64,000 bases of DNA. Source: Phycisphaerae bacterium (GTDB lineage: Bacteria > Planctomycetota > Phycisphaerae > UBA1845 > Fen-1342). The notes beneath the pieces were generated by a model, which saw only the letters and a list, made by a program, of their open reading frames with translations, was not told the DNA's origin and ran no database searches. Numbering within the stretch: position 1 is the stretch's first letter; each line of letters opens with the position of its first letter. Shown in pieces: positions 1-64,000 of this stretch. Made by a program: the position numbers and the translations under genes. The stretch spans positions 186,001 through 250,000 of the forward strand of contig JAJVHV010000001.1 of assembly GCA_022072445.1 (NCBI GenBank), in the 5' to 3' direction.

Positions 1-579
1 GCTCGCCGCCACGCCTTCAACGTCAGCGACGAGGATTTCGACCGCACGTTCGGCCGCACGAGCCGCGACATCATCCGGCTACTAGCCGGCCGCACGCTGA
101 GCGATGCGGAAGTCCGAACGCTCGACGACGAAAAAGAGGCGCTCTACCGCGAGCTGGTGCGCGGCGTCGTGCCGCTGATGATCGGGGCGCGCGAGACGCT
201 CGAGGCCCTGCGCTCGGCCGGCCTGGCGCTGGCCGTGGCCACATCCGGCCCGCGCGACAACGTCGAACTGGTCCTGACCGAGACCGGCATCGCGACGTAC
301 TTCTCGGGCGTCGTGCATGGCGGCGACATCGAACGCGGTAAACCGGCGCCGGACTGCTTTCTGCTGGCCGCCGAACGCTTGCGGCGTTTGCCGGCGCGCT
401 GCGTGGTGGTTGAAGACGCACCGGTGGGGATCGAGGCGGCCCGTGCCGCGGGCATGCGCGTGGTCGCACTGGTGGGAACGCACGGCGAAGCGGTGCTCCG
501 CGCCGCCGGCGCCGATCGCGTCGTCGAGCGCCTCGCGCAGATCACGCCCGAGCTGGTGGCTGCGCTCGTGGCGGTGTAG
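1..579 (+). CDS. HAD-superfamily hydrolase, beta-phosphoglucomutase-like (5' truncated)
   Basis: The reading frame is open from base 1, so the N-terminus with the DxDG nucleophile motif lies outside the window. The visible part has the HAD core in order: a helical cap segment, motif II (VATSG, Thr/Ser), motif III with the conserved lysine (GKPAPDCFLLAAERL) and motif IV (VVVEDAPVGIEAARAAGM), where the acidic pair binds Mg2+. The VEDAPVGIEAA wording is typical of the beta-phosphoglucomutase / phosphatase-like subfamily. These enzymes move or remove phosphate from small metabolites in the cytoplasm; the substrate cannot be read from sequence. It is convergent with the peptidase gene that follows. 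Confidence 0.88.
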   Translation, partial: ARRHAFNVSDEDFDRTFGRTSRDIIRLLAGRTLSDAEVRTLDDEKEALYRELVRGVVPLMIGARETLEALRSAGLALAVATSGPRDNVELVLTETGIATYFSGVVHGGDIERGKPAPDCFLLAAERLRRLPARCVVVEDAPVGIEAARAAGMRVVALVGTHGEAVLRAAGADRVVERLAQITPELVAALVAV

Positions 580-600
580 CCCCGGCGGGGGGGCGGCTGC

Positions 601-815
601 CGGCTGCTCTACACAGCCGGGGGCGGCTGTGCCACACGCGGCCTTACAGATTCCCGAGCACAAACGCGTCGCGCATCTCGGTCACGTGCTCGTGCGGAAA
701 CAGTCCAGCCGAGGGCGGCTGCTCTACACAGCCGAGGGCGGCTGTGCCACACGCGGCCTTACAGATTCCCGAGCACAAACGCGTCGCGCATCTCGATCAC
801 GTGCTCGTGCGGGAA
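601..815. repeat. 115-bp-offset direct duplication of a peptidase gene 3' end
   Basis: Bases 601-700 and 716-815 are near-identical, with only a few substitutions. The second copy contains the genuine last codons and stop of the downstream minus-strand peptidase gene. The first repeats them (HEHVTEMRDAFVLGNL then stop) beyond the real stop, so it is a fossil 3'-end copy. Each copy also carries a degenerate version of the GC-rich palindrome seen intact near 15955, which may have mediated the duplication. Confidence 0.85.
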
Positions 816-3263
816 CAACCCGTGACCGGCGCGCGGGTAGAACATGACGTCGAACTGCTTCCCGGCCCGCTGAAGCTGATCCACAAACTGCACCGAATTC
901 TGAAAGTGCACATTGTCGTCCATCAGACCGTGCATGATCAGCAGCCGCCCATGCAGGTTCTTGGCCAGCTTCGTCGGCGACGTCCGCTCGTAGCCCTGCG
1001 GGTTGTTCTGTGGCGTACGCATGTAGCGCTCGGTGTAGATCGTGTCGTAGCAGCGCCAATCGGTCACCGGCGCGCCCGCCACGCCGAGCTTGAACATCGT
1101 GCTGTTGGTGAGGCAGAAGCTGGTCTGAAAACCGCCATAGCTGTGCCCGTGAATGCCGATCCGCTCCGGATCGGCCGGGTAATTCGCGATCAGCCACCGC
1201 AGCCCGTCTTCCAGGTCCTGGCATTCGCTGACGCCCAGCCGCATGTAGTTCTGCCAGGCCGAGACGGCGCCCTGCCCGCTGCACGAGCGGTTGTCGCACA
1301 CCCACACCATGTAGCCCTGCTGGGCGAAATACTGCGAGTGCATCAGCCCGCCGCCCTGCCACGCGTTCCGTACGCTCGGCGCGTGCGGCCCCGAATACGT
1401 GTAGCTCCAGACCGGATACTTCTTCCCCTCCTCCATCCGCGGCGGCAGCACGAGCATCGCATTCATGATGTAGCCGTCGCGGGTCGGCACGCGCAGGAAC
1501 TTCACCTCGCCCAGCTCGAACTCGTGAATCGTCTTCACCTCGTTGGCGCTGATGACGCGCAGCAGCGAGCCGTCGCCGTGCCGCAAGTCGACGCGCGGCG
1601 CCGTCATGACGTTGCTGTACGTGTCGAAGAAGTATCGGAATCGCGGATCGAAATTGACGCGATGATCGAAGCCGGGCTCGGTCAGCCGCTCCAGCCCGCT
1701 GCCGTCGAGCTGCACGCGATACGCGTTCGACTGGATCGGGCTGTCGCGCGTGCCCGACAGATAAACCCAGCCCGCGGTCTCGTCGACGCCGTGCAGCGTG
1801 CGTGCCTCCCAGTCGCCACTCGTCACGCGCGTGATCAGTTCCCCGTCGCGCGCGTAATGATAAATGTGCCGCCAGCCGTCGCGCTGGCTCGACCACAGAA
1901 ACGACCCGTCGGCCAGCCAGTGCGGCGTGCCGATCACGTCCACCCACGCGGGCGAGTTCTCGCGGAACAGATTTCTTGACGCGCCGCTGACCGGGTCGGC
2001 CTCGTTCAGATCGAGCCAGGTCTGCTCGCGGTCCTGGACCTGGTACATCAGTTTCCCGTCAGGCGCCCAGCTCACCCGCACGATCAGGAATTCGCCGCCC
2101 TCGTACGCCGAGAGATCGACCCACGTCGTCACGCCCGTGTCAGCGCCGACGATGCCCAGCCGCGCCGTCGGGTTCTTGTCGCCCGCCTTGGGGTAGTGCG
2201 TCGCTTCGATCCGCAGGTGATAGGGCAGTTGGTCGGCGATGCTGTAGCGCGGCACGCCTTCTTCGTTAAGCTGGATGTATGCCAGCCGCTTGCCATCGGG
2301 ACTCCACCAATACGCCGGCCTGCCATGGCCGAACACTTCCTCGGCGTAGACCCAGTCAAGAACGCCGTTGCGCAAGTCCTGGCTGCCGCCGCTGGTCAGC
2401 CGCGTGAGTTTCCCGCCCGGCGCGTCGAAGTCGATGACGTGCAGGTCGTAGTCGCGCGCGAACGCCATGAACCGGCCGTCGGGGCTCAGCCGCGGCATGT
2501 CGAACGCGCCGTCGCCCACGTCGACCCGCCGCAGCACGGTCTCGCCATCCGCGTGCCGTGCCACCGCCGACTTCGCCGCCGCGCCGTCGATCCGCCCGGC
2601 GATCTCCGGCTCCTCCCACTCATCCCCGATAACGGCCTTGTCGTGCGGGTCGGCGGCGGCGGGCTCGAAGTCATAGACGTAGTAACACTTGTTGTGCCGG
2701 AAAACCGCCCGCGCGCGGTCCTCGGTCAGCATGCCCGGCTCGCGGGCGATGCGCGTCACGGCGTCGGCGTCGAAGTCGCCGCTGGCGCGCAGCGCCTGCT
2801 CGAAGCGCTCGACGTCGTACGGCGGAGTCGCCCGGTCGCTGACCGCGTCGACGCGCATTTGCATGCCGTCGCGGCGGTGCAGAAAGCTGCGGCCGTCGCT
2901 GAGCCACGCAAAGCCGGATTCGATGTGTCCATCGAAATCAACCCGGTTTTCCGGGCCGAACAGCATCTCGCGCGTCAGGCGTTTCAGCGCGGGTGCGCTC
3001 GACGACGCCGGCGCCGCGTCGTCCCCATCAGCCGGCTCGCTCGCGGCAGCCGCCGGTTCGCTTGTGGCAGCCTCCGGCGCTGGCACGACCTCCGACTCCT
3101 CCGTCGGACGCGATTGCCACGTGACCGCTTCCTCGTCCTCGACCGCCTGGCTCCCGGTTGCGGGCGCCGTCGTCGAGCTGGACGCTGTCGGCGGTTCGGT
3201 TTGCTCCTGCGGCGCGACGCCGAGTGCGACCAGCGTCATCAGCCAGATGATTGCAGTTGTCAT
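759..3263 (-). CDS. S9 family peptidase, dipeptidyl peptidase IV type, secreted
   Basis: An 834-residue protein with an N-terminal signal peptide (MTTAIIWLMTLVALGVA), a Pro/Ala/Glu-rich linker, a DPP-IV-type beta-propeller and a C-terminal alpha/beta-hydrolase domain. The double-glutamate motif that anchors the substrate amino terminus in DPP IV is present (DWVYAEEVFG, about residue 305). The catalytic triad is visible as Ser in GHSYGGF (about 707), Asp in LMDDNVHF (about 780) and His in RAGHGLF (about 814). Family members release X-Pro or X-Ala dipeptides, so a role in periplasmic or extracellular peptide use is expected. Length fits the family. The duplicated fragment of its 3' end lies just downstream. 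Confidence 0.95.
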   Translation of the reverse strand: MTTAIIWLMTLVALGVAPQEQTEPPTASSSTTAPATGSQAVEDEEAVTWQSRPTEESEVVPAPEAATSEPAAAASEPADGDDAAPASSSAPALKRLTREMLFGPENRVDFDGHIESGFAWLSDGRSFLHRRDGMQMRVDAVSDRATPPYDVERFEQALRASGDFDADAVTRIAREPGMLTEDRARAVFRHNKCYYVYDFEPAAADPHDKAVIGDEWEEPEIAGRIDGAAAKSAVARHADGETVLRRVDVGDGAFDMPRLSPDGRFMAFARDYDLHVIDFDAPGGKLTRLTSGGSQDLRNGVLDWVYAEEVFGHGRPAYWWSPDGKRLAYIQLNEEGVPRYSIADQLPYHLRIEATHYPKAGDKNPTARLGIVGADTGVTTWVDLSAYEGGEFLIVRVSWAPDGKLMYQVQDREQTWLDLNEADPVSGASRNLFRENSPAWVDVIGTPHWLADGSFLWSSQRDGWRHIYHYARDGELITRVTSGDWEARTLHGVDETAGWVYLSGTRDSPIQSNAYRVQLDGSGLERLTEPGFDHRVNFDPRFRYFFDTYSNVMTAPRVDLRHGDGSLLRVISANEVKTIHEFELGEVKFLRVPTRDGYIMNAMLVLPPRMEEGKKYPVWSYTYSGPHAPSVRNAWQGGGLMHSQYFAQQGYMVWVCDNRSCSGQGAVSAWQNYMRLGVSECQDLEDGLRWLIANYPADPERIGIHGHSYGGFQTSFCLTNSTMFKLGVAGAPVTDWRCYDTIYTERYMRTPQNNPQGYERTSPTKLAKNLHGRLLIMHGLMDDNVHFQNSVQFVDQLQRAGKQFDVMFYPRAGHGLFPHEHVIEMRDAFVLGNL

Positions 3264-3434
3264 GAGTCCGATCTCAGGTCACGTGCCAATCGAAAAACTC
3301 GACCCTGCCGGGTCCGCATATTCGTGCCTCGGACCCGCGCTCGCCGCGGGTTATCGCGCATTCGCCCGGCACGGTCAACCCATGCCACCAATCGCGCCCG
3401 GCGCGCCGCGCGCGCGGCGCTCCGCGCCGCGCAT

Positions 3435-3503
3435 CCGCGACCGCGCGATCCGAGCCGCGACCGCGCGATCCGAGCCGCGACCGCGCGATCCGAGCCGCGA
3501 CCG
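3435..3503. repeat. 20-bp tandem repeat, about 3.5 copies
   Basis: The unit CCGCGACCGCGCGATCCGAG occurs three times head to tail at 3435-3494, followed by a partial fourth copy. There are no spacers, so it is not a CRISPR. It lies in the upstream region of the divergent peptidase and secreted-propeller genes. Confidence 0.9.
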
Positions 3504-3509
3504 TAAGGG

Positions 3510-3579
3510 AGCGGTTTCTTAGCCCCGCGCAAGGATCGCTCGACCGTAGCTCGCACCCCCGCTCGGCTAAGAAACCGCT
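3510..3579. repeat. Inverted repeat, 15-bp arms
   Basis: The arms AGCGGTTTCTTAGCC (3510-3524) and GGCTAAGAAACCGCT (3565-3579) are perfect reverse complements around a 40-bp centre. They follow directly on the tandem repeat. This looks like a dispersed intergenic repeat rather than a terminator, since no T-run follows. Confidence 0.85.
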
Positions 3580-3625
3580 TGCTGACGCGCGCGGCTCGAT
3601 TCCAGCGCCCACGGTGGCACGATCT

Positions 3626-3654
3626 TGATCGCTCCCGGCGCCGCGAATATAATA
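3626..3654 (+). promoter_or_regulatory. Sigma70-like promoter for the secreted propeller gene
   Basis: A -35 box TTGATC (3626-3631) is followed by a 17-bp spacer and a perfect -10 box TATAAT (3649-3654). The predicted transcript start lies about 45-50 bases before the ATG at 3709. This is the best promoter match in the window. Confidence 0.65.
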
Positions 3655-3708
3655 GAAACCGCTGGGTCTCGGACCACTCAGTTTCTCTGCACCCCTAGGA
3701 GCACGCCG

Positions 3709-5991
3709 ATGTCTCAACGCGCCGGCAACGCACTCGTCCTGGCCGCATCACTCACGATGGTGTTTGCGGCCAGCGCTCACGAAGGCGACCCCAAGATTCG
3801 CGACCGGCAGCCGGCTTATACCGGACCCGGCTGGACCAAGGACGCCAATCACGGCGAGCCGCCCGCGCGGGCTTTCACCGCCAGCGGCGTCGAGTTGCTC
3901 GCCTGGCTGCCCGTCACGCAGTTCGGCGCGCAGAACGACTCGGCGAACAGTTGCTGGGGATACGTTTCGCCGGGCGGACATGAATACGCGATTATCGGCT
4001 TGTCCGATGGCACTGGCTTCGTGCGCGTGACCAATCCCGGCAGCCCGCAGATCGCCGGTTTCATCGCCGGCCCGGAGAGCCTGTGGCGCGACGTGAAGGT
4101 CCACGGCCAATATTGCTACGCCGTCAGCGAAGGCGGCAGCGGCATCCAAGTCATCAGCATGGCGAACATCGACAGCAACTCGGTGTCGCTTGTGCGGACG
4201 GTGACCACCGGCGGCACGACGGCGACGCACACGCTGGCGGTGAACAACGACACGGGCTATCTGTACCGCGCGGGCGGCGGTTCGTCCGCCGGCCTGCGGA
4301 TTTACAACCTGAATTCCGACCCGTCCAACCCGCAGTACGTCGGGCAGTGGACCGACCGCTACGTGCACGAGGCGCAGATCGTCAAATACACCTCGGGTAC
4401 GTACGCCGGCAAGGAAATCGCGTTTCTCTACTCCGATAACACCAGCGGCGGCGGACAGGCCTCGATCGACGTCGTCGAGGTGAACGTCGGCGGCGTCCCT
4501 GGGACTGTGTCGAATATCTCCCGCAAGATCTACACGGGCGGCCAGTTCTCGCACCAGGGATGGCTGTCGGCCGACAAGCGCTACATCTATCTCGATGACG
4601 AGCTGGACGAGGGCAACACGGTCAGCCTGACCACCACGCTCGTTTTCGACGCCCAGAACCTCTCCAGCCTGGTGCAATTGCCCGCGTTCACCAACACCTC
4701 CACCGCGATCGGCCACAACCTCTACGTCAAGGGCAACTGGATCTACGAGGCCAACTACACCAGCGGCCTGCGCATCTTCGACGCCACCAACCCCACCGCC
4801 CCCGTCGAGATCGCTTATTTCGACACCGACGCCGCGACCGACGCGCCGACCTTCAACCGCCTTTGGAACAACTATCCGTTCCTCCCGAGCGGCATTGTGA
4901 TCGGCAGCGACATCGAGCAGGGCCTGTTCGTCTGGCGCGTGACGTATGGCGCGCTCGACTTCGACTATCCCAACGGCCGCCCCGATACGATCAGCCCCGC
5001 GGGCCAGACGCTGCGCGTGCTGGTCGCTGCCGGCAGCGGCCATACGCTCGACGACGCCAGCCCGACGCTCTTCTACGACGCGGGCGCAGGCTTCGTCGCC
5101 GCTCCGATGACGCAAGTGTCGGCAGGTGTCTATGACGCCGAGTTTCCCGCGCTGCCCTGCGGAACCGTTGTGAACTACTACGTCTCCGCCGAGACCACCG
5201 GCGGCATCGTCAACACCGACCCGGGCAACGCGCCGACCGGCTTCTATTCAACCACGGTCGCCACCAGCGTCACACCCGTCTTCGACGACAACTTCGGCAC
5301 GAACAAGGGCTGGACCATCACCAACACCAGCGTCACCGACGGCGCCTGGGTGCGCGGCAGCCCGCTGACCGGCAACAATGGCGGCCGCGGCGACCCGGCC
5401 GACGACTACGACGGCAACAACGCCGCCTACGTCACGGGCAACAACGTCGATCAGGACCTCGACGGCGGCCCGACGCGGCTGGTCTCGCCGACGTTCATCC
5501 TCGACAGCAACCTGACCTACGTCGTCTCGTACGCGCGCTGGTTCACCAACGACGACGCCGACGCCGACCGGCTGACCGTCGAAGTCTCGAACAACAACGG
5601 CACGTCGTGGGTGCAGGTCGAAAACGTGGGCGGTGCTTCGGGCTGGGTGTTCCACTCGTTCAGCCTGAACGACTATGTCGCGCCGAGCGCCCAGGTCAAG
5701 CTGCGCTTCAGCGCCACCGACAACCCGAATAACTCGGTCACCGAAGCCGCCCTCGACGCCTTCGCCATCACCGCGATCGAATGCGACAGCGGCTACCCGC
5801 TCGGCGACATGAACTGCGACGGCAGCGTGAATGGATTCGACATCGACGGCTTCACGCTGGCCCTGACCGACCCGGCCGGCTACGCCTCCACCTATCCCGA
5901 CTGCGACATCAACCTCGGCGATACCAATAGCGACGGCTCGGTCAACGGATTCGACATCGACGAATTCGTGGCGATCCTCGGCGGCGGTTGA
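3709..5991 (+). CDS. Secreted choice-of-anchor B-like beta-propeller protein with dockerin tail
   Basis: A 760-residue protein. The ATG at 3709 was chosen because AGGAG sits just upstream and a signal peptide follows (MSQRAGNALVLAASLTMVFAASA). The first 420 or so residues resemble the choice-of-anchor B family: repeated LVIVD-like propeller units (GFVRVTNPGSPQIAGF, LRIFDATNPTAPVEIAYF). A central segment looks like a beta-sandwich (VFDDNFGTNKGWTITN onward). The C-terminus is a dockerin-like tail with two DxNxDGxxNxxD calcium loops, ending ILGGG. Eight genes at 49.8-63.9 kb share this tail. Exported; exact function unknown. Confidence 0.88.
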   Translation: MSQRAGNALVLAASLTMVFAASAHEGDPKIRDRQPAYTGPGWTKDANHGEPPARAFTASGVELLAWLPVTQFGAQNDSANSCWGYVSPGGHEYAIIGLSDGTGFVRVTNPGSPQIAGFIAGPESLWRDVKVHGQYCYAVSEGGSGIQVISMANIDSNSVSLVRTVTTGGTTATHTLAVNNDTGYLYRAGGGSSAGLRIYNLNSDPSNPQYVGQWTDRYVHEAQIVKYTSGTYAGKEIAFLYSDNTSGGGQASIDVVEVNVGGVPGTVSNISRKIYTGGQFSHQGWLSADKRYIYLDDELDEGNTVSLTTTLVFDAQNLSSLVQLPAFTNTSTAIGHNLYVKGNWIYEANYTSGLRIFDATNPTAPVEIAYFDTDAATDAPTFNRLWNNYPFLPSGIVIGSDIEQGLFVWRVTYGALDFDYPNGRPDTISPAGQTLRVLVAAGSGHTLDDASPTLFYDAGAGFVAAPMTQVSAGVYDAEFPALPCGTVVNYYVSAETTGGIVNTDPGNAPTGFYSTTVATSVTPVFDDNFGTNKGWTITNTSVTDGAWVRGSPLTGNNGGRGDPADDYDGNNAAYVTGNNVDQDLDGGPTRLVSPTFILDSNLTYVVSYARWFTNDDADADRLTVEVSNNNGTSWVQVENVGGASGWVFHSFSLNDYVAPSAQVKLRFSATDNPNNSVTEAALDAFAITAIECDSGYPLGDMNCDGSVNGFDIDGFTLALTDPAGYASTYPDCDINLGDTNSDGSVNGFDIDEFVAILGGG

Positions 5992-6073
5992 TCGCCGGCG
6001 AAATGCGGGAGCCGGCGCGCGATTGCCGCCGGCCCCTTCCTCGACAGGTCTTGCATGCGGCGCCGGCGCGGGT

Positions 6074-7186
6074 TCACTCCGCCGGCGCCGCGGCGTTGTC
6101 CGCCCCTTGCGCCCGCTCAGCCGGCAAGCCGCCCTGCGCGGCGGACTCAGCCGCTGTCGCCGATAACTCGACGGCGCCGCATCGTTCGCAGGCCGGCCCA
6201 TGCTGCTGCCCGATGGTCCGCCCACAGGCGTCGCACGTCGCCTGGCCCTTCCAGAACAGGGTCATGACGCGCATGATCGCCTGAAGCGGCCTGTCGTAGA
6301 TATCGGCAATGCCCACCTGGGCGCCCTCGACCGCGACCAACAGACCGATCGGCGTGAGCGTCATGCTGGTTCCCGGCGACTGAACGCGGCCGTAGCGGAT
6401 CGCCCGCACCTCACCCCACTTCAGCTCGCCCGTAACTTCGAACTGCGACAGTGCAAAGCCCGCGGGTGTCACCACCAGCTCCGACGCCAGACCCTTGCGC
6501 GCCACGTCGACCGGTCGGAAGGCGCTCGCGATCAGGAACGCCGCGCCGATGATCATGCCCCAGCCGGACAGCACGATGCCCGCTTCCTCGCGCACCGCGC
6601 CGCGCACACTGATCGCTGCGGCCAGCGACCCCGCCAGCAGCGCAAGCCCGACCGCCAGCCGCCGTTCGTTGCGCCACGGCAGCCTGAACCGTCGCGCCGC
6701 GTACGAATACACCTTGTCCGCCCCGAATATGTCGGCCGCCGCACGCCGATAGTGCTCCAGTGTGCCGCCTCCACGGCGCCCGCCGAATCCGACCCGCGCC
6801 AGCAACTGCTCCAGGACCAGCCCCGGAGGCAGGTTGAGCCGCGCCGGAACGTGTATGGCGTGACCCTCTTGCCGGACAGTCAGCTCGCCGACCGGCCGGC
6901 GATTGGGGCGCGTGCGGCCCGATCCGGCCCCTGCCGCCACGTGCACCACCGCCGGATAGTCGATCCGCTCCGGCACCGGTTGCTCCTGCACCAGCGCGTC
7001 GGGCTCGAAGCGGGCCGCGAAGCGCGGCCGTCGCGTCAGCAGCAGCGCCACGCCCAGCAGCGGAAGCGTGATCAGCGGCCAGCGCTCCCATGCGGCCGGC
7101 GCCACGTACGCCAGCACCAGCGCTGCTGCGGAGCCCAGCGCACAGACGATCGCTCCGATCGGCGGCCCGCGCCGCGCTTGAATCAA
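6074..7186 (-). CDS. Membrane protein with C-terminal zinc ribbon, unknown function
   Basis: A 370-residue protein. The TTG start at 7186 overlaps the stop of the upstream gene as TTGA, with GGAG just before it; longer upstream frames are out-of-frame readings of the protease gene. Two hydrophobic hairpins are visible, near residues 8-50 and 195-250. Near the C-terminus CDACG and CERCG pairs form a likely zinc ribbon, followed by an Ala-rich tail. It is the third gene of a translationally coupled trio with the CPBP protease. I recognise no family. Confidence 0.75.
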   Translation of the reverse strand: MIQARRGPPIGAIVCALGSAAALVLAYVAPAAWERWPLITLPLLGVALLLTRRPRFAARFEPDALVQEQPVPERIDYPAVVHVAAGAGSGRTRPNRRPVGELTVRQEGHAIHVPARLNLPPGLVLEQLLARVGFGGRRGGGTLEHYRRAAADIFGADKVYSYAARRFRLPWRNERRLAVGLALLAGSLAAAISVRGAVREEAGIVLSGWGMIIGAAFLIASAFRPVDVARKGLASELVVTPAGFALSQFEVTGELKWGEVRAIRYGRVQSPGTSMTLTPIGLLVAVEGAQVGIADIYDRPLQAIMRVMTLFWKGQATCDACGRTIGQQHGPACERCGAVELSATAAESAAQGGLPAERAQGADNAAAPAE

Positions 7187-8172
7187 TTCTCCGCGCACTT
7201 CCGCAACTCCATCCACAGAACCGCCGCGTTGTGCAGCGTGTGCAGCAGCATCGGCAGCAACAGGCTGCCCGTCGCGACGCGTACCAGACCGAAGCCGAGC
7301 CCGACGACCGTCAATATCGGAATGCTCAGTGGGCTGTAGATGTGTGCCAGCCCGAACATGATCGAGGAAACCAGCACCGCCCCGCCCGTTCCCATCGCGC
7401 CGCGCAGGTGGCCCAGCGCGACGAAGCGGAAGAACCACTCCTCCACGACGCCCGGCTCGACGCAGATCGTGAGGAACGCAACCAGCAGCACGACCGGCGT
7501 GGGCGTCTCGATGCGCAGCCCGTCTTCGATCCACTCCGCCTGCAAGTACGTCCGAAGCAGCGTGTGATAGCCAACGTTGGCCGCCAGCAGCAGCGCCAGC
7601 AGCGGCAGTGCCGCCAGCCACGTCGCGGTTCGAAGCGCCGCCGCCGGCCGCGGCACCGCCGCCGGCCGCGGAATGAACCGCGTCGAAACGAGGATCACAA
7701 ACAACCAGAGCCCCTCCAGAATCAACGTCGCACGGTTGACGTCAAAGAGAGACTGAACGTCCTCGGTCGACTCGGTCGCGCTGGCGATCAGCCCAACCGC
7801 GGCCGAAATCGCCAATAGCACGGCATAGCTCGCCAGCACCCGCATGACGCCCCGGTCTTCCGCGCGCCCCACAGAGCGCGCCGCGCCCGGCGCCGCCCCC
7901 AGCAGCGCCGCCCCGCACCATTCGCACAACAGCCCGGCGCGCGTCGCGCGGCGGCAACGCCAGCACTCGACCGGCGCCGGCGGCGCGATCGCCGCGGGTG
8001 CCTCGACCGTTGCCGGCAGCTCCACGGACACCTGAGCCCCGTTCGCCGAGGCGGTTTCGCCGCCCGGATCGAGCGACGGCTCCGCGGGCGCGGCCGGATG
8101 TGATGCGTCGTCCGGCGGGCCACCTGCTGTGTCGGGCGCATCGCCCCGCTCACCCGCTCCTTCGCTGTTCAC
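7183..8172 (-). CDS. CPBP family intramembrane metalloprotease with N-terminal zinc ribbon
   Basis: A 329-residue protein with a GTG start at 8172 that overlaps the upstream stop as GTGA. After a low-complexity Pro/Ala N-terminus comes a zinc ribbon (CWRCRRATRAGLLCEWCG), then multiple membrane helices. The CPBP (type II CAAX protease / bacteriocin-processing) motifs are in order: EEWFFRF (EExxxR), FGLAHIY and LLHTLHN. Family members are membrane-embedded glutamate or metal proteases; the substrate is unknown. It sits between two other membrane genes joined by 4-bp overlaps, so the three products are probably made together. Confidence 0.9.
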   Translation of the reverse strand: MNSEGAGERGDAPDTAGGPPDDASHPAAPAEPSLDPGGETASANGAQVSVELPATVEAPAAIAPPAPVECWRCRRATRAGLLCEWCGAALLGAAPGAARSVGRAEDRGVMRVLASYAVLLAISAAVGLIASATESTEDVQSLFDVNRATLILEGLWLFVILVSTRFIPRPAAVPRPAAALRTATWLAALPLLALLLAANVGYHTLLRTYLQAEWIEDGLRIETPTPVVLLVAFLTICVEPGVVEEWFFRFVALGHLRGAMGTGGAVLVSSIMFGLAHIYSPLSIPILTVVGLGFGLVRVATGSLLLPMLLHTLHNAAVLWMELRKCAEN

Positions 8173-8702
8173 GCCGTCACGCTCTTGCCGGCGCGCTCAT
8201 AGGCCAGCGCGGCGGACACCGCCTTGGCCATCACAAGGATGATCAAGAGCTTGATGATCAAACCTCGTAACAGCGTCGTGGGATCGAGCAGGCCGAAGAT
8301 CGCCATGGACGCGATGTACAGAACCAGCCCGGTCACCGTCATCACCACCGGCTTGCGGCTGACGAGCGCGGCGAGCACGAGGTAAACGACGCCGATGGCG
8401 ATCGCGCCGCCGAAGATCAGATAGCCGGTCCGCGCCACGGTCGCTCGCGCCTTTTCGTGCGCCCCCGGGTCCGTGTCCTCCAGCCGCAGGCCCTGCTTGG
8501 CCAGCTCAGCGCTCAGCAACGTGTCGACCTGTGAATCGAACATCGCCAGCAGCACGGCGTTTGCCAGAATCGTCAGTATTCCGACGGCGATGAAGATGCC
8601 ACTCGCAACGCGAAGCTGCTTCTTGCGCGCTTCCTGGGCCAGCGAGGAAAGCTCACCGCCGAGAGACGGCAGTCCGGATGCCCCTTGAGGTAACGTGCTC
8701 AT
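8169..8702 (-). CDS. Four-helix membrane protein, unknown function
   Basis: A 177-residue protein with a short polar N-terminus and four predicted membrane segments (roughly residues 33-55, 95-115, 120-140 and 145-165). No known catalytic motif is seen. It is the first gene of the CPBP-protease operon, and its stop overlaps the next start. A promoter-like site lies about 60 bases upstream. It may be a partner of the protease, but that rests on position only. Confidence 0.8.
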   Translation of the reverse strand: MSTLPQGASGLPSLGGELSSLAQEARKKQLRVASGIFIAVGILTILANAVLLAMFDSQVDTLLSAELAKQGLRLEDTDPGAHEKARATVARTGYLIFGGAIAIGVVYLVLAALVSRKPVVMTVTGLVLYIASMAIFGLLDPTTLLRGLIIKLLIILVMAKAVSAALAYERAGKSVTA

Positions 8703-8764
8703 TTTTCCGTCCCGACGGAAGAAGTGCTGCCTGCCGCGGGTCGCACGCGCGCCGCGACGCTTTC

Positions 8765-8794
8765 ATCCTAGCAGACCGGCCGCCAGCGCCGCAA
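8765..8794 (-). promoter_or_regulatory. Candidate promoter of the CPBP-protease operon
   Basis: Read on the minus strand, TTGCGG (8789-8794) and TAGGAT (8765-8770) are separated by 18 bp, about 60 bases upstream of the ATG at 8702. This is a consensus match by eye only. Confidence 0.4.
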
Positions 8795-8901
8795 TTCGGG
8801 CAGATACCGCGGGTATGCACCGCCGTAACCACTTCCCGCGTGATCGTGCGAATGATCCGCACCGCGTCGCCCTCGAGCGTCACCGTTGTGCGCAGCGAGC
8901 A

Positions 8902-10365
8902 TCACAGCGGCGCCCGCCGCCCCGGACGGTGCACCTCCCAGCAGCCCTTCCCGTCCGGAAGCATCTTGCCCGGATTGCACACACCCGCCGAATCGAACGC
9001 CCGCCGCAGGCGCAGCATGCAGTCCAGCTCGGCCGGCGAAAACAGCATCGGCAGAAAGTCCACCTTCTCGACGCCCACGCCGTGCTCCCCGCTGATCGTG
9101 CCGCCCCGGCGGATGCACGCCCGCAGGATTTCGCGACTCGCCGCCAGGACGCGCGCCACCTGGGCCGCGTCGCGCTCGTCGTACATCAGGATCGGGTGGA
9201 TGTTCCCGTCACCGGCGTGCACCAAATTCGCGATCCGCAAGTCGTGCCGCCGGCCGATCTCGGCCACTTCGCGCAGCATCGTCGGCAACTCGCTGCGCGG
9301 CACCACGCCGTCCTGCGTGCAGTAATTCGGCGTCAGCCGGCCGAACGCGCCGGCGGCCCGCTTGCGCGCCTTCCACAGCAGTGCCCGCTGCTCCTCGTTC
9401 TCCGCCAGCGTCGTGCGCCGCGCGCCGTGCCTCGCGCAGATCGCAACGACGTCGCGCATCGCTTCCTCCGTCGCACACGGCACGCCGTCTACCTCGACAA
9501 TCAGCACCGCGCCGGCGTCCAGCGGCAGGCCCACCGCAAACGCCGCCTCCACCGCCGCGATGATCGGCCGATCCATCAGCTCCATCGCCGCCGGCACGAT
9601 CCCCGCCGCGATCACGGCGCTCACCGTTTGCGTCGCGTCGTCGATCGTCTCGAAAACGGCCAGCGCTGTCCGCACCGCCAGCGGCGTCCGCGTCAATCGC
9701 ACCGTCGCGGCTGTCACGATCCCCAGCGTGCCCTCGCTCCCGACGATCAATCCCGTCACGTCGATCCCCGGCAGGTCGTCGCTCGTTCCGCCCGTGCGAA
9801 TCAGCTCGCCCTCGGGCGTCACCAGCTCCACCCCCAGCACGTGTTGCGTCGTCACGCCGTACTTCAGCGTGTGCGGCCCGCCGGCGTTCGTCGCCACGTT
9901 CCCGCCGATGGTGCTGGCGCTCTGGCTGGATGGATCGGGCGCGAAGTGCAGCCGCTGTTCGGCCACAGCGCGCGACAGCTTCACGTTCACCACGCCCGCC
10001 TCGACCTCCGCCCAGCGATTCGCCAGGTCGATCCGCCGGATGCGCGTCATGCGATTCAGGCCGATCAGCACGGCCTCATTCGTCGCCAGCGTGCCGCCCG
10101 CCAGTCCGGTCCCCGCGCCCCGCGGCACAAACGGGATGCCGCGCCCGGCCAGCAGTCGGACGATCGCCACCACCTGCTCCGTCGTGTCCGGCAGCACGAC
10201 CAGCCCAGGCAATCGCCGCACGAGCGTAAACGCGTCGCAATCGTAGACCAGCCGCTCTTCCTCACGGCGGATCACGCCTTCCGAACCGGTGATTTCGGAC
10301 AGCGCGTCGATCACGTCGGCGGCGATGCCCGCGACTGCTTCGGAGGTGCTTTCTCGCATGGTCAC
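8902..10365 (-). CDS. glcD: FAD-linked oxidase, glycolate/lactate oxidase subunit GlcD-like
   Basis: A 487-residue protein with the FAD-binding type 4 domain in the N-terminal half (PRGAGTGLAGG pyrophosphate-binding loop, SQSASTIGGNVATNAGG, LKYGVT, GSEGTLGIVT). The C-terminal cap carries HAGDGNIHP and the conserved SGEHGVGVEK. These define the GlcD/D-lactate dehydrogenase family, which oxidises 2-hydroxy acids and passes electrons to a partner or quinone. No glcE or glcF lies next to it, so the substrate is open. The start is GTG at 10365 or ATG at 10359; no clear ribosome site separates them. Only about 20 bp lie between it and the divergent sulfatase-like gene. Confidence 0.93.
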   Translation of the reverse strand: MTMRESTSEAVAGIAADVIDALSEITGSEGVIRREEERLVYDCDAFTLVRRLPGLVVLPDTTEQVVAIVRLLAGRGIPFVPRGAGTGLAGGTLATNEAVLIGLNRMTRIRRIDLANRWAEVEAGVVNVKLSRAVAEQRLHFAPDPSSQSASTIGGNVATNAGGPHTLKYGVTTQHVLGVELVTPEGELIRTGGTSDDLPGIDVTGLIVGSEGTLGIVTAATVRLTRTPLAVRTALAVFETIDDATQTVSAVIAAGIVPAAMELMDRPIIAAVEAAFAVGLPLDAGAVLIVEVDGVPCATEEAMRDVVAICARHGARRTTLAENEEQRALLWKARKRAAGAFGRLTPNYCTQDGVVPRSELPTMLREVAEIGRRHDLRIANLVHAGDGNIHPILMYDERDAAQVARVLAASREILRACIRRGGTISGEHGVGVEKVDFLPMLFSPAELDCMLRLRRAFDSAGVCNPGKMLPDGKGCWEVHRPGRRAPL

Positions 10366-10386
10366 AGACCGATATCCTAGTCGCCC

Positions 10387-11994
10387 GTGATTGTATCGAC
10401 CCTATGCACTCCTCCCGCTTTCCCCACGCCACGCCCTGCGTACCGCTGCCCATCACGCAGTAACGTACGGTCGCGCTCGCTCCGGCGCCGGCGATGCCTG
10501 CTGCTCACGGCCGCCGCCCTGGCGCTCGCGTCGTCCGGCTGCAATCCGGCCGCTCCGCCCGGCGTGCTCCGCCGTGGAGCCAAACCGCCCAACGTCGTGC
10601 TGATCGTCGTCGACACGCTGCGCGCCGACCGCGTCGGCTTGTATGGAAACCGCGCCGGCCACACCCCCGCCATCGACGCCATCGGCGCCGAGGGCGTCGT
10701 TTTCGAACGCTGCATCGCCACTGCGCCCTGGACGCAGCCCTCCATCGCCTCGTTGCTCTGCTCGCGCTTTCCGACCGTGCACGGCGTGGTCCGCTACGGC
10801 GAAAACATGGCGGCGGCGATGAAAGGGGACGAGCAGATCAACGCGCTCAAGGACGACTTCACCACGATCGTCGAGCGCATGCGGTCCGCCGGCTATCAGA
10901 CTGCTGGATTCAGCGTCAATCCGTTCGTCGTCGCCAGGTTCGGCTATGCGCAGGGATTCGATCACTTCGACTCGAAGTTCTCGCTGAAGGCGCCGGGCCG
11001 CGAGTTGAACCGGCGCGTCGCCGCTTGGCTCACGACCCGCGACGCGTCAAAGCCCGCGCTGCTCTACCTGCACTACATGGACGTGCACGGCCCGTACAAC
11101 GCGGCCCGCGAGCTCATGCAGCCGCTCGTCGACGCCGCCGAGAATCTCCCACAACGCGAGCGGATGGAGCCGGCCGAGCTCGAACGCCTCGACTACCTCT
11201 TCTGGCAGGCACGCATCGACGAGGCCGCCAAGTTCGACGAGCAGCGCTGGTACAAGGATTACTGGCGGGCGCGCTACGACGCCGGCGTGCGCGAGGCCGA
11301 CGCCGCCATCGCCGAGCTGCGCGGCCTGCTCGCCGACGCCGGAATCTGGGAATCGGCCTACGTCATCCTGACGGCCGACCACGGCGAATCGCTCTGCGAA
11401 CACGGCTTCTGGGACCACGGCTTCACGATGTCGCACCACGAGCTGCACGTGCCGCTCGTCCTGCGCTGGCCCGACGTGCTGCCCGCCGGCCGGCGCATCA
11501 GCGAGCCCGTCAGCCTGATCGATCTGGCGCCGACGCTGGCCGCACAACTGCGCTGCGAGCCGATCCCCGCCGCCCAGGGTGACTCGCTGCTGCCCGCGAT
11601 CTTCGAGCCCGAACCCGCCGAGCGGCGCCCGCTCTTCGCCGAGTCCGTCAAACGCGGTCCCGAGCAGGTGGCGCTTTACCTCGGCGATTGGAAGCTCGTC
11701 GCCGTCGGCGAGCCACCGGCTTTTCAGCTCTTTCACCTGGCTGAAGACCCCGGCGAAATGCACGACCTGGCGGCGCTGCGCGGCGAACTGGTGGTCGAAT
11801 TCCGCCGAATTCTCGACCTGCACGTCGCGGCGAATCGCGAGGCCGCCGCCGGACGCGTCGCCCCGCGCGTGACGATCTCTGCGGATGAGCGTCGCAACCT
11901 CGAAGCGCTCGGCTACGTTGGCGATCCCGACCGCGCCACGACCTCAGCTCCGGGCACGTCCAGCCAGTCCAGCCTGCCCGCTGTCAGTCCGTGA
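10387..11994 (+). CDS. Sulfatase-fold lipoprotein with Thr at the formylglycine position
   Basis: A 535-residue protein. The N-terminus has an Arg-rich stretch, a hydrophobic segment and a lipobox (LALASSGC), so it should be a lipid-anchored exported protein. The alkaline phosphatase/sulfatase fold is clear: VVDTLRADRVG supplies the first metal Asp, and TADHGESLCEHG and HELHVPLVLRWP follow. Where sulfatases have C/S-x-P-S-R, this protein reads T-Q-P-S-I-A-S (Thr about residue 116). Thr at that position is normal for LtaS-type phosphotransferases and for some proteins annotated as sulfatases. The GTG start at 10387 has no obvious ribosome site. The last 51 bp overlap the convergent PHP gene. 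Confidence 0.85.
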   Translation: MIVSTLCTPPAFPTPRPAYRCPSRSNVRSRSLRRRRCLLLTAAALALASSGCNPAAPPGVLRRGAKPPNVVLIVVDTLRADRVGLYGNRAGHTPAIDAIGAEGVVFERCIATAPWTQPSIASLLCSRFPTVHGVVRYGENMAAAMKGDEQINALKDDFTTIVERMRSAGYQTAGFSVNPFVVARFGYAQGFDHFDSKFSLKAPGRELNRRVAAWLTTRDASKPALLYLHYMDVHGPYNAARELMQPLVDAAENLPQRERMEPAELERLDYLFWQARIDEAAKFDEQRWYKDYWRARYDAGVREADAAIAELRGLLADAGIWESAYVILTADHGESLCEHGFWDHGFTMSHHELHVPLVLRWPDVLPAGRRISEPVSLIDLAPTLAAQLRCEPIPAAQGDSLLPAIFEPEPAERRPLFAESVKRGPEQVALYLGDWKLVAVGEPPAFQLFHLAEDPGEMHDLAALRGELVVEFRRILDLHVAANREAAAGRVAPRVTISADERRNLEALGYVGDPDRATTSAPGTSSQSSLPAVSP

Positions 11995-12693
11995 GTCGGG
12001 TGACGCGTCCCCGAGCTGATTGGCGCCGAATCCCGCCGGCCGCCGGCCCGTCAGCTTGCTCGACAGGATCCCCAGTGCCGATCGGACGAGATACCCCGGC
12101 GGATGTCGCCGGCAGACAAACGTCGCCTGCCGCAGCGCCGCCAGAAACGACGCCGCGTCCGAGAAGTTCGGCATGATCTGATAACACGGAGCCAGCGGCC
12201 AATCGCGCAGATGGCTGTCGCCGCCCACGTAACCGGTCAGCCCGTGCCGTTCCGCGAACCGCGCCGCGCGCCAGTCCTGCCACGGAAGCGGGTTCTGCGC
12301 GTTGAAGATCTCGACCGCGTCGAGCTGCGGCGCGATCGACTCGCACGCGCGGCCCAGCGAACTGTCGCACAGAATACTGAACGGATGCGGCGCCAGCACC
12401 ACGCCGCCCTGGTCGTGAATCAGCCGCGCCGTCGCCGATGCGGGCAGCCCCGGCGGGATGTGCTCGTGCAGAAACAGTCCGATCAGGTGCCCTTCGGCCG
12501 TACTGATCTCCTCACCCACGATGACACGGATTTCTCCGCCGCGCTGCAGCGCTAGCGCCCCGCGGATGTCATCGTGGTCCGTGATCGAAACGCAGTCGAT
12601 CCCCTCGCGCTTCACCGCCGACACGATGTCGCTCAGCGAAGCGTCCGAGTCGTGCGAATAGTCGGTATGAACGTGCAGCAGCGTCCGGATCAT
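11944..12693 (-). CDS. PHP-domain metal-dependent hydrolase
   Basis: A 249-residue protein with the PHP phosphoesterase motifs in order: LHVHTDYSHD (HxH), ITDHDD, GEEIST, APHPF and GGDSHLRDW. These residues bind a tri-metal site as in YciV/RNase AM-like and histidinol-phosphatase-type PHP proteins. The compact single-domain layout fits stand-alone PHP phosphoesterases acting on nucleotides or small phosphates in the cytoplasm. The C-terminal 25 or so residues are low-complexity and overlap the convergent sulfatase-like gene. Confidence 0.9.
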   Translation of the reverse strand: MIRTLLHVHTDYSHDSDASLSDIVSAVKREGIDCVSITDHDDIRGALALQRGGEIRVIVGEEISTAEGHLIGLFLHEHIPPGLPASATARLIHDQGGVVLAPHPFSILCDSSLGRACESIAPQLDAVEIFNAQNPLPWQDWRAARFAERHGLTGYVGGDSHLRDWPLAPCYQIMPNFSDAASFLAALRQATFVCRRHPPGYLVRSALGILSSKLTGRRPAGFGANQLGDASPDSRTDSGQAGLAGRARS

Positions 12694-13173
12694 CGGCTCG
12701 GCCTCAATCTCCGCGGTGCCTGGCTCACCCGTTTCATCGTGCCGCCGGCGCCGGCTCCGCAGCTCCGGTGATTTCTACGCCGCATCGCTCGGCCGGTGCG
12801 TCTCAGAATCATTCTCACATTATCAGAAACACTGGCACCCGCACGGCGGGCGCAGCGCGCGAATTTCCGGTGCTGGCTCGACGCCCGCGTATCGCGCGCC
12901 TGCCCCATAACGCGTCGAAGCCGCGCCGCACGACTTATGAGCCGATCCGGGCAGCGTCCGCAATTCGCAACGACCGGCCCGCGCCAGGCGCGTGTTTCCG
13001 GGACGCGCCGGCCGCATTCCGATAGTCGTTTTCCAGACCCGCCGCGGCGTGCTTGCGGCACTCAGCCCGGCGGGGAATCTTCTGGGACCCGCGTCGCCGC
13101 TCGCGTCGCTACGTCGTTTTCCGACCGCCACCCGACCAGAAGTGCGGCCCGCCGTGCGACGACATGACTGCCG
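12694..13173. other. Noncoding stretch between the PHP and PilZ genes
   Basis: No frame here has convincing protein character; translations are Arg/Ala-rich shadows. A short AT-richer patch near 12805-12835 is the only visible compositional feature and could hold the promoter of either flanking gene. No repeat or RNA gene was recognised. Confidence 0.5.
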
Positions 13174-13941
13174 ATGGGTTCGACGCAAGACAACCTGCCG
13201 GCAGCACCTTTGATGCGCCGCCGCGACCAGCTCGAGCTGCTCACCGCCGCCGCCGCGGTACAGGCCGACGCGCGGCTTGTGGTCCGCAATGCGGAGGGCT
13301 GGAGCCACACCGCCGGCACTTACCTCGTGACGCTGACGCCCGAGTGCCTGTGGGTGGATCAGCCGCTGGACTTTCCGAGCGGCGAGCTGCTCGACCGCCG
13401 CTGCGAGGTTTTCTTCCTGCACGATGGGGCCCGCTACGCCTTCAGTTCCCGGACGCGGCGCACCGCGCTGGTCGGCTCGCCGGCCGGCGAAGTGCCCGCC
13501 CTGGCGATTGCCATCCCGCTCTGCATCGAACGGCGCGAGCAGCGCCGCGGTTATCGGATCGCCCTCGACGATGCGCCCATCCGCGCCACGCTCACGCCCA
13601 TGCTCGAGGAGCGCCAGCGGATCGCTTGCCGGCTGCTCAATCTGTCGTACGGCGGCATTGGGGCGATCGCGGAGTCCGACGAGGTGAGCGCGCTGTCGCC
13701 GGGCGATCTGCTCTGGGCCCGGTTTCACCTGACGGAGGCGGCGACTCCGCTCGAATTCGCGGTGCGGCTGGCGCACCGGCAGCCGGCGCGCAGCGGCAGT
13801 CAAGTGGTGCTCGGTTGCGCGTTCTGCCCGGGCGACGACGCCAGCGAGACCAATCGCAAACTGGAACAAGTACGGCACTTCATCGCCGCCCGGCAGCGCC
13901 GCGCGGCGGAGTGCCCCAAGCACGCATTCGTGGGGGAATAG
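13174..13941 (+). CDS. YcgR-like PilZ-domain protein (first of three)
   Basis: A 255-residue protein with an N-terminal YcgR-type beta domain of about 115 residues and a C-terminal PilZ domain. The c-di-GMP-binding arginine motif is seen as RREQRRGYR (about residues 120-128), followed by LNLSYGGIG, matching the (D/N)xSxxG element. Such proteins bind cyclic di-GMP and change motility, secretion or surface behaviour. ATG 13174 is used, but ATG 13213 in the same frame is possible. It begins a tandem trio of similar genes. Confidence 0.85.
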   Translation: MGSTQDNLPAAPLMRRRDQLELLTAAAAVQADARLVVRNAEGWSHTAGTYLVTLTPECLWVDQPLDFPSGELLDRRCEVFFLHDGARYAFSSRTRRTALVGSPAGEVPALAIAIPLCIERREQRRGYRIALDDAPIRATLTPMLEERQRIACRLLNLSYGGIGAIAESDEVSALSPGDLLWARFHLTEAATPLEFAVRLAHRQPARSGSQVVLGCAFCPGDDASETNRKLEQVRHFIAARQRRAAECPKHAFVGE

Positions 13942-14023
13942 ACGCCGGCGCGGCGTCACACGGGGGATTGCCGACGGGCCGCCGAACAACGGTCCGCTCG
14001 CGGGACCACATGAGGATGTGAGC

Positions 14024-14749
14024 ATGCTTTACGCACTGGACCTGACCCGAAGACAGTCGAACCGCGTTCTCGAACAGGCGCTGCGCACGCAGGCGGTCGT
14101 CGAGATCGAGCCGCGCAACTGGCCCGACGCTCCGCCGATCAGCGGCCACATCCTCTCGAACGACGGGCGGCAGATGGTGATCGCGCTGGACGACGACGGC
14201 CGCGCGCTGCCGATCGCCTCGTTCGCCGGGATGTTCTGCGACGTCAAGACGATGCTCTCCGAGCAGATCTACATCTTCGGCGCCAGCATCGTCGAGGCCA
14301 GCGCCCAGACCGTCCCGCACACGCTGACGCTGGCGACGCCCGAAACCGTGCAGGTCAGCAATCGCCGCCGCTTCATCCGCCGCACGCTGGCCCGCGCTTC
14401 GCAGGTCGAGATCGTCGTCGATGAGGGACTCGACTCGTTCGTCGGCGAGTTCGGAAACATCAGCGGCAACGGCCTGTCGGCACGCGTGCCGCGCGAGGCC
14501 GACGACGCCCTGCTGATCGGCGAACCCGTCCGCGTCCGCTTCGCCATGCCCTGCATGAAGGAACGCTTCGACCTGCGCGGCATCCTGACCAACAAGACCG
14601 CCTCGCCCGACAAGGCCACGCTGACCATCGGCGTGCAGTTTGAGCCTCCCGCGACGAGCGATCCGCGCGCCGCCGCTGCCATCGAGCGGCTGCGGGCGTT
14701 CCTCTGCGACCCCGCCTTCTCGCGGCACGAAACGGAGACCGGCGAATGA
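14024..14749 (+). CDS. YcgR-like PilZ-domain protein (second of three)
   Basis: A 241-residue protein. ATG 14024 is preferred over GTG 14018 because TGAGGA ends about eight bases upstream of it. It has an N-terminal YcgR-like domain, then the PilZ motifs NRRRFIRR (about residue 112) and GNISGNGLSA. The arrangement and distance between motifs match its two neighbours, pointing to ancient duplication, but the sequences are well diverged. Its stop overlaps the next start as ATGA, so translation of the second and third genes is coupled. Confidence 0.83.
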   Translation: MLYALDLTRRQSNRVLEQALRTQAVVEIEPRNWPDAPPISGHILSNDGRQMVIALDDDGRALPIASFAGMFCDVKTMLSEQIYIFGASIVEASAQTVPHTLTLATPETVQVSNRRRFIRRTLARASQVEIVVDEGLDSFVGEFGNISGNGLSARVPREADDALLIGEPVRVRFAMPCMKERFDLRGILTNKTASPDKATLTIGVQFEPPATSDPRAAAAIERLRAFLCDPAFSRHETETGE

Positions 14750-15525
14750 GACCGTCACGTCTGCTCGCAAACCACAAGGAACAGGAAATCTTCGACCGCG
14801 CCGTGCGCGACTCGGCCATTGCGCTGGTCACCGTCCGCGCCGACGACGGCTGGAGCACCTTCAAGTGCCGGTTCCTGGAGCGCGATCCGCAGGGAACCTA
14901 CTTCGTGCTCGACCACCAGCCGCCCGCCGGCGGGACACTGCCGATGCTCGGCCTCGGTCAATACGTCGGCGTGAACTTCCGGCACGGCAGCCGCAAGATC
15001 ATGTTCTCCACGGTCGTCGAAGCGAAGGGCAAGTTCCTCCTGCCCGACAACCGCGAGATCGCCGCCATCCGCTACCGCTGGCCCGACGCACTGACGGAGC
15101 TTCAGCGCCGCTCCTTTTACCGCACACCCGTGCCCTCGGGGACCATGCTGATCGCCAATCTCTGGCCAGGCGGCGCCGAACGCCGCGCCGAAGCACAACG
15201 CAGCGCACTCCAGGTCGTCACCGGACAGCTCATCGATCTGTCGTGCGGCGGCGCCCTGATCGAGGTGCACCAGCAGACGACCCCGCCCTGGACTGAAAAC
15301 CAGACACTCGGCGTCGACCTGCAGCTCGGCGATGGGAAGCCGGCGCTGACGGTCGATGGGCATTTCAAGGGGTTCCGCGCTCGCGAAGGAGCGCCGTCGA
15401 CGATTGCGATTCAGTTTGTCGGCTTTGAAATGTCGGTCGAAGGGCAGGTCAACATGCAACGCCTCTCCCATGCCGTGCAACGCCTGCATCGGATCGGTGC
15501 GGCGACGGCGAACGCTCGGCGGTAG
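14746..15525 (+). CDS. YcgR-like PilZ-domain protein (third of three)
   Basis: A 259-residue protein starting in the ATGA overlap. N-terminal YcgR-like domain, then QRRSFYRTPVP (about residue 120) and IDLSCGGALIE, the two c-di-GMP-binding elements of PilZ. The spacing before the second motif is enlarged by an insertion that includes WPGGAERRAEAQR. No flagellar, pilus or cyclase gene is adjacent, so the output of the trio cannot be inferred from context. Confidence 0.85.
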   Translation: MRPSRLLANHKEQEIFDRAVRDSAIALVTVRADDGWSTFKCRFLERDPQGTYFVLDHQPPAGGTLPMLGLGQYVGVNFRHGSRKIMFSTVVEAKGKFLLPDNREIAAIRYRWPDALTELQRRSFYRTPVPSGTMLIANLWPGGAERRAEAQRSALQVVTGQLIDLSCGGALIEVHQQTTPPWTENQTLGVDLQLGDGKPALTVDGHFKGFRAREGAPSTIAIQFVGFEMSVEGQVNMQRLSHAVQRLHRIGAATANARR

Positions 15526-15560
15526 AACTGGAGGCCGCGCTGCGCGACGCTTGATCCAAA

Positions 15561-15632
15561 CCCCTCACGCGAGTGAGGGGCGGGGCAGGCTGGCCGCAAC
15601 CGCCCTCCGACTCGCGTCGGGGGTTCGGATTT
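15561..15632. repeat. Copy of a dispersed palindromic intergenic repeat
   Basis: CCCCTCACGCGAGTGAGGGG (15561-15580) is a stem-loop with 8-bp arms. It is followed by a second short palindrome and the phrase GTCGGGGGTTCGGAT. The same words recur in the tandem duplication at 45871-46275, so this is a repeat family. Its position after the PilZ operon could also let it act as a transcript end. Confidence 0.75.
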
Positions 15633-15768
15633 TCCCCAACTCCGGTCGACTCGGATAGGGAGCCATCTCGGTTCCGACTGTGCCGAAAGTTCCCAAAATA
15701 GCGCGATACTTTTCCGGTCCCAGCGCGTTCATAACGATAGAAGTACTAACCAAGCCCATCCCAGCGCA

Positions 15769-15816
15769 TGGGCCACTCGGTCGTGCCGCAAGGCCAACCA
15801 GTGGCCCAGTTTTTTT
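15769..15816 (+). terminator. Strong Rho-independent terminator, orphan
   Basis: TGGGCCACT (15769-15777) and AGTGGCCCA (15800-15808) form a perfect 9-bp stem, followed one base later by seven T residues (15810-15816). It reads on the plus strand, about 245 bases past the last PilZ stop. It may end the PilZ operon with a long 3' UTR, or end a small RNA that starts within 15600-15760. Confidence 0.7.
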
Positions 15817-15899
15817 CCTCGCGCATGAACCCTACCGAAGTGTCCTCTGTCCGGTTGGCGTGAAGGTCGCGTACGACTCGCAGAGAGAATCGAGACCAA

Positions 15900-15929
15900 C
15901 CGGCGTGACGACACGCCGGCTCGCTTTTT
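15900..15929 (+). terminator. Weak terminator-like hairpin
   Basis: CCGGCGTG (15900-15907), loop ACGA and CACGCCGG (15912-15919) form a stem-loop; five T residues come five bases later. It is weaker than the terminator about 100 bp upstream and could be coincidental. Confidence 0.35.
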
Positions 15930-15954
15930 GTGATCGGGCGACACAATCGAGGCT

Positions 15955-15978
15955 GGCACAGCCGAGGGCGGCTGTGCC
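15955..15978. repeat. 24-bp GC-rich palindrome, dispersed family
   Basis: GGCACAGCCG and CGGCTGTGCC form perfect 10-bp arms around AGGG. Degenerate relatives occur in both copies of the duplication at 601-815. Read through, the palindrome encodes AQPPSAV, a peptide often seen at spurious protein ends in planctomycete annotations. It is probably a REP-like element. Confidence 0.8.
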
Positions 15979-16015
15979 ACAGATGCACGGGCAGCCCGAT
16001 GCAGCCCGGGGGGCG

Positions 16016-16573
16016 TCAGCCGAGGAGTTCGAAAATCGACTGCGTTTTGACGATCGTCCGCTCCGCCGGGAAGGAGTGATACGCGTAAACGTGCAGCTCG
16101 GCGTCGCGCGCCTCATGCTCGATGTGCGTGAAGGGCACCAGCTCACCGTCGGCGAACTGGTCGAACTGATGGAACCAGCCGCGCTTCGCCGCCTGGCGGC
16201 GCAGGTCGTTGTGCACCGACTTGAAGAGGTGCTCGTCCATCGGCTCGACCTGGCTGCTGACCATGTAGACCCAGCCGTTGGGGCACTTCTTCTCGATGTC
16301 GCGCTCGCCTTTCAGGCGGAACCGGGTCAGTAGGCCGCGCGTCGGCAGCAGGTCGTTATCGGGCGCGACCATCTCGACCACCGTCTTCGAGCCGCTCGTA
16401 ACCGTCACGACGTGGCTCAGCCCGACGATCCAGATGTCCGCCACGTAGCGACCCTGCTCCAGCCGGTAGTCGGCGAAATGCCGAAACAGCTCGGGGTGCA
16501 GCGGCCGCTCATAAAGGAACAGGTGCAGGTCTGCTACTTGCTGTGATGTACTTTCGAGTTCCATCCGTTTCAC
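16016..16573 (-). CDS. Conserved hypothetical protein, possibly DUF2617-like
   Basis: A 185-residue soluble protein; GTG 16573 or ATG 16564 could start it. It has a mixed alpha/beta pattern with phrases such as VADIWIVGLSHVVTV and LLTRFRLKGERD, and an acidic/His-rich C-terminal third, but no signal peptide, membrane segment or catalytic motif I can name. The SHVVTV region recalls DUF2617 proteins, but this is a weak recollection. It is monocistronic, with a -10-like box just upstream. Codon usage fits the neighbours. Confidence 0.72.
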   Translation of the reverse strand: MKRMELESTSQQVADLHLFLYERPLHPELFRHFADYRLEQGRYVADIWIVGLSHVVTVTSGSKTVVEMVAPDNDLLPTRGLLTRFRLKGERDIEKKCPNGWVYMVSSQVEPMDEHLFKSVHNDLRRQAAKRGWFHQFDQFADGELVPFTHIEHEARDAELHVYAYHSFPAERTIVKTQSIFELLG

Positions 16574-16611
16574 TCATCTCGACAAACTCGCCGGCGACGC
16601 CTGTAAGACTC

Positions 16612-16617
16612 ATTATA
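16612..16617 (-). promoter_or_regulatory. Consensus -10 box upstream of the hypothetical gene
   Basis: The minus strand reads TATAAT at 16617-16612, about 40 bases before the start. No good -35 box lies 17 bp further upstream, so only the -10 is called. Confidence 0.4.
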
Positions 16618-16711
16618 CAACGTCGTCGTCCCGGCCATACCAGAAATTATAGGCGCGGCCGCGATCCGTCGCGGCCGGGAAAACCCTCGCTTCGCTTGCT
16701 TCCCGGCAATC

Positions 16712-17077
16712 TCATCGATTGCCCCCTCCACCCCGGCACGCCTCGCACGGGCACAGCGACCTCAGCAGCCGATAATCATAGATGCCTGTGTCGTGTCCAT
16801 CCTTCCACCGGAGCCGTACGCCGTACGTGCCGACCAGTTCGGCGGTTTCGACGATCGTAGCGCGACGGACGTCGAATGTCGCCGGAAGCACCGGCAGCAT
16901 ACCGCGCGGCCGCGGCTGCTCGCGCTCGGCGCGGCAGGTCGCACACGGGCAGGCTCGCCGAAGGTCGGCCAGGGGATAGACGCTCGCGTGTCCGTCACTC
17001 CAGCGGATCGAAATCCGGCTGTCGCGCTGCACGTCGATTTCGAGCGGCCGCACCTCGGCATCCGGTGGCGCCATCAT
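16712..17077 (-). CDS. DUF971 domain protein (gamma-butyrobetaine hydroxylase-like N-terminal fold)
   Basis: A 121-residue protein starting at the ATG-ATG pair (17077), four bases after the accA stop; the longer open frame only runs antisense-free over accA and is not used. The DUF971 pattern is clear: ISIRWSDGHASVYPLADLR, CPCATCRAE, VGTYGVRLRWKDGHDTGIYDYRLLR without break in the family order, and CPCEACR at the end. The four paired cysteines suggest metal binding. DUF971 proteins are often tied to iron-sulfur cluster handling, but the function here is unproven. Probably co-transcribed with accA. Confidence 0.88.
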   Translation of the reverse strand: MMAPPDAEVRPLEIDVQRDSRISIRWSDGHASVYPLADLRRACPCATCRAEREQPRPRGMLPVLPATFDVRRATIVETAELVGTYGVRLRWKDGHDTGIYDYRLLRSLCPCEACRGGGGNR

Positions 17078-17081
17078 CGTC

Positions 17082-18188
17082 TTACGCCGGTGCCGGTGCC
17101 GCGACCGGCGAACTGGCGCCTCGCGGTACGGCGGTCTCGACGACGGCACGCTTCCGCGTGCGGATGGCGCGAATCGGCTTGTCGCCGGCACGGGTCGTGA
17201 ACGCCGTACCCAGGTTGCGGAGCCGTTCGTAGCGCCGCTTGACGAGCGTATCCAGTTTCACCCGCGCCAGGTCGCGCAGAGCCCGGCCGATCCAGCTTTC
17301 GAGCGCATGAGCGGCCTCCTCGGGGGCGCGGTGCGCGCCGCCGAGCGGTTCGTCGATGATCGAGTCGATCAGTCCGAGTCGGAGCAAGTCCTTGGGCGTC
17401 AGCCGAAGTGCGTTGGCGGCCTGCTGAACCTTTTCGCCCGACTTCCAGAGGATCGCGGCGCAACCTTCGGGACTGATAACTGAATAATAGGCGTGCCGCA
17501 TCACACCGATGTGGTCGGCGACGGCAATGCCGAGCGCGCCCCCGCTGCCGCCTTCGCCGATGACGGCGGCGACGATCGGCGTCGGGAGGTCCGAGAGTTC
17601 CATGAGATTCTGGGCGATGGCCTGGGCGATGCCTCGTTCTTCCGCCTCGACGCCCGGGTATGCGCCGGGTGTGTCGATGAGGCAGACGACCGGGACATGG
17701 AATTTCGCAGCTAACTTCATTTTCTGGAGGGCTTTACGGTAGCCCTCGGGGTGGGCGCAGCCGAAATTCGCCTCGATTTTCTCGCGCGTCTCGCGGCCCT
17801 TGTGGTGGCCGACAAGCATGACGCGCTGGCCCGCCACACGGGCAAAACCGGTCAGCAGCGCACGGTCGTCGCCCGAGAGCCGATCGCCGTGCAGCTCGCA
17901 AAAGTCCTTGGCGATCAAGCGGATGTAGTCTCGTAAGAGCGGGCGGCGGGGGTGGCGGGCGACGAGGACCGTTTCCCACGGGGTGAGGTTTTCGAATGTT
18001 TTGCGTCGAGCGGCTTCCAACTCGCTGCGGATGGCCCGGATTTCGGCGTTGTAGTCGCGCCCGGTCTGGGCCTGGGTGGCTTCAAGCTGCTGGATTTCTC
18101 GCTCCATCTTGGCCAGCGGCTTTTCGAATTCCAGGGCCGTGGTCGCGCTCAACCCTGAAGTCGCGCCGACGGCTGGCTCACTGCTCAT
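17082..18188 (-). CDS. accA: Acetyl-CoA carboxylase carboxyltransferase subunit alpha
   Basis: A 368-residue protein matching AccA through its length: LEFEKPLAKMEREIQQLE at the N-terminus, then HPRRPLLRDYIRLI, DRALLTGFARVAG, GHHKGRETREKI, NFGCAHPEGYRKALQKM, DTPGAYPGVEAEERGIAQAIA, GEGGSGGALGIAVAD and the VISPEGCAAILWK region. With AccD it transfers the carboxyl group from carboxybiotin to acetyl-CoA, the committed step of fatty acid synthesis. The ATG has GAGGG five bases upstream. The C-terminal 60 residues are a basic extension beyond the usual end. No accD is nearby. Confidence 0.97.
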   Translation of the reverse strand: MSSEPAVGATSGLSATTALEFEKPLAKMEREIQQLEATQAQTGRDYNAEIRAIRSELEAARRKTFENLTPWETVLVARHPRRPLLRDYIRLIAKDFCELHGDRLSGDDRALLTGFARVAGQRVMLVGHHKGRETREKIEANFGCAHPEGYRKALQKMKLAAKFHVPVVCLIDTPGAYPGVEAEERGIAQAIAQNLMELSDLPTPIVAAVIGEGGSGGALGIAVADHIGVMRHAYYSVISPEGCAAILWKSGEKVQQAANALRLTPKDLLRLGLIDSIIDEPLGGAHRAPEEAAHALESWIGRALRDLARVKLDTLVKRRYERLRNLGTAFTTRAGDKPIRAIRTRKRAVVETAVPRGASSPVAAPAPA

Positions 18189-18289
18189 GCGATCCCTCGC
18201 GTACCTGACCGCGCCACAGGTTCTGACACGCTCGCCAGAACATTAGGAGAGTATGAAAGCGTATTTGGGTGTCCAAAGCAACAAAATAA

Positions 18290-18319
18290 TTGCTGAAACG
18301 GGCATTCGTGACCGATAAT
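18290..18319 (+). promoter_or_regulatory. Candidate promoter of tyrA
   Basis: TTGCTG (18290-18295), an 18-bp spacer and GATAAT (18314-18319) lie in an AT-richer divergent region between accA and tyrA, about 40 bases before the TTG start. Confidence 0.42.
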
Positions 18320-18357
18320 ATCGGGAAAAGCCGCTTCCACACAGAGGAACCCATCGA

Positions 18358-19242
18358 TTGGCTCATGCTGGACTGCACTCCGTCTGCATCGTCGGGCCCG
18401 GGCTCATCGGGGGCTCGGTCGGTCTGGCCCTACAGGCGAGCGACTTTCGCGGCCGGGTCCACGGTATCTGCCGCACGCAGGCGCTGGCCGACGCAGCATT
18501 AGGGCAAGGGGCAGTGCAGTCGGCATCGGTCGGGCCCGCCGGATTGCCGCCCGACACAGACTTATACGTCGTCGCAGTTCCGGTGATGGCAGCGCGACTC
18601 GTGTTTCGGATGTTGTCGAGCGAGCTGCGAATCCGGCCGGCGGTCGTGACCGACGTGGGGAGCAGCAAGGTCGAAGTGCTTCGCGCAGCGGCGGACGAGT
18701 TATCAGACGATTCGCTCTTCGTCGGCGGACACCCGATGGCCGGGTCGGAGAAGAGCGGCGTGGAGTTCGCGCGGGCCGACCTGTTTCGGAACGCGACGGT
18801 CGTGCTGACTCCCGGAACGCGGACGCGGCCCGGCGCAGTCGACGTGGTACGCCGGCTGTGGGAACCACTGGCGGCACGGGTGGTGACGATGGCCGCCGAG
18901 CGGCACGACGAGATCGTGGCGCGCGTCAGCCACCTGCCGCATCTGCTCGCCTCACTGCTCATGCTGCAGGCGGCGCGTGACGAGGGGCTGTCGATCGCCG
19001 CGACCGGGCTACTGGACTCGACGCGTCTGGCGTCGGGCGACGCGGCGCTGTGGGAGGAAATCCTGCTTTCGAATCGCAAGCAGATTCGGCGTGCGATCGG
19101 GCGGCTGGCGTCGGACCTGGCGCGGATCAGCGAATGGCTGGCGCTGGCGGATGGCGAGCGGCTGCGGCGGCTGCTGGAGCGCGCAGCGCGCGTCCGCGAC
19201 GAGTGGGTGGCGCGGAAATACGACGAGCATTGGATCGATTGA
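18358..19242 (+). CDS. tyrA: Prephenate/arogenate dehydrogenase
   Basis: A 294-residue protein with an N-terminal Rossmann motif (VCIVGPGLIGGSVGLAL) and the family signatures DVGSSKVEV, FVGGHPMAGSEKSGVEFA and the helical C-terminal domain beginning RHDEIVARVSHLPHLLAS. It oxidatively decarboxylates prephenate or arogenate in tyrosine synthesis. The start is a TTG at 18358 with GAGGA nine bases upstream; the nearby ATG at 18365 is out of frame. There is no fused chorismate mutase or ACT domain. It is divergent from accA. Confidence 0.94.
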   Translation: MAHAGLHSVCIVGPGLIGGSVGLALQASDFRGRVHGICRTQALADAALGQGAVQSASVGPAGLPPDTDLYVVAVPVMAARLVFRMLSSELRIRPAVVTDVGSSKVEVLRAAADELSDDSLFVGGHPMAGSEKSGVEFARADLFRNATVVLTPGTRTRPGAVDVVRRLWEPLAARVVTMAAERHDEIVARVSHLPHLLASLLMLQAARDEGLSIAATGLLDSTRLASGDAALWEEILLSNRKQIRRAIGRLASDLARISEWLALADGERLRRLLERAARVRDEWVARKYDEHWID

Positions 19243-19252
19243 TGGCGGGAGC

Positions 19253-19422
19253 GGAGCGACGAAGCGGCGGAGCGACGGAGCGCCGGAGCGACGAGGGGAC
19301 GAAGGGACGGAGCGACGAAGGGAAGGAACGGCAGCGGGGTGTCGGTCAACGACTAAGTCCGTTTATCAGCGCGGTGAATGACTGAGAACGGTCACCGGAC
19401 CCACCACGCGCGTGGTGGGTCC
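19253..19422. repeat. Purine-rich degenerate repeat and 26-bp perfect palindrome
   Basis: Bases 19253-19330 are a low-complexity run built on GGAGCGACG-like units. After a short gap, 19397-19422 is a perfect 26-bp palindrome with GGACCCACCACGC as its left arm. No T-run follows, but it lies between the convergent tyrA and pyrD genes and could stop transcription from either side. Confidence 0.75.
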
Positions 19423-19465
19423 AGCCGCCCCGCACTCGCGGGCGGGGTTCTGATCGGCGCTCTCA

Positions 19466-20461
19466 CTAACCCGCCTGGCCCTCCGGCCCGGCCGGTTCGC
19501 CCGGCATGCGCAGTCTGCCGACCAGTGCGGCGACGTTATCTAATCCGCGCTGCGCCACGTACTCTGACAGTCCGTCGGCGATCGCCATCGGTGCAGCGGG
19601 GTCGATGAACAACGCCGTGCCCACCGCCACCGCCGTCGCGCCCGCGAGCACGAATTCGACGGCGTCGGCCCAGGTCTGAATGCCGCCCATGCCGATGATC
19701 GGAACGCCGGCGGCGCGGGCCACGTCCCGATAGACGCGGTGCACGAGATTCAGCGCGAGCGGCTTGATCGCCGGTCCGCTCAACCCGCCGGTGCCGTTGG
19801 CCAGGCACGGCCGCCAGGTCTGAATGTCGACGCTCAGCGCGACAAACGTGTTGACCATGCTGAGCGCGTCGGCCCCGCCGGCGATTGCGGCGCGCGCCAG
19901 CTCGCAGATGTCGGTGACGTTGGGCGATAGCTTGACGACGAGCACGGCGCGCTTCACCACGCGGCGCACATCCGACACCAGCTCGGCGAGTCGCCGCGCG
20001 TCGGTACCGAACATGAGACCGTCGGCGACATTCGGACACGAGACGTTCAATTCGATTCCGGCAATGGCCGGTTCGGCGTCGAGCCGCTCGGCGACGACGT
20101 GATAATCCTCGATGCTGTGTCCGGCGACATTGACGAAGACGGCGGTCGGCATTTGGCGGATGAAGGGCATTTTTTCGGACAGGAAGCGCTCGAGGCCGAC
20201 GTTGGCCAGTCCGATCGCGTTGATGATCCCGCCGCGCACTTCGACGATCCGCTGGGGCTCGTTACCGGGACGTTCGTTGCGCGTGACGCTCTTGGTTGTG
20301 AACCCACCCAACCGGTGGTAGTCGAGGTAGGGCGCGTATTCGGGTCCGTAGCCGCAGGTGCCGGACGCGGTGAGCACGGGGGTGCGGAGCGAGAGGCCGC
20401 AGAGGGTGGTGTGGAGCCGCGGATCGGCGGGGCGAGCGGAGGCATTCATGCCGGGCAGCAT
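19466..20461 (-). CDS. pyrD: Dihydroorotate dehydrogenase, class 1B type
   Basis: About 331 residues from ATG 20461; a GTG at 20503 and ATG 20449 are alternatives, since the family homology begins only at LHTTLCGLSLRTPV. Family marks are TASGTCGYGPEY, GGFTTKSVT, NAIGLANVG, the catalytic cysteine in ELNVSCPN, VKLSPNV and the FMN phosphate loop GMGGIQTWADAVEF...GATAVAVGTALF. The class 1B enzyme oxidises dihydroorotate in pyrimidine synthesis and normally works with an iron-sulfur/FAD PyrK subunit, which is not in the window. Confidence 0.94.
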   Translation of the reverse strand: MLPGMNASARPADPRLHTTLCGLSLRTPVLTASGTCGYGPEYAPYLDYHRLGGFTTKSVTRNERPGNEPQRIVEVRGGIINAIGLANVGLERFLSEKMPFIRQMPTAVFVNVAGHSIEDYHVVAERLDAEPAIAGIELNVSCPNVADGLMFGTDARRLAELVSDVRRVVKRAVLVVKLSPNVTDICELARAAIAGGADALSMVNTFVALSVDIQTWRPCLANGTGGLSGPAIKPLALNLVHRVYRDVARAAGVPIIGMGGIQTWADAVEFVLAGATAVAVGTALFIDPAAPMAIADGLSEYVAQRGLDNVAALVGRLRMPGEPAGPEGQAG

Positions 20462-20591
20462 CGGCAGGGGCGGCGGCGGTGTCAAACCGCGCAAGAACTG
20501 CACGTGCGAGGGCGGATGCGGCCTGAAGGTAATCCGAAGGCAACTTCGGGCCGAAAATCAGTGATGGCTGCGCTCCCCGTGTCCGTGCGAG

Positions 20592-22289
20592 TTGAGGGGG
20601 CCATTGGCGGTACTGATGGCATTGGTGGATCGAGTCTACGAACTTCTCGCGGGCGGTCAGACGCCCGACGCAGATCGTGCGCTGGGCGTGGCGGCGTTGG
20701 ACGCGGGCTCGCCCTACTTCGAGCGGATCGTGGCGCTGCTGTTCTCGCGGGCGAACGTGGCGTCGTGGGCGGGGCTGATCGGCGTTTACGATCGACTGAA
20801 CGACGAACAGCGCGCCGCACTGCGAGCTGAGGGCGAACGGACGATCGACGCGCTGAGCGCGGCGCTGCGGGCGCGCTCGCCCGCGGCGCGCTGCAACGCG
20901 CTGCAGGTTCAGCTCGAGCTGCTCACGCCGCGGGTGGCGTTCATTCTGCCCGACCTGCTCCGCGACCCAAGCGTGGAGGTTCGTGAGCAGGCGACGGGCG
21001 TGCTGCGGGCGCTGACGGCGCAATTTGTGGAAAACCGGTTGAACGCGGGGACGAGCGGCACGGCGCCACCGACCAGCGAACAGCGGACGGTTTGTGACGC
21101 GTTGCTGGCGGCGCTGCGGACCATCGATCTGCATCTGTGCGTCGACGTGCTGGAGCCGTGTCTGTGGTGCAGCGAGTGGATCGCCGAGGTGTGGGATGCG
21201 ATCGACCGGCCGCGGTCGCGGGCGGCGCACGTGCTGAGCGAGAACCTGGCGCGCTGGGACGACGCGAAGCTGGCGCCGTTTCTGCTGCGGGCGCTGGCCC
21301 GCAACGACCTGCGGCGCGACGCGCAGCGCCTGCTGGGGAGCTGGCACACGTCGCTGGAGGTGACGGCCCTGCTGGCTCACTCGCACCTGCTGGATGACGA
21401 GGAAATCTGCCGGAACGTGGCGGGGATCAAGGAGCCGGCGTGGTTCGCCAACCTGGCCAGCCTGGAGGAGATCGCGGCGCCGTTGCGGCGGTTCGCGCCG
21501 CGCTGGGTGTGCGCGGCGGGATACGCGTCGTTCCAGAAGGCGGCGATCCTGCAGCGCTGGACGCGGGCGCGGGACCCGGACCTGGCGCTGGCGGCCATTC
21601 AGCATCTCGAGCGCATCGACATGGACGAGGCCCTGCCGATCCTGCGGCGCGTGGCCGAGAGCGACTCGCGGCATCGGCAAGCGGCGGCGGAGTTGCTCGT
21701 GCGAATGCAGATCGAGCACCTGGAACGATCGCTGGTTAACGTGCCGCATCGCGACGCCGGCGCGGAGCGTGCACCCGCCGACGCGGAGTTCGCATCCCTC
21801 TGGGGCCTGCTTCGGCGAACGAAGGGTGCGTCGCATCGGGCGCTGGTGGAGATTGTCGTAGCGGGGCTGGCGCGGGTCGCGCCGCACGTGGCGGCGAAAA
21901 TCGAATCGGAGGACCCGCTCGATCGGGTGCAGGCGATCGAGATCGCCTACTACTCGGGCGTTTGCGAGGTGATCCGGCCGGCGATGGAGCGGCTGGTGCG
22001 GGACCCGTTGGAGGCCTTGCGGCGCCTGGCCGACTCGGTCATGCGGTCGGTCGGGCCCTCGGCAGCATCGGGCGCGGCGCCGACGCCGGCCGGTGAGACT
22101 GCTCGCGGGCGGGTTGTGTCAGCGGCGCAACGCGAGCGGTTCAGCGAGGTGCTGCGGCAGATTGCGGCGCGCGTCCATTCTGGACGACCGATCGAGCCGG
22201 CGCTGCTGGACGGGCTGTACGAGATCATCGTCGGAACGCCGCGGCCAAAGAGCGAACCGGCGCCGGCGATGAAGGGGGGACCGGCGTGA
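20592..22289 (+). CDS. HEAT-repeat protein, unknown function
   Basis: Up to 565 residues (TTG 20592; ATG 20616 is an alternative). The sequence is almost entirely helical with repeated HEAT/ARM-like units, e.g. VAFILPDLLRDPSVEVREQATGVLRAL and ALPILRRVAESDSRHRQAAAELLVR read separately. No signal peptide or catalytic motif. It overlaps a small membrane protein gene by GTGA, implying coupled translation. HEAT proteins are scaffolds, so a membrane-tethered adaptor pair is a reasonable guess. Confidence 0.8.
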   Translation: MRGPLAVLMALVDRVYELLAGGQTPDADRALGVAALDAGSPYFERIVALLFSRANVASWAGLIGVYDRLNDEQRAALRAEGERTIDALSAALRARSPAARCNALQVQLELLTPRVAFILPDLLRDPSVEVREQATGVLRALTAQFVENRLNAGTSGTAPPTSEQRTVCDALLAALRTIDLHLCVDVLEPCLWCSEWIAEVWDAIDRPRSRAAHVLSENLARWDDAKLAPFLLRALARNDLRRDAQRLLGSWHTSLEVTALLAHSHLLDDEEICRNVAGIKEPAWFANLASLEEIAAPLRRFAPRWVCAAGYASFQKAAILQRWTRARDPDLALAAIQHLERIDMDEALPILRRVAESDSRHRQAAAELLVRMQIEHLERSLVNVPHRDAGAERAPADAEFASLWGLLRRTKGASHRALVEIVVAGLARVAPHVAAKIESEDPLDRVQAIEIAYYSGVCEVIRPAMERLVRDPLEALRRLADSVMRSVGPSAASGAAPTPAGETARGRVVSAAQRERFSEVLRQIAARVHSGRPIEPALLDGLYEIIVGTPRPKSEPAPAMKGGPA

Positions 22290-22741
22290 TGTTCGCGATG
22301 GCGCGCTGGCTCTGTGTGCTGGCCTCGGTCCCGCAGCGTCCGGCCGTGAGCCCGGATGAGTTCGTCAAGCAATTCAGCCGCGGATTCGGGAACGAGCCGG
22401 AGTATCGGTCGCTGTTCCTGGTGGGCATGGGGGTGCTGGGACTGGTCGTGGTCATCGCGATCGCGATCCGGATCTTCCGGTATCGTGCGCGGCGGGTGGC
22501 GCCGCCGCCGCCGGACTACTTTACGCGGGCGCTGGAGCTGCTGCCGCTGTCGCCGGCGGAGGTGAACGACCTGCGCGTACTGCGGAGTCGACACCGTGGC
22601 GCGTGGCCGGTGGCGATGCTGCTATGTCCGGAATCGTATGCGGCGGCTCTGTCCGAGGCGGCGGACGTGGAGCCGGACATGCAGCTCATGACGCGGTTGC
22701 GCGCCCTGGGGCGGAGGCTATTCGAAGAGTCGGGTGCGTAG
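22286..22741 (+). CDS. Small membrane protein coupled to the HEAT-repeat gene
   Basis: A 151-residue protein starting GTG-ATG in the overlap with the HEAT gene stop, with AAGGGGGG upstream. It has a possible N-terminal signal or membrane segment (MARWLCVLASV), one strong membrane helix (SLFLVGMGVLGLVVVIAIAIRI as two halves, about residues 54-75) and a basic stop-transfer, then a cytoplasmic domain with YFTRALELLPLSPAEVNDL. No family recognised. Confidence 0.72.
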   Translation: MMFAMARWLCVLASVPQRPAVSPDEFVKQFSRGFGNEPEYRSLFLVGMGVLGLVVVIAIAIRIFRYRARRVAPPPPDYFTRALELLPLSPAEVNDLRVLRSRHRGAWPVAMLLCPESYAAALSEAADVEPDMQLMTRLRALGRRLFEESGA

Positions 22742-22885
22742 GACGGGTTGCCGCGGCTTCCAGGGCTTCACGGGCCGGGCGATGGGCTGCGCCGTCGCGG
22801 CGGCGCGAATCGGGCAGTACGATACGGACTGACATCATCGGCCGCGCGGCGCGCGCGGCTTCCCGATTCGCGTGAGGACACCGTT

Positions 22886-24079
22886 GTGAGCAGTGCATCG
22901 TCTGGCGGCGCGGAAGGCTCGCGGCAGACGCCCCTGGCCGGCGTGGAGACCATCTGCACGCACTTCGCCGAAGAGCCAATCGCGCAGGGCGGCGGTGCCT
23001 CGCCGCCGATCCATCAGAGCTCGACGTTCATGTTTCCGAACGCGGAGGCGTTCGAGACTGGCCGCGGCATGGGCCCGCCGCAGTACGAATACACGCGGGT
23101 CGCGAACCCGACGACGCACATTCTGGAGCAGAAGCTGGCGGCGTTGGAGCATGGCACGTGGGCGCGTTGTTTCGGCTCGGGCATGGGGGCGATCGTCACG
23201 GCGGTCGGTGCGTGCCTTCACGCCGGCGCGCACGCCGTCGTCGTCGGGCAGTGTTACGGGCCGACGCGCACGTTGATGTCGCACTATCTGAATCGTTTCG
23301 GCGTGGAGACGACGTACGTCCACAGTGTCCGCAGCGAGGACTTTCTCAAGGCGATCCGACCCAACACGCGCCTGATGTACCTGGAGAGCCCGACGACGGG
23401 TTACATGGAGATTCCGGAGATCGACCCGATCGCGCGGGCCTGCCGCCAGCGCGGCGTGACGACGATCTTCGACAACTCGTGGGCCTCGCCCTATTTTCAG
23501 CAGCCGCTCGACTTCGGCGTCGACCTGGTCGTCCACAGCGCCACGAAGTACATCGGCGGGCACAGCGACGTCGTCGCCGGCGCGGTGATCGGACGGGACG
23601 ACGGGCTGCGGCGGCGCGTCGCGGCCGAGGGCGAGTTGCTGGGTGCGACGCTCGATCCGTTCGCGGCCTGGCTGCTGATTCGCGGCTTGCGGACGTTGCC
23701 GGTGCGGATGGAGCAGCATCAGCGCAGCGCGTTGGCGCTGGCCCGCCTGCTGGAGTCTCACCCGCGCGTGGCACGGGTCAATCATCCCGGCCTGGAGAGC
23801 CACCCGCAGCACGCCGTCGCGCGGCGGCAGCTCAGCGGCTACTCGAGCCTGTTCAGCTTTCAACTCACGGAGAACTCGCGCGAGGCAACATATCGCGTCA
23901 TGAACCGGTTGCGGCTCTTCGGCATCGGCGTGAGCTGGGGCGGGTATGAGAGTCTGGTGGTCGGCGGTTCGCTCTTCGGGCACGACCCGCAGCGGCCGGA
24001 CTGGATCATCCGGCTCTACGTCGGACTCGAGTCGACCGACGATCTGCTCGCCGATCTGTCCCAGGCCCTGGAGGCGTGA
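22886..24079 (+). CDS. Cys/Met metabolism PLP-dependent enzyme (cystathionine gamma-synthase / beta-lyase family)
   Basis: A 397-residue protein starting at GTG 22886, which has GAGGA seven bases upstream; the open frame upstream is not used. It shows the family pattern: THFAEEPIAQGGGASPPIHQSSTF, YEYTRVANPTT, the GSGMGAI substrate loop, LYLESPTTGYMEI-like PLP region, and the Schiff-base lysine in HSATKYIGGHSDVVAG. It acts in transsulfuration or methionine metabolism; synthase and lyase activity cannot be told apart here. Its stop touches the purB start (TGATG). Confidence 0.92.
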   Translation: MSSASSGGAEGSRQTPLAGVETICTHFAEEPIAQGGGASPPIHQSSTFMFPNAEAFETGRGMGPPQYEYTRVANPTTHILEQKLAALEHGTWARCFGSGMGAIVTAVGACLHAGAHAVVVGQCYGPTRTLMSHYLNRFGVETTYVHSVRSEDFLKAIRPNTRLMYLESPTTGYMEIPEIDPIARACRQRGVTTIFDNSWASPYFQQPLDFGVDLVVHSATKYIGGHSDVVAGAVIGRDDGLRRRVAAEGELLGATLDPFAAWLLIRGLRTLPVRMEQHQRSALALARLLESHPRVARVNHPGLESHPQHAVARRQLSGYSSLFSFQLTENSREATYRVMNRLRLFGIGVSWGGYESLVVGGSLFGHDPQRPDWIIRLYVGLESTDDLLADLSQALEA

Positions 24080-25560
24080 TGGCAGCGGGCGGCACGCATC
24101 GTCCACGCGGCGGGCGGGAGCGGCGTGCACCGCAGGCCGCGGCCGAGCGCGCCGCGTACGAGAATCCGCTCGTCGGCCGGAACGCCTCGCCCGAGATGAT
24201 CCGGTTGTGGAGCCCGCGCGAGAAATTCGGCACGTGGCGGCGCATCTGGCTCGCCCTGGCCGAGGCGCAGCGTGAGCTGGGGCTGCCGATTTCAAAGCGT
24301 CAGATCGACGCGTTGCGGGCCGCGCTCGACGACATCGACTTCGCCGCCGCCGAGCGGCACGAACGCCGCACGCGTCACGACGTGATGGCTCACGTTCACG
24401 CGCTGGGCGACGCGGCGCCGGCGGCGCGGCCGATCATCCACCTCGGGGCCACGAGCATGGACGTGGTCGACAACGGCGATCTGCTGCTGATGCGCGCCGG
24501 TCTCGATTTGCTCGCGGCGCGCGTCGCGGCGCTGATCGGCGTGCTGGCGAAGTTCTGCGAGCGTTACGCCGATCTGCCGACGCTGGGCTTCACGCACCTT
24601 CAGCCGGCACAGCTCACGACGGTCGGGAAGCGCGCCGCGCTCTGGTTGCAGGATTTTGTCGCGGATTACGAACGATTGAGTGCGCTGCGCGACGGGCTGT
24701 GCTGCCGCGGTTTGCGCGGCGCCACGGGCACGCAGGCGTCGTTTCTCGAACTGCTTGGCAGCGCGTCACGCGTCGCGCGGCTGGAGCGGGCCTTCGCCCG
24801 GCGGCTGGGGTTTGCCCGCTGCTATCCGCTCAGCGGACAGACTTACTCGCGCAAGGTCGACGTCGAAGTCGTCGCAGCGCTGGCCTCGCTGGCCACGAGC
24901 GTTCACAAGTGCTGCAACGATCTGCGGCTGCTGGCGATGCTCAAGGAAATCGAGGAGCCGTTCGCCTCTGACCAAGTGGGTAGCTCGGCGATGGCCTATA
25001 AGCGCAATCCAGCGCTGTGCGAGCGCGCCACGGGCCTGGCGCGGTATCTCATCAGCGTCGCCTCGTCGCCCTGGATGACCGCCGCCGCCCAGATGTTCGA
25101 GCGAACGCTGGACGACTCGAGCAACAAGCGGCTCGTTATTCCCGAAAGCTTCCTGGCGGCCGACGCCGTCACGCTGCTCATGCATCACGTGCTGGGCGGG
25201 CTGGTGGTCTATCCGCAGGTCATCGCCGCCCATATCGCCGCCGAACTGCCCTTCATCGCCAGTGAGAACATTCTCATGGCGGCGGTGAAGACCGGCGGCG
25301 ACCGGCAGGAGTTGCACGAGCGTATCCGCCGGCACAGCCAGGCCGCCGCGGCGCAGGTGAAACGCTTCGGCCGGCCGAACGATCTGATGGAGCGGCTGGC
25401 GGCTGACCCGGCTTTTTCGCGCGTCCGGTGGAAGGACGTGCTCGATGCCCGGCGTTACGTCGGCTTGGCGCCGCAGCAGGTGCGCGGCTTTCTGCGCGGC
25501 GTCGTGCGACCGCTGCTGCGCCGCGCCCGGTCCGCGCCGCCGCCGCCACCGGCCGTATAG
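24079..25560 (+). CDS. purB: Adenylosuccinate lyase
   Basis: A 493-residue protein of the fumarase/aspartase superfamily. Family signatures are TRHDVMAHVHALG, HLGATSMDVVDN, GFTHLQPAQLTTVGKRAALW and the flexible signature loop SSAMAYKRNP (about residue 302). The AYKRNP wording is characteristic of PurB rather than fumarase or argininosuccinate lyase. It cleaves SAICAR and adenylosuccinate in purine synthesis. The start overlaps the preceding stop by one base; GGAGG is only four bases upstream, so translation is likely coupled. The Pro-rich C-terminal end is an extension. Confidence 0.95.
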   Translation: MAAGGTHRPRGGRERRAPQAAAERAAYENPLVGRNASPEMIRLWSPREKFGTWRRIWLALAEAQRELGLPISKRQIDALRAALDDIDFAAAERHERRTRHDVMAHVHALGDAAPAARPIIHLGATSMDVVDNGDLLLMRAGLDLLAARVAALIGVLAKFCERYADLPTLGFTHLQPAQLTTVGKRAALWLQDFVADYERLSALRDGLCCRGLRGATGTQASFLELLGSASRVARLERAFARRLGFARCYPLSGQTYSRKVDVEVVAALASLATSVHKCCNDLRLLAMLKEIEEPFASDQVGSSAMAYKRNPALCERATGLARYLISVASSPWMTAAAQMFERTLDDSSNKRLVIPESFLAADAVTLLMHHVLGGLVVYPQVIAAHIAAELPFIASENILMAAVKTGGDRQELHERIRRHSQAAAAQVKRFGRPNDLMERLAADPAFSRVRWKDVLDARRYVGLAPQQVRGFLRGVVRPLLRRARSAPPPPPAV

Positions 25561-25563
25561 CGC

Positions 25564-25591
25564 TTGCGACGCCGTGCGGACCCGTTATCGT
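25564..25591 (+). promoter_or_regulatory. Weak promoter-like sequence before the DUF1579 gene
   Basis: TTGCGA (25564-25569), a 16-bp spacer and TATCGT (25586-25591) lie about 55 bases before the ATG at 25645. Confidence 0.28.
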
Positions 25592-25644
25592 GGTTGCGCG
25601 AGGCGCGGTTGATCCATCAAGTCCGGATTCACAGGAGATTCTCC

Positions 25645-26205
25645 ATGAAGCGACTCACAGCATTCGGCATTCTGACGTGTCTCGGCGTGCTGACGGGGTG
25701 CCAGCCGCAGGAAGTCAGCATGGACGGCGCCCAGAAGCCGGCGCCAGCGCCGGAGTTGGCGCACCTCAACGCGTTCGTGGGCGAGTGGACCGAAGACTTC
25801 ACCTGCCGGGTGCCCGACTCGAAGGAAGAGATGAAGATGACCAGCTCCGTGAAGTTTGAATGGGCGCTGGACGGCTATTTCCTGCGCGGCACGTGGTCGG
25901 GCGACTTCCAGGGGCAGAAGATGACCGGCGAAGGATTCTACTGGTGGGACCCGCGCGACCGGGAGTACGAGTTCATCTGGTTCGACAACACCGGCCATTC
26001 CATGGAAGGTGAGATGACGTACCACGAGAAGAGGGGCGAGTGGCGGATGCGCTGGGAGGGCGAGGGGCACGACGGCAAACCCTCCCGCGGCGAAGGCACG
26101 ATGACGATGCCGGACGCGAAAACGATCATGACCACGATGACCGAGTGGGACGCGCTGGGCCTCTGCAAGAAGATGAGCGGTTCGGGCAAGTCAACGAAGA
26201 AATAG
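25645..26205 (+). CDS. DUF1579 family lipoprotein
   Basis: A 186-residue protein starting at ATG 25645 with AGGAG upstream. The N-terminus is a lipoprotein signal (FGILTCLGVLTGC). The rest fits DUF1579: HLNAFVGEWTEDF, then alternating beta strands with ALDGYFLRGTWSG, YWWDPRDREYEFIWF and EGTMTMPDA, which look like a lipocalin-type barrel. The ligand is unknown. The Lys-rich C-terminus is followed directly by the convergent selA. Confidence 0.9.
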   Translation: MKRLTAFGILTCLGVLTGCQPQEVSMDGAQKPAPAPELAHLNAFVGEWTEDFTCRVPDSKEEMKMTSSVKFEWALDGYFLRGTWSGDFQGQKMTGEGFYWWDPRDREYEFIWFDNTGHSMEGEMTYHEKRGEWRMRWEGEGHDGKPSRGEGTMTMPDAKTIMTTMTEWDALGLCKKMSGSGKSTKK

Positions 26206-26214
26206 CCGCGACGC

Positions 26215-27759
26215 TCACGTGCCGAGCGTGTCGCGGACGACATCGGCCACGGCGCTGGCGACGGGTGCGTCGTCGTCAGGGCTCAGCGTGCGGCAATCGA
26301 AGATGACGGCGCCGTCGTGGACCCGCACGATGACGGGCGTATCGAGGCGGCGCAATGCCGCGGCGATCTCGTCGCAGGGGAGCGACGGGTGCCGCAGGGA
26401 GACGACGCAGGTGTCAAAGCGGACGGCGGGCAGCGACCCGCCGCCAGCGAGCGAGACGTCGCGGTGTACGTCGATGTTCGCATCGGCCACCACTGCCTTC
26501 AGCTCCCCGGCCAGCCGCTCGGCCCGCGCGCGTATGGCCGAAGCCGGCTCCATGAGCATGCGCAGGACCGGCACGCGGCGGCAGACCGAAGCCGGGTCGC
26601 GATAGAGCCGCAGCGTGGCCTCGAGTGCGGCCAGCGTCAACTTGTCGGGGCGCAGGGCGCGCATCATCGGTGCGGTTCGCAGCCGAGCGATCAGGTCGGG
26701 CCGGCCAACAATGATGCCCGCCTGCGGCCCGCCGAGGAGTTTGTCGCCGCTGAAGAGCGACAGGCCGGCGCCGGCGGCGACGCTGTCGGCGACGGACGGT
26801 TCATCCCAGGCGGGCGGGGCGTCCGGCGGCGGCGCGGTCCCGGCCGGCAGCTCGGCGGCGTCGGAGCCGTCGCAGGCGACACGGAAGCGGGGCGGGGCGT
26901 CGGACGCGGCGGCGACGCCGCCGGGATCCAGCGCGGTGAGCAGCCCGCTGCCGAGATCATCGACCACTTCGACGCCACCCCCCTGCCGCTGCGCCAGATC
27001 AACCAGTTCGGCGAGCGACGGGGATTCGGTGAATCCGACGATGCGGTAATTGCTGGTGTGGACGCGGACGAGCAACGCGGTGGCCGGCGTGAGCGCGGCG
27101 CGATAGTCGTCGAGGCGGGTGCGGTTGGTCGTGCCGACCTCGACCATGCGGCAGCCGGCGGCGGCCATCACGTCGGGCATGCGGTACGAACCGCCGATCT
27201 CCACAAGCTGCCCGCGCGAGACGATCACCTCGCGGCCGGCGGCCAGCGCGTGCAGAGCGAGAAAGGTCGCGGCGGCGTTGTTGTTGACCACCAGGGCGTC
27301 CGGTGCGCCGGTCAATTCGCACAGCAGCCCGCGAACGTGCTCGTGCCGGTCGCCGCGCTGTCCGGTTTCCAGATCGAGCTCGAGATTGCAGTAGCCGGCG
27401 GCCACGTCGGTCAGCGCTTCGAGCGCCTCGGCCGGCAGCGGCGCGCGGCCCAGGCCCGTGTGGAGCACGACGCCGGTGGCGTTGATGACGCGCCGCAGGC
27501 GCGGCTGCGCACGGCGATGAAGCGACTCGCGGACGTTCATCGCCAGATCGCGGATGTCGGGAGGATCCGCGTGGCCGGCGAGGATGCGCTGCCGCTGCCG
27601 GTCGAGCGCGTCGCGAACGGCGGCAAGCAGTTCCGGGCGTGGGAACTCGTCGAGCAAAGGCGAGATCGAGGCGTGCTGCAGCAGGCTGTCAACGGACGGC
27701 AGCCCGCGGAGCGCGGTTGCCGCACCCTCGGAACGGATGGTGGATTCGTGTGGGGTCAT
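26215..27759 (-). CDS. selA: L-seryl-tRNA(Sec) selenium transferase
   Basis: A 514-residue PLP enzyme matching SelA: INATGVVLHTGLGRAPL, GYCNLELDLETG, NNNAAATFLAL, SRGQLVEIGGSYRMPDVM, EVGTTNRTRLDDY, VDDLGSGLL and the lysine motif FSGDKLLGGPQAG (about residue 338). It converts seryl-tRNA(Sec) to selenocysteinyl-tRNA in the cytoplasm. Between the DDLGSG motif and the lysine there is an Ala/Pro-rich insertion of roughly 40 residues not usual for the family. No selB, selC or selD is in the window, but selA implies that the organism uses selenocysteine. Confidence 0.95.
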   Translation of the reverse strand: MTPHESTIRSEGAATALRGLPSVDSLLQHASISPLLDEFPRPELLAAVRDALDRQRQRILAGHADPPDIRDLAMNVRESLHRRAQPRLRRVINATGVVLHTGLGRAPLPAEALEALTDVAAGYCNLELDLETGQRGDRHEHVRGLLCELTGAPDALVVNNNAAATFLALHALAAGREVIVSRGQLVEIGGSYRMPDVMAAAGCRMVEVGTTNRTRLDDYRAALTPATALLVRVHTSNYRIVGFTESPSLAELVDLAQRQGGGVEVVDDLGSGLLTALDPGGVAAASDAPPRFRVACDGSDAAELPAGTAPPPDAPPAWDEPSVADSVAAGAGLSLFSGDKLLGGPQAGIIVGRPDLIARLRTAPMMRALRPDKLTLAALEATLRLYRDPASVCRRVPVLRMLMEPASAIRARAERLAGELKAVVADANIDVHRDVSLAGGGSLPAVRFDTCVVSLRHPSLPCDEIAAALRRLDTPVIVRVHDGAVIFDCRTLSPDDDAPVASAVADVVRDTLGT

Positions 27760-27799
27760 CCGTGAGCCCTCGTGGAATGGTCGAGCCGCAGCGCCGCGG

Positions 27800-28801
27800 T
27801 CAGATGCGCGGCGGGACGCGCAGCAAGCCGCTCATGGTCGTTTCGCAGCGTCCGGCGATGGCGACATCATAGCCGCGCTCCCGGCGGCGCACGAGCACCC
27901 GCACCAGGCCGGTCCGGCCGCCGGGTTCGCCCTGCATGCAATTCAGCGAGGCGACACCGTCGGACATCGGCGTGTTGTCGTTGACCACCATCATGACGGC
28001 CAGCGGGCCGTGGACGCTTCCGGTGACCGGGTCTTCGGGGATGCCGGCGGCCGGGGCGAAGAAGCGCGAATGGACGTCGGTTGAAGTCGTCAGCGTGTGG
28101 CGGGTGGCGACACAGATGCCGCGGATGCCGTGCTGCTCGCACCAGCGTCCCAGTTCGGCGAAGCTGGGGCGCATTTCCATGAGCGTCTGCCAGTTGCGGA
28201 TCATGATGATCAGGTCGTCGTCGCGCGTCCGCATGATCGGGACCGCGGGCTCGAAATCGTCGACGGAGATTCCGAGAAGCTGGGCGGTGTGCATCGGGTT
28301 GGTGTGATCCGGGCGCAAGCCGGGATCGGGCATCGACAGCCACCAGACGCCGTCCTGAAGCGTCGTAAACGGCTCGTCCGGTGAGATCAGCGCGTCGAGC
28401 GGAAGCTGACCGGGACCGGCCGGCGGGATGGATTCGAAGCGCAGCTCGAGCACGCCGGCGGCAGTGTGAAACCGCAGGTCGGAGCGGCCGACGGTGTGCG
28501 ACACAACGTCGGCCGAGCGAGTCACGCCGTCGCGGGCGGCCACGTGCGCCGCGGCCAGCGTCGCGTGCCCGCAGAAGCCGGTTTCGCAGCGCGGGGTGAA
28601 CCAGCGCAAACGCATTTCGCCGGCGCCGCGCGCATTGGTCACGAACGCCGTCTCGCTGACGTTGATCTCGCGGGCGATGGCGATCATCTGGCGGTCGTCG
28701 AGCCCGTCGGCCTCGAGGACGACGCCGGCGGGGTTTCCGGTGTAGGGCGCGTGCGCGAACGAGTCGACGACCCAGTAACGAACCGATTCGACCATCCGCA
28801 A
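27800..28801 (-). CDS. PhzF family isomerase/epimerase-like protein
   Basis: A 333-residue protein with the two-lobed PhzF (diaminopimelate-epimerase-like) fold marks: FAHAPYTGNPAGVVLEA, the catalytic Glu region INVSETAFV, TGFCGHATLAAAHV and EDPVTGSVHGPLAV. The reaction is unknown; PhzF itself isomerises a phenazine precursor, but most relatives are uncharacterised and no phenazine genes are near. The start is TTG 28801 (AGGG five bases upstream) or ATG 28795. It follows the propeller gene by 48 bp on the same strand. Confidence 0.92.
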   Translation of the reverse strand: MRMVESVRYWVVDSFAHAPYTGNPAGVVLEADGLDDRQMIAIAREINVSETAFVTNARGAGEMRLRWFTPRCETGFCGHATLAAAHVAARDGVTRSADVVSHTVGRSDLRFHTAAGVLELRFESIPPAGPGQLPLDALISPDEPFTTLQDGVWWLSMPDPGLRPDHTNPMHTAQLLGISVDDFEPAVPIMRTRDDDLIIMIRNWQTLMEMRPSFAELGRWCEQHGIRGICVATRHTLTTSTDVHSRFFAPAAGIPEDPVTGSVHGPLAVMMVVNDNTPMSDGVASLNCMQGEPGGRTGLVRVLVRRRERGYDVAIAGRCETTMSGLLRVPPRI

Positions 28802-28849
28802 ACCGACCCTTCCCTCGTGTGCTGCCTGGACGTGGATTATCGCGAATCG

Positions 28850-30226
28850 TCAGCGGATTGGAAAGCCGCTGAGACGCCGATCTTCCGCGATCACGACGTG
28901 ATCGCGCGTCAGAACGACGCCCTGGGGTCGGGTGCGGACTCCTTCGAGTGGGCGGCGGTTTGAACCCATTTGATCCGCCAGCGGTGTGCTGACGAGCGCG
29001 AACGATTCGCCGGCCGGCTCCGAAGCGACGTATTCGAGTATGCCGTCCCGCACGCGGGCGGACCCCGTCAGACCGCACCAGTCACCCACCGCAGCCACCG
29101 GCTCGCCCGCCGCCGAAAAGGCCGCGAGTGTTTGACGGTAGCCGACGAGCACGTGGCCGCCGTCGAACTGAAGGACGAGCGGAGCGAGGTGCTCGGGGGT
29201 GACGTCGGGCAGCGCACGGCGCCACGATTCGCGGTATGCGAGGCTGGCGCTGTGAACGAACCCGTCCTGCGTCACGAAGCCGACGCGTTCGTTTTCGGCC
29301 GCCAGCGATTTCAACGCGCAGAGCGTCGCGCGGTACACGCCGGCCCGGCGGCCGTCGTAGATGGTGCGCGGGGCGTCGCCGCGCATCAGGAGGACGCGAT
29401 CCGGCGAAGCGAGCAGCAATCCGGAGCTGCACGCGGCCGACCAGAATGCGCGCAGCTTGCCGGTCTGGCCGAGGCGCGGCGTGGGCGGATCGGCGCCGAG
29501 CTCGAGCCAGGCGTAGCGCGTCGCGTCGCCCTCCGGCCACACCACGCTGGCGCGCGTGTCGATCATGTCAACGTCGTAGGTCGGCGAAGGCGGCAGGGAA
29601 AATTGCCAGAGCGGCGCGCCGTCGATGCGCGACAGGCACGCGCCACGGCCGTCGTCGCGCATCACGAGCAAGCCCCAGTGCGCGTCGCGGGCCGCGGCGA
29701 TCCGCCGCAGGAGTTCCGGGTCGCCCGCCTGTGCCGCGGGTCCGTCCGGCCACTCGCCACCGCTCCACGCCAAAGTCAGGTCGTCGAGTCGGAAGGCGGC
29801 GGCGGTGAAGCGGTCGAAGCAGTAGGCCAGTGGTCGACGCGCGCCCTCTTTCCAGCGCGTCACGAGCGGTGTCAGCGACCTGCGAATCGACGCGGCGCCG
29901 GCCGGCGTAGCGCCGCCCCTGAACGCGTGCGGCGCCGGCATGCCGGTTCGTCCGCTGGCAGGATCGACAATTTCCACCGCGCCGCCACGACGGCACACCA
30001 GCACGGCGGAGGCACCGTGCTGCGTCGATCCGCCAACGCCAGCGATCCACTCGACGCCCGAAGTTGCGTCGCGCGTCCACGCGGGCGCCGTGCTCTGCCG
30101 CGGCGGACTGGCCGGCGGTGGCGCGGAATCCGAACCCGGGCCTGAGGCGTGCGGCGGTCGATGCGGCCATACGCGGACGCACGCCACCACCAACAGCACG
30201 GTCGTCGTCGAGGAGAACGGCTTCAT
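28850..30226 (-). CDS. Secreted PQQ/WD-like propeller protein, unknown function
   Basis: A 458-residue protein with a signal-like N-terminus (STTTVLLVVACVRVW) and a Pro/Ser/Ala-rich linker. The body is beta-rich with repeated units such as AVEIVDPASGRTG and LWQFSLPPSPTYDVDMID, suggesting a propeller of low conservation. No catalytic residues are evident. It lies directly upstream of the phzF-like gene, probably in one transcript. Confidence 0.72.
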   Translation of the reverse strand: MKPFSSTTTVLLVVACVRVWPHRPPHASGPGSDSAPPPASPPRQSTAPAWTRDATSGVEWIAGVGGSTQHGASAVLVCRRGGAVEIVDPASGRTGMPAPHAFRGGATPAGAASIRRSLTPLVTRWKEGARRPLAYCFDRFTAAAFRLDDLTLAWSGGEWPDGPAAQAGDPELLRRIAAARDAHWGLLVMRDDGRGACLSRIDGAPLWQFSLPPSPTYDVDMIDTRASVVWPEGDATRYAWLELGADPPTPRLGQTGKLRAFWSAACSSGLLLASPDRVLLMRGDAPRTIYDGRRAGVYRATLCALKSLAAENERVGFVTQDGFVHSASLAYRESWRRALPDVTPEHLAPLVLQFDGGHVLVGYRQTLAAFSAAGEPVAAVGDWCGLTGSARVRDGILEYVASEPAGESFALVSTPLADQMGSNRRPLEGVRTRPQGVVLTRDHVVIAEDRRLSGFPIR

Positions 30227-30350
30227 GCCATCAGTCTATCCTGTCACCGGGGGAGTGCGGTGCGGGGCGGACTGGCGGAGATCACCCGGGCGGGGCGGAA
30301 ACTCGGCTACCCGCTTATCCATCGGGCTGTGGCGGCGGCGGGGGCACCGC

Positions 30351-30356
30351 TATAAT
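30351..30356 (+). promoter_or_regulatory. Consensus -10 box upstream of the membrane protein/murG pair
   Basis: TATAAT lies 47 bases before the ATG at 30404. The -35 region at 17 bp (TGTGGC) is poor. It sits in the divergent region with the propeller gene. Confidence 0.45.
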
Positions 30357-30403
30357 CGCCGGCCGGACCTTGAGCTCCCGTCGATCCGACTGAGACTGCT
30401 GGC

Positions 30404-30766
30404 ATGAAACTGAGTCTGCGTAACTTCGAACATCAGGCCCGCTTGAGCGTCGCCTGCGCCGTTCTCGGCGGGCTGGCCACGCTGGCCGCGCTGGGGCTGA
30501 TTCTGCGGCGCTTCGACTGGGGCAATTTCATGTTCAGCTACAACGCCCGCGGCCCGATCATGTACCTCCTGGCCGCGGCGCTGGGCGCGTCGCTGCTGCT
30601 GGCGGCGATTGGATTCGGCCTGGGCCTGAGCAGCGCCGGACAAAAGAAGAACAAGCAGTCGCGGCTCTCCTGGATCGGATTCTTCGTCAACGCCGGCGTG
30701 ATCGTCGCCGCCATGATGACCGGTCTGCTCTTCGTCTTCTCCCGCAATCCGCTGATCCTCGGCTAG
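30404..30766 (+). CDS. Small three-helix membrane protein
   Basis: A 120-residue protein with three hydrophobic segments, at about residues 17-36, 52-74 and 90-111. A short QKKNKQSR loop lies between the second and third. No known family was recognised. It is 21 bases upstream of murG on the same strand, so a cell-envelope role is possible from context only. Confidence 0.75.
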   Translation: MKLSLRNFEHQARLSVACAVLGGLATLAALGLILRRFDWGNFMFSYNARGPIMYLLAAALGASLLLAAIGFGLGLSSAGQKKNKQSRLSWIGFFVNAGVIVAAMMTGLLFVFSRNPLILG

Positions 30767-30787
30767 TTTCGTCGCGGAACCACCCTG

Positions 30788-31900
30788 GTGAACGCTGGCA
30801 GCAGCTATGTCTTCTCCGGCGGCGGCACCGGCGGGCACCTCTTTCCCGGCATCGCCGTGGCCGACGCGCTCCGCCGGATCGACCCAGCCGCCGACATCAC
30901 GTTCCTGACCACCAACCGCCCGATCGACGCTCAGCTACTCAGCCAGCGCGACTATCGTCAGGTTCCGCAGTCGGTTCAGCCGCTGCCGGCGTGGAGCCGG
31001 CCGTGGCGCTGGCTGGGCTTTCTGAGTGCGTGGCGCGCGTCGTGTGCGGCGGCGCGGCGCATCTTGACGGAGTTGAACCCTCATGCGGTCCTCGGACTGG
31101 GCGGTTACGCCGCCGCGCCCGCCGTGGTCGAAGCGCGGCGGATGGGCATTCGCACGGCGATTCTGAATCCGGACGCGATTCCGGGGGCGGCGAACCGCCG
31201 GCTGGCGCGTTACGCCGACCTGGTCGTGATGCAGTGGCACGATTCAGCGCCGCATTTTCGGGCTGGGACGAACTGCCGTGCGCTGGGCTGCCCGGTGCGG
31301 CGCGACTTCGCGGCGGTGGAGCAGCGCGCGGCGCGCGAGCACTTCGAGCTGAGTGTCGAGCGGCCGGTGTTGCTGGTGACGGGTGCGTCGCAGGGCGCGC
31401 GGACGATCAACCGGGCCGTGACGCACGTGGCCTCTGAGTTCCTGCGGCGAAATCCGGACTGGCAGATCCTGCACCTCTCGGGGCAGGCCGACGAGGGCGA
31501 AGTCCGCGCCGCCTACGAAGCGGCTGATGTCCGCCGCGCGACGGTCTTAGCGTTCACGCATGAAATGAATCATGCGCTCTGTGCCGCGGACGTCGTGGTG
31601 TCGCGCGCCGGGGCGTCGACGCTGGCCGAGCTGACGCTGCTGGGCCGCGCCTCGATTCTGCTGCCCTACCCCTACCATCGCGATCGGCACCAGCACGCGA
31701 ACGGGCAGGTGCTGGTGGACGCGGGTGCGGCGGCGATGCTTGAGGATCGCATCGCACCCGAGCAGAACGCCGGCCCGCTGCTCGAAGCGTTGCTGCGGCT
31801 CGCCGATCCGGATGTGCGCCGCGGCATGAGCGCCGCCGCCGGACGGCTGGCCCGGCCGGACGCGGCGGACGCGGTGGCGCGCTGGCTGGCGGACAATTGA
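30788..31900 (+). CDS. murG: MurG, UDP-GlcNAc:lipid I N-acetylglucosaminyltransferase
   Basis: A 370-residue GT28 protein with a GTG start. N-terminal GGGTGGHLFPGIAVADAL is the MurG glycine loop; VLGLGGYAAAPAV and the C-domain motifs VTGASQGARTINRAV, FTHEMNHALCAADVVVSRAGASTLAEL and PYHRDRHQHANGQVL match UDP-GlcNAc binding. It makes lipid II at the inner face of the membrane. The usual EQN segment reads LNPDAIPGAANR here, a departure from the common form. The gene stands alone, away from a classical mur cluster. Confidence 0.93.
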   Translation: MNAGSSYVFSGGGTGGHLFPGIAVADALRRIDPAADITFLTTNRPIDAQLLSQRDYRQVPQSVQPLPAWSRPWRWLGFLSAWRASCAAARRILTELNPHAVLGLGGYAAAPAVVEARRMGIRTAILNPDAIPGAANRRLARYADLVVMQWHDSAPHFRAGTNCRALGCPVRRDFAAVEQRAAREHFELSVERPVLLVTGASQGARTINRAVTHVASEFLRRNPDWQILHLSGQADEGEVRAAYEAADVRRATVLAFTHEMNHALCAADVVVSRAGASTLAELTLLGRASILLPYPYHRDRHQHANGQVLVDAGAAAMLEDRIAPEQNAGPLLEALLRLADPDVRRGMSAAAGRLARPDAADAVARWLADN

Positions 31901-31975
31901 CGGCGGCCGTATTGACCGGGATGCGGCCCGGACCGAAGATTCGCGGCTCTGTCTGACGCACCCGGAGGCTGAGCC

Positions 31976-33028
31976 ATGAAACCCGTCGAACCGCAGCACC
32001 CGTCGCGCCGTTCGCTCCTCAAATCAACGCTGGCCGCCGGTGTGGCATCGGCCGCGCCGCGGGTTCTGTTCGGCCAGGACAAGGCCGAGGCGAAGCAGCC
32101 GCGCGTCGGCGAGGGCGAGCACCAGTACGAAGTGATGCACGACTGGGCGCGCGTGCCGGAGCAGTTCACGCTGGGAAACACGCATGGCGTCTGCGAAGAC
32201 AGCAACGGCCGCATCTACATCAAGCACACCGTCGGCGGCGGCAGCAAGAGCGACGACGCGGTGCTGGTGTTCGACGCGGACGGCAAGTTCGTCGGCTCAT
32301 GGGGCAAGGAGTACAAGGGCGGGGCGCACGGCCTGCACATCAACACCGAGCGCGGCAGACAATACCTCTACTTGTGCGACTACGTGCGCGGCGTGGTGGT
32401 CAAGACCGATCTGCGCGGCGAAACCGTCTGGAGACTCACGGCGCCGATGGAGTGCGGCGCGTATGCCAATCCCGGCGAGTTCAAGCCGACGAACGTCGCC
32501 GTCGCCGCCAACGACGACGTCTACGTCGCGGACGGCTACGGCAAGAGCTGGATCCACATCTACCGGCAGCGCGACGGAAAGGCGGAATACGTCAAGTCGT
32601 TCGGCGGACCCGGCAAGGAAGCCGGGCAACTGTCGTGCCCGCACGGTCTGATGATCGACGCGCGCGGGGCGAAGCCGCGGCTGCTGGTCGCCGACCGCAG
32701 CAACCGCCGATTGCAGTACTTCACGCTCGAAGGGGTGCACGACGGCTTCGTGACTGACGAGCTGCGCTCGCCGTGCCACTTTCACGAGCACCAGGGCGTG
32801 CTGCTCATACCCGACCTTGAGGCCCGCGTGACGCTGTTCGACCGCGACAACAAGCTGATCGCGCACCTGGGCGACGGAGAGAATTTCGCCCTGCGCGACA
32901 AGCCGCGCGAGAAATTCATCCCCGGCAAGTTCATCGCGCCGCACAGCGCCATCTTCGACCATGCCGGGAACATCTTCGTCGTGGAGTGGGTCGAGGTCGG
33001 GCGCATCACCAAGCTGCGGCGCGTCTGA
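31976..33028 (+). CDS. TAT-exported NHL-repeat propeller protein
   Basis: A 350-residue protein with a twin-arginine signal (SRRSLLKSTLAAGVASA). The mature part carries NHL-type propeller blades: NTHGVCEDSNGRIYI, GAHGLHINTERG, PTNVAVAANDDVYVADG, CPHGLMIDARG, LLVADRSNRRLQYF and HSAIFDHAGNIFVVEW. The layout recalls the peptidyl-alpha-hydroxyglycine lyase-like propellers and other putative secreted lactonase/lyase folds. Activity is unknown. The gene ends eight bases before the convergent GNAT gene stop. Confidence 0.88.
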   Translation: MKPVEPQHPSRRSLLKSTLAAGVASAAPRVLFGQDKAEAKQPRVGEGEHQYEVMHDWARVPEQFTLGNTHGVCEDSNGRIYIKHTVGGGSKSDDAVLVFDADGKFVGSWGKEYKGGAHGLHINTERGRQYLYLCDYVRGVVVKTDLRGETVWRLTAPMECGAYANPGEFKPTNVAVAANDDVYVADGYGKSWIHIYRQRDGKAEYVKSFGGPGKEAGQLSCPHGLMIDARGAKPRLLVADRSNRRLQYFTLEGVHDGFVTDELRSPCHFHEHQGVLLIPDLEARVTLFDRDNKLIAHLGDGENFALRDKPREKFIPGKFIAPHSAIFDHAGNIFVVEWVEVGRITKLRRV

Positions 33029-33035
33029 AGCCGCG

Positions 33036-33863
33036 CTACGAGTCGCAGGCCAGCGACTCGAGCGGAAACTCGACGCGTTTGTAGCCGCGCGACTCGGCGA
33101 ATCGCAGCAGTGCCTCGCGCAGCGCGGGGTTCGGCGCGTCGTGCGGCATCATCATGGCATACGTCCGCTCCCCGAGCTGATCGACGGCCACGCTCGCCAC
33201 GTTCCGAAGGATGCCGCCGTGCTCGGCCACGAACAGCGCGCACAGTCCGCGATCCTGCTGCGAGAGCAGTTCGAGCCCGGCCAGCTCGGCGCTGACCGCT
33301 GAGGCGGGCAGCGCCGTGCGCGCGTCGGGACCGGGCCGGAACTGCAGCAGCTCGACCATCATCGGCCAATCGTTCCGCGCCGGCGAACGCACCGTGCAAC
33401 CCGGAACCGCGTCGTGGTACAGCGCCGCCGGCGACGATTTGCCCCGCACCATCATCACCGTCGCCACGCCGTCGCGCGGCGCCTGGTGCAGCGGGCGAAA
33501 GCCATGCGGCTCGTAGACGCGCGTGATGTCGGCGGCGGCCCCGAGGTAGAGCCGCTTGCCGCCGACCATGTCGAACCAGGAAAGCAGCATCGAGAGAACA
33601 TCGCGGGCCAGCCCGCGCCGGCGGTGCTCAGGGCGCGTGTACACGTGCTCGAGCAGCCCGACCGGGCCGTGCCGCGCAATCATCGCGGCCGAGAGAATCC
33701 GTCCGCCGTCGGCGACCGCGCCAAACGCGTCGCCCGAGCCGTCCACGCCGACGCGGAAGCGCCGCTCGACGTCCTCCAGCCACGTCGCCGGCTTGTGCGC
33801 GAGCAGATCCTCCATCGCGGGCCAGCGTGACGGACACGGCGGGATGATCAGAAGGGGTTTCAT
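33036..33863 (-). CDS. GNAT family N-acetyltransferase
   Basis: A 275-residue protein whose N-terminal half holds the acetyl-CoA binding motif EHVYTRPEHRRRGLARDVLSML (V/I-x-x-x-x-R-x-x-G-x-A pattern, about residues 72-93) and VYEPHGFRPLHQ. The C-terminal half looks like a second, degenerate GNAT-like domain without the pyrophosphate loop. The substrate is unknown. It is separated from the glutaredoxin-like gene by 21 bases and probably shares its transcript. Confidence 0.85.
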   Translation of the reverse strand: MKPLLIIPPCPSRWPAMEDLLAHKPATWLEDVERRFRVGVDGSGDAFGAVADGGRILSAAMIARHGPVGLLEHVYTRPEHRRRGLARDVLSMLLSWFDMVGGKRLYLGAAADITRVYEPHGFRPLHQAPRDGVATVMMVRGKSSPAALYHDAVPGCTVRSPARNDWPMMVELLQFRPGPDARTALPASAVSAELAGLELLSQQDRGLCALFVAEHGGILRNVASVAVDQLGERTYAMMMPHDAPNPALREALLRFAESRGYKRVEFPLESLACDS

Positions 33864-33884
33864 GGGTCAATCGGGCGAACCGGA

Positions 33885-34166
33885 CTACGGTGAACGCGTG
33901 CAGGCGCCGGACCAGGCGGTCCGCGCGGAAGCCAGCGCGGCGCGCAGCAGCGGGGCGTCCAGCCGATGGCGGCAGACTTCTACGCCGTTCAGCCAGATCA
34001 CGGGTACGTGGTGGTCGTAGCGCGCGTGGTAGCGCCGCTGCTGGTCGATGTCGATCTGTTCGAGGCGATGTTCGACGCCGGCCAGCTCGCGCGACAGCGC
34101 AAAGAGCGCTGAGTCGCACAGGTGGCAGCCGCGACGCGTGAAGAACGTGACGATCGGGACGTCCAT
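33885..34166 (-). CDS. Glutaredoxin-like (DUF836 type) thiol protein
   Basis: A 93-residue thioredoxin-fold protein: VTFFTRRGCHLCDSAL has the CxxC redox pair (CHLC), followed by the cis-proline region HVPVIWLNGVEV. This is the pattern of small glutaredoxin-family proteins of the DUF836 kind, which reduce disulfides or relay electrons. The C-terminal dozen residues are likely unstructured. First gene of a two-gene unit with the GNAT gene. Confidence 0.88.
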   Translation of the reverse strand: MDVPIVTFFTRRGCHLCDSALFALSRELAGVEHRLEQIDIDQQRRYHARYDHHVPVIWLNGVEVCRHRLDAPLLRAALASARTAWSGACTRSP

Positions 34167-34378
34167 CGCGCGAGAGTATGTGCCACGCCCGCGGCGACCG
34201 CAAGCCGATCTCCGCCCGGCCGGAACAACGGTGTGACGCTGCCTCCGCCGGGTGCGGGCGCGAGTGTTCAGGTTTCGAGCCGCCCCCCCGCCGCACCGTC
34301 ACGACCGCGCGCGGCACCAGATATTATGGGGATGTCGCGAAACGGTCTCGCCGATCCGAGAGGCGACGATTCCCATTC

Positions 34379-34407
34379 TTGAGTCCCGCGGGCCGAAATT
34401 CTATACT
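34379..34407 (+). promoter_or_regulatory. Sigma70-like promoter of the S74 fibre protein
   Basis: TTGAGT (34379-34384), a 17-bp spacer and TATACT (34402-34407) lie in a locally AT-rich stretch. The start codon is about 155 bases downstream, so the transcript would have a long leader of about 150 bases. The rest of the 34167-34562 gap holds nothing I recognise. Confidence 0.55.
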
Positions 34408-34562
34408 CATAAAATGCGGCGCGGGGCGCGAATTCGCCATGAATTACCGCACGCCCCGGGGCGACGCCGGCCGGTACCCATATTGTCTTTCGGAACGTGT
34501 CCGCCGACGCCTCTGGCGACCGCGACCGGCCGGTGCGTCGCAGCCGCAGCGAGGAGAATCCG

Positions 34563-37373
34563 ATGCGCTCACGTCATTCCACCGGGCTCGCCCTGTTCGC
34601 GCTGGCGGCCCTCACCCCGGCCGCGCTGCCGCAGACGCCCGCCGGCGACGCGTTTTTCTACCAGGGCAAGCTGAGCGACGGCGGACAGCCGGCCGACGGG
34701 CTTTACGATTTCCGATTCGGACTCTGGGACGCCCCCGCCGACGGCCAGACGTTCACCCAGGAAATCCTGGTCCGAAACGTCCCGGTCGTCGCCGGCGAGT
34801 TCGTCGTCGTGCTCAACTTCGGCGGCGAGCCGTTTGACGGCGACGCGCGCTGGCTGGAAATGTCGGTCCGGCCGACGGCGGGCGGCGACTGGACGCTGCT
34901 AGCGCCTCGGCAGCGCCTTCGCCCGACGCCCTACGCCCTGCGGGCCGCCATCGCGACGTCGATGCTCTGGTCGGGGCTCGCCGAGGTGCCTGCGGGATTC
35001 GCCGACGGCGTCGACGACGTCGGAAGCGGCGACGGTCACTCGCTCGACGCGTCGGACGGCTCGCCGACCGACGCGCTGCTGGTCGACGAGGATGGCCGCG
35101 TCGGGATCGGGACGGGCAGTCCGGCCGGGCGGTTGCACGTCGCGGGCGGACCGACGGTGCTGGATGGGCAGCTCATCGTCAACGTGATCGGCGGACCGCC
35201 GATGCTCGTCAGTTCCGCCGACATGGTGGCTAATCTGAACGCCGAGCGTGTGGGCGGGTACGTCGCGGCCGATTTTGCGCTCGACACGGAAGTGCTGTCG
35301 ATCGTAGCGGGAGCCGACGGCGCGGGCAGCGGTCTGGACGCCGACCTGCTCGACGGACAGGACAGCGCCGCGTTCGCTCCCGCCTCGCACACCCACGCGG
35401 GCGAGGCGATCGTGTCGGGCGTAGTGGCCGAGCAGCGGATCGACGTCGCCGTGGCGCGCGACAGCGAAGTACTGCCGCTGGTGCTGGCGGGCGACGGACC
35501 GGGCTCGGACATTGACGCCGACTTTCTCGACGGGCTGAACTCCAACGCGTTCGCGCCGGCGTTTCACGCGCACAGCGGCGCGGACATCACCAGCGGGACG
35601 GTCGGCGAGCCGCGAATCGACGCGTTGCTGGCGCGCGACAGCGAAATCCTGCCCGCGGTGCTGGCCGGCGACGGCGCCGGTAGCACGCTCGACGCCGACC
35701 TGCTCGACGGGCGCGATGCGACCACGTTCGCCAACACGGCACACACCCATTCTGGAAGCGACATCGTCAGCGGCACGGTCGCCGACGCCCGCATCGACGC
35801 TGCTATCGCGCGCGACAGCGAGATTCTGCCCGCGGTGCTGGCCGGCGACGGCGCGGGAAGCACGCTCGACGCCGACCTGCTCGACGGGCGCGACGCGTCC
35901 ACGTTTGCGAACGCCGCGCATACGCACTCTGGCGCTGAAATCGTCAGCGGCACGGTGGCCGACGGCCGCATCGACGCCGCCATCACGCGCGACGCGGAAG
36001 TCCTGCCGATCGTGCTGGCCGCCGATGGTCCGTCGAGCGGGCTGAATGCCGATCTGTTCGACAACCTCGACTCGAACGCATTTGTCAAACCCGGCGACGT
36101 CGTCGGCGGTGACCTGGCGGGCACGTTCATCAGCCCGACGGTCGACGCGCTCCAGGGCCGGCCCATCAGCCCGGCCGCACCGGACGCCGGCGACCTGCTC
36201 GCCTTTGATGGCATCAGTTGGGCGCCACAGCCTCCGGCAGCGGAGATGTGGACCGCGAACGGAGCGGACATTTTTTACACCGGCGGAAATGTCGGAATCG
36301 GCACCAGCACTCCGTCGGCGTTTGACCTGCAACTCGCCGGCCATTTCGGCCCCGACGCCTCTGACCAATTCGACCTCGGGAGCGCTGCGGCCATGTGGCG
36401 ACGGCAATATCTGGGCAATGGCGGGCTCGACTTCGGCAACGGAAACGCGGTCGTCGCCGTTGACGCAGCCACCGGGCGGCTTCAGCTTCGCGTGTTTAAC
36501 GCGGCGGCGGCGGTGCTGGACCAGGTGTCGGACCAGGAGTTCACATTCTCGGCGAGCGATCGCTGGCAATCGTTCACGCCGGCGATTACCGGCCGCATGA
36601 CCCAGCTCGACGTGGCCCGCTTCGACGGATCGAGCACGGTGACGTTGCGAATCTACGCGGGCGAGGGTACGGGCGGAACGCTGCTGCACACGCAGTCGGT
36701 TGTTCTGCCGGCGACAGGGTCGTGGAACAACATACCGCTTTCGACGCCCGTGCAGGTCAGCGCGGGCAGCAAGTACACCTGGCGGCTTCACCTGGGCGGC
36801 AGCTTTTTCATGCAGGGCAGCGCCAACGCGTACGCCGGCGGTCGGTCCGAGTCCGGCACCAGCTTTGACTGGGCCTTCCAAACGTACGTGAGCAGTGGGA
36901 CGAGCGAAGCGCTGTCGATCGCCAGCAGCGGTAACGTCGGCATCGGCACAAGCTCGCCCGCGGCCCTCCTGCACGTCAACGGCGCCGCCGCCAAGCCCGG
37001 CGGCGGGTCGTGGACCGACTCGTCGGACGAGCGACTCAAGCAGAAGATCCGCCCGTTGTCGGCGGCGCTCAGCCGGCTGCTGGCGCTGCGCGGCGTGACG
37101 TTCGAGTGGAAACAGCCGGAAAAGCACGGCGACCGGTGCGGCGAGCAGATCGGCATGCTGGCGCAGGAGGTCGAGCGTGTGTTTCCGGATTGGGTGGGCG
37201 TCGACCCCGACGGATACAAGACGCTCACGTTTCGCGGCTTCGAGGCGCTGGCGGTTGAGGCGTTGCGCGAGATGAATGACGAGAACGAGCGGCTGCGTCG
37301 AAAGCACGCGGAGCTGGAGGATCGCCTCGCGCGGCTGGAGCAGGAGCTGCGGCGGATCAGCGCGACGAAGTGA
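34563..37373 (+). CDS. Secreted fibre-like protein with S74 self-cleaving chaperone domain
   Basis: A 936-residue protein; ATG 34563 has GAGGAG upstream and a signal peptide (TGLALFALAALTPAALP). The mature N-terminus (FFYQGKLSDGGQPADGLYDF) is a domain found in many planctomycete exported proteins. Residues about 240-510 are five 59-residue repeats with an H-T-H-S-G-like motif. A 150-residue beta-sandwich-like region follows. The C-terminus (about 820-936) is a peptidase S74 domain (SDERLKQKIRPLS, then FEWKQPEKHG and IGMLAQEVERVFPDWV) and a coiled coil. S74 domains drive trimer folding of phage tail spikes and then cut themselves off. It probably forms a trimeric surface needle. Confidence 0.9.
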   Translation: MRSRHSTGLALFALAALTPAALPQTPAGDAFFYQGKLSDGGQPADGLYDFRFGLWDAPADGQTFTQEILVRNVPVVAGEFVVVLNFGGEPFDGDARWLEMSVRPTAGGDWTLLAPRQRLRPTPYALRAAIATSMLWSGLAEVPAGFADGVDDVGSGDGHSLDASDGSPTDALLVDEDGRVGIGTGSPAGRLHVAGGPTVLDGQLIVNVIGGPPMLVSSADMVANLNAERVGGYVAADFALDTEVLSIVAGADGAGSGLDADLLDGQDSAAFAPASHTHAGEAIVSGVVAEQRIDVAVARDSEVLPLVLAGDGPGSDIDADFLDGLNSNAFAPAFHAHSGADITSGTVGEPRIDALLARDSEILPAVLAGDGAGSTLDADLLDGRDATTFANTAHTHSGSDIVSGTVADARIDAAIARDSEILPAVLAGDGAGSTLDADLLDGRDASTFANAAHTHSGAEIVSGTVADGRIDAAITRDAEVLPIVLAADGPSSGLNADLFDNLDSNAFVKPGDVVGGDLAGTFISPTVDALQGRPISPAAPDAGDLLAFDGISWAPQPPAAEMWTANGADIFYTGGNVGIGTSTPSAFDLQLAGHFGPDASDQFDLGSAAAMWRRQYLGNGGLDFGNGNAVVAVDAATGRLQLRVFNAAAAVLDQVSDQEFTFSASDRWQSFTPAITGRMTQLDVARFDGSSTVTLRIYAGEGTGGTLLHTQSVVLPATGSWNNIPLSTPVQVSAGSKYTWRLHLGGSFFMQGSANAYAGGRSESGTSFDWAFQTYVSSGTSEALSIASSGNVGIGTSSPAALLHVNGAAAKPGGGSWTDSSDERLKQKIRPLSAALSRLLALRGVTFEWKQPEKHGDRCGEQIGMLAQEVERVFPDWVGVDPDGYKTLTFRGFEALAVEALREMNDENERLRRKHAELEDRLARLEQELRRISATK
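35280..36095 (+). repeat. Five 177-bp in-gene tandem repeats
   Basis: The period is exactly 177 bp (59 codons), with copies starting at 35280, 35457, 35634, 35811 and 35988; the last diverges after about 36 codons. Copies three and four are the closest in DNA and encode an identical run of 27 residues. Each full copy encodes a D-x-D-x-L-D-G-x-D segment and an HxHxG motif. Confidence 0.92.
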
Positions 37374-37432
37374 GCGGAACGACGAACCCGCGACGTAGCG
37401 ACGGCGGGCAGCCGTTTGTCAGCGGCGGTCGA

Positions 37433-39385
37433 TCAACGCGTCAGCGCGATGAACGGCTCGACGTCGAGCCCATCGACGCTGCCGTCGCAGCTCAGGTCCG
37501 CGGCCTGCCGCCTGCACTTCGGAAACGCCGTCGCATAGCCCGCCGGGTCGGTCAGCGCCAGCAGAAACGGATCGACATCCGCGGCATTCACGAGGCCGTC
37601 GCCGTTGAGGTCGCCCAGCAGCAGCGGCTGAACCGGCGTAGCATCCACGGCGAACTGCTGCACGATCTGCGGCACACGCCCCACGACCTCCGACGGATCG
37701 GCGTTCAATTCGTCGGCGTCGTACCAGTCGATGCCGTAGGTCGTCACCGTCAAGCGTTGCGTCGCGGCGTCGATCTCGAATTCACTCCAGCCATACGTGT
37801 GCAGCGAGGCCCACTGCCCGGTCAGAAGTTCAAACGGAATGCCCGATCCTTCGAGTCCGATCGAATCGTAGCCCCAGCGATCGAGCAGTGCGTTCATCGC
37901 GTCGATGATCAGCCGATCCTTCCCGTCGCGGTCTCGACACTCGTGCAGCAGAGCAAAGAGCGGCCCGAAAACGGGAATCGCCGACACGTATTGCACCAGC
38001 GTCGGGCCGAACGGGGCGGCGTAGGCGACTGAGCCGGTGGAAATCTCCCACGTCCCCGTGGCAACCTGCGGGCCGCCCGCTTCGAGCGCGTACGTCAGGT
38101 TGTTGACGATTGTGCAGTGAATGTCGGCGGTGACGAAAACCACGTTGGCGATGCCGTGTTCGTCGATGAACCGCAGCAGGCGGCTGCGCTCGTCGGCGTA
38201 GCCCTCGAAGCGATCCTCGCCCGCCACGGGCCCGAGATTCTGGATCGGCTCGGGCACAAGCACAAACTTCCACGTCACGCCGTCATAGTGCGCCCGCAGC
38301 AGATCGCGCGTCAGCTCGTCGAACTGCGCCTGGCCGAGCATCGTCCGCCCCGGCGCCGCGACCGCCCGCTGCCAGCGCGCCGGAGCGAAAATGTCGCCCA
38401 GTCCCGCCGCGATCGGCGCGTCGCGGAACGAGCGCGCGTCGAGCACCAGTAGCACGGCGTCGTCGCCGTATTCTGCGCGCCGGTAGAGCTTTCGCTTGCC
38501 CGAGGTGCGCGGGTCGCCGGTCTCTGGGTAGAACTCCTCGCGGATCGGGTGATGCTCATGAAATGCCTGCAACCCGTTGGCATAGAGCGCCGAGTCGTTG
38601 ATGAATTCGCCGTATGGATCGAAGCGCGGGTCGTCGGCCGGCGCAGCGCCGCCGGAGAAATCGTTGGTCACCTCGTGGTCGTCGATCGTCGCCAGCCAGG
38701 CGGTGGAGGCGCGGGCCGCGGCCAGCGAACCGATGCCGAAGCGCTCGTCATAGACTTCGGCGTGCTTCTGCCGGAAGTCCGCCAGAGTCTCGCATTGCGG
38801 CTTAGGCACCAGCGGCGAGGCGACATCGGCGTAAATCGTGTCGCCCAGCGCGACGAACACGTCCAGCTCGCGCGCGGCAACGTTGGAGACGGACGGATAG
38901 GGACTCAACTCGCCGCGCCAGTCGCCCGAGACGCCGAAACGCAGGCCGCGCCGCTGCCCGGTCGGCGCCGGGGTCGTGAAACGGCCGTGCGCCACGCGGC
39001 CGGCGGCGTCGGTCGCACTGTACTCATACGCCGTCGCGGCGTTCAACCCCGAGATTTCGAGCCTCGCCGGAACGAGCGGATCGGACACGGTCAGTGTCGC
39101 CGATTGGGCAGTACCCGACTCGGCCGCCCACACGAACTCTACGGCCCCGAGATTGGCGGTGCTGGCGAGCAGGACGGCCGATTCCCGCGTTACATCACCG
39201 GTCGCGACATGCAGGTGCTCGACGTACGAATCATCCGCGACAATCGTTCCGGACTGCGCGGCGGGCGGGATGACGGCGGGTGGGAGCGCAGCGCTTGAAT
39301 GCGTGCCGAGAGCCGCGAGTAGCAGCCCCGCGCCGGCGCCGCGGCAGCGCGAGCGCCACGCTCGAGCGGTCACATCACGAGCCAT
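37433..39385 (-). CDS. PhoD-like alkaline phosphatase with degenerate dockerin tail
   Basis: About 650 residues from ATG 39385 (39406 is an alternative). A signal peptide (GAGAGLLLAALGTHSSAA) leads to a fibronectin-like purple-phosphatase N-domain, then the PhoD metallophosphatase core: FGVSGDWRGE, FVALGDTIYAD, ATIDDHEVTNDFSG, VLLVLDARSFRD, VTADIHCTIVNN and ISTGSVAYAAP. PhoD enzymes are Ca/Fe phosphodiesterase-monoesterases used for phosphate scavenging. The tail (GDLNGDGLVNAADVDPFLLAL...SCDGSVDGLDVEPF) is dockerin-like but ends ALTR instead of LLGG. It follows the mannosidase gene by 32 bp. Confidence 0.9.
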   Translation of the reverse strand: MARDVTARAWRSRCRGAGAGLLLAALGTHSSAALPPAVIPPAAQSGTIVADDSYVEHLHVATGDVTRESAVLLASTANLGAVEFVWAAESGTAQSATLTVSDPLVPARLEISGLNAATAYEYSATDAAGRVAHGRFTTPAPTGQRRGLRFGVSGDWRGELSPYPSVSNVAARELDVFVALGDTIYADVASPLVPKPQCETLADFRQKHAEVYDERFGIGSLAAARASTAWLATIDDHEVTNDFSGGAAPADDPRFDPYGEFINDSALYANGLQAFHEHHPIREEFYPETGDPRTSGKRKLYRRAEYGDDAVLLVLDARSFRDAPIAAGLGDIFAPARWQRAVAAPGRTMLGQAQFDELTRDLLRAHYDGVTWKFVLVPEPIQNLGPVAGEDRFEGYADERSRLLRFIDEHGIANVVFVTADIHCTIVNNLTYALEAGGPQVATGTWEISTGSVAYAAPFGPTLVQYVSAIPVFGPLFALLHECRDRDGKDRLIIDAMNALLDRWGYDSIGLEGSGIPFELLTGQWASLHTYGWSEFEIDAATQRLTVTTYGIDWYDADELNADPSEVVGRVPQIVQQFAVDATPVQPLLLGDLNGDGLVNAADVDPFLLALTDPAGYATAFPKCRRQAADLSCDGSVDGLDVEPFIALTR

Positions 39386-39417
39386 TACTTCCGCTGTGCA
39401 CCCCATCGCCGGCGCGC

Positions 39418-42400
39418 TCAGCGACGCACGCGGAACGTGCGGATTTCGTGCGGCTTGAAGTCGGCGCTCAGGGTGCGCGCCGAGAGCGTGACAGGCCGCG
39501 CGCCCTTCATCTCGCGCTCGATCAGATCGTTCTCCGCGGCGCTGCGGGCATCGAAGCCGAGCGTGAACGTCGCTTGTGCCGGCTGGCCGGCGCACTCGTA
39601 CGCGCGAATGATCACGTCATCGCCGTCCTCAGACAGCTTGAGCGAAGTCACGATGATGTTCGCCGGCTCGGCCGACAGTCCGCACCACGCCCAGACGCTG
39701 CCGCTCAGGCCGCGCGGCGCCGCCCGCCCACCCGCGGCTCCGTTCACGCGTGCCGGTTCGCTGGGCGGCACGTCCATCGAAATCTTGCCCACGGACGAGT
39801 TGCCGTCCTGATCGACGACCACCTGAAGCGGCTTGTTGAATTCCCAGCCGGCGCGGACCAGCGCGGCGCGGTCGGCGGCGCCATCCATCGGCACGACCGA
39901 GTATCGGATGTGATGCACGCCAACGTCGGGAACCGGATCAGGTTCGTACGACGCCCGCAGGAGCGTGAGCCGAATCGCGCCGTCCTTCACGTCGTACGCG
40001 TGCTTGCAGTCGTTCAGCACCGCGACGGTCCGACTCCCGCCGGTCACAGCGCACCACTTCAGCGCCGCGGATTGCTTCCCGTTGGTCTTGCGGCTGATGT
40101 CGCCGAACGGGATTTCATGCAGTGCGTTGTCGGTCTGGATATCGGTCGGAATGACGACGCTGAGCATCGGTCCGCCGTCGTTGGCGTTTCCGACCTGCTG
40201 CCAATCGACGACCGTCTCGTAGTCGGCGCGGGTCTGATAGCAGTAGCGCGTGATGGTCTGTGTGATGGTCGACTTGTCGAAACGGTATGTTTCGCGGATG
40301 CGCGTGCGGGCGCCGGAGGCTTCGAGCACTTCGGTTTTCTCGGGCTTGTCGAGCGTGATCGTCCGCTCGATGGGTCCGAGTTCCCATGCGCTCATGCCAT
40401 GCGGCTTTTCGTGCTGGACCTGAAAATACACGGCCGCCGGCTTGTCCGTCCGAATCGGCACATCGCGGGCCGTCGCGGGATCGATCGCCGCCGGCGCCTG
40501 GCGCTCGGGGGCGACGGGCGTGCCGTCGGGCGACGAAAGCGGCAGCGCGATGACCTGAAACGCGCGCCAGCCGCAACCCTGCACAGGGCCGGTATGAAAG
40601 CAGATGCGCAGCTCGGTCGTTTCGCCATCGACGCGGCGTTCCAGCACGTGCGGCGTCGACGGTTTGTCGTCGCTGCTGCTCAACGCGACGCGCTCGGTGG
40701 CGGCCGGGACGCGCACCACGGCTTCGACCCACTGGCCGCGCGTCCAGGCGAGCGGGTTGAAGACGTAGATGATCGGACTGTCGGCGCGGATTCCGGACGC
40801 GGCGAGCAACTTGCGGCGGGCGTCATGCAGGATTTGCGAGCCGCGCTTCGCGATCTGCTCGTACATCTCATAACTGTATTCGGCCGACTTGTGGATGAAC
40901 GACCCGGGCAGCGTGTCGTGATGGTGGTTCCAGCACACGTCGCGCCACATGTTCTCAAAGTCGGCGCGCGGATAGACAAAGCGCTCGGCGGACGGAGCAG
41001 CGGCCGGTGCCGCGGCGGTCGTCGACTCTCCGGCGCCGATCGCCGCCAGGGTGCCAAATACCTCGGCGCACTCGAGCAGCATCTCGCTGTCGCGGTTGTA
41101 TTTCTTGATGCGGCTATGGGACGTGTAGCAGCCTTCGAACACGGGATTCAGCTCGTCGCGGATGACCGGGATTTTCGCCGGGTCGACCTGCTCGGCGAGC
41201 TTCTTGAAGAACTCGGACGCGGTGCTGAACTTGATGGTGGGCCACAGGCCGCGCTTGCGCATGGCCAGGGCGGCTTCGATGTACTCGCGCGTCGGGCCGC
41301 CGCCGTGGTTGCCGACGCCATAGACCATCAGGTGTTCCCAGACGCCGTGCTGGGTGACGAATTTGGCGAGTTCGCGGACCTTCTCGTCGTTGACGACGTC
41401 GTTGTACCAGCCGCCGGTGGCCGGTTCTTCGAAGGCGAGCACGCGTGATCCGTCGGGTCCTTCCCACCAGAAGAGCGGGACGTTTTTTCCGGCGCGGCAG
41501 AAGTAGTAGTAGTCGATGCCGGATTTTTTGAGGATCTGCGGCAGGGTCCAGGTGTGTCCGAAGGTGTCGGGCTCCCAGCCGACGGTGCAGGTGCGGCCGA
41601 ATTTCTGCTGGAAGTAGCGCTGGCCGTAGAGCAGGTGCCGGACGTGCGACTCGGGCGAGATCATGTTGGTGTCGCCCTCGCACCAGCGCCCGCCGACCAG
41701 CTCCCAGCGGCCGGCGGCGACGTATTCCTGTATTCCCTTGAAAATCTCGGGATGGTGTTTTTCGGTCGTTTCGTAGAGCGTGGCGCTGCTCTGGCTGAAG
41801 GTGAAGTCGGGGTACTCCTTCATGAACTTGAGGGCCTGGCCGAACGTCTCGGGAATGATCTGCTTGACCGTTTCGTCCCAGGTCCAGAGCCACTGCAAAT
41901 CGATGTGCGCGTGGCCGACCAGGTGGCCGGTGAACTTCTGCATGACGGGGTGGGCGTGTCCGAGACGGTGCCGCGCCTGGTGCAGCGACTCGAAGTAGGC
42001 CGCCGTATCACCCGCGGCGAACGCGGCCAGGTCTTCGGACTTTGCAACGGCGTCGAGCTCGGCCAGCAGCTTGTCGTCCTTGGCGGTAGCGGCGAGCTGC
42101 CGGGCGACGTCGAGCTCGCTGCGGAACTGCTGCTGGGCGTCGTGCATCTCGGCGGCGCGTTTGGCCGCGTCGAGATACAGGCCCAGCTTTTCCTCGCTCA
42201 CGCTGGCCTCGCGCGGAACGGCGGTAAGGAAGACGGTCCGGCTGTAGCCGTCGGTCTGACGCTGCCGGAATTCCGGCGCCTTGCCGTTCTCGTAGATGCT
42301 CAGCCGCGTGGCACCATCGTGCGTCACGCGGATGTTGTCGAGAAGCTGCGAATGCCGCCCCGGCTCGTCACCCTCGAACACCACGTTCCAGCGGGTGGTG

Positions 42401-42813
42401 GTGGCGCCGGCGAGCGGCGTCAGGTCGATGGCGCGATGATACCACTTGCCCTTGGCCGGCTCCAGAATGCCGTCGCCGTGCTGGCGGATGCCGTTCTGAT
42501 CGACCAGGCCGCAGTCGCGCATCCAGGTCCGGCCGTGGGCGAGCTCGGGCAGGCCTTCGCGGCGCAGGTCGGCGTCGACGCCGCCCTTGAGCACGGGGGC
42601 GTCGGTGGGGAGATAGATGTCGAACTCGAGATGGTCACCCTTCTCGATTGTGTACGCGGCGTCAGAAATCTGGATGTAGGTGAACCAGTTTCCGCGGCCT
42701 TGGGCCAAATTGACGGCGGATACCAGCAGGCAGCGCTCGTCGTCGTCGTGTGCAACGGCGAACGGCGCGATCACCAGCGCCGCGAGCGTCGCGGCTGCGA
42801 ATCGTCGATTCAT
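39418..42813 (-). CDS. Secreted GH38 alpha-mannosidase
   Basis: A 1131-residue protein with a clear signal peptide (FAAATLAALVIAPFAVA). After an N-terminal beta domain of about 290 residues, the GH38 catalytic barrel starts with the zinc-binding GHAHIDLQWLW (about residue 302) and contains the nucleophile Asp in WEPDTFGH (about 417), GGRWCEGDTNM and HHHDTLPGS. Large beta-sandwich domains complete the C-terminal half. GH38 enzymes remove alpha-mannose residues from glycans, here probably in the periplasm. The added N-terminal domain is unusual for short bacterial members. It lies between the PhoD-like gene and a debranching-type enzyme. Confidence 0.94.
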   Translation of the reverse strand: MNRRFAAATLAALVIAPFAVAHDDDERCLLVSAVNLAQGRGNWFTYIQISDAAYTIEKGDHLEFDIYLPTDAPVLKGGVDADLRREGLPELAHGRTWMRDCGLVDQNGIRQHGDGILEPAKGKWYHRAIDLTPLAGATTTRWNVVFEGDEPGRHSQLLDNIRVTHDGATRLSIYENGKAPEFRQRQTDGYSRTVFLTAVPREASVSEEKLGLYLDAAKRAAEMHDAQQQFRSELDVARQLAATAKDDKLLAELDAVAKSEDLAAFAAGDTAAYFESLHQARHRLGHAHPVMQKFTGHLVGHAHIDLQWLWTWDETVKQIIPETFGQALKFMKEYPDFTFSQSSATLYETTEKHHPEIFKGIQEYVAAGRWELVGGRWCEGDTNMISPESHVRHLLYGQRYFQQKFGRTCTVGWEPDTFGHTWTLPQILKKSGIDYYYFCRAGKNVPLFWWEGPDGSRVLAFEEPATGGWYNDVVNDEKVRELAKFVTQHGVWEHLMVYGVGNHGGGPTREYIEAALAMRKRGLWPTIKFSTASEFFKKLAEQVDPAKIPVIRDELNPVFEGCYTSHSRIKKYNRDSEMLLECAEVFGTLAAIGAGESTTAAAPAAAPSAERFVYPRADFENMWRDVCWNHHHDTLPGSFIHKSAEYSYEMYEQIAKRGSQILHDARRKLLAASGIRADSPIIYVFNPLAWTRGQWVEAVVRVPAATERVALSSSDDKPSTPHVLERRVDGETTELRICFHTGPVQGCGWRAFQVIALPLSSPDGTPVAPERQAPAAIDPATARDVPIRTDKPAAVYFQVQHEKPHGMSAWELGPIERTITLDKPEKTEVLEASGARTRIRETYRFDKSTITQTITRYCYQTRADYETVVDWQQVGNANDGGPMLSVVIPTDIQTDNALHEIPFGDISRKTNGKQSAALKWCAVTGGSRTVAVLNDCKHAYDVKDGAIRLTLLRASYEPDPVPDVGVHHIRYSVVPMDGAADRAALVRAGWEFNKPLQVVVDQDGNSSVGKISMDVPPSEPARVNGAAGGRAAPRGLSGSVWAWCGLSAEPANIIVTSLKLSEDGDDVIIRAYECAGQPAQATFTLGFDARSAAENDLIEREMKGARPVTLSARTLSADFKPHEIRTFRVRR

Positions 42814-42877
42814 GGACGTGCTCCCGAAGCGTGTTCCGCCGGCCGGCCAAATGGCCCGCGGCGATCAGCGGCATTCT

Positions 42878-43005
42878 AATGCAGAATGAAGGAAGAATGC
42901 AGAATGCGGAGGCGTGGCGCCGGAGGGCGACGTTACGGCCGTGGCCACGGAGAGCCGACGCTACGGGAATTGTTCGGCATGCTTCATTCTGCATTCTGCA
43001 TTTTG
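42878..43005. repeat. MITE-like element with terminal inverted repeats
   Basis: AATGCAGAATGAAG (42878-42891) and CTTCATTCTGCATT (42982-42995) are perfect 14-bp inverted copies, each followed inward or outward by more GCAGAATGC words. The whole spans about 128 bp with no coding capacity. The downstream end of the debranching-type gene lies inside it. Confidence 0.7.
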
Positions 43006-45149
43006 AGCTGACGCCAGGCGCGCAGGGTCTCAGCCACCGACCAGGCCTGCGCCGGACAACCATTGGGGTTGTGCGGCGGATCACCGTCGAAGACCTCGGC
43101 GAGCGACCCGAGGCCGTGGACGTGCACCTGCGCCAGCAGTGGCGCGAGCATGGCGCGCGCGCGTGCATCGTCGTGAAAGATATGGTGATAAGCGAGCGCG
43201 AACGGTCCCAGCAGCCAGCCCCAGGCGGTTCCCTGGTGATAGGCGGCGTCGCGCGACGGGCCGTCGCCGGCGTAATGTCCGCGATAGGCCGTGTCGCCGG
43301 GCGCCAGGCTGCGCAGCCCGAACCAGGTGAGCAGCTCGCGCTCGCAGGTCTCGATCAGGAGCCGCGCCCGCTCCGTGGGCAGCAGGTCGGCGCTGGCCAG
43401 TCCCAGCGCGGCCCGGTCCGCGGCGAGCGAAATGGCAAAGACCTGGTTCGGTCGAATCGCCGATTCGGGGCCGGCCGGTCCGTCCAGCACGTCGAAACAG
43501 CAGCCCGCCGCGGCGTTCCAGAAGCGTGAGAACCCGCTTCGCGTCGCGTCGGCCGCCTCGGCAAACGCGGCCGCGGGCTGGCCCAGTACGGCCGCAAAGT
43601 GCTGCATGCAGCACAGGGCGTGGTGCCAAAGCGCCGACAGCTCGACGGGCTTGCCGATGCGCGGCGTGACCACCCAATCGCCCACCTTGGCGTCCATCCA
43701 GGTGAGCTGCACGCCTGGTTGGCCGGCGGCGAGCAATCCGTCGGCGTCGACGCGGATGCCGAAGCGAGTGCCGTGGCGATGCCACTCGACGATCGACGCG
43801 AGCATGGGATAGAGCGCGGCCAGCGTCGCCTCGTCGCGCGTGGCGCAAAAGTAGTGGCCGACGGCCCAGACGTACCAGAGCGTCGCGTCGGCGGTGTTGT
43901 ACTCGGGCTCGTCGCCGCGGTCTGGAAACCGGTTGGGGATCATGCCCTGATCGACGTGCCGGGCGAATGTCGTCAGAATCCGGCGCGCGATCGCGTCGCG
44001 GCCGGTGGAGAGCGTCAGACCGGGCAGGGCGATCATCGCGTCGCGGCCCCAATCCGTGAACCATGGGTAACCGGCCAGAATCGTCTTGCCACCCTGGTCG
44101 TCGCTAAGCCCGGATCGTGCCATGGAGCGGCGTTTGCCGGCCGGGACGGGCGAACGCGGCGGCTCGCCGCCGCCGTCGCGCGTCACGATGAACTGATCGG
44201 CCGCGAGCACGAGTTGCCGCACGCCGAGTGGCTCCGCCGCGCCGTCGCCGACCTGGAAGCCGGCGACGCTCAAGAGCTGCGACTGGCGCGATTCGAAGCG
44301 CTGCCGGGCGGCCGCCAGATCGGCGGTGACATCCGCCGCGGCGCTGGCGGCGACGCCAACCGTCGCGCCTGGCGCCAGTTCCGTACGCCAGACTCCCGCG
44401 CAGAGGTGGTCTTCGACGAAGTCAAAGCCGCGGGCCTGCTCGGCCGGCAGATGGAAGCGGCGATACCAGGCGTTCTCGACATGCCACGCGCCCGCGCTGG
44501 CCGAAAGCCGCAGCGGCGGGGCGCCCTCCCGGGCGATGACGGTCAGTTCACGGCCGTTGGCTTCCACAGCCGTCTGCCAGTCGCCCGCGGCGGTGAGTGC
44601 GTGATAGTCGCGATGATTGACCAGGGCGCGGCACTCGAGCGAGACGCGCGCGGTTCGCGCCGTCGTCCGCCCGGGCAGCAGCTCATAGCTGAGATAGACC
44701 GTGTTCTGCCCGTGCTCCATCCAGATACGCTTGATCAGGCGAAGCCCCGCCAGCTCGAACGTCCACGTCGGCACTCCGCCGCGCAGTTCACAGCAGCGTA
44801 CGAAGTGCACGCCGGCGGTCTGCTCAATGCCGTTGTCCCAGCAGTTGGCGTAGAGCCCGATCGATTCGTCGCCGATCCGCAGCGTTTCGTCGAGTTTGGC
44901 CAGCATCAGCGTCCGGCCGAGCGGCGGCTGCAAGGCGGCGATCAGCAGCCCGTGGTAGCGCCGCGTGAGACAGCCCGCGACGGTCCCCATGGCAAAGCCG
45001 CCGATGCCGTTGGTCAGCAACCATTCGCGGGCCACCGATCGCGATACGTCGCGGCAGACTTCCTGCGAGACGTGGATGATGGGCGGCGCGCTGGTGGGCA
45101 TCACGCGGGACGGAGTTGAGCGGCGCGGCGAGGCTCTGGAGTCGGACAC
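42984..45149 (-). CDS. Glycogen debranching enzyme-type amylo-alpha-1,6-glucosidase
   Basis: A 721-residue protein. The GTG start at 45149 shares a base with the previous stop (TAGTG) and has GGAG six bases upstream. The N-terminal domain has the GDE mark REWLLTNGIGGFAMGTVAGC and TRRYHGLLIAA; the catalytic (alpha/alpha)6 barrel includes GYPWFTDWGRDAMIALPGLTL read in parts, NTADATLWYVWAVGHY, and DAKVGDWVVTPRIGKPVELSALW. Family members hydrolyse alpha-1,6 branches of glycogen-like glucans. The last residues (KMQNAE) and the stop come from a repeat element. No signal peptide is evident, so it is cytoplasmic. Confidence 0.93.
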   Translation of the reverse strand: MSDSRASPRRSTPSRVMPTSAPPIIHVSQEVCRDVSRSVAREWLLTNGIGGFAMGTVAGCLTRRYHGLLIAALQPPLGRTLMLAKLDETLRIGDESIGLYANCWDNGIEQTAGVHFVRCCELRGGVPTWTFELAGLRLIKRIWMEHGQNTVYLSYELLPGRTTARTARVSLECRALVNHRDYHALTAAGDWQTAVEANGRELTVIAREGAPPLRLSASAGAWHVENAWYRRFHLPAEQARGFDFVEDHLCAGVWRTELAPGATVGVAASAAADVTADLAAARQRFESRQSQLLSVAGFQVGDGAAEPLGVRQLVLAADQFIVTRDGGGEPPRSPVPAGKRRSMARSGLSDDQGGKTILAGYPWFTDWGRDAMIALPGLTLSTGRDAIARRILTTFARHVDQGMIPNRFPDRGDEPEYNTADATLWYVWAVGHYFCATRDEATLAALYPMLASIVEWHRHGTRFGIRVDADGLLAAGQPGVQLTWMDAKVGDWVVTPRIGKPVELSALWHHALCCMQHFAAVLGQPAAAFAEAADATRSGFSRFWNAAAGCCFDVLDGPAGPESAIRPNQVFAISLAADRAALGLASADLLPTERARLLIETCERELLTWFGLRSLAPGDTAYRGHYAGDGPSRDAAYHQGTAWGWLLGPFALAYHHIFHDDARARAMLAPLLAQVHVHGLGSLAEVFDGDPPHNPNGCPAQAWSVAETLRAWRQLKMQNAE

Positions 45150-45655
45150 TAGCCGCTCCGAAGCTGCTTGAAGAACCCGACCAGCACCGGCCGGGGGATT
45201 TTCGCCAGCCGCGGCGGAAGCATTTCGTCCATCAGAATCCGCTGCACGACCTTGTCGGTGCGCGCCAGGTCCTTCCGCAGGTCGGCCGCCACGTCTTCAG
45301 CGGTCGCCAAGTCGCCCGCCGCCATGCTCTCCGCGTATTGAAACACGAGCGATTCGAGGTCGGCCCGCGGCGGGGGCGGCCCTTCGCCCGAATTGGCGGG
45401 GGGCGGACCGCTATCGACGGCGGTCCGGTCCGTCAGAATCTTTCGCGTCAGGTCCTTCGTCTCGCGAAGCAGCCGTTCGCGTTCCTGCTCCGAGCGAGCA
45501 TCGAGCGGCGACATGTCGAGCGTCTCGATACGCTCCGGGGGCGTCGGGATATACACGCTCTGGTGGCAGTGCGGGCACTTGCCGCGCTTGCCGGCGTACT
45601 CGTCGCCGGCACGGACCGTCGCCGAACAATACGGACAGTGAAACTCAATCGCCAT
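45149..45655 (-). CDS. Zinc-ribbon protein with acidic linker, unknown function
   Basis: A 168-residue protein with an N-terminal zinc ribbon (FHCPYCSATVRAGDEYAGKR then CPHCHQSV), a charged helix and Pro-rich linker, and a helical C-terminal domain (LARTDKVVQRILMDEMLPP). Such ribbons open many small planctomycete proteins of unknown role. It is coupled by a TAGTG overlap to the debranching-type gene, which suggests a link to glycogen handling, but only by position. Confidence 0.75.
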   Translation of the reverse strand: MAIEFHCPYCSATVRAGDEYAGKRGKCPHCHQSVYIPTPPERIETLDMSPLDARSEQERERLLRETKDLTRKILTDRTAVDSGPPPANSGEGPPPPRADLESLVFQYAESMAAGDLATAEDVAADLRKDLARTDKVVQRILMDEMLPPRLAKIPRPVLVGFFKQLRSG

Positions 45656-45870
45656 GTCCGATTCCCAGGCCGGGCCGGAGCGGCCGCGGGCGCAAGATTC
45701 GCCGGCCCGCGTCGGTCGTCATGCACCGGCGCACGAGGTTCCGAGTGTACGGTGCAGGCCGGCACAGGCCGACTTTGCCGATCGGATCTCGCCGCGTGTT
45801 TCGAGCGGGCTGCACGCAAACAGTATATCGGCGTCGCGCCGTTCGGCGAGAGGTGCGACGTCGTGCGGCC

Positions 45871-46275
45871 CCCGGCTTGCGTCGGGGGTGGGTTCGGATC
45901 AGGTGTCCGACGAGCGGCGAAGCATCCGAACCCCTCACGCGAGTGAGGGGTGGGAGGCAGGTCAGGCGTGCCGCGCAAGGAACGTCGCCAGGGCGCGGGA
46001 AGGCCGGGAGTGCGTGCTCGCGTACGACGTCCTCGCCGTACGGCCCCCGACTGGCGTCGGGGGTTCGGATTCCCCGGCTTGCGTCGGGGGTGGGTTCGGA
46101 TCAGGTGTCCGACGAGCGGCGAAGCATCCGAACCCCTCACGCGAGTGAGGGGTGGGAGGCAGGTCAGGCGTGCCGCGCAAGGAACGTCGCCAGGGCGCGG
46201 GAAGGTCGGGGGGTGCGTGCTCGCGTACGACGTCCTCGCCGTACGGCCCCCGACTGGCGTCGGGGGTTCGGATTC
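45871..46275. repeat. Tandem duplication, two copies of a 202-bp noncoding unit
   Basis: Bases 45871-46072 and 46073-46275 are almost identical. Each copy has the palindrome CCCCTCACGCGAGTGAGGGG, GTCGGGGG-type palindromic words and a run over CGTGCCGCGCAAGGAACGTC. Frames read through it on both strands, but their protein character is that of repeats. A third fragment lies at 15561-15632. The rest of 45656-46595 holds nothing else I recognise. Confidence 0.88.
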
Positions 46276-46595
46276 CCCGGCCTGCGTCGGGGGCTGGCAG
46301 GTCGCCCAACAGCGATCTGCCCTGCCGTTGCGCAGTTGCGCCACGCGGCACAACCGCTACGACCGGCATCTGCAAGCCCGAATTTCGACGCTCATCTGAA
46401 AGCTGGTCGATCAATCTGACGATACTCGAATCCCGAACGGGTCTCGACGGAAGTGGAGCGTCGGGCAGGCAGAAACGCCAGCCCCACTGTCGTTGCGCGG
46501 TGCTCCGAGGCTGCGTGCCGCGCGCCGCCGTTACCGGCGACGACCCGGCGTTGCGCGTTGCGGTCGTTCATTTCGGCCAGGTCTGGAGTCTGCGC

Positions 46596-47426
46596 GTGTC
46601 ATGCAAGCTCGCTGCTCGTCGCCGCACGTCGGCGTTTACGCTCATTGAACTGCTGGTGGTGGTCGCGATCATCGCGATTCTGATCAGCATCCTGCTGCCA
46701 TCGCTGAGCGGCGCCCGCAAGCAGGCGCGGCAGATCGTGTGCAACACGAATCTGCGTTCGCAGGGGCAGGCGTCGATGCTGTACGCGAGCGACAACGCGG
46801 ACTGGCAGGTTCGCGGCATGAACGACCGCTACAAGATGACCTATGTCATTTCGCTGCTGCGTGGGCTGGCATACGGCGGCTGGATCGACGCGCGGCTATG
46901 GAAGCCGAACCGGCAGGTCGAGCTGATCGAAATCGTCAAGGACATCAAGCCGCTGCAGTGCCCGGATCATCCGGTGCCGACGCAGCCGCTGGATTACGTC
47001 GCCAGCGCGTTTCCGATGCCCTACCCGCCGAAAAGCAGCTCGCAGGACGCGCGGGGCGGCGGGGCGGACGGGGACCGCTACCGCAGCGAATCGATCGACG
47101 AGCGCACGCAGTACGTGAGCTTCTTCAAGCTGGAGCAACTGGCGGGCGTGCGCGTGAGCGCGGCGCGGCTGGTGATGGCGACCGAGGGGCACCGCTCGCT
47201 GGAGACGAATGACATCCGCTATCACCACATGTTCTTCACGTCGCAGCTTCCGTTCGGGGCCTATCCGCGGATCGCCAACGACCAGCGCCATCCGGGCGGT
47301 ATCAACGCTCTGTTCTACGACGGCCACTCCGAGACATTGGCGCTGCGGCGTTTCGACAGCGGCTGGCCCAACACGCTGGGGCACCGGCTGCGTTACATGA
47401 CCGTCATGCCGGAGGGGCAGAACTAG
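46596..47426 (+). CDS. Type IV pilin-like / type II pseudopilin-like protein with H-X9-DG motif
   Basis: A 276-residue protein. GTG 46596 was chosen because GGAG lies about nine bases upstream and a short basic leader follows. The prepilin peptidase site and helix are textbook: [16 protein letters not shown] then [14 protein letters not shown]. The C-terminal [18 protein letters not shown] is an H-X9-DG motif, the hallmark of the large pilin-like family expanded in planctomycetes. After cleavage and methylation it would assemble through its N-terminal helix at the membrane. It stands alone here; no secretion ATPase is near. Confidence 0.92.
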
Positions 47427-47487
47427 CTTCGCGCGATGGCCCGCTCTCGGACAAGACCCCTCCCTTACGGTCGGGGCTCGGATGGGC

Positions 47488-48312
47488 TCAGGTTTCCTCG
47501 GCGGCCGCGGGAGGCTGCTGGCGCGAGATGTATTCCTCGCGCAGGCGCGGATACTCGCTGATGATCCACTCGCGGCTGGGCACAAACATGCGGATGAAGT
47601 CGATCATGGCGGGATTCGCGCCACGGAAATGGCCGTAAAGCACCGAAAGCTGCAACCCGGCCTGCTCGGCGTCTTCGCGCAGCGCCAGGCGCCGCCACAT
47701 CGCCGCGGCCAATCCGGTGCGGTCGGCGCCGGCCTTGCAGTGCAGCAGCACGGGCTCGGGCGCGGCGGTCAGCGCGTCGTAGAGCTTCAACAGTTCTTCG
47801 GGGAGCGGCAGCTCGGTCGAGCTGAGCCGAACGTCGATGAGCTGAATGCCCTCGGCGGCACAGGCGTCGCGTTCCTGCTGATACCACTCGTCGCGTTCAT
47901 TCGTCCCGCGCAGGTTGATGACCGTCTGGACGCCGTACTGACGGCGGGCGTAGGCGATGGTCTCAGGGCGGACCTGGGCCGAGCGATAGATGCGGCCATC
48001 GACGATGGCGTGGAAGTTGTCGAGGAACGTCAGCGGCGAATCGGCGTCGGAATCGTCGGCCGCGGCTTCGTCGGCGGGAGTTGTGACGGCTTGCGGGGCG
48101 GTTTGCGGTTCGGCGAGGAGCGTAGCTGCGGGCGGCTGCGCTGCATCTCTGGCGGGTATTTCATTCGACGCCGCCGCGGGCGGTTGCTCTCTATGCGAGG
48201 GCGTTGAGAGCGAGCTCGCGGAGGGCGACGGCTGTCCACGTCGCGTCGAAGCACAGCCGGACATGAGAGCGGCGATAGCGAAGATGAGGGCGAATGGTCG
48301 GATCACGTGCAT
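47488..48312 (-). CDS. Dual-specificity/tyrosine phosphatase-like lipoprotein
   Basis: A 274-residue protein from ATG 48312, chosen because it gives a lipoprotein signal (FALIFAIAALMSGC). A disordered Pro/Ala/Ser linker of about 75 residues follows. The phosphatase domain reads VDGRIYRSAQVRPETIAY, TVINLRGTNERDEWY and the P-loop VLLHCKAGADRTG (CX5R, about residue 192). Relatives of this layout dephosphorylate proteins or phospholipid/inositol substrates. Being lipid-anchored outside the cytoplasm is notable. It lies seven bases after the hydratase gene. Confidence 0.88.
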   Translation of the reverse strand: MHVIRPFALIFAIAALMSGCASTRRGQPSPSASSLSTPSHREQPPAAASNEIPARDAAQPPAATLLAEPQTAPQAVTTPADEAAADDSDADSPLTFLDNFHAIVDGRIYRSAQVRPETIAYARRQYGVQTVINLRGTNERDEWYQQERDACAAEGIQLIDVRLSSTELPLPEELLKLYDALTAAPEPVLLHCKAGADRTGLAAAMWRRLALREDAEQAGLQLSVLYGHFRGANPAMIDFIRMFVPSREWIISEYPRLREEYISRQQPPAAAEET

Positions 48313-48319
48313 CCCGGAC

Positions 48320-49174
48320 TCACGCAAGGGTGTCGCGAACGCGATCATAGTCGATGGGCCGCTTCTCGTTGAACGCCGCGATGCCCTCCTTCGTCTCGGC
48401 GGTGAGGTTGTTCAGCGCCAGCCAGTCGCGGGCGTGGCCGATGGTGGACGACCACGACAGGTCGCGCCAAAAATTGAGCTGCTGCTTCGTATAGCGGATG
48501 CAGCCGGGCAGCTTGTTGGTCAGTTTCTCGCACAGCGCGTCGACGGCGGCGTCGAGCTGGGCACGCGGCACGACCTGATTCACCAGGCCCCATTCCAGCG
48601 CCTTGGCCGCCGGGATTTCCTCGCACAGGAACAGGATCTCGCGCGCCCGGCGGTCGCCCACGATGAGCGGCAGCCACTGCGTCGCGCCGCCGGCGGGGAC
48701 GCTGCCGCGGGCCGTGCCGACCTGGCGGATGTAGATGTCGTCGGCGGCGACGGCCAGGTCGCAGGCCATGTTGAACTCGTTGCCGCCGCCGACGGTGATG
48801 CCGTTCAGCCGGGCGACGGTGGGCTTGCCGATGTTTCGCAGTCGATCGTGAGCGTCGATGAAGGCGCCCATCCACTTCCAGTAAGTCTGCGGGTTGCCGA
48901 CACAGTGCTCGTGCTGCTCTTTGAGATCTGCCCCTGTGCAGAACGCACGGTCGCCGGCGCCGGTCAGGACGAGGACGGCGACGCTGTCGTCATGTGAGGC
49001 GTCCAGAAACGCCGCCGCCATCTCGGTGAGCGTCTGATGGTCGAACGCGTTGTAGACCTCGGGGCGGTTAATGGTGACCGTGGCCCGGCCGGGCCGGCGG
49101 GCATGTTTCTCGTAGATAATTCTGCCGAATTTGAAGGATGCCGGGTCGCGGCCGGTGATGAACGATGGGGTCAT
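48320..49174 (-). CDS. Enoyl-CoA hydratase/isomerase family protein
   Basis: A 284-residue crotonase-fold protein. TINRPEVYNAFDHQTL, the first oxyanion-hole segment DRAFCTGADLKEQ and the second GITVGGGNEFNMACDLAVA are visible, followed by VPAGGATQWLPLIVG and EAKALEWGLV-type helix (IPAAKALEWGLVNQVV). The C-terminal TAETKEGIAAFNEKRPIDY resembles MenB-like and ring-cleavage crotonases as well as hydratases. The exact substrate is not determined. It is the first gene of a two-gene unit with the phosphatase lipoprotein. Confidence 0.9.
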   Translation of the reverse strand: MTPSFITGRDPASFKFGRIIYEKHARRPGRATVTINRPEVYNAFDHQTLTEMAAAFLDASHDDSVAVLVLTGAGDRAFCTGADLKEQHEHCVGNPQTYWKWMGAFIDAHDRLRNIGKPTVARLNGITVGGGNEFNMACDLAVAADDIYIRQVGTARGSVPAGGATQWLPLIVGDRRAREILFLCEEIPAAKALEWGLVNQVVPRAQLDAAVDALCEKLTNKLPGCIRYTKQQLNFWRDLSWSSTIGHARDWLALNNLTAETKEGIAAFNEKRPIDYDRVRDTLA

Positions 49175-49780
49175 CGACGACTCCTTTGGCGGGCATGATA
49201 GCGGGCGGGCGGGGAGGGTGTGCCGGGGTCGCCTCGGGATCGCGGGCAGGTTGCGCGTTTTTCCGCACAGGCCGGCGAAAACCCGCCGCCATTCAAGATA
49301 GCGGTGATCGGTTGCAGGCTTCGATCGCGCGGAAAGACCGTTCTCGTGGGGAGGCCGCGGTTATTCGCACTAGTGGACGCGTGTGGCACGGGACGTGCTC
49401 CTCGTAGCCGCGTCATTCCCGGCGCATTGACGTGACGCCGCCGACTGGGTCCCGAGCCGGCCCGCGGCTTCGTTACCAAAAGGAAGCGTGCGCCTGTTCC
49501 CGTGATGGACTGGAAATGCTGCTGGCCGCAAAGAACCAGAGAGGTTCTTCACGACCACTGCGCGCATCAGCGGCAACCCGCCGGGAGCGGCTGCTCGAAG
49601 GTATCGGCGTGGGAAGTACCGGGTGCGCGTGTATTTCGATCGATGCCGGGTTCTCTTTTGAATGACGACCGCCGCCCCGGCCGCGGCCGGTCGCACGTGC
49701 GTATTGCGTGAACTTACCAAACGTGACGCCGCCGATTGGGCGCTGCGGCATCAGGTGAGCCAGGAACGGAGTGTCAAACC
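49175..49780. other. Noncoding stretch upstream of the dockerin-tail cluster
   Basis: No frame shows protein character. The 20-mer ACGTGACGCCGCCGAYTGGG occurs at 49430-49449 and 49721-49740, same strand, with one mismatch and 291-bp spacing. It may be a repeat fragment or a regulatory site for the cluster. No clear promoter was found. Confidence 0.5.
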
Positions 49781-51685
49781 ATGTTATCTCGACTCTCGCA
49801 TGCATGTGCGGCAGTGCGCGGACTGGCGTTCGTCGGTGTGGCGGTCAGCGCGACGGCCCAGACTGTGACCGTGACGACACTTCATGACGTGATTGACTTC
49901 GGAGGCGCGCACCAGGTCGCCGACTTGCCCGGTCCCGATGGGCGGATCTCGATGCAGGAAGCGTGCATGGCAGTGAACAACACGGCGGGGTCGCAGACGA
50001 TCGAGTTTGCCATCCCGACGTCGGAGTTCTGGCTGCTCAACAACATGGCGCTGCTGGAGCTCGACTCCGGGCCGTTCGTGCTCTACGACGACGCGACGAC
50101 GATTGATTTCACCTCGCAGACGCGCAACATCGGCGATACGAACACGAACGGGCAGGAGGTCGGCGTCTACGGCTTGCAGCCGAATGGGTGGGGGTCGCCG
50201 GCGATCATCATCGACGCGAACGACTGCGTCATCCGCGGGCTGGGCGAGGTTTACCAGCGCGGATCCGCCGTTGCGATCTGGCAGGGCCACGGCAATCGCG
50301 TCGTGGGCTGCAAGACCGGGACGATCGAAATCGACGGCAGTTTCGGAGGGCCGCCCACGACCGGAAACATCGTCGGAGGGACGACGCCGGAAGACGCGAA
50401 CGACCTCTTTTCCGTCGAGATACTCTGCTGGTCGGACGACAACGTGGTGATCGGTAACCACATCCAGCATGTGCGCGTCAGCGGCAGCCAGTACTGCGTC
50501 TATCCCGCCCGCAACCGCATCGGCGGCCCGACGCCCGAGGAGCGAAACGTCATCGCCGGCTACGGGTACTACGGCGAGGAGGGATTTCCGACCGGCAGCA
50601 TGGTCGACGTGAACTGGGCGCAGGACACGCTCATCGAGGGGAATTACATCGGCACGACGCCGGACGGCATGGCGCGCGAGCCGCAGATCGGCACGGCCGG
50701 TGTGTCGGTCGTGGATTCGATCAACACGCACGTTCGCGGTAACCTGATCGCCGGACTGCGCACCGCGGGCTACAACCACTACGCCGGCCAGCTCTTCGGC
50801 CAGGCGATCTACATCGGCGCGATCAACGGCGATAACCAGACCGTGGTCGTCGAGGGCAACCTGATCGGGCTGGCCGCGGATGGCGTCACGCCGATCGAGA
50901 CGCTTAACGGCGTGGTCGTCGCGCCCATGACGTCGCGGCAGCACGTGCGCGACATACACATTGGCGGCGAACTACCCGGTCAAGGGAATGAGATCGCGAC
51001 CGTCGAACGCCATGGCGTGTACATTTTCAGCCTCGAGAACGGCGTCACGATCTCCGGGAATTCGATTCATGGCTGCGGATTGCTCGGGATCGAACTGGCG
51101 CTGAACACCGGCGCCGACGGGCCGACGCCGAACGATCCGCTCGACGCCGACACGGCCGGCGCAAACCGCTTGCAGAATTTCCCGGTGTTGACGGCGGCGA
51201 CGACATCGCGCGGCTCGACCACGATCGTCGGCAACTTGCCTTCGGCGCCGAACAAGATATATCGCGTCGAGTACTTCGCGTCGCAGACGTGCGACCCGAC
51301 CGGCTTCGGCGAGGGGCAGGTATTCCTGGGCTTCGAGCAGCTCGCGACCGACGCAGCCGGCAATGCGCCCATCGATGTCACACTCGGCGTGCCGACGACT
51401 GTCGGCTGGCTCGTGACTGCGACGGCAACCGATGTCTCGACCGGTGACACCTCCGAATTCTCGGCGTGCACGACGATAGCGCAAGGTGCGAACCCGCTCG
51501 GTGACATGAACTGCGATGGCTCTGTCAACGGCTTCGACGTCGACGGCTTCGTTCTGGCGCTGAGCGACCCGGTTGAATACGACGTCCAGTATCCCGACTG
51601 CGACATTTCACACGGCGACGTCGACGGTGACGGATCAATCAACGGGTTTGATGTGGACGGTTTCGTTGCCCTCCTCGGCGGGTGA
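49781..51685 (+). CDS. Secreted right-handed beta-helix protein with dockerin tail (cluster gene 1)
   Basis: A 634-residue protein; ATG 49781 has GGAG nine bases upstream and starts a signal peptide (MLSRLSHACAAVRGLAFVGV). The mature N-terminus (LPGPDGRISMQEACMAVNNT) resembles the CSLREA-type entry into parallel beta-helices. Repeated short coils such as NCVIRGL, NNVVIGNHIQ, DTLIEGNYIGTTPDG and VTISGNSIHGCG follow. A short Ig-like beta segment precedes the 61-residue dockerin-like tail. It closely resembles the next gene, so the two arose by duplication. First of eight co-directional tail-bearing genes. Confidence 0.88.
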   Translation: MLSRLSHACAAVRGLAFVGVAVSATAQTVTVTTLHDVIDFGGAHQVADLPGPDGRISMQEACMAVNNTAGSQTIEFAIPTSEFWLLNNMALLELDSGPFVLYDDATTIDFTSQTRNIGDTNTNGQEVGVYGLQPNGWGSPAIIIDANDCVIRGLGEVYQRGSAVAIWQGHGNRVVGCKTGTIEIDGSFGGPPTTGNIVGGTTPEDANDLFSVEILCWSDDNVVIGNHIQHVRVSGSQYCVYPARNRIGGPTPEERNVIAGYGYYGEEGFPTGSMVDVNWAQDTLIEGNYIGTTPDGMAREPQIGTAGVSVVDSINTHVRGNLIAGLRTAGYNHYAGQLFGQAIYIGAINGDNQTVVVEGNLIGLAADGVTPIETLNGVVVAPMTSRQHVRDIHIGGELPGQGNEIATVERHGVYIFSLENGVTISGNSIHGCGLLGIELALNTGADGPTPNDPLDADTAGANRLQNFPVLTAATTSRGSTTIVGNLPSAPNKIYRVEYFASQTCDPTGFGEGQVFLGFEQLATDAAGNAPIDVTLGVPTTVGWLVTATATDVSTGDTSEFSACTTIAQGANPLGDMNCDGSVNGFDVDGFVLALSDPVEYDVQYPDCDISHGDVDGDGSINGFDVDGFVALLGG

Positions 51686-51771
51686 GCATTGGCGGCGGTG
51701 CCGCGGCCAGCGACCCGGCGCACCTTGCGCCGCCCGCCGCTGGCAGGACCACAAGAACAAGGAATCAGACG

Positions 51772-53667
51772 ATGTGCTTCGTGGAGTGTGTGCGTAAGCG
51801 TTTGCACGTGCTCATGCTGTTGGCCGCGCTTTCGGCTTCCGCCGCCGCGCAGACCGTCACCGTCGACCTGGCGCTTGACGATTTCACGGATTTCGGCGGC
51901 GCCCAGACGGTAGCTGACCTGCCCGGGCCTGACGGGCACATCACCTTGCGCGAGGCTGTGTTGGCGGCCAACAATACACCCGGGCCGCAGACCATTGCCT
52001 TCGCGATCCCGCTGAGCGAGTGGTCTAATATCTTCTACACGGACCGCGTCATCATACGTCTGGACCTGATGTGCTACGTCAGCGGCGACGACACGACCTT
52101 TGACTTCACGACGCAGACGGCGTTCACCGGCGATACCAACCCCACGGGGGGCGAAGTCGGCCTCCAGTACGCGGGCGTACCGTCCTACATCCCCTGTCTG
52201 TGGATCGCCGGGAACCGCTGCACGGTGAGGGGGCTGGACGTCGCGTTTGGCAATAACTTCAGCCAGACGATCTGGATCACCGGCAACAACAACCGCATCA
52301 CGGGCTGCACGACGAACGGCCTGACCATCCGCGGCGACTATGGCGGCGGATCCGGGAACGTCGTCGGCGGCGTCAATTCGGGCGAAGGCAATACGTTTTC
52401 GGAACCGGTCGGACTCTATTCACACGCGAATGACAACCTCATCGTCGGCAACACGTTTCGGTGGGGCCTGCAAATCACCGGGGACACACACTGGGGTACG
52501 TGCGACAATAACCGCATCGGCGGTCCGACCGACGCCGAGCGCAACAATCTCGCCGGCAAGGGCTACTATTCCGAGGAGGGCGTTCCCACAGGCACGCAAC
52601 TGAGCATCGAGCACGCCTCGAACACGCGGATTGAAAACAATTACGTCGGGACGACGCCGGACGGCTCGGACAAGCTTCCGGGCAAGAGCGGCGTCGGCGG
52701 CATCGCCATTGGCATTGGCGCCGACGGCACGACGGTCCGGAACAACCTCGTGTCCGGCATTGCCATGACGGGAATCAACCACGTCGCCGGTCAGCGCTTT
52801 GGCATCGCGATCGGCGTCGGCGCGACCGCCACGGCGACCACCATCGTCGGCAATCGTGTCGGCGTCAGCGCCGACGGTTCGACGCCGATCCTGAACGTTG
52901 AGGGGATCGTCGTCAGCTCCGATCCGAACGGAATCCCGAGCAACACGCAGATTGGAGGGACGGAAGCGGGTGACGGCAACCTGGTCGCCAACAGCGAGTT
53001 TGGCGGCGTCCGCTTGAGCGGCGGGACGAACGGCGTCCGAGTCACCGGCAACGCCATTCTTGACAATGGCGGGCTGGGGATCGACCTCACCGCCAATGGA
53101 CTCGCCGGAGTGACGCCCAATGATCCGGGTGACGCCGATACCGGACCCAACAGCTTGCAGAACTTTCCCGTGCTGACCTCAGCAGTGACGTCCGGTTCTT
53201 CAATTGTCATTTCCGGAACACTCAATTCGCTGCCGTCGCGGTCCTACCAACTCGAGTTTTTTGCCAACATTGCCTGTGATCCGTCGGGCCATGGCGAGGG
53301 CGCCGCGTTTCTCGGCTTCGCCCAGATTGTCACCGACGCGGCCGGCGACGCGACGTTCGCGGTGTCATTGACGGGTGGGGCCGTCGCGGGAGCGGCAGTC
53401 ACGGCCACGGCCACCGACCCCGGCGGAAGCACGTCAGAGTTCTCGGCTTGCGTCATTGCGACTGGCGGCGGATTTGCGCCGGGGGACATGAATTGCGACG
53501 GATCGGTAAACGGCTTCGACGTGGATGGCTTCGTCCTGGCGCTGAGCGACCCGGTTGAATACGACGTCCAGTATCCCGATTGCGACATGTCACACGGCGA
53601 CGTCAACGCCGACGGATCGGTGAATGGATTTGACGTAGATGGATTCGTCGCACTGCTGGGCGGCTGA
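51772..53667 (+). CDS. Secreted right-handed beta-helix protein with dockerin tail (cluster gene 2)
   Basis: A 631-residue paralogue of cluster gene 1 with the same domain order: signal peptide (LHVLMLLAALSASAAA), LPGPDGHITLREAVLAANNT (a fuller CSLREA-like motif), beta-helix coils (NRITGCTTNG, NTRIENNYVGTTPDG, NGVRVTGNAI), an Ig-like segment and tail. ATG 51772 has AAGGA upstream. Across the middle of the tail its DNA is identical to gene 1 for 44 bases although the bodies have diverged, which hints at conversion of the tail. Confidence 0.88.
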   Translation: MCFVECVRKRLHVLMLLAALSASAAAQTVTVDLALDDFTDFGGAQTVADLPGPDGHITLREAVLAANNTPGPQTIAFAIPLSEWSNIFYTDRVIIRLDLMCYVSGDDTTFDFTTQTAFTGDTNPTGGEVGLQYAGVPSYIPCLWIAGNRCTVRGLDVAFGNNFSQTIWITGNNNRITGCTTNGLTIRGDYGGGSGNVVGGVNSGEGNTFSEPVGLYSHANDNLIVGNTFRWGLQITGDTHWGTCDNNRIGGPTDAERNNLAGKGYYSEEGVPTGTQLSIEHASNTRIENNYVGTTPDGSDKLPGKSGVGGIAIGIGADGTTVRNNLVSGIAMTGINHVAGQRFGIAIGVGATATATTIVGNRVGVSADGSTPILNVEGIVVSSDPNGIPSNTQIGGTEAGDGNLVANSEFGGVRLSGGTNGVRVTGNAILDNGGLGIDLTANGLAGVTPNDPGDADTGPNSLQNFPVLTSAVTSGSSIVISGTLNSLPSRSYQLEFFANIACDPSGHGEGAAFLGFAQIVTDAAGDATFAVSLTGGAVAGAAVTATATDPGGSTSEFSACVIATGGGFAPGDMNCDGSVNGFDVDGFVLALSDPVEYDVQYPDCDMSHGDVNADGSVNGFDVDGFVALLGG

Positions 53668-53784
53668 CATGCAACAGTCACGGCGATGTCAGGTTCGGCA
53701 CCGCGGCCGACTCTGCATTGACCAGACATCACAGTGTCACTCGGATAGGTCACACGACACATGAACCGAGGAAGGGTCATCGAC

Positions 53785-55029
53785 ATGAGTCTGTCCTACA
53801 GACATCGACGGCGATGGGTTGGCGTCATGAGTCTCGCGCTGCTCGCGCCGCTTGCGCGGGCGTCGGAGTACACCTTTACGCTCGTGGACGCCTTTGCGAC
53901 CGACTACGGTTTGCGGGAGTGCTACATTTACGACATCAACGACGCAGGCATGGCGTGTGGAACCGCAACGATTCGCATCCCTTGGAACGGCGGCTGGATG
54001 ACCACGTACACCGGATTCGTCTGGACGGCGGTCGACGGCAAGACTCCCGCCGCCAGTTCGTGGCCGCACGGCCTGAACATGAATGGAGTTCTGGCAGGCG
54101 TCGGTGCACTGTTCGACATCCACTCGGGCCAAGCGACCAACATGCCGCTTCTGCCGAGTACGTACCAGCCGCTAATTCTCCACGACGTCAACGACGCCGG
54201 TATCGCCGTAGGCTCGGTTCAGATCTGCAACTGCTCCAACAGCCAGGGCCTGCTTCAGATTCCGTACGTGTGGGACGCGGCACATGGGCCGCGATCATTG
54301 TCCGTCGCGGGTGCCAATGGCCTGTGGCGCATCACCAATTCAGGGCTGGTCATCGGGTGGATCGGCGGGAACAACGCGTCAAACGGGTTTCTGTACGACT
54401 TGGAGACCGGGCAGTACACCCTGCTGAGCAGCGTATTCAGCGGCGCCAACATCCAAACCACCGCCGCCGACGTGACCGAAGACGGCGTCGTCGTCGGCTC
54501 GCGGCGCGAAAGCGACGGGCACACGTACGGCTACACCTGGTCGCAGGCTGAGGGCGTGACGCTTCTGCCGCTCCCGCCTGCCGGTTTTCAGCCGTACGTC
54601 CGGCCCACCAGCCTCAACAGCAGCGGAATCGTGGTCGGATCGATCTACGACACCCTGGGATCAAGCCGCGCATTTGTCTACGACGCGGCGCACGGGATTC
54701 GCGATCTGCACGCCGTGTCAGATGCCCCGGCCGAATTCACGATGATGACCGCAACCCGGGTCAACGAGGCTGGCTGCATCGTGGGCTACGGCTACGGCGG
54801 CGGCGGAATGTACAAGTCGTTTGTGCTGCGTCCCCGCACTTTCGGCGACATGAACTGCGACGGTTCGGTGAATGGGTTTGACGTCGATGGGTTCGTGCTG
54901 GCGCTGAGCGACCCGAGCGGATATGCCAGTCAGTACCCCAATTGCAACATTGCCAACGGCGACGTGAACGCCGACGGATCGGTGAGTGGATTCGACGTGG
55001 ATGGTTTTGTCGTCTTGCTCGGCGGCTGA
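53785..55029 (+). CDS. Secreted HAF-repeat propeller protein with dockerin tail (cluster gene 3)
   Basis: A 414-residue protein; ATG 53785 has GAGGAAGGG eight bases upstream, better than ATG 53761. Signal peptide WVGVMSLALLAPLARA. The body has about seven HAF-type units: DINDAGMACG, NMNGVLAG, DVNDAGIAVGS, ITNSGLVIGW, EDGVVVGS, LNSSGIVVGS and VNEAGCIVGYG. HAF repeats are thought to build extracellular beta-propellers. The tail is canonical, with an N-for-D change (CNIANGD) before the second loop and S for N inside it (GSVSGFD). Confidence 0.87.
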   Translation: MSLSYRHRRRWVGVMSLALLAPLARASEYTFTLVDAFATDYGLRECYIYDINDAGMACGTATIRIPWNGGWMTTYTGFVWTAVDGKTPAASSWPHGLNMNGVLAGVGALFDIHSGQATNMPLLPSTYQPLILHDVNDAGIAVGSVQICNCSNSQGLLQIPYVWDAAHGPRSLSVAGANGLWRITNSGLVIGWIGGNNASNGFLYDLETGQYTLLSSVFSGANIQTTAADVTEDGVVVGSRRESDGHTYGYTWSQAEGVTLLPLPPAGFQPYVRPTSLNSSGIVVGSIYDTLGSSRAFVYDAAHGIRDLHAVSDAPAEFTMMTATRVNEAGCIVGYGYGGGGMYKSFVLRPRTFGDMNCDGSVNGFDVDGFVLALSDPSGYASQYPNCNIANGDVNADGSVSGFDVDGFVVLLGG

Positions 55030-55098
55030 ACGCGCTCAGGCAGCAGCCGATCCGAGAAGTTGAGCGAGCCGTTGTTTATTCCAGGAAGTGAGGACCTC

Positions 55099-56427
55099 AT
55101 GAAACGAGTGGTCACAGGTTTGGGTTTCGCCATGTCACTGGCGGTTCTGCTGGGTCTCGTCCGCCCGGCGGTTGGACAGATCAACTTTGACAATGCGGTC
55201 AATTTCGCCGCCGGCACCCGGCCGGACGGGGCTGCATTTGCCGATTTTGACGGAGATGGAGACCGCGATCTGGCCGTCAGCAGCGAGGTCCCGGACAAGT
55301 TGACCTTCTTCATGAATGACGGCACAGGCGTGTTTGCCGCCGGCCTTACGCTGCTGACCGGTGCGGGCACCGCTCCCGGTGCGTTGTCCGCCGCGGATCT
55401 TGACGGCGACGGAGACACGGACCTCGCCGTCGTACTGAAGAACAGCAACAGCGTCCGCGTTTATCACAACAATGGCAATGGCAGCGCGTTCACGGCAGGC
55501 GCGCTGGTCGCCGTCGGTGCAGAGCCTGTGCGCATGCTGGCACACGACCTTCACCCGACCCGCGCGGGCACAGCCGATCTGGTCGTGACCAATCGCACCG
55601 GCAACTCGGTTTCGGTGCTGCTGAACAACGGCGCCGGCGGATTCAGCAGCACGAGCTACCCGGTCGGCGCCGACCCGCGCGGTGCCGCCGCCAATGACTT
55701 CAACGGCGATGGTGCGGCCGACCTGGCTGTGACCAACCACGATGACCGCTCCATCAGCCTTCTGGTCAACAACGGCGCGGGCACGTTCTCGGCCGGGGCC
55801 TTGCTGTCCGTGGGCGCGCAGGTCCGCCCCGAGGGCATCACTTCGGCTGACCTGGACAACGACGGCGATTTTGACATCGCAGCCGCGACGGGCGACCCCG
55901 GCTTCGCCACGGTATTCCTCAACAGTGGCGGCGTGTTCGCCGGCCCGTTTCATTATTCAGTCGGCGGGGCGGCGAATCCCGATTCGATCGTCGCCGCAGA
56001 TCTTGACTGTGACGGGGACGTCGACCTGGCGACCTCGAACCAGGATCTCAATAGTGTATCGTTGCTGCCGAACGCCGGGAACGGAACGTTCGGTGCGGCC
56101 GTCATCAAGGCGGTCGGCACCCGGCCCGGGACGATTGTCGCTGCCGATATTAACGGCAATCTGTCTCCCGACCTGGCCGTCGTGAACCGCGACTCCAATG
56201 ACGTGTCGGTCTTGCGGAATCTTGGCGCGTGCATCTCGCCGGGCGACATGAACTGCGATGGCTCGGTGAACGGGTTTGACGTCGATGGGTTCGTGCTGGC
56301 GCTGACCAACCCGACCGGGTACGGTCAACAGTTCCCGCAGTGCGACATTCGCAACGGGGACATCAATAGCGACGGTTCGGTCAATGGGTTTGACGTCGAC
56401 GGGTTTGTCGGACTTCTGGGCGGCTGA
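55099..56427 (+). CDS. Secreted FG-GAP/VCBS-repeat protein with dockerin tail (cluster gene 4)
   Basis: A 442-residue protein; ATG 55099 has GAGGA five bases upstream. Signal peptide FAMSLAVLLGLVRPAVG. The body is an FG-GAP/VCBS-type propeller with calcium-loop blades: DFDGDGDRDLAV, DLDGDGDTDLAV, DFNGDGAADLAV, DLDNDGDFDIAA, DLDCDGDVDLAT and DINGNLSPDLAV, plus one blade without the loop (LHPTRAGTADLVV), about seven in all. Integrin-like propellers of this kind bind calcium and ligands. Ends with the canonical tail. Confidence 0.9.
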   Translation: MKRVVTGLGFAMSLAVLLGLVRPAVGQINFDNAVNFAAGTRPDGAAFADFDGDGDRDLAVSSEVPDKLTFFMNDGTGVFAAGLTLLTGAGTAPGALSAADLDGDGDTDLAVVLKNSNSVRVYHNNGNGSAFTAGALVAVGAEPVRMLAHDLHPTRAGTADLVVTNRTGNSVSVLLNNGAGGFSSTSYPVGADPRGAAANDFNGDGAADLAVTNHDDRSISLLVNNGAGTFSAGALLSVGAQVRPEGITSADLDNDGDFDIAAATGDPGFATVFLNSGGVFAGPFHYSVGGAANPDSIVAADLDCDGDVDLATSNQDLNSVSLLPNAGNGTFGAAVIKAVGTRPGTIVAADINGNLSPDLAVVNRDSNDVSVLRNLGACISPGDMNCDGSVNGFDVDGFVLALTNPTGYGQQFPQCDIRNGDINSDGSVNGFDVDGFVGLLGG

Positions 56428-56528
56428 TGCAGGAACCGGTTGCGCGAAGCACGCACCTGAATGGCCTCTTGCGCTCTCGGCGCCCGGCGCTGAACGTCGA
56501 GTGCGGCCACGACTTTGAGGAGACGAAT

Positions 56529-58784
56529 GTGACACCGCAGCGAATTCTGCGCATGCTGCTTGGGCTCGGGCTTGTGGGCGCCGCCGCAAATGCGGCGCGC
56601 GGTCAGGATTACGCCTGGCGTTACTACCGCCCGGGCAACACGGGCATTCAGGGCGACTACTGCGACGCACTGTGGATCGGCCCGGATGACGATCCATGGA
56701 TCGGCGGTTACGTTCCGGCCTTTGAGGAGGGCGGGATCGCAAAGTTTGTACAGAGCGAGAACCGCTGGGTCAACGTCTCCAACGTCGACTACCCGGAGAT
56801 CGGCCACCCCAACGACACGGGCACGACGCGCGCTCGCGATATCACGCCCGATGCACAAGGCAATCTGTGGATGGGCACCGGCCGCGGCGTGTTGAAACTC
56901 AATCCCGATCTGGGACCGGCTTCGCTGAAGCGCTACGGCGCCGACAATTCACCCTGGCCGGGCGGCTGGGTGACCAACATCGAGCTCGCACCCGATGGAA
57001 CGATCTGGGCCAGCGGCTACGCGACGGCTTGGGGCGGCGGCGGACTGATGCGTTTCAGTCCGTCGACCGGCACCTGGACCTATCTCGGCAGCGCCCGGCC
57101 CGAAGTGCTCGCCATTCAGCCGAAGCCTGGCGGCGGCTACTACGTCTGGGCCGCGGACTCACCCGGCACGATCGGTACGACCTCGCGCTATGACAGCACC
57201 ACGCAGAGTTGGACGACCTTTCCATCCACGAGCGGAAACCCGCGCAACCTGCCCGGCAACAAGTGCGTCGACGCGGACGGCAACATGTGGATCTACCGCG
57301 TGCTGGCCGACAACTTCAACACGGTTCTGGATTGCCGCCGACCCGACGGCACGTGGATCGGCGTTTCGCCTCCGCCAGGCGGAACGGCCGAGGTGCTGCG
57401 CGTCACCGGTCCAATGCAAGCGCTGGCGGTAGTGGGCTCTCAGGTCTGGCGCTTCAACGGCGCAAGCTGGGCGAACCTGGGTGATTGGGGGAACACTTTC
57501 TGGACTTACGATCTGGGAATGGACAGCACTGGCGCCGTATGGGCCTGCGGCGTCGGCGGGGCGGCGAAACGCGACCCCGTCACGGGCCAGTGGCAGCGAT
57601 ACCGCGTTACCAACACCAGTCAGTTCGATTCATTCAACAACGACCTGACGGTCAACCAGGCGAGTGGTGAGATGTGGGCGTGCGCCAATGCCGGCACCGG
57701 CGCCGGCGGCATGGTGCATTTCGACGGCGCGCGATGGGTCGGTTACAACCAGCTCACGTACGGGCTCGGATTCCCCTGGCCGTTTCCCACCGACAACTCT
57801 CAGGCGATCTACCAGCGGCCGGCAACGGGTGCGGTCGTCGTGAACCCGATGTTTAATGGTACGTTGCAGCTCGCCGGCACAAACTGGAGCAGTCTGCCGG
57901 GCGGTTCGGGCGACGTCGTGCAGTACGTCGAGGATTCCACCGGCCGCCTCTGGCAACTCGGTGAATACTTCCATCTTTCGTACTGGACCGGATCGGCGTG
58001 GAACAACGTCGGCATCGCCGCGTGGGGTTCGCAACTCCGCGTCGATCCCGACCGGCCCGGCACGATCTGGGCGCACGCGGGTTATGAGGTTGTCCGCACC
58101 GACGGAACGTACCGCTTCTCGCGCACGACCGACGACTTTCCCGAACTCACGAGTCAGAGCGACACGATCTGGGGCATGGCCGTCGGGCGTAACGGCGTCG
58201 CGTGGCTGGGGTGCAGCGTCTTTCTGGGCGCGGGCGGCAGCGGCGGCGGGCTCATCCGGCTCGACGCCAATACCGGCGGATACACGATGATGAAGTACGA
58301 AGACGGTTGGCCGCTGCCTGGTGCGTATGTCACGCCCTGGGTGGTGACACCCGACGGCCGCGTGTGGATGACCTACGTCAGCACTTATCAGTATTTCGAT
58401 GGCGGCCTGTGCTGGTATGACGGGACAAACGTCGGCACGTTTCCCGGCCCGGTCGACGGCGCGCCGCAGTGGGGCGGACTGCCACACACGCAGATCAACG
58501 ACATGGAAGTCCGGATCATCCCCGGCGGTTACGAGCTCTGGATGAGCTGCCTCAGCCGCGGCATCGCCGTGCTGACGGTCCAATACCCCGTTCCCACGGG
58601 CGACATGAATTGCGACGGCTCGGTCGATGGATTTGACGTTGATCCGTTCGTTCTGGCGCTGAGCGATCCGGCCGGCTACGCGGCGCAGTATCCCGCCTGC
58701 GACATCGCCAACGGCGACGTAAACGCCGACGGATCGGTGAATGGATTTGACGTAGATGGGTTCGTCGATCTGCTGGGCGGATAG
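56529..58784 (+). CDS. Secreted two-component-regulator-type propeller protein with dockerin tail (cluster gene 5)
   Basis: A 751-residue protein; GTG 56529 has GAGGAG six bases upstream, whereas the longer frame to 56427 lacks a ribosome site and would bury the signal peptide (MLLGLGLVGAAANAARG). The body has repeats of the D-x-x-G-x-x-W type: DAQGNLWMGTG, APDGTIWASG, DADGNMWIYR, DSTGAVWACG, GRNGVAWLG and TPDGRVWMTY. These resemble the periplasmic sensor propellers of hybrid two-component systems, but no kinase part follows. Ends with the canonical tail. Confidence 0.85.
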   Translation: MTPQRILRMLLGLGLVGAAANAARGQDYAWRYYRPGNTGIQGDYCDALWIGPDDDPWIGGYVPAFEEGGIAKFVQSENRWVNVSNVDYPEIGHPNDTGTTRARDITPDAQGNLWMGTGRGVLKLNPDLGPASLKRYGADNSPWPGGWVTNIELAPDGTIWASGYATAWGGGGLMRFSPSTGTWTYLGSARPEVLAIQPKPGGGYYVWAADSPGTIGTTSRYDSTTQSWTTFPSTSGNPRNLPGNKCVDADGNMWIYRVLADNFNTVLDCRRPDGTWIGVSPPPGGTAEVLRVTGPMQALAVVGSQVWRFNGASWANLGDWGNTFWTYDLGMDSTGAVWACGVGGAAKRDPVTGQWQRYRVTNTSQFDSFNNDLTVNQASGEMWACANAGTGAGGMVHFDGARWVGYNQLTYGLGFPWPFPTDNSQAIYQRPATGAVVVNPMFNGTLQLAGTNWSSLPGGSGDVVQYVEDSTGRLWQLGEYFHLSYWTGSAWNNVGIAAWGSQLRVDPDRPGTIWAHAGYEVVRTDGTYRFSRTTDDFPELTSQSDTIWGMAVGRNGVAWLGCSVFLGAGGSGGGLIRLDANTGGYTMMKYEDGWPLPGAYVTPWVVTPDGRVWMTYVSTYQYFDGGLCWYDGTNVGTFPGPVDGAPQWGGLPHTQINDMEVRIIPGGYELWMSCLSRGIAVLTVQYPVPTGDMNCDGSVDGFDVDPFVLALSDPAGYAAQYPACDIANGDVNADGSVNGFDVDGFVDLLGG

Positions 58785-58834
58785 CGGTGTCCTGGCTTCC
58801 GTCCGTCAGAGCCAACATGAGAGAAGGAACGAAC

Positions 58835-60031
58835 ATGCGAGTGACTTGTGTGCGTCTGTGGGCCGCGGTCAACGTGGCAGTGGCCGCCGTGGCCGCAGTA
58901 CCCGGCTATCGTGTCGAGTTTCTCGGCGCTGGCTGGACCGGCACCGGCATGAACGAGCGCGGCGACGTTTGTGGAAATGTGTCGCCCGACGGCACGGCAC
59001 TGCTCGCTGGCGTCTCGCACGATGGGCGGCCGTTCGAGCTGCTACCCCTGCCAGCAGGCATGCAGACTTCGCGGGCGTTTGACATCAATGACGCCGGCTT
59101 GATCGTCGGGGCGGTGTGTCCGAACCAGTACGTGATCACGCAGCCCACCGCGGCGGTCTGGCGCCCGGTGCCGGGCGGCTATGAGGTGGAAGTGCTCGGC
59201 GCGCTGCCGGGGGATCCGTACAGCGCGGTCTACGCGGTCAACAACCTTGGCGACATCATTGGCGCGTCGGGGTTCTGGGGTTGGAACCTCTCGACGGGCG
59301 TGCAGTTCACGGAATCCGGCCCGACGCCGCTGCCGGGCGGCCTGCTCGCGTCTGACATCAACGACCAGCGCGTCGTGCTCTCGGGCCGGCGGCTGCTTGA
59401 CCTGGACACAGGAGCATTCACCGACGTGCCGCTGCCGCCTGGAAACTGGCAGGGCGTGGTGAGCGCGGCGCTGAACAACAGCGGCGATTTTTGCGGATAC
59501 ATCGTGGGATACTCAGGATGCAGTACGTTTCCGATCCGCTATCGGCAGGGCATCGGCTGGGAGTTCCTCGGCGGCTGCGCGACGACCACCAGCGCCACGG
59601 CACTCAACGACCACGGCGACGCGCTGATGTACTACTACACGACGACGTCCGGCGTCGACTTCGTCGGCGAGGGCTACTTCCCGCTGGGAAGCCTGATCGA
59701 CCCCTCGCAGGGGACGTGGTTCGTCCAGTATGGCGGGGCGAACGCGATCAACAACAGCCGTCAGATTGTCGCGGCGGCGCGCGACGGCTTCAGCGGACCA
59801 ATCGGCGCCGTGCGCTTGGTGCCGATGACGAATACGCCAGTCGCCGGAGACATGAACTGCGACGGTTCGGTGAACGGGTTCGACGTCGACGGCTTTGTGC
59901 TGGCGCTGAGCGATCCGGTCGGCTACGTAACGCAATATCCGAACTGCGACATCGCCAACGGCGACGTCAATGCGGATGGCTCGGTCAACGGATTCGACGT
60001 CGACGGATTTGTTGCATTGCTCGGCGGATAG
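58835..60031 (+). CDS. Secreted HAF-repeat propeller protein with dockerin tail (cluster gene 6)
   Basis: A 398-residue protein; ATG 58835 has GAGAAGGA about eight bases upstream. Signal peptide LWAAVNVAVAAVAAVPG. HAF-type units are seen as MNERGDVCGN, DINDAGLIVGA, VNNLGDIIGA, DINDQRVVL, LNNSGDFCGY, LNDHGDALM and INNSRQIVAA, again seven. It is a distant relative of cluster gene 3. The tail is canonical, and its DNA is close to that of genes 3 and 8. Confidence 0.87.
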   Translation: MRVTCVRLWAAVNVAVAAVAAVPGYRVEFLGAGWTGTGMNERGDVCGNVSPDGTALLAGVSHDGRPFELLPLPAGMQTSRAFDINDAGLIVGAVCPNQYVITQPTAAVWRPVPGGYEVEVLGALPGDPYSAVYAVNNLGDIIGASGFWGWNLSTGVQFTESGPTPLPGGLLASDINDQRVVLSGRRLLDLDTGAFTDVPLPPGNWQGVVSAALNNSGDFCGYIVGYSGCSTFPIRYRQGIGWEFLGGCATTTSATALNDHGDALMYYYTTTSGVDFVGEGYFPLGSLIDPSQGTWFVQYGGANAINNSRQIVAAARDGFSGPIGAVRLVPMTNTPVAGDMNCDGSVNGFDVDGFVLALSDPVGYVTQYPNCDIANGDVNADGSVNGFDVDGFVALLGG

Positions 60032-60165
60032 CGATGGCTGCGCGGCGCATGGCGGCGCGCCCGCGCCACAGTCTGGATCCCGGCGCGGGCGGAGATCGCA
60101 GAGACAACGGCTCGCGTTGACAAGAGGCTCATTAACCACGCAGGACGTATTGGAAGGAGTCGCAC

Positions 60166-62493
60166 ATGTCGAGCTACTGCATGCGAGTCTCGGCGATCGT
60201 CTTGATCGCCGCGGCGTCGATGGCGGCGAACGAGAAACCAGTCCGCTTCCGAGTCGCACCCAATCACCCGTCGGGCCTGTGGCCCTGGGCTGTCGCGACC
60301 GGCGACGTGAACGGCGACGGCCTCATCGACTTTGTAACCGCCGACATCGACGTCCAGGAGTCTGGCGTTCCAGCCAAGGCCACGATCAGCTTCAATAACG
60401 GCGACGGCACGTTCTCGACGGCGCGCTACAGCGTGGGCGAGGCGCCGCGTGGCGTCGCGCTGGCCGACTTCAACCACGACGGGCGACTGGACATCGTGAC
60501 CAGCGACACCTGGAACGATCGAGCCGCCGTACTGCTGAGCAAGGCGGATGGGACCTACGCGGCGGCGAAGTTCGTCGCCTCCACCTGGACTGCGCAGACC
60601 GTTCGCACGGCCGACTTCAACAACGACGGCTGGGAAGACTTTGCTATCGCCGGCGAAGTCTCCAACCAGATCAGGGTCCACCGCAACAACGCCGCCGGCG
60701 GGTTCGTCAACGGCGGCACACTCAACACTGGCAACGGCGGTGTCACGATCGCAGTGGGCGATCTCAATCGTGACGGCTGGACCGACGTCGTGGCGGCGGA
60801 CGACCGCGTGCTGGTGTATCGCAACCAGGGCAACGGCACTTTTGCGGCCGCCGTCAGCTACCCGACCAGCGCCTATGCCATGTCGGATCTGGTGGTCGCG
60901 GACTTTGACGGCGACAACTGGCCCGACGTGGCCGGCACGGCGGGCGCGATCCACCTGCTTCGCAACAACGGCGACGGGACGCTGGGCGCCGAAACGACCT
61001 ACGACAACGGCTCGTGGATGATGACAGCAGCGGACCTGAATGCGGACGGATACCCGGACATCGCCGGCGGCAACTACCTGGCCAATTCCGTGTCCGTGCT
61101 GTTCGCCGATGGCGCGGGCGGATTTCGACCGCAGGTGAACTGGGGTGGCAGCGACCAGCTCCGTTGCGTCGGCGCCGGAGACTTCGACGGCGACGGGCTG
61201 GTGGACCTGATCGCCCCTAGTGCTGACTCACACCAGATGCAGGCGACGCTCTTCATCAACGCCGGTGACGAGACGTTCGTCGCGCGGCGCGACTATCCGC
61301 TGATCGACTCGGCGACGGGAGTCGCGCTGGCCGACTTCGACGGCGATGGGTATCTCGACGCGACCATCCCCGTCTACCGGGCGAATCAGAACGTGCTCGG
61401 CTTTCTCTACGGCGTCGGCGACGGGACGTTTGAGAGTCCGGTCTATACGCCGCACTGGGGCAACATGCAGCCGACAGGCGTCACGGTGGCGGACTTCAAC
61501 CGCGACGGACGGCCAGACGTTGCGGCGAGCGTGTTCAGTCCCGGCAATGGCGTACTGGTGTTCTACAACCTCGGCAACCGCAGCTTTTCTGCGCCCGACT
61601 TCTGGGGAGCGGGAGGCAATCCGTCGGCGGTTGCCGCCGCGGATCTTGACGGCGACGCGTGGGACGACCTCGTGGTCGTCAACGGCTCGCAGCTCGACAA
61701 CACCATCACCGTGCTGTTCAACAACCAGGACGGCTTTTTTGTGAACAGCACGTTCTACGACGTCGGGCTGCGGCCAGGCGGCGCCGCGATCGGCGATTGG
61801 GACGGCGACGGCGACAATGATGTGGTCGTCACCAACAGCACCAACGCCGTCAACCTGATGTACAACGACGGCTTCGGTAATCTGTCGCGCGTCGATCGGG
61901 CCGTCGGCGCCGCGCAGGGCACGCCAAAGCTGGTCGACATGGACGCGGATGGTTTTTTCGACCTGGTGCTTGCGACCGGTGTCGTGACCTTGATGCGAAA
62001 CGACCACCAAGGCGGCTTCAGCGGGCCCGAATTCTCGACGACGTTTGCGAGCTCGGTCGCCGTCGCCGACTTCGACGCGGACGGCGACGCGGACGTGATC
62101 GGGTCGTATCCGGTGTTGAGTCAGGTGTACGTGGCGATCAACGACGGCGCGGGCATCCTGACCGATCAGGCCGAGTTTTTCGAAGCCGGCTACGGCTGCT
62201 ATCGCCTGAACGCCGGCGATCTTGACGGCGACGGGCTCCCCGAGCTTCTGACCGCCAACTTCGAAGCCCGCAGCATTTCGGTGCTGCGTAACATCACGCG
62301 ACTCGTCGGCGACTTGAACTGCGACGGCAGCACCAACGGCTTCGACGTCGACGCGTTTGTGCTCGCTCTGACCGACCCAGCGGCGTACGCGGCGGCGTAT
62401 CCGAATTGCGACATTCGCAGCGGCGACGTGAACGCCGATGGCACGGTGAATGGCTTTGACGTCGACCCGTTTGTCGGTCTGCTCGGCGGTTGA
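60166..62493 (+). CDS. Secreted double FG-GAP/VCBS propeller protein with dockerin tail (cluster gene 7)
   Basis: A 775-residue protein; ATG 60166 has GGAAGGAG upstream. Signal peptide CMRVSAIVLIAAASMAA. About fourteen calcium-loop blades are visible, from DVNGDGLIDFVT, DFNHDGRLDIVT and DFNNDGWEDFAI through DFDADGDADVIG to DLDGDGLPELLT. That is twice a seven-blade set, so two propellers in tandem are likely. The tail is slightly divergent (GDLNCDGSTNGFDVDAF, later GTVNGFDVDPFVGLLGG). Confidence 0.9.
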   Translation: MSSYCMRVSAIVLIAAASMAANEKPVRFRVAPNHPSGLWPWAVATGDVNGDGLIDFVTADIDVQESGVPAKATISFNNGDGTFSTARYSVGEAPRGVALADFNHDGRLDIVTSDTWNDRAAVLLSKADGTYAAAKFVASTWTAQTVRTADFNNDGWEDFAIAGEVSNQIRVHRNNAAGGFVNGGTLNTGNGGVTIAVGDLNRDGWTDVVAADDRVLVYRNQGNGTFAAAVSYPTSAYAMSDLVVADFDGDNWPDVAGTAGAIHLLRNNGDGTLGAETTYDNGSWMMTAADLNADGYPDIAGGNYLANSVSVLFADGAGGFRPQVNWGGSDQLRCVGAGDFDGDGLVDLIAPSADSHQMQATLFINAGDETFVARRDYPLIDSATGVALADFDGDGYLDATIPVYRANQNVLGFLYGVGDGTFESPVYTPHWGNMQPTGVTVADFNRDGRPDVAASVFSPGNGVLVFYNLGNRSFSAPDFWGAGGNPSAVAAADLDGDAWDDLVVVNGSQLDNTITVLFNNQDGFFVNSTFYDVGLRPGGAAIGDWDGDGDNDVVVTNSTNAVNLMYNDGFGNLSRVDRAVGAAQGTPKLVDMDADGFFDLVLATGVVTLMRNDHQGGFSGPEFSTTFASSVAVADFDADGDADVIGSYPVLSQVYVAINDGAGILTDQAEFFEAGYGCYRLNAGDLDGDGLPELLTANFEARSISVLRNITRLVGDLNCDGSTNGFDVDAFVLALTDPAAYAAAYPNCDIRSGDVNADGTVNGFDVDPFVGLLGG

Positions 62494-62567
62494 ATCTGCG
62501 TCTCGGCGCGCCGGTGTGTGCGGCAGAGCCTGCGCCGGACGCCGGACCTTGAGCTGGAGGACATTCG

Positions 62568-63932
62568 ATGCTCCCGCGAACAACTCTCATCGTTGCGACG
62601 ACGGTCTCGATCGTCGCGACAACTCTCGCCGGCAGCGACGGCTGGCAGTTCGTGTCGTCGCCCAACGGCGGCGATTACTCGAACCTGTTGCGCGACGTGA
62701 CGGGCATGTCGCCGAACGACGTTTGGGCGGTGGGAACCTGGTCGCCGGTGCCCGAGCCGTTCCACGGGACCACGCACTACACGCTGATCCTGCACTACGA
62801 CGGCGGCGCGTGGTCGGTCGTGCCCAGCCCGAATCTCGACGACCGGGTTGAAGGCTACAACGACCTGACCGGAATCGCCGCCCGCGCCGCCGACGACGTG
62901 TGGGCCGTCGGCGTGGCGGGCAGCTCCGCATCGCCCATGGTGCTGCACTTCGACGGCCAGCAGTGGTCGCCGGAGGCGGCACCGCCCAATAACGGCTCGG
63001 CCTTTCTATGGAAGGCCGCGGCGGTCGGTCCGCAGCGTCAGATCTGGGCGGTCGGTGGGCAGAACGGTCTGATCAGCCAGGCGCCGTTCATCCCGCTGGT
63101 CGCGCGTCTCAACGGCGACACGTGGGAATCGCTCGCCGGCGTAACGGTCGGCGCGCTGCGGACGTACTTCTATTCGGTCGACGGAATGGGGCCGAACGAC
63201 GTCTGGGCGGTCGGCACGTGGGGCCACAACTACGGCGAGTTCCGCGTGCTCATCGAGCACTTTGACGGCGTACGCTGGCGCGCCGTGAACTATCCAACCC
63301 CCGGGCTCAACATCGACTCGCTCACCGACGTGGTTGCCGTCGCGCCCGACGACGTCTGGGCCGTCGGCTACTACTACCACAAGACGCACTTCACCACTCA
63401 GCCTCTCATCCTGCACTACGACGGCAACGACTGGACGCAGGTCGATTTGCCGCCCTTCCTGGACGGCGCCGCCGAGCTTCGTGCGGTGACGGCCCGCGGT
63501 GCAAGCGAGGTGTACGCGGCCGGGACTTACGCAGATGCGGAAGGCATCCCGCGTCCGTTCATTCTCAAGTACGACGGTGCACAGTGGGCCGTCGATACCC
63601 CGGCGGTCACGGACGGCCTGGGCGAGTGGTTCTTCGGTCTGGGTGCGATTCCCGGCGGCGACCTCTGGGCGGTGGGCGAGTACTTCAATGGCTCGGCACA
63701 GTCGGACTCGCCGCTCACCGAGCGCCTCGCCGGGACTCGGCACCCCGGCGACATGAACTGCGACGGTTCGGTGAACGGGTTTGACGTCGACGGCTTCGTG
63801 CTGGCGCTGAGCGATCCAGCCGGCTACGCGACGCAATATCCGGACTGCGACATCGACAACGGCGACGTCAACGCCGACGGATCGGTGAATGGGTTTGACG
63901 TGGACGGATTCGTCGCTCTGCTCGGCGGATGA
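62568..63932 (+). CDS. Secreted WAVG-repeat propeller protein with dockerin tail (cluster gene 8)
   Basis: A 454-residue protein; ATG 62568 has TGGAGG upstream. Signal peptide TTLIVATTVSIVATTLAG. Seven copies of a (P/A)NDVWAVG-like unit are visible: PNDVWAVGTW, ADDVWAVGV, RQIWAVGG, PNDVWAVGTW, PDDVWAVGYY, ASEVYAAGTY and GDLWAVGEY. Between them lie LILHYDGGAWS-like strands, so each unit is a propeller blade. Canonical tail ending ALLGG. Last tail-bearing gene in the window. Confidence 0.88.
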   Translation: MLPRTTLIVATTVSIVATTLAGSDGWQFVSSPNGGDYSNLLRDVTGMSPNDVWAVGTWSPVPEPFHGTTHYTLILHYDGGAWSVVPSPNLDDRVEGYNDLTGIAARAADDVWAVGVAGSSASPMVLHFDGQQWSPEAAPPNNGSAFLWKAAAVGPQRQIWAVGGQNGLISQAPFIPLVARLNGDTWESLAGVTVGALRTYFYSVDGMGPNDVWAVGTWGHNYGEFRVLIEHFDGVRWRAVNYPTPGLNIDSLTDVVAVAPDDVWAVGYYYHKTHFTTQPLILHYDGNDWTQVDLPPFLDGAAELRAVTARGASEVYAAGTYADAEGIPRPFILKYDGAQWAVDTPAVTDGLGEWFFGLGAIPGGDLWAVGEYFNGSAQSDSPLTERLAGTRHPGDMNCDGSVNGFDVDGFVLALSDPAGYATQYPDCDIDNGDVNADGSVNGFDVDGFVALLGG

Positions 63933-64000
63933 ACTCCGCCAACCGACACCATCTCAGGCTGTCACCGGACCGTCGCTGCCGGGCGGCGGAAAGAGACGCA
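63933..64000. other. Window end, downstream of the last tail gene
   Basis: The 68 bases after the stop end in GGCGGAAAGAGACGCA, which could be the ribosome site of a ninth gene starting just past the window. No start codon is inside it. Confidence 0.35.

Follow-up and report, generated by a model that had tools for sequence, protein, structure and literature searches.

Gene organization of the putative fibre locus

The window analyzed here, a stretch of 64,000 nucleotides from a Phycisphaerae bacterium, carries an open reading frame on the forward strand at 34563–37373, which encodes 936 amino acids followed by a stop codon. A GAGGAG motif sits a few bases 5' of its ATG. The first 24 residues, MRSRHSTGLALFALAALTPAALPQ (34563..34634, +), were read by eye as a putative Sec signal peptide, and a leader of like kind is present in homologous N-terminal domains. 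Judged from this signal-like N-terminus, the protein is putatively secreted. An earlier sequence-only reading of the same DNA had described a reading frame with repeats, an S74 domain, and a coiled coil, and all of these were found in this gene.

The gene neighbors encode a MurG-like glycosyltransferase, an NHL-repeat protein, an acetyltransferase, a glutaredoxin-like protein, PhoD, and GH38. They make up a chromosomal context of ordinary housekeeping genes. No prophage signs were found among the neighboring genes read, and a prophage origin was rejected on this gene context. The PhoD-like phosphatase, at 37433–39595 on the reverse strand, has a dockerin-like C-terminal tail (GDLNGDGLVNAADVDPF). 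Its true start is probably downstream of the listed one because the listed reading frame overlaps that of GH38. Elsewhere in the window, a perfect 20-bp tandem repeat of 3.5 copies was observed at 3435–3503.

N-terminal domain and VGIGT segments

The leader is followed by a domain, FFYQGKL...PRQRLRPTPYAL (34635..35012, +), which was identified through its homologues and, via these relatives, through the NCBIfam family Bdello_MAT_N, and which is presumed to be the presentation domain proximal to the cell surface. Among the proteins fetched with the repeat unit described below, 28 from bacteria contained a homologue of this domain and spanned many phyla, while the 80 viral loci contained none. 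Bdello_MAT_N was matched by 19 of the 26 aligned members, with a best E of 3.2e-14. As the score of the present protein itself was weak (15.8–18.4 bits, with E 0.0015 at 18.4 bits) and lay below the cut-off of 60, the domain is called MAT-like and not a formal member of the family. A distant relationship with the N-domain of the Bdellovibrio mosaic adhesive trimers (MATs) is supported through these relatives, and membership in the MAT superfamily is plausible. The genome encodes some eleven proteins that contain this N-domain and five S74 proteins. In L047 (contig C4, 2401–5472, reverse strand), the N-domain is combined with long YadA-head-like GGGxxNxA repeats and S74. A related genome, G004, has a large fibre repertoire: S74 was matched 21 times, and N-domain proteins are numerous, several of them bearing DUF4082-like sandwiches in tandem.

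Three VGIGTxxP beta-helix segments were located on the forward strand at 35100..35159 (residues 180–199), 36291..36350 (residues 577–596), and 36936..36995 (residues 792–811), the third lying directly before the S74 domain. The first and third match the solved Bdellovibrio MAT tip chains 8ojn and 8ond, while the second was placed by motif position. Using phmmer, this homology to the MAT crystal structures was detected with E values of 2e-5 for 8ond and 5e-4 for 8ojn.

Tandem 59-residue units

A period of 177 nt was detected at 35406–36113 using Tandem Repeats Finder, with scores (499 and 573) far exceeding chance, and a second repeat finder agreed. In the protein, five tandem units of 59 residues lie in register at residues 235–529. 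The first four (35265..35972, +; residues 235–470), delimited by repeat finding and by the homology of their HxH segment to the iron site of the R1/R2 pyocin fibres, carry HTH276, HAH335, HTH394, and HTH453 as HxHxG motifs, spaced by exactly 59 residues. The fifth and terminal unit (35973..36149, +; residues 471–529) begins like units 1–4, ends in GDVVGGDLAGTF, and has no HxH. Since it shares 59% amino acid identity with the last unit of C17, a paralogue encoded elsewhere in this genome, it was regarded as a distinct specialized unit and not as a product of decay. The repeats reported in the sequence-only reading, of 177 bp with HTH or HAH in an HxHxG motif, were thus confirmed as five units, four with the motif and the fifth without.

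Units 3 and 4 are identical at 85% of nucleotides and 88% of amino acids, and their dN/dS of 0.16 shows that they diverged under purifying selection. Moreover, as the two units differ mostly at synonymous sites, the repeats are maintained as protein. The AlphaFold monomer model of the repeats was uninformative (pLDDT 45), and this failure is itself no evidence for any fold. The repeat region alone gave no PDB match using phmmer; the pyocin fibres were matched by profiles only.

HxH motif as a probable metal site

A profile of the HxH segment, built from this protein and its relatives, matched the R1 pyocin fibre 6cl5 at E=1.6e-6 and the R2 pyocin fibre 6cl6 at E=4e-4. In the aligned stretch, ATFPPSxHNHDxxxxTSGILPLAR, the HxH falls at the iron-ligand position with conserved flanks. 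The histidines of the R1 and R2 fibres form a six-His octahedral iron site, in which they face inward around the iron (PMC6116203). The shaft of the R-pyocin fibre has little secondary structure and consists of helix-plus-turn units with interdigitated chains (PMC6116203); a pyocin-like shaft of this kind would fit the failed monomer model of the repeats.

Of 170 distinct related repeat units in which both His columns were aligned, 94 had both histidines, 70 had neither, and six had one, a count drawn from related sequences via a profile alignment, so that relatedness inflates the statistics. A site with two ligands would be expected to give just such a both-or-neither pattern. The earlier proposal that HxH is a metal-site motif is supported by homology, with the shaft of the R1/R2 pyocin fibres as the best solved relative, and the HxH repeats of the shaft are most likely iron sites that would hold three chains together.

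The DADxLDG core of the repeat is far better conserved than HxH, many related units are devoid of any HxH, and the HxH of T4 gp12 held zinc after reconstitution (PMC6116203). These points would suit a MAT-like trimeric S74 fibre in which HxH is without metal, or holds zinc or another ion loosely, and acts as a shaft-packing element common to phage fibres. However, the gain or loss of the histidines as a pair and the binding of iron at the HxH position in the closest solved sequence relative speak against it, and this reading was considered rather unlikely.

Putative beta-sandwich tip and S74 domain

A DUF4082-like beta-sandwich, the putative adhesive tip, was delineated at 36471..36902 (+; about residues 637–780) from a sub-threshold Pfam match, homologues, and the structural model. 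The Pfam DUF4082 match in this protein, at residues 671–745, lies under the cut-off. The family was matched by five of 12 homologues (best E 1e-9), and kinship with DUF4082 is supported by relatives from the paralogue and from genome G004, the best of them at E 1e-9. The strands were predicted at a pLDDT of about 60–72 using AlphaFold2. A profile of the sandwich gave no match in the PDB, and as the fold matches were generic (Z below 8), no ligand class is claimed. Because this domain before S74 looks like an adhesive tip, the label of needle given in the sequence-only reading fits poorly.

Among solved MAT tips with a similar layout, some bind glycans of foreign cells (PMC10769870). This argues against a reading in which S74 is only a folding aid and the protein, in place of an adhesin directed at other cells, is an extracellular matrix fibre whose sandwich binds the polysaccharide of its own organism. 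Nevertheless, the function of the DUF4082 family that the sandwich resembles is unknown and the PhoD and GH38 genes adjoin, and a matrix fibre was accorded a small but real share of the probability.

The Peptidase_S74 intramolecular chaperone domain and the C-terminal coiled coil were assigned to 37023..37370 (+; residues 821–936) from Pfam and the model. The Pfam match covers residues 821–878 (E=2e-15; 57 bits, cut-off 22), and the catalytic motif SDERLK (Ser821...Lys826; 37023..37040, +) has a Ser and a Lys that are invariant in a 22-row alignment. A profile of the S74 relatives matched the solved chains 6f45 (S16 long tail fibre), 8jov (phage tail fibre), 7dc3 (MyRF ICA), 8hqz (T5 L-shaped fibre), and 3gud (a phage neck appendage, which we take to be that of phi29). 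Those of S16, T5, MyRF, and phi29 were solved as trimers. Using AlphaFold2, the S74 domain and coiled coil were modeled mostly at a pLDDT of 80–99, with the coiled coil as a confident long helix. The best match of the S74 model was MyRF ICA 7dc3 (Foldseek E 3e-4, Z 9.6, rmsd 4.3 over 114 residues), and the predicted fold also matches the K1F chaperone. The family match and the intact SDERLK motif agree with the S74 chaperone and protease claimed at the outset.

Bd3182, a Bdellovibrio S74 MAT, trimerises and self-cleaves (PMC10769870). By analogy with its S782, self-cleavage is predicted just before Ser821 (PMC10769870), and the S74 end piece would probably be released after folding or assembly. 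The claim of a trimeric fibre likewise draws support from homology.

Paralogues and distribution

The C17 paralogue (L045 3728–6322, reverse strand) is 57% identical over residues 360–930 of the present protein. It has a lipoprotein-like leader, then collagen-like repeats (Pfam Collagen E 1e-16), two HxH units and an HxH-less terminal unit, the beta-sandwich, and S74. Collagen forms a triple helix. That the tip also occurs on a stalk of this kind thus suggests, as an independent line of support, that the tip is trimeric. The repeat number, which had been proposed to be free to vary, does vary between paralogues in one genome, with four HxH units in one and two in the other. Moreover, with the MAT-N-like domain and the collagen-stalk paralogue, both of which had been overlooked, the fibre is less isolated than was assumed.

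Behind its coiled coil, the C17 paralogue terminates in a hydrophobic helix followed by RRR. A membrane anchor at this C-terminal end would lie on the piece set free by S74 cleavage, an arrangement reminiscent of MyRF. Two further S74 proteins of the same genome, L046 (contig C43) and L048 (contig C21), have lipoprotein-type leaders and collagen-like GXY stalks.

The repeat unit was found in bacteria belonging to several phyla, with members of the Caldilineaceae, Pontiellaceae, Hydrogenedentota, Desulfobacterales, Schekmanbacteria, and further groups, and the exact spacing of 59 recurs in L059, L060, L062, L071, and L073. In the case of L062 (Hydrogenedentota), the order is also the same, with the N-domain, two HxH units 59 residues apart, and S74. 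Within the class of the host, the HxH unit was present in this genome only of 198 and absent from the 197 others. Acquisition of the HxH unit by transfer is possible; the GC and GC3 of the gene match those of neighboring genes and give no sign of a recent date.

Relatives of the unit are numerous in viral contigs, and phage tail fibres share the unit. In one viral contig (L111, IMGVR_UViG_3300048589_000333), two adjacent phage reading frames, 1810–4260 and 4194–6935, have 31 HxH motifs each, mostly 10–11 residues apart, and possibly encode very metal-rich fibres. Although this viral abundance and the strongest PHROG matches, which were phage tail and baseplate proteins, could point to a protein that belongs to a prophage, a tailocin, or an extracellular contractile injection particle and not to the cell surface, such an origin was judged highly improbable given the non-phage neighbors, the signal-like leader joined to an N-domain that all 80 viral loci lack, and the lack of any tblastn match to the repeat region among 50,697 phage records.

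Proposed structure and assembly of the fibre

The product of the gene is probably a secreted, homotrimeric, MAT-like adhesive fibre of the cell surface, which would be matured by S74 and have a shaft stapled by metal at its HxH motifs. The N-terminal domain would present the fibre at the cell surface, and the five 59-residue units would form a shaft of helix-plus-turn elements resembling that of the R-pyocins. At each HxH unit, six histidines, two from each chain, would bind a single buried metal ion, which would most likely be Fe(II). With four HxH units, up to four metals are proposed to staple each trimer. The beta-sandwich near the tip would be the likely ligand-binding part. The S74 domain would template trimer folding and then cut itself off before Ser821, leaving a mature fibre of about residues 25–820.

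In broader terms, it is a tentative suggestion that bacteria build surface fibres in which iron staples are arrayed in tandem and differ in number, and that they exchange a stapled, S74-matured tip between MAT-like N-domain carriers and collagen-like lipoprotein carriers. The finding would place MAT-like adhesive fibres far outside Bdellovibrio and join them to the metal-stapled shaft of phage and pyocin fibres. The collagen-like stalk that bears this tip in the C17 paralogue would represent a naturally occurring domain swap from one trimeric stalk to another. Provided that the iron sites are real, the assembly of an extracellular fibre would be tied to iron, and iron supply could limit or tune it.

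Comparison with known systems

S74 fibres of bacteria and HxH fibres of phages had been described before (PMC10769870, PMC11705849), which the sequence-only reading had likewise overlooked. The S74 chaperones of endosialidase K1F (3gw6), the T5 L-shaped fibre, the phi29 appendage, and MyRF ICA (7dc3) share the fold and the catalytic Ser/Lys motif with this protein, whereas the attached fibres differ and MyRF is eukaryotic.

The T4-type gp37 tip and the multi-HxH phage fibres, such as that of Alteromonas phage R22Y (PMC11705849), similarly have several HxH per chain, with iron proposed or shown, and many phage fibres carrying this repeat also end in S74. However, they have no MAT-N-like domain and a different HxH spacing, and T4 gp37 was not recovered among the profile-search matches. 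The R1/R2 pyocin fibres (6cl5, 6cl6; PMC6116203) are alike in the HxH iron-site segment with the flanks F..xHxH....TSG....R, in the fibre shaft, and in the beta-sandwich tip. In contrast to the four iron sites per trimer predicted here, they have one, and they are tailocin fibres whereas the present protein is putatively secreted; no S74 match to 6cl5 or 6cl6 was seen.

MATs are located on the surface of the predator (PMC10769870), while the host of this gene is not known to be predatory. The N-domain of the present protein lies below the NCBIfam cut-off, and the protein differs further in its 59-residue HxH repeats and in the DUF4082-like sandwich before S74; the text of the MAT paper makes no mention of histidine (PMC10769870). 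The protein resembles the Bdellovibrio S74 MATs, such as Bd3182 (PMC10769870), in its putative leader, its MAT-like, beta-rich N-domain of about 130 amino acids, its predicted long fibre, its VGIGT-type beta-helix segments, and its C-terminal S74 domain with SDxxxK.
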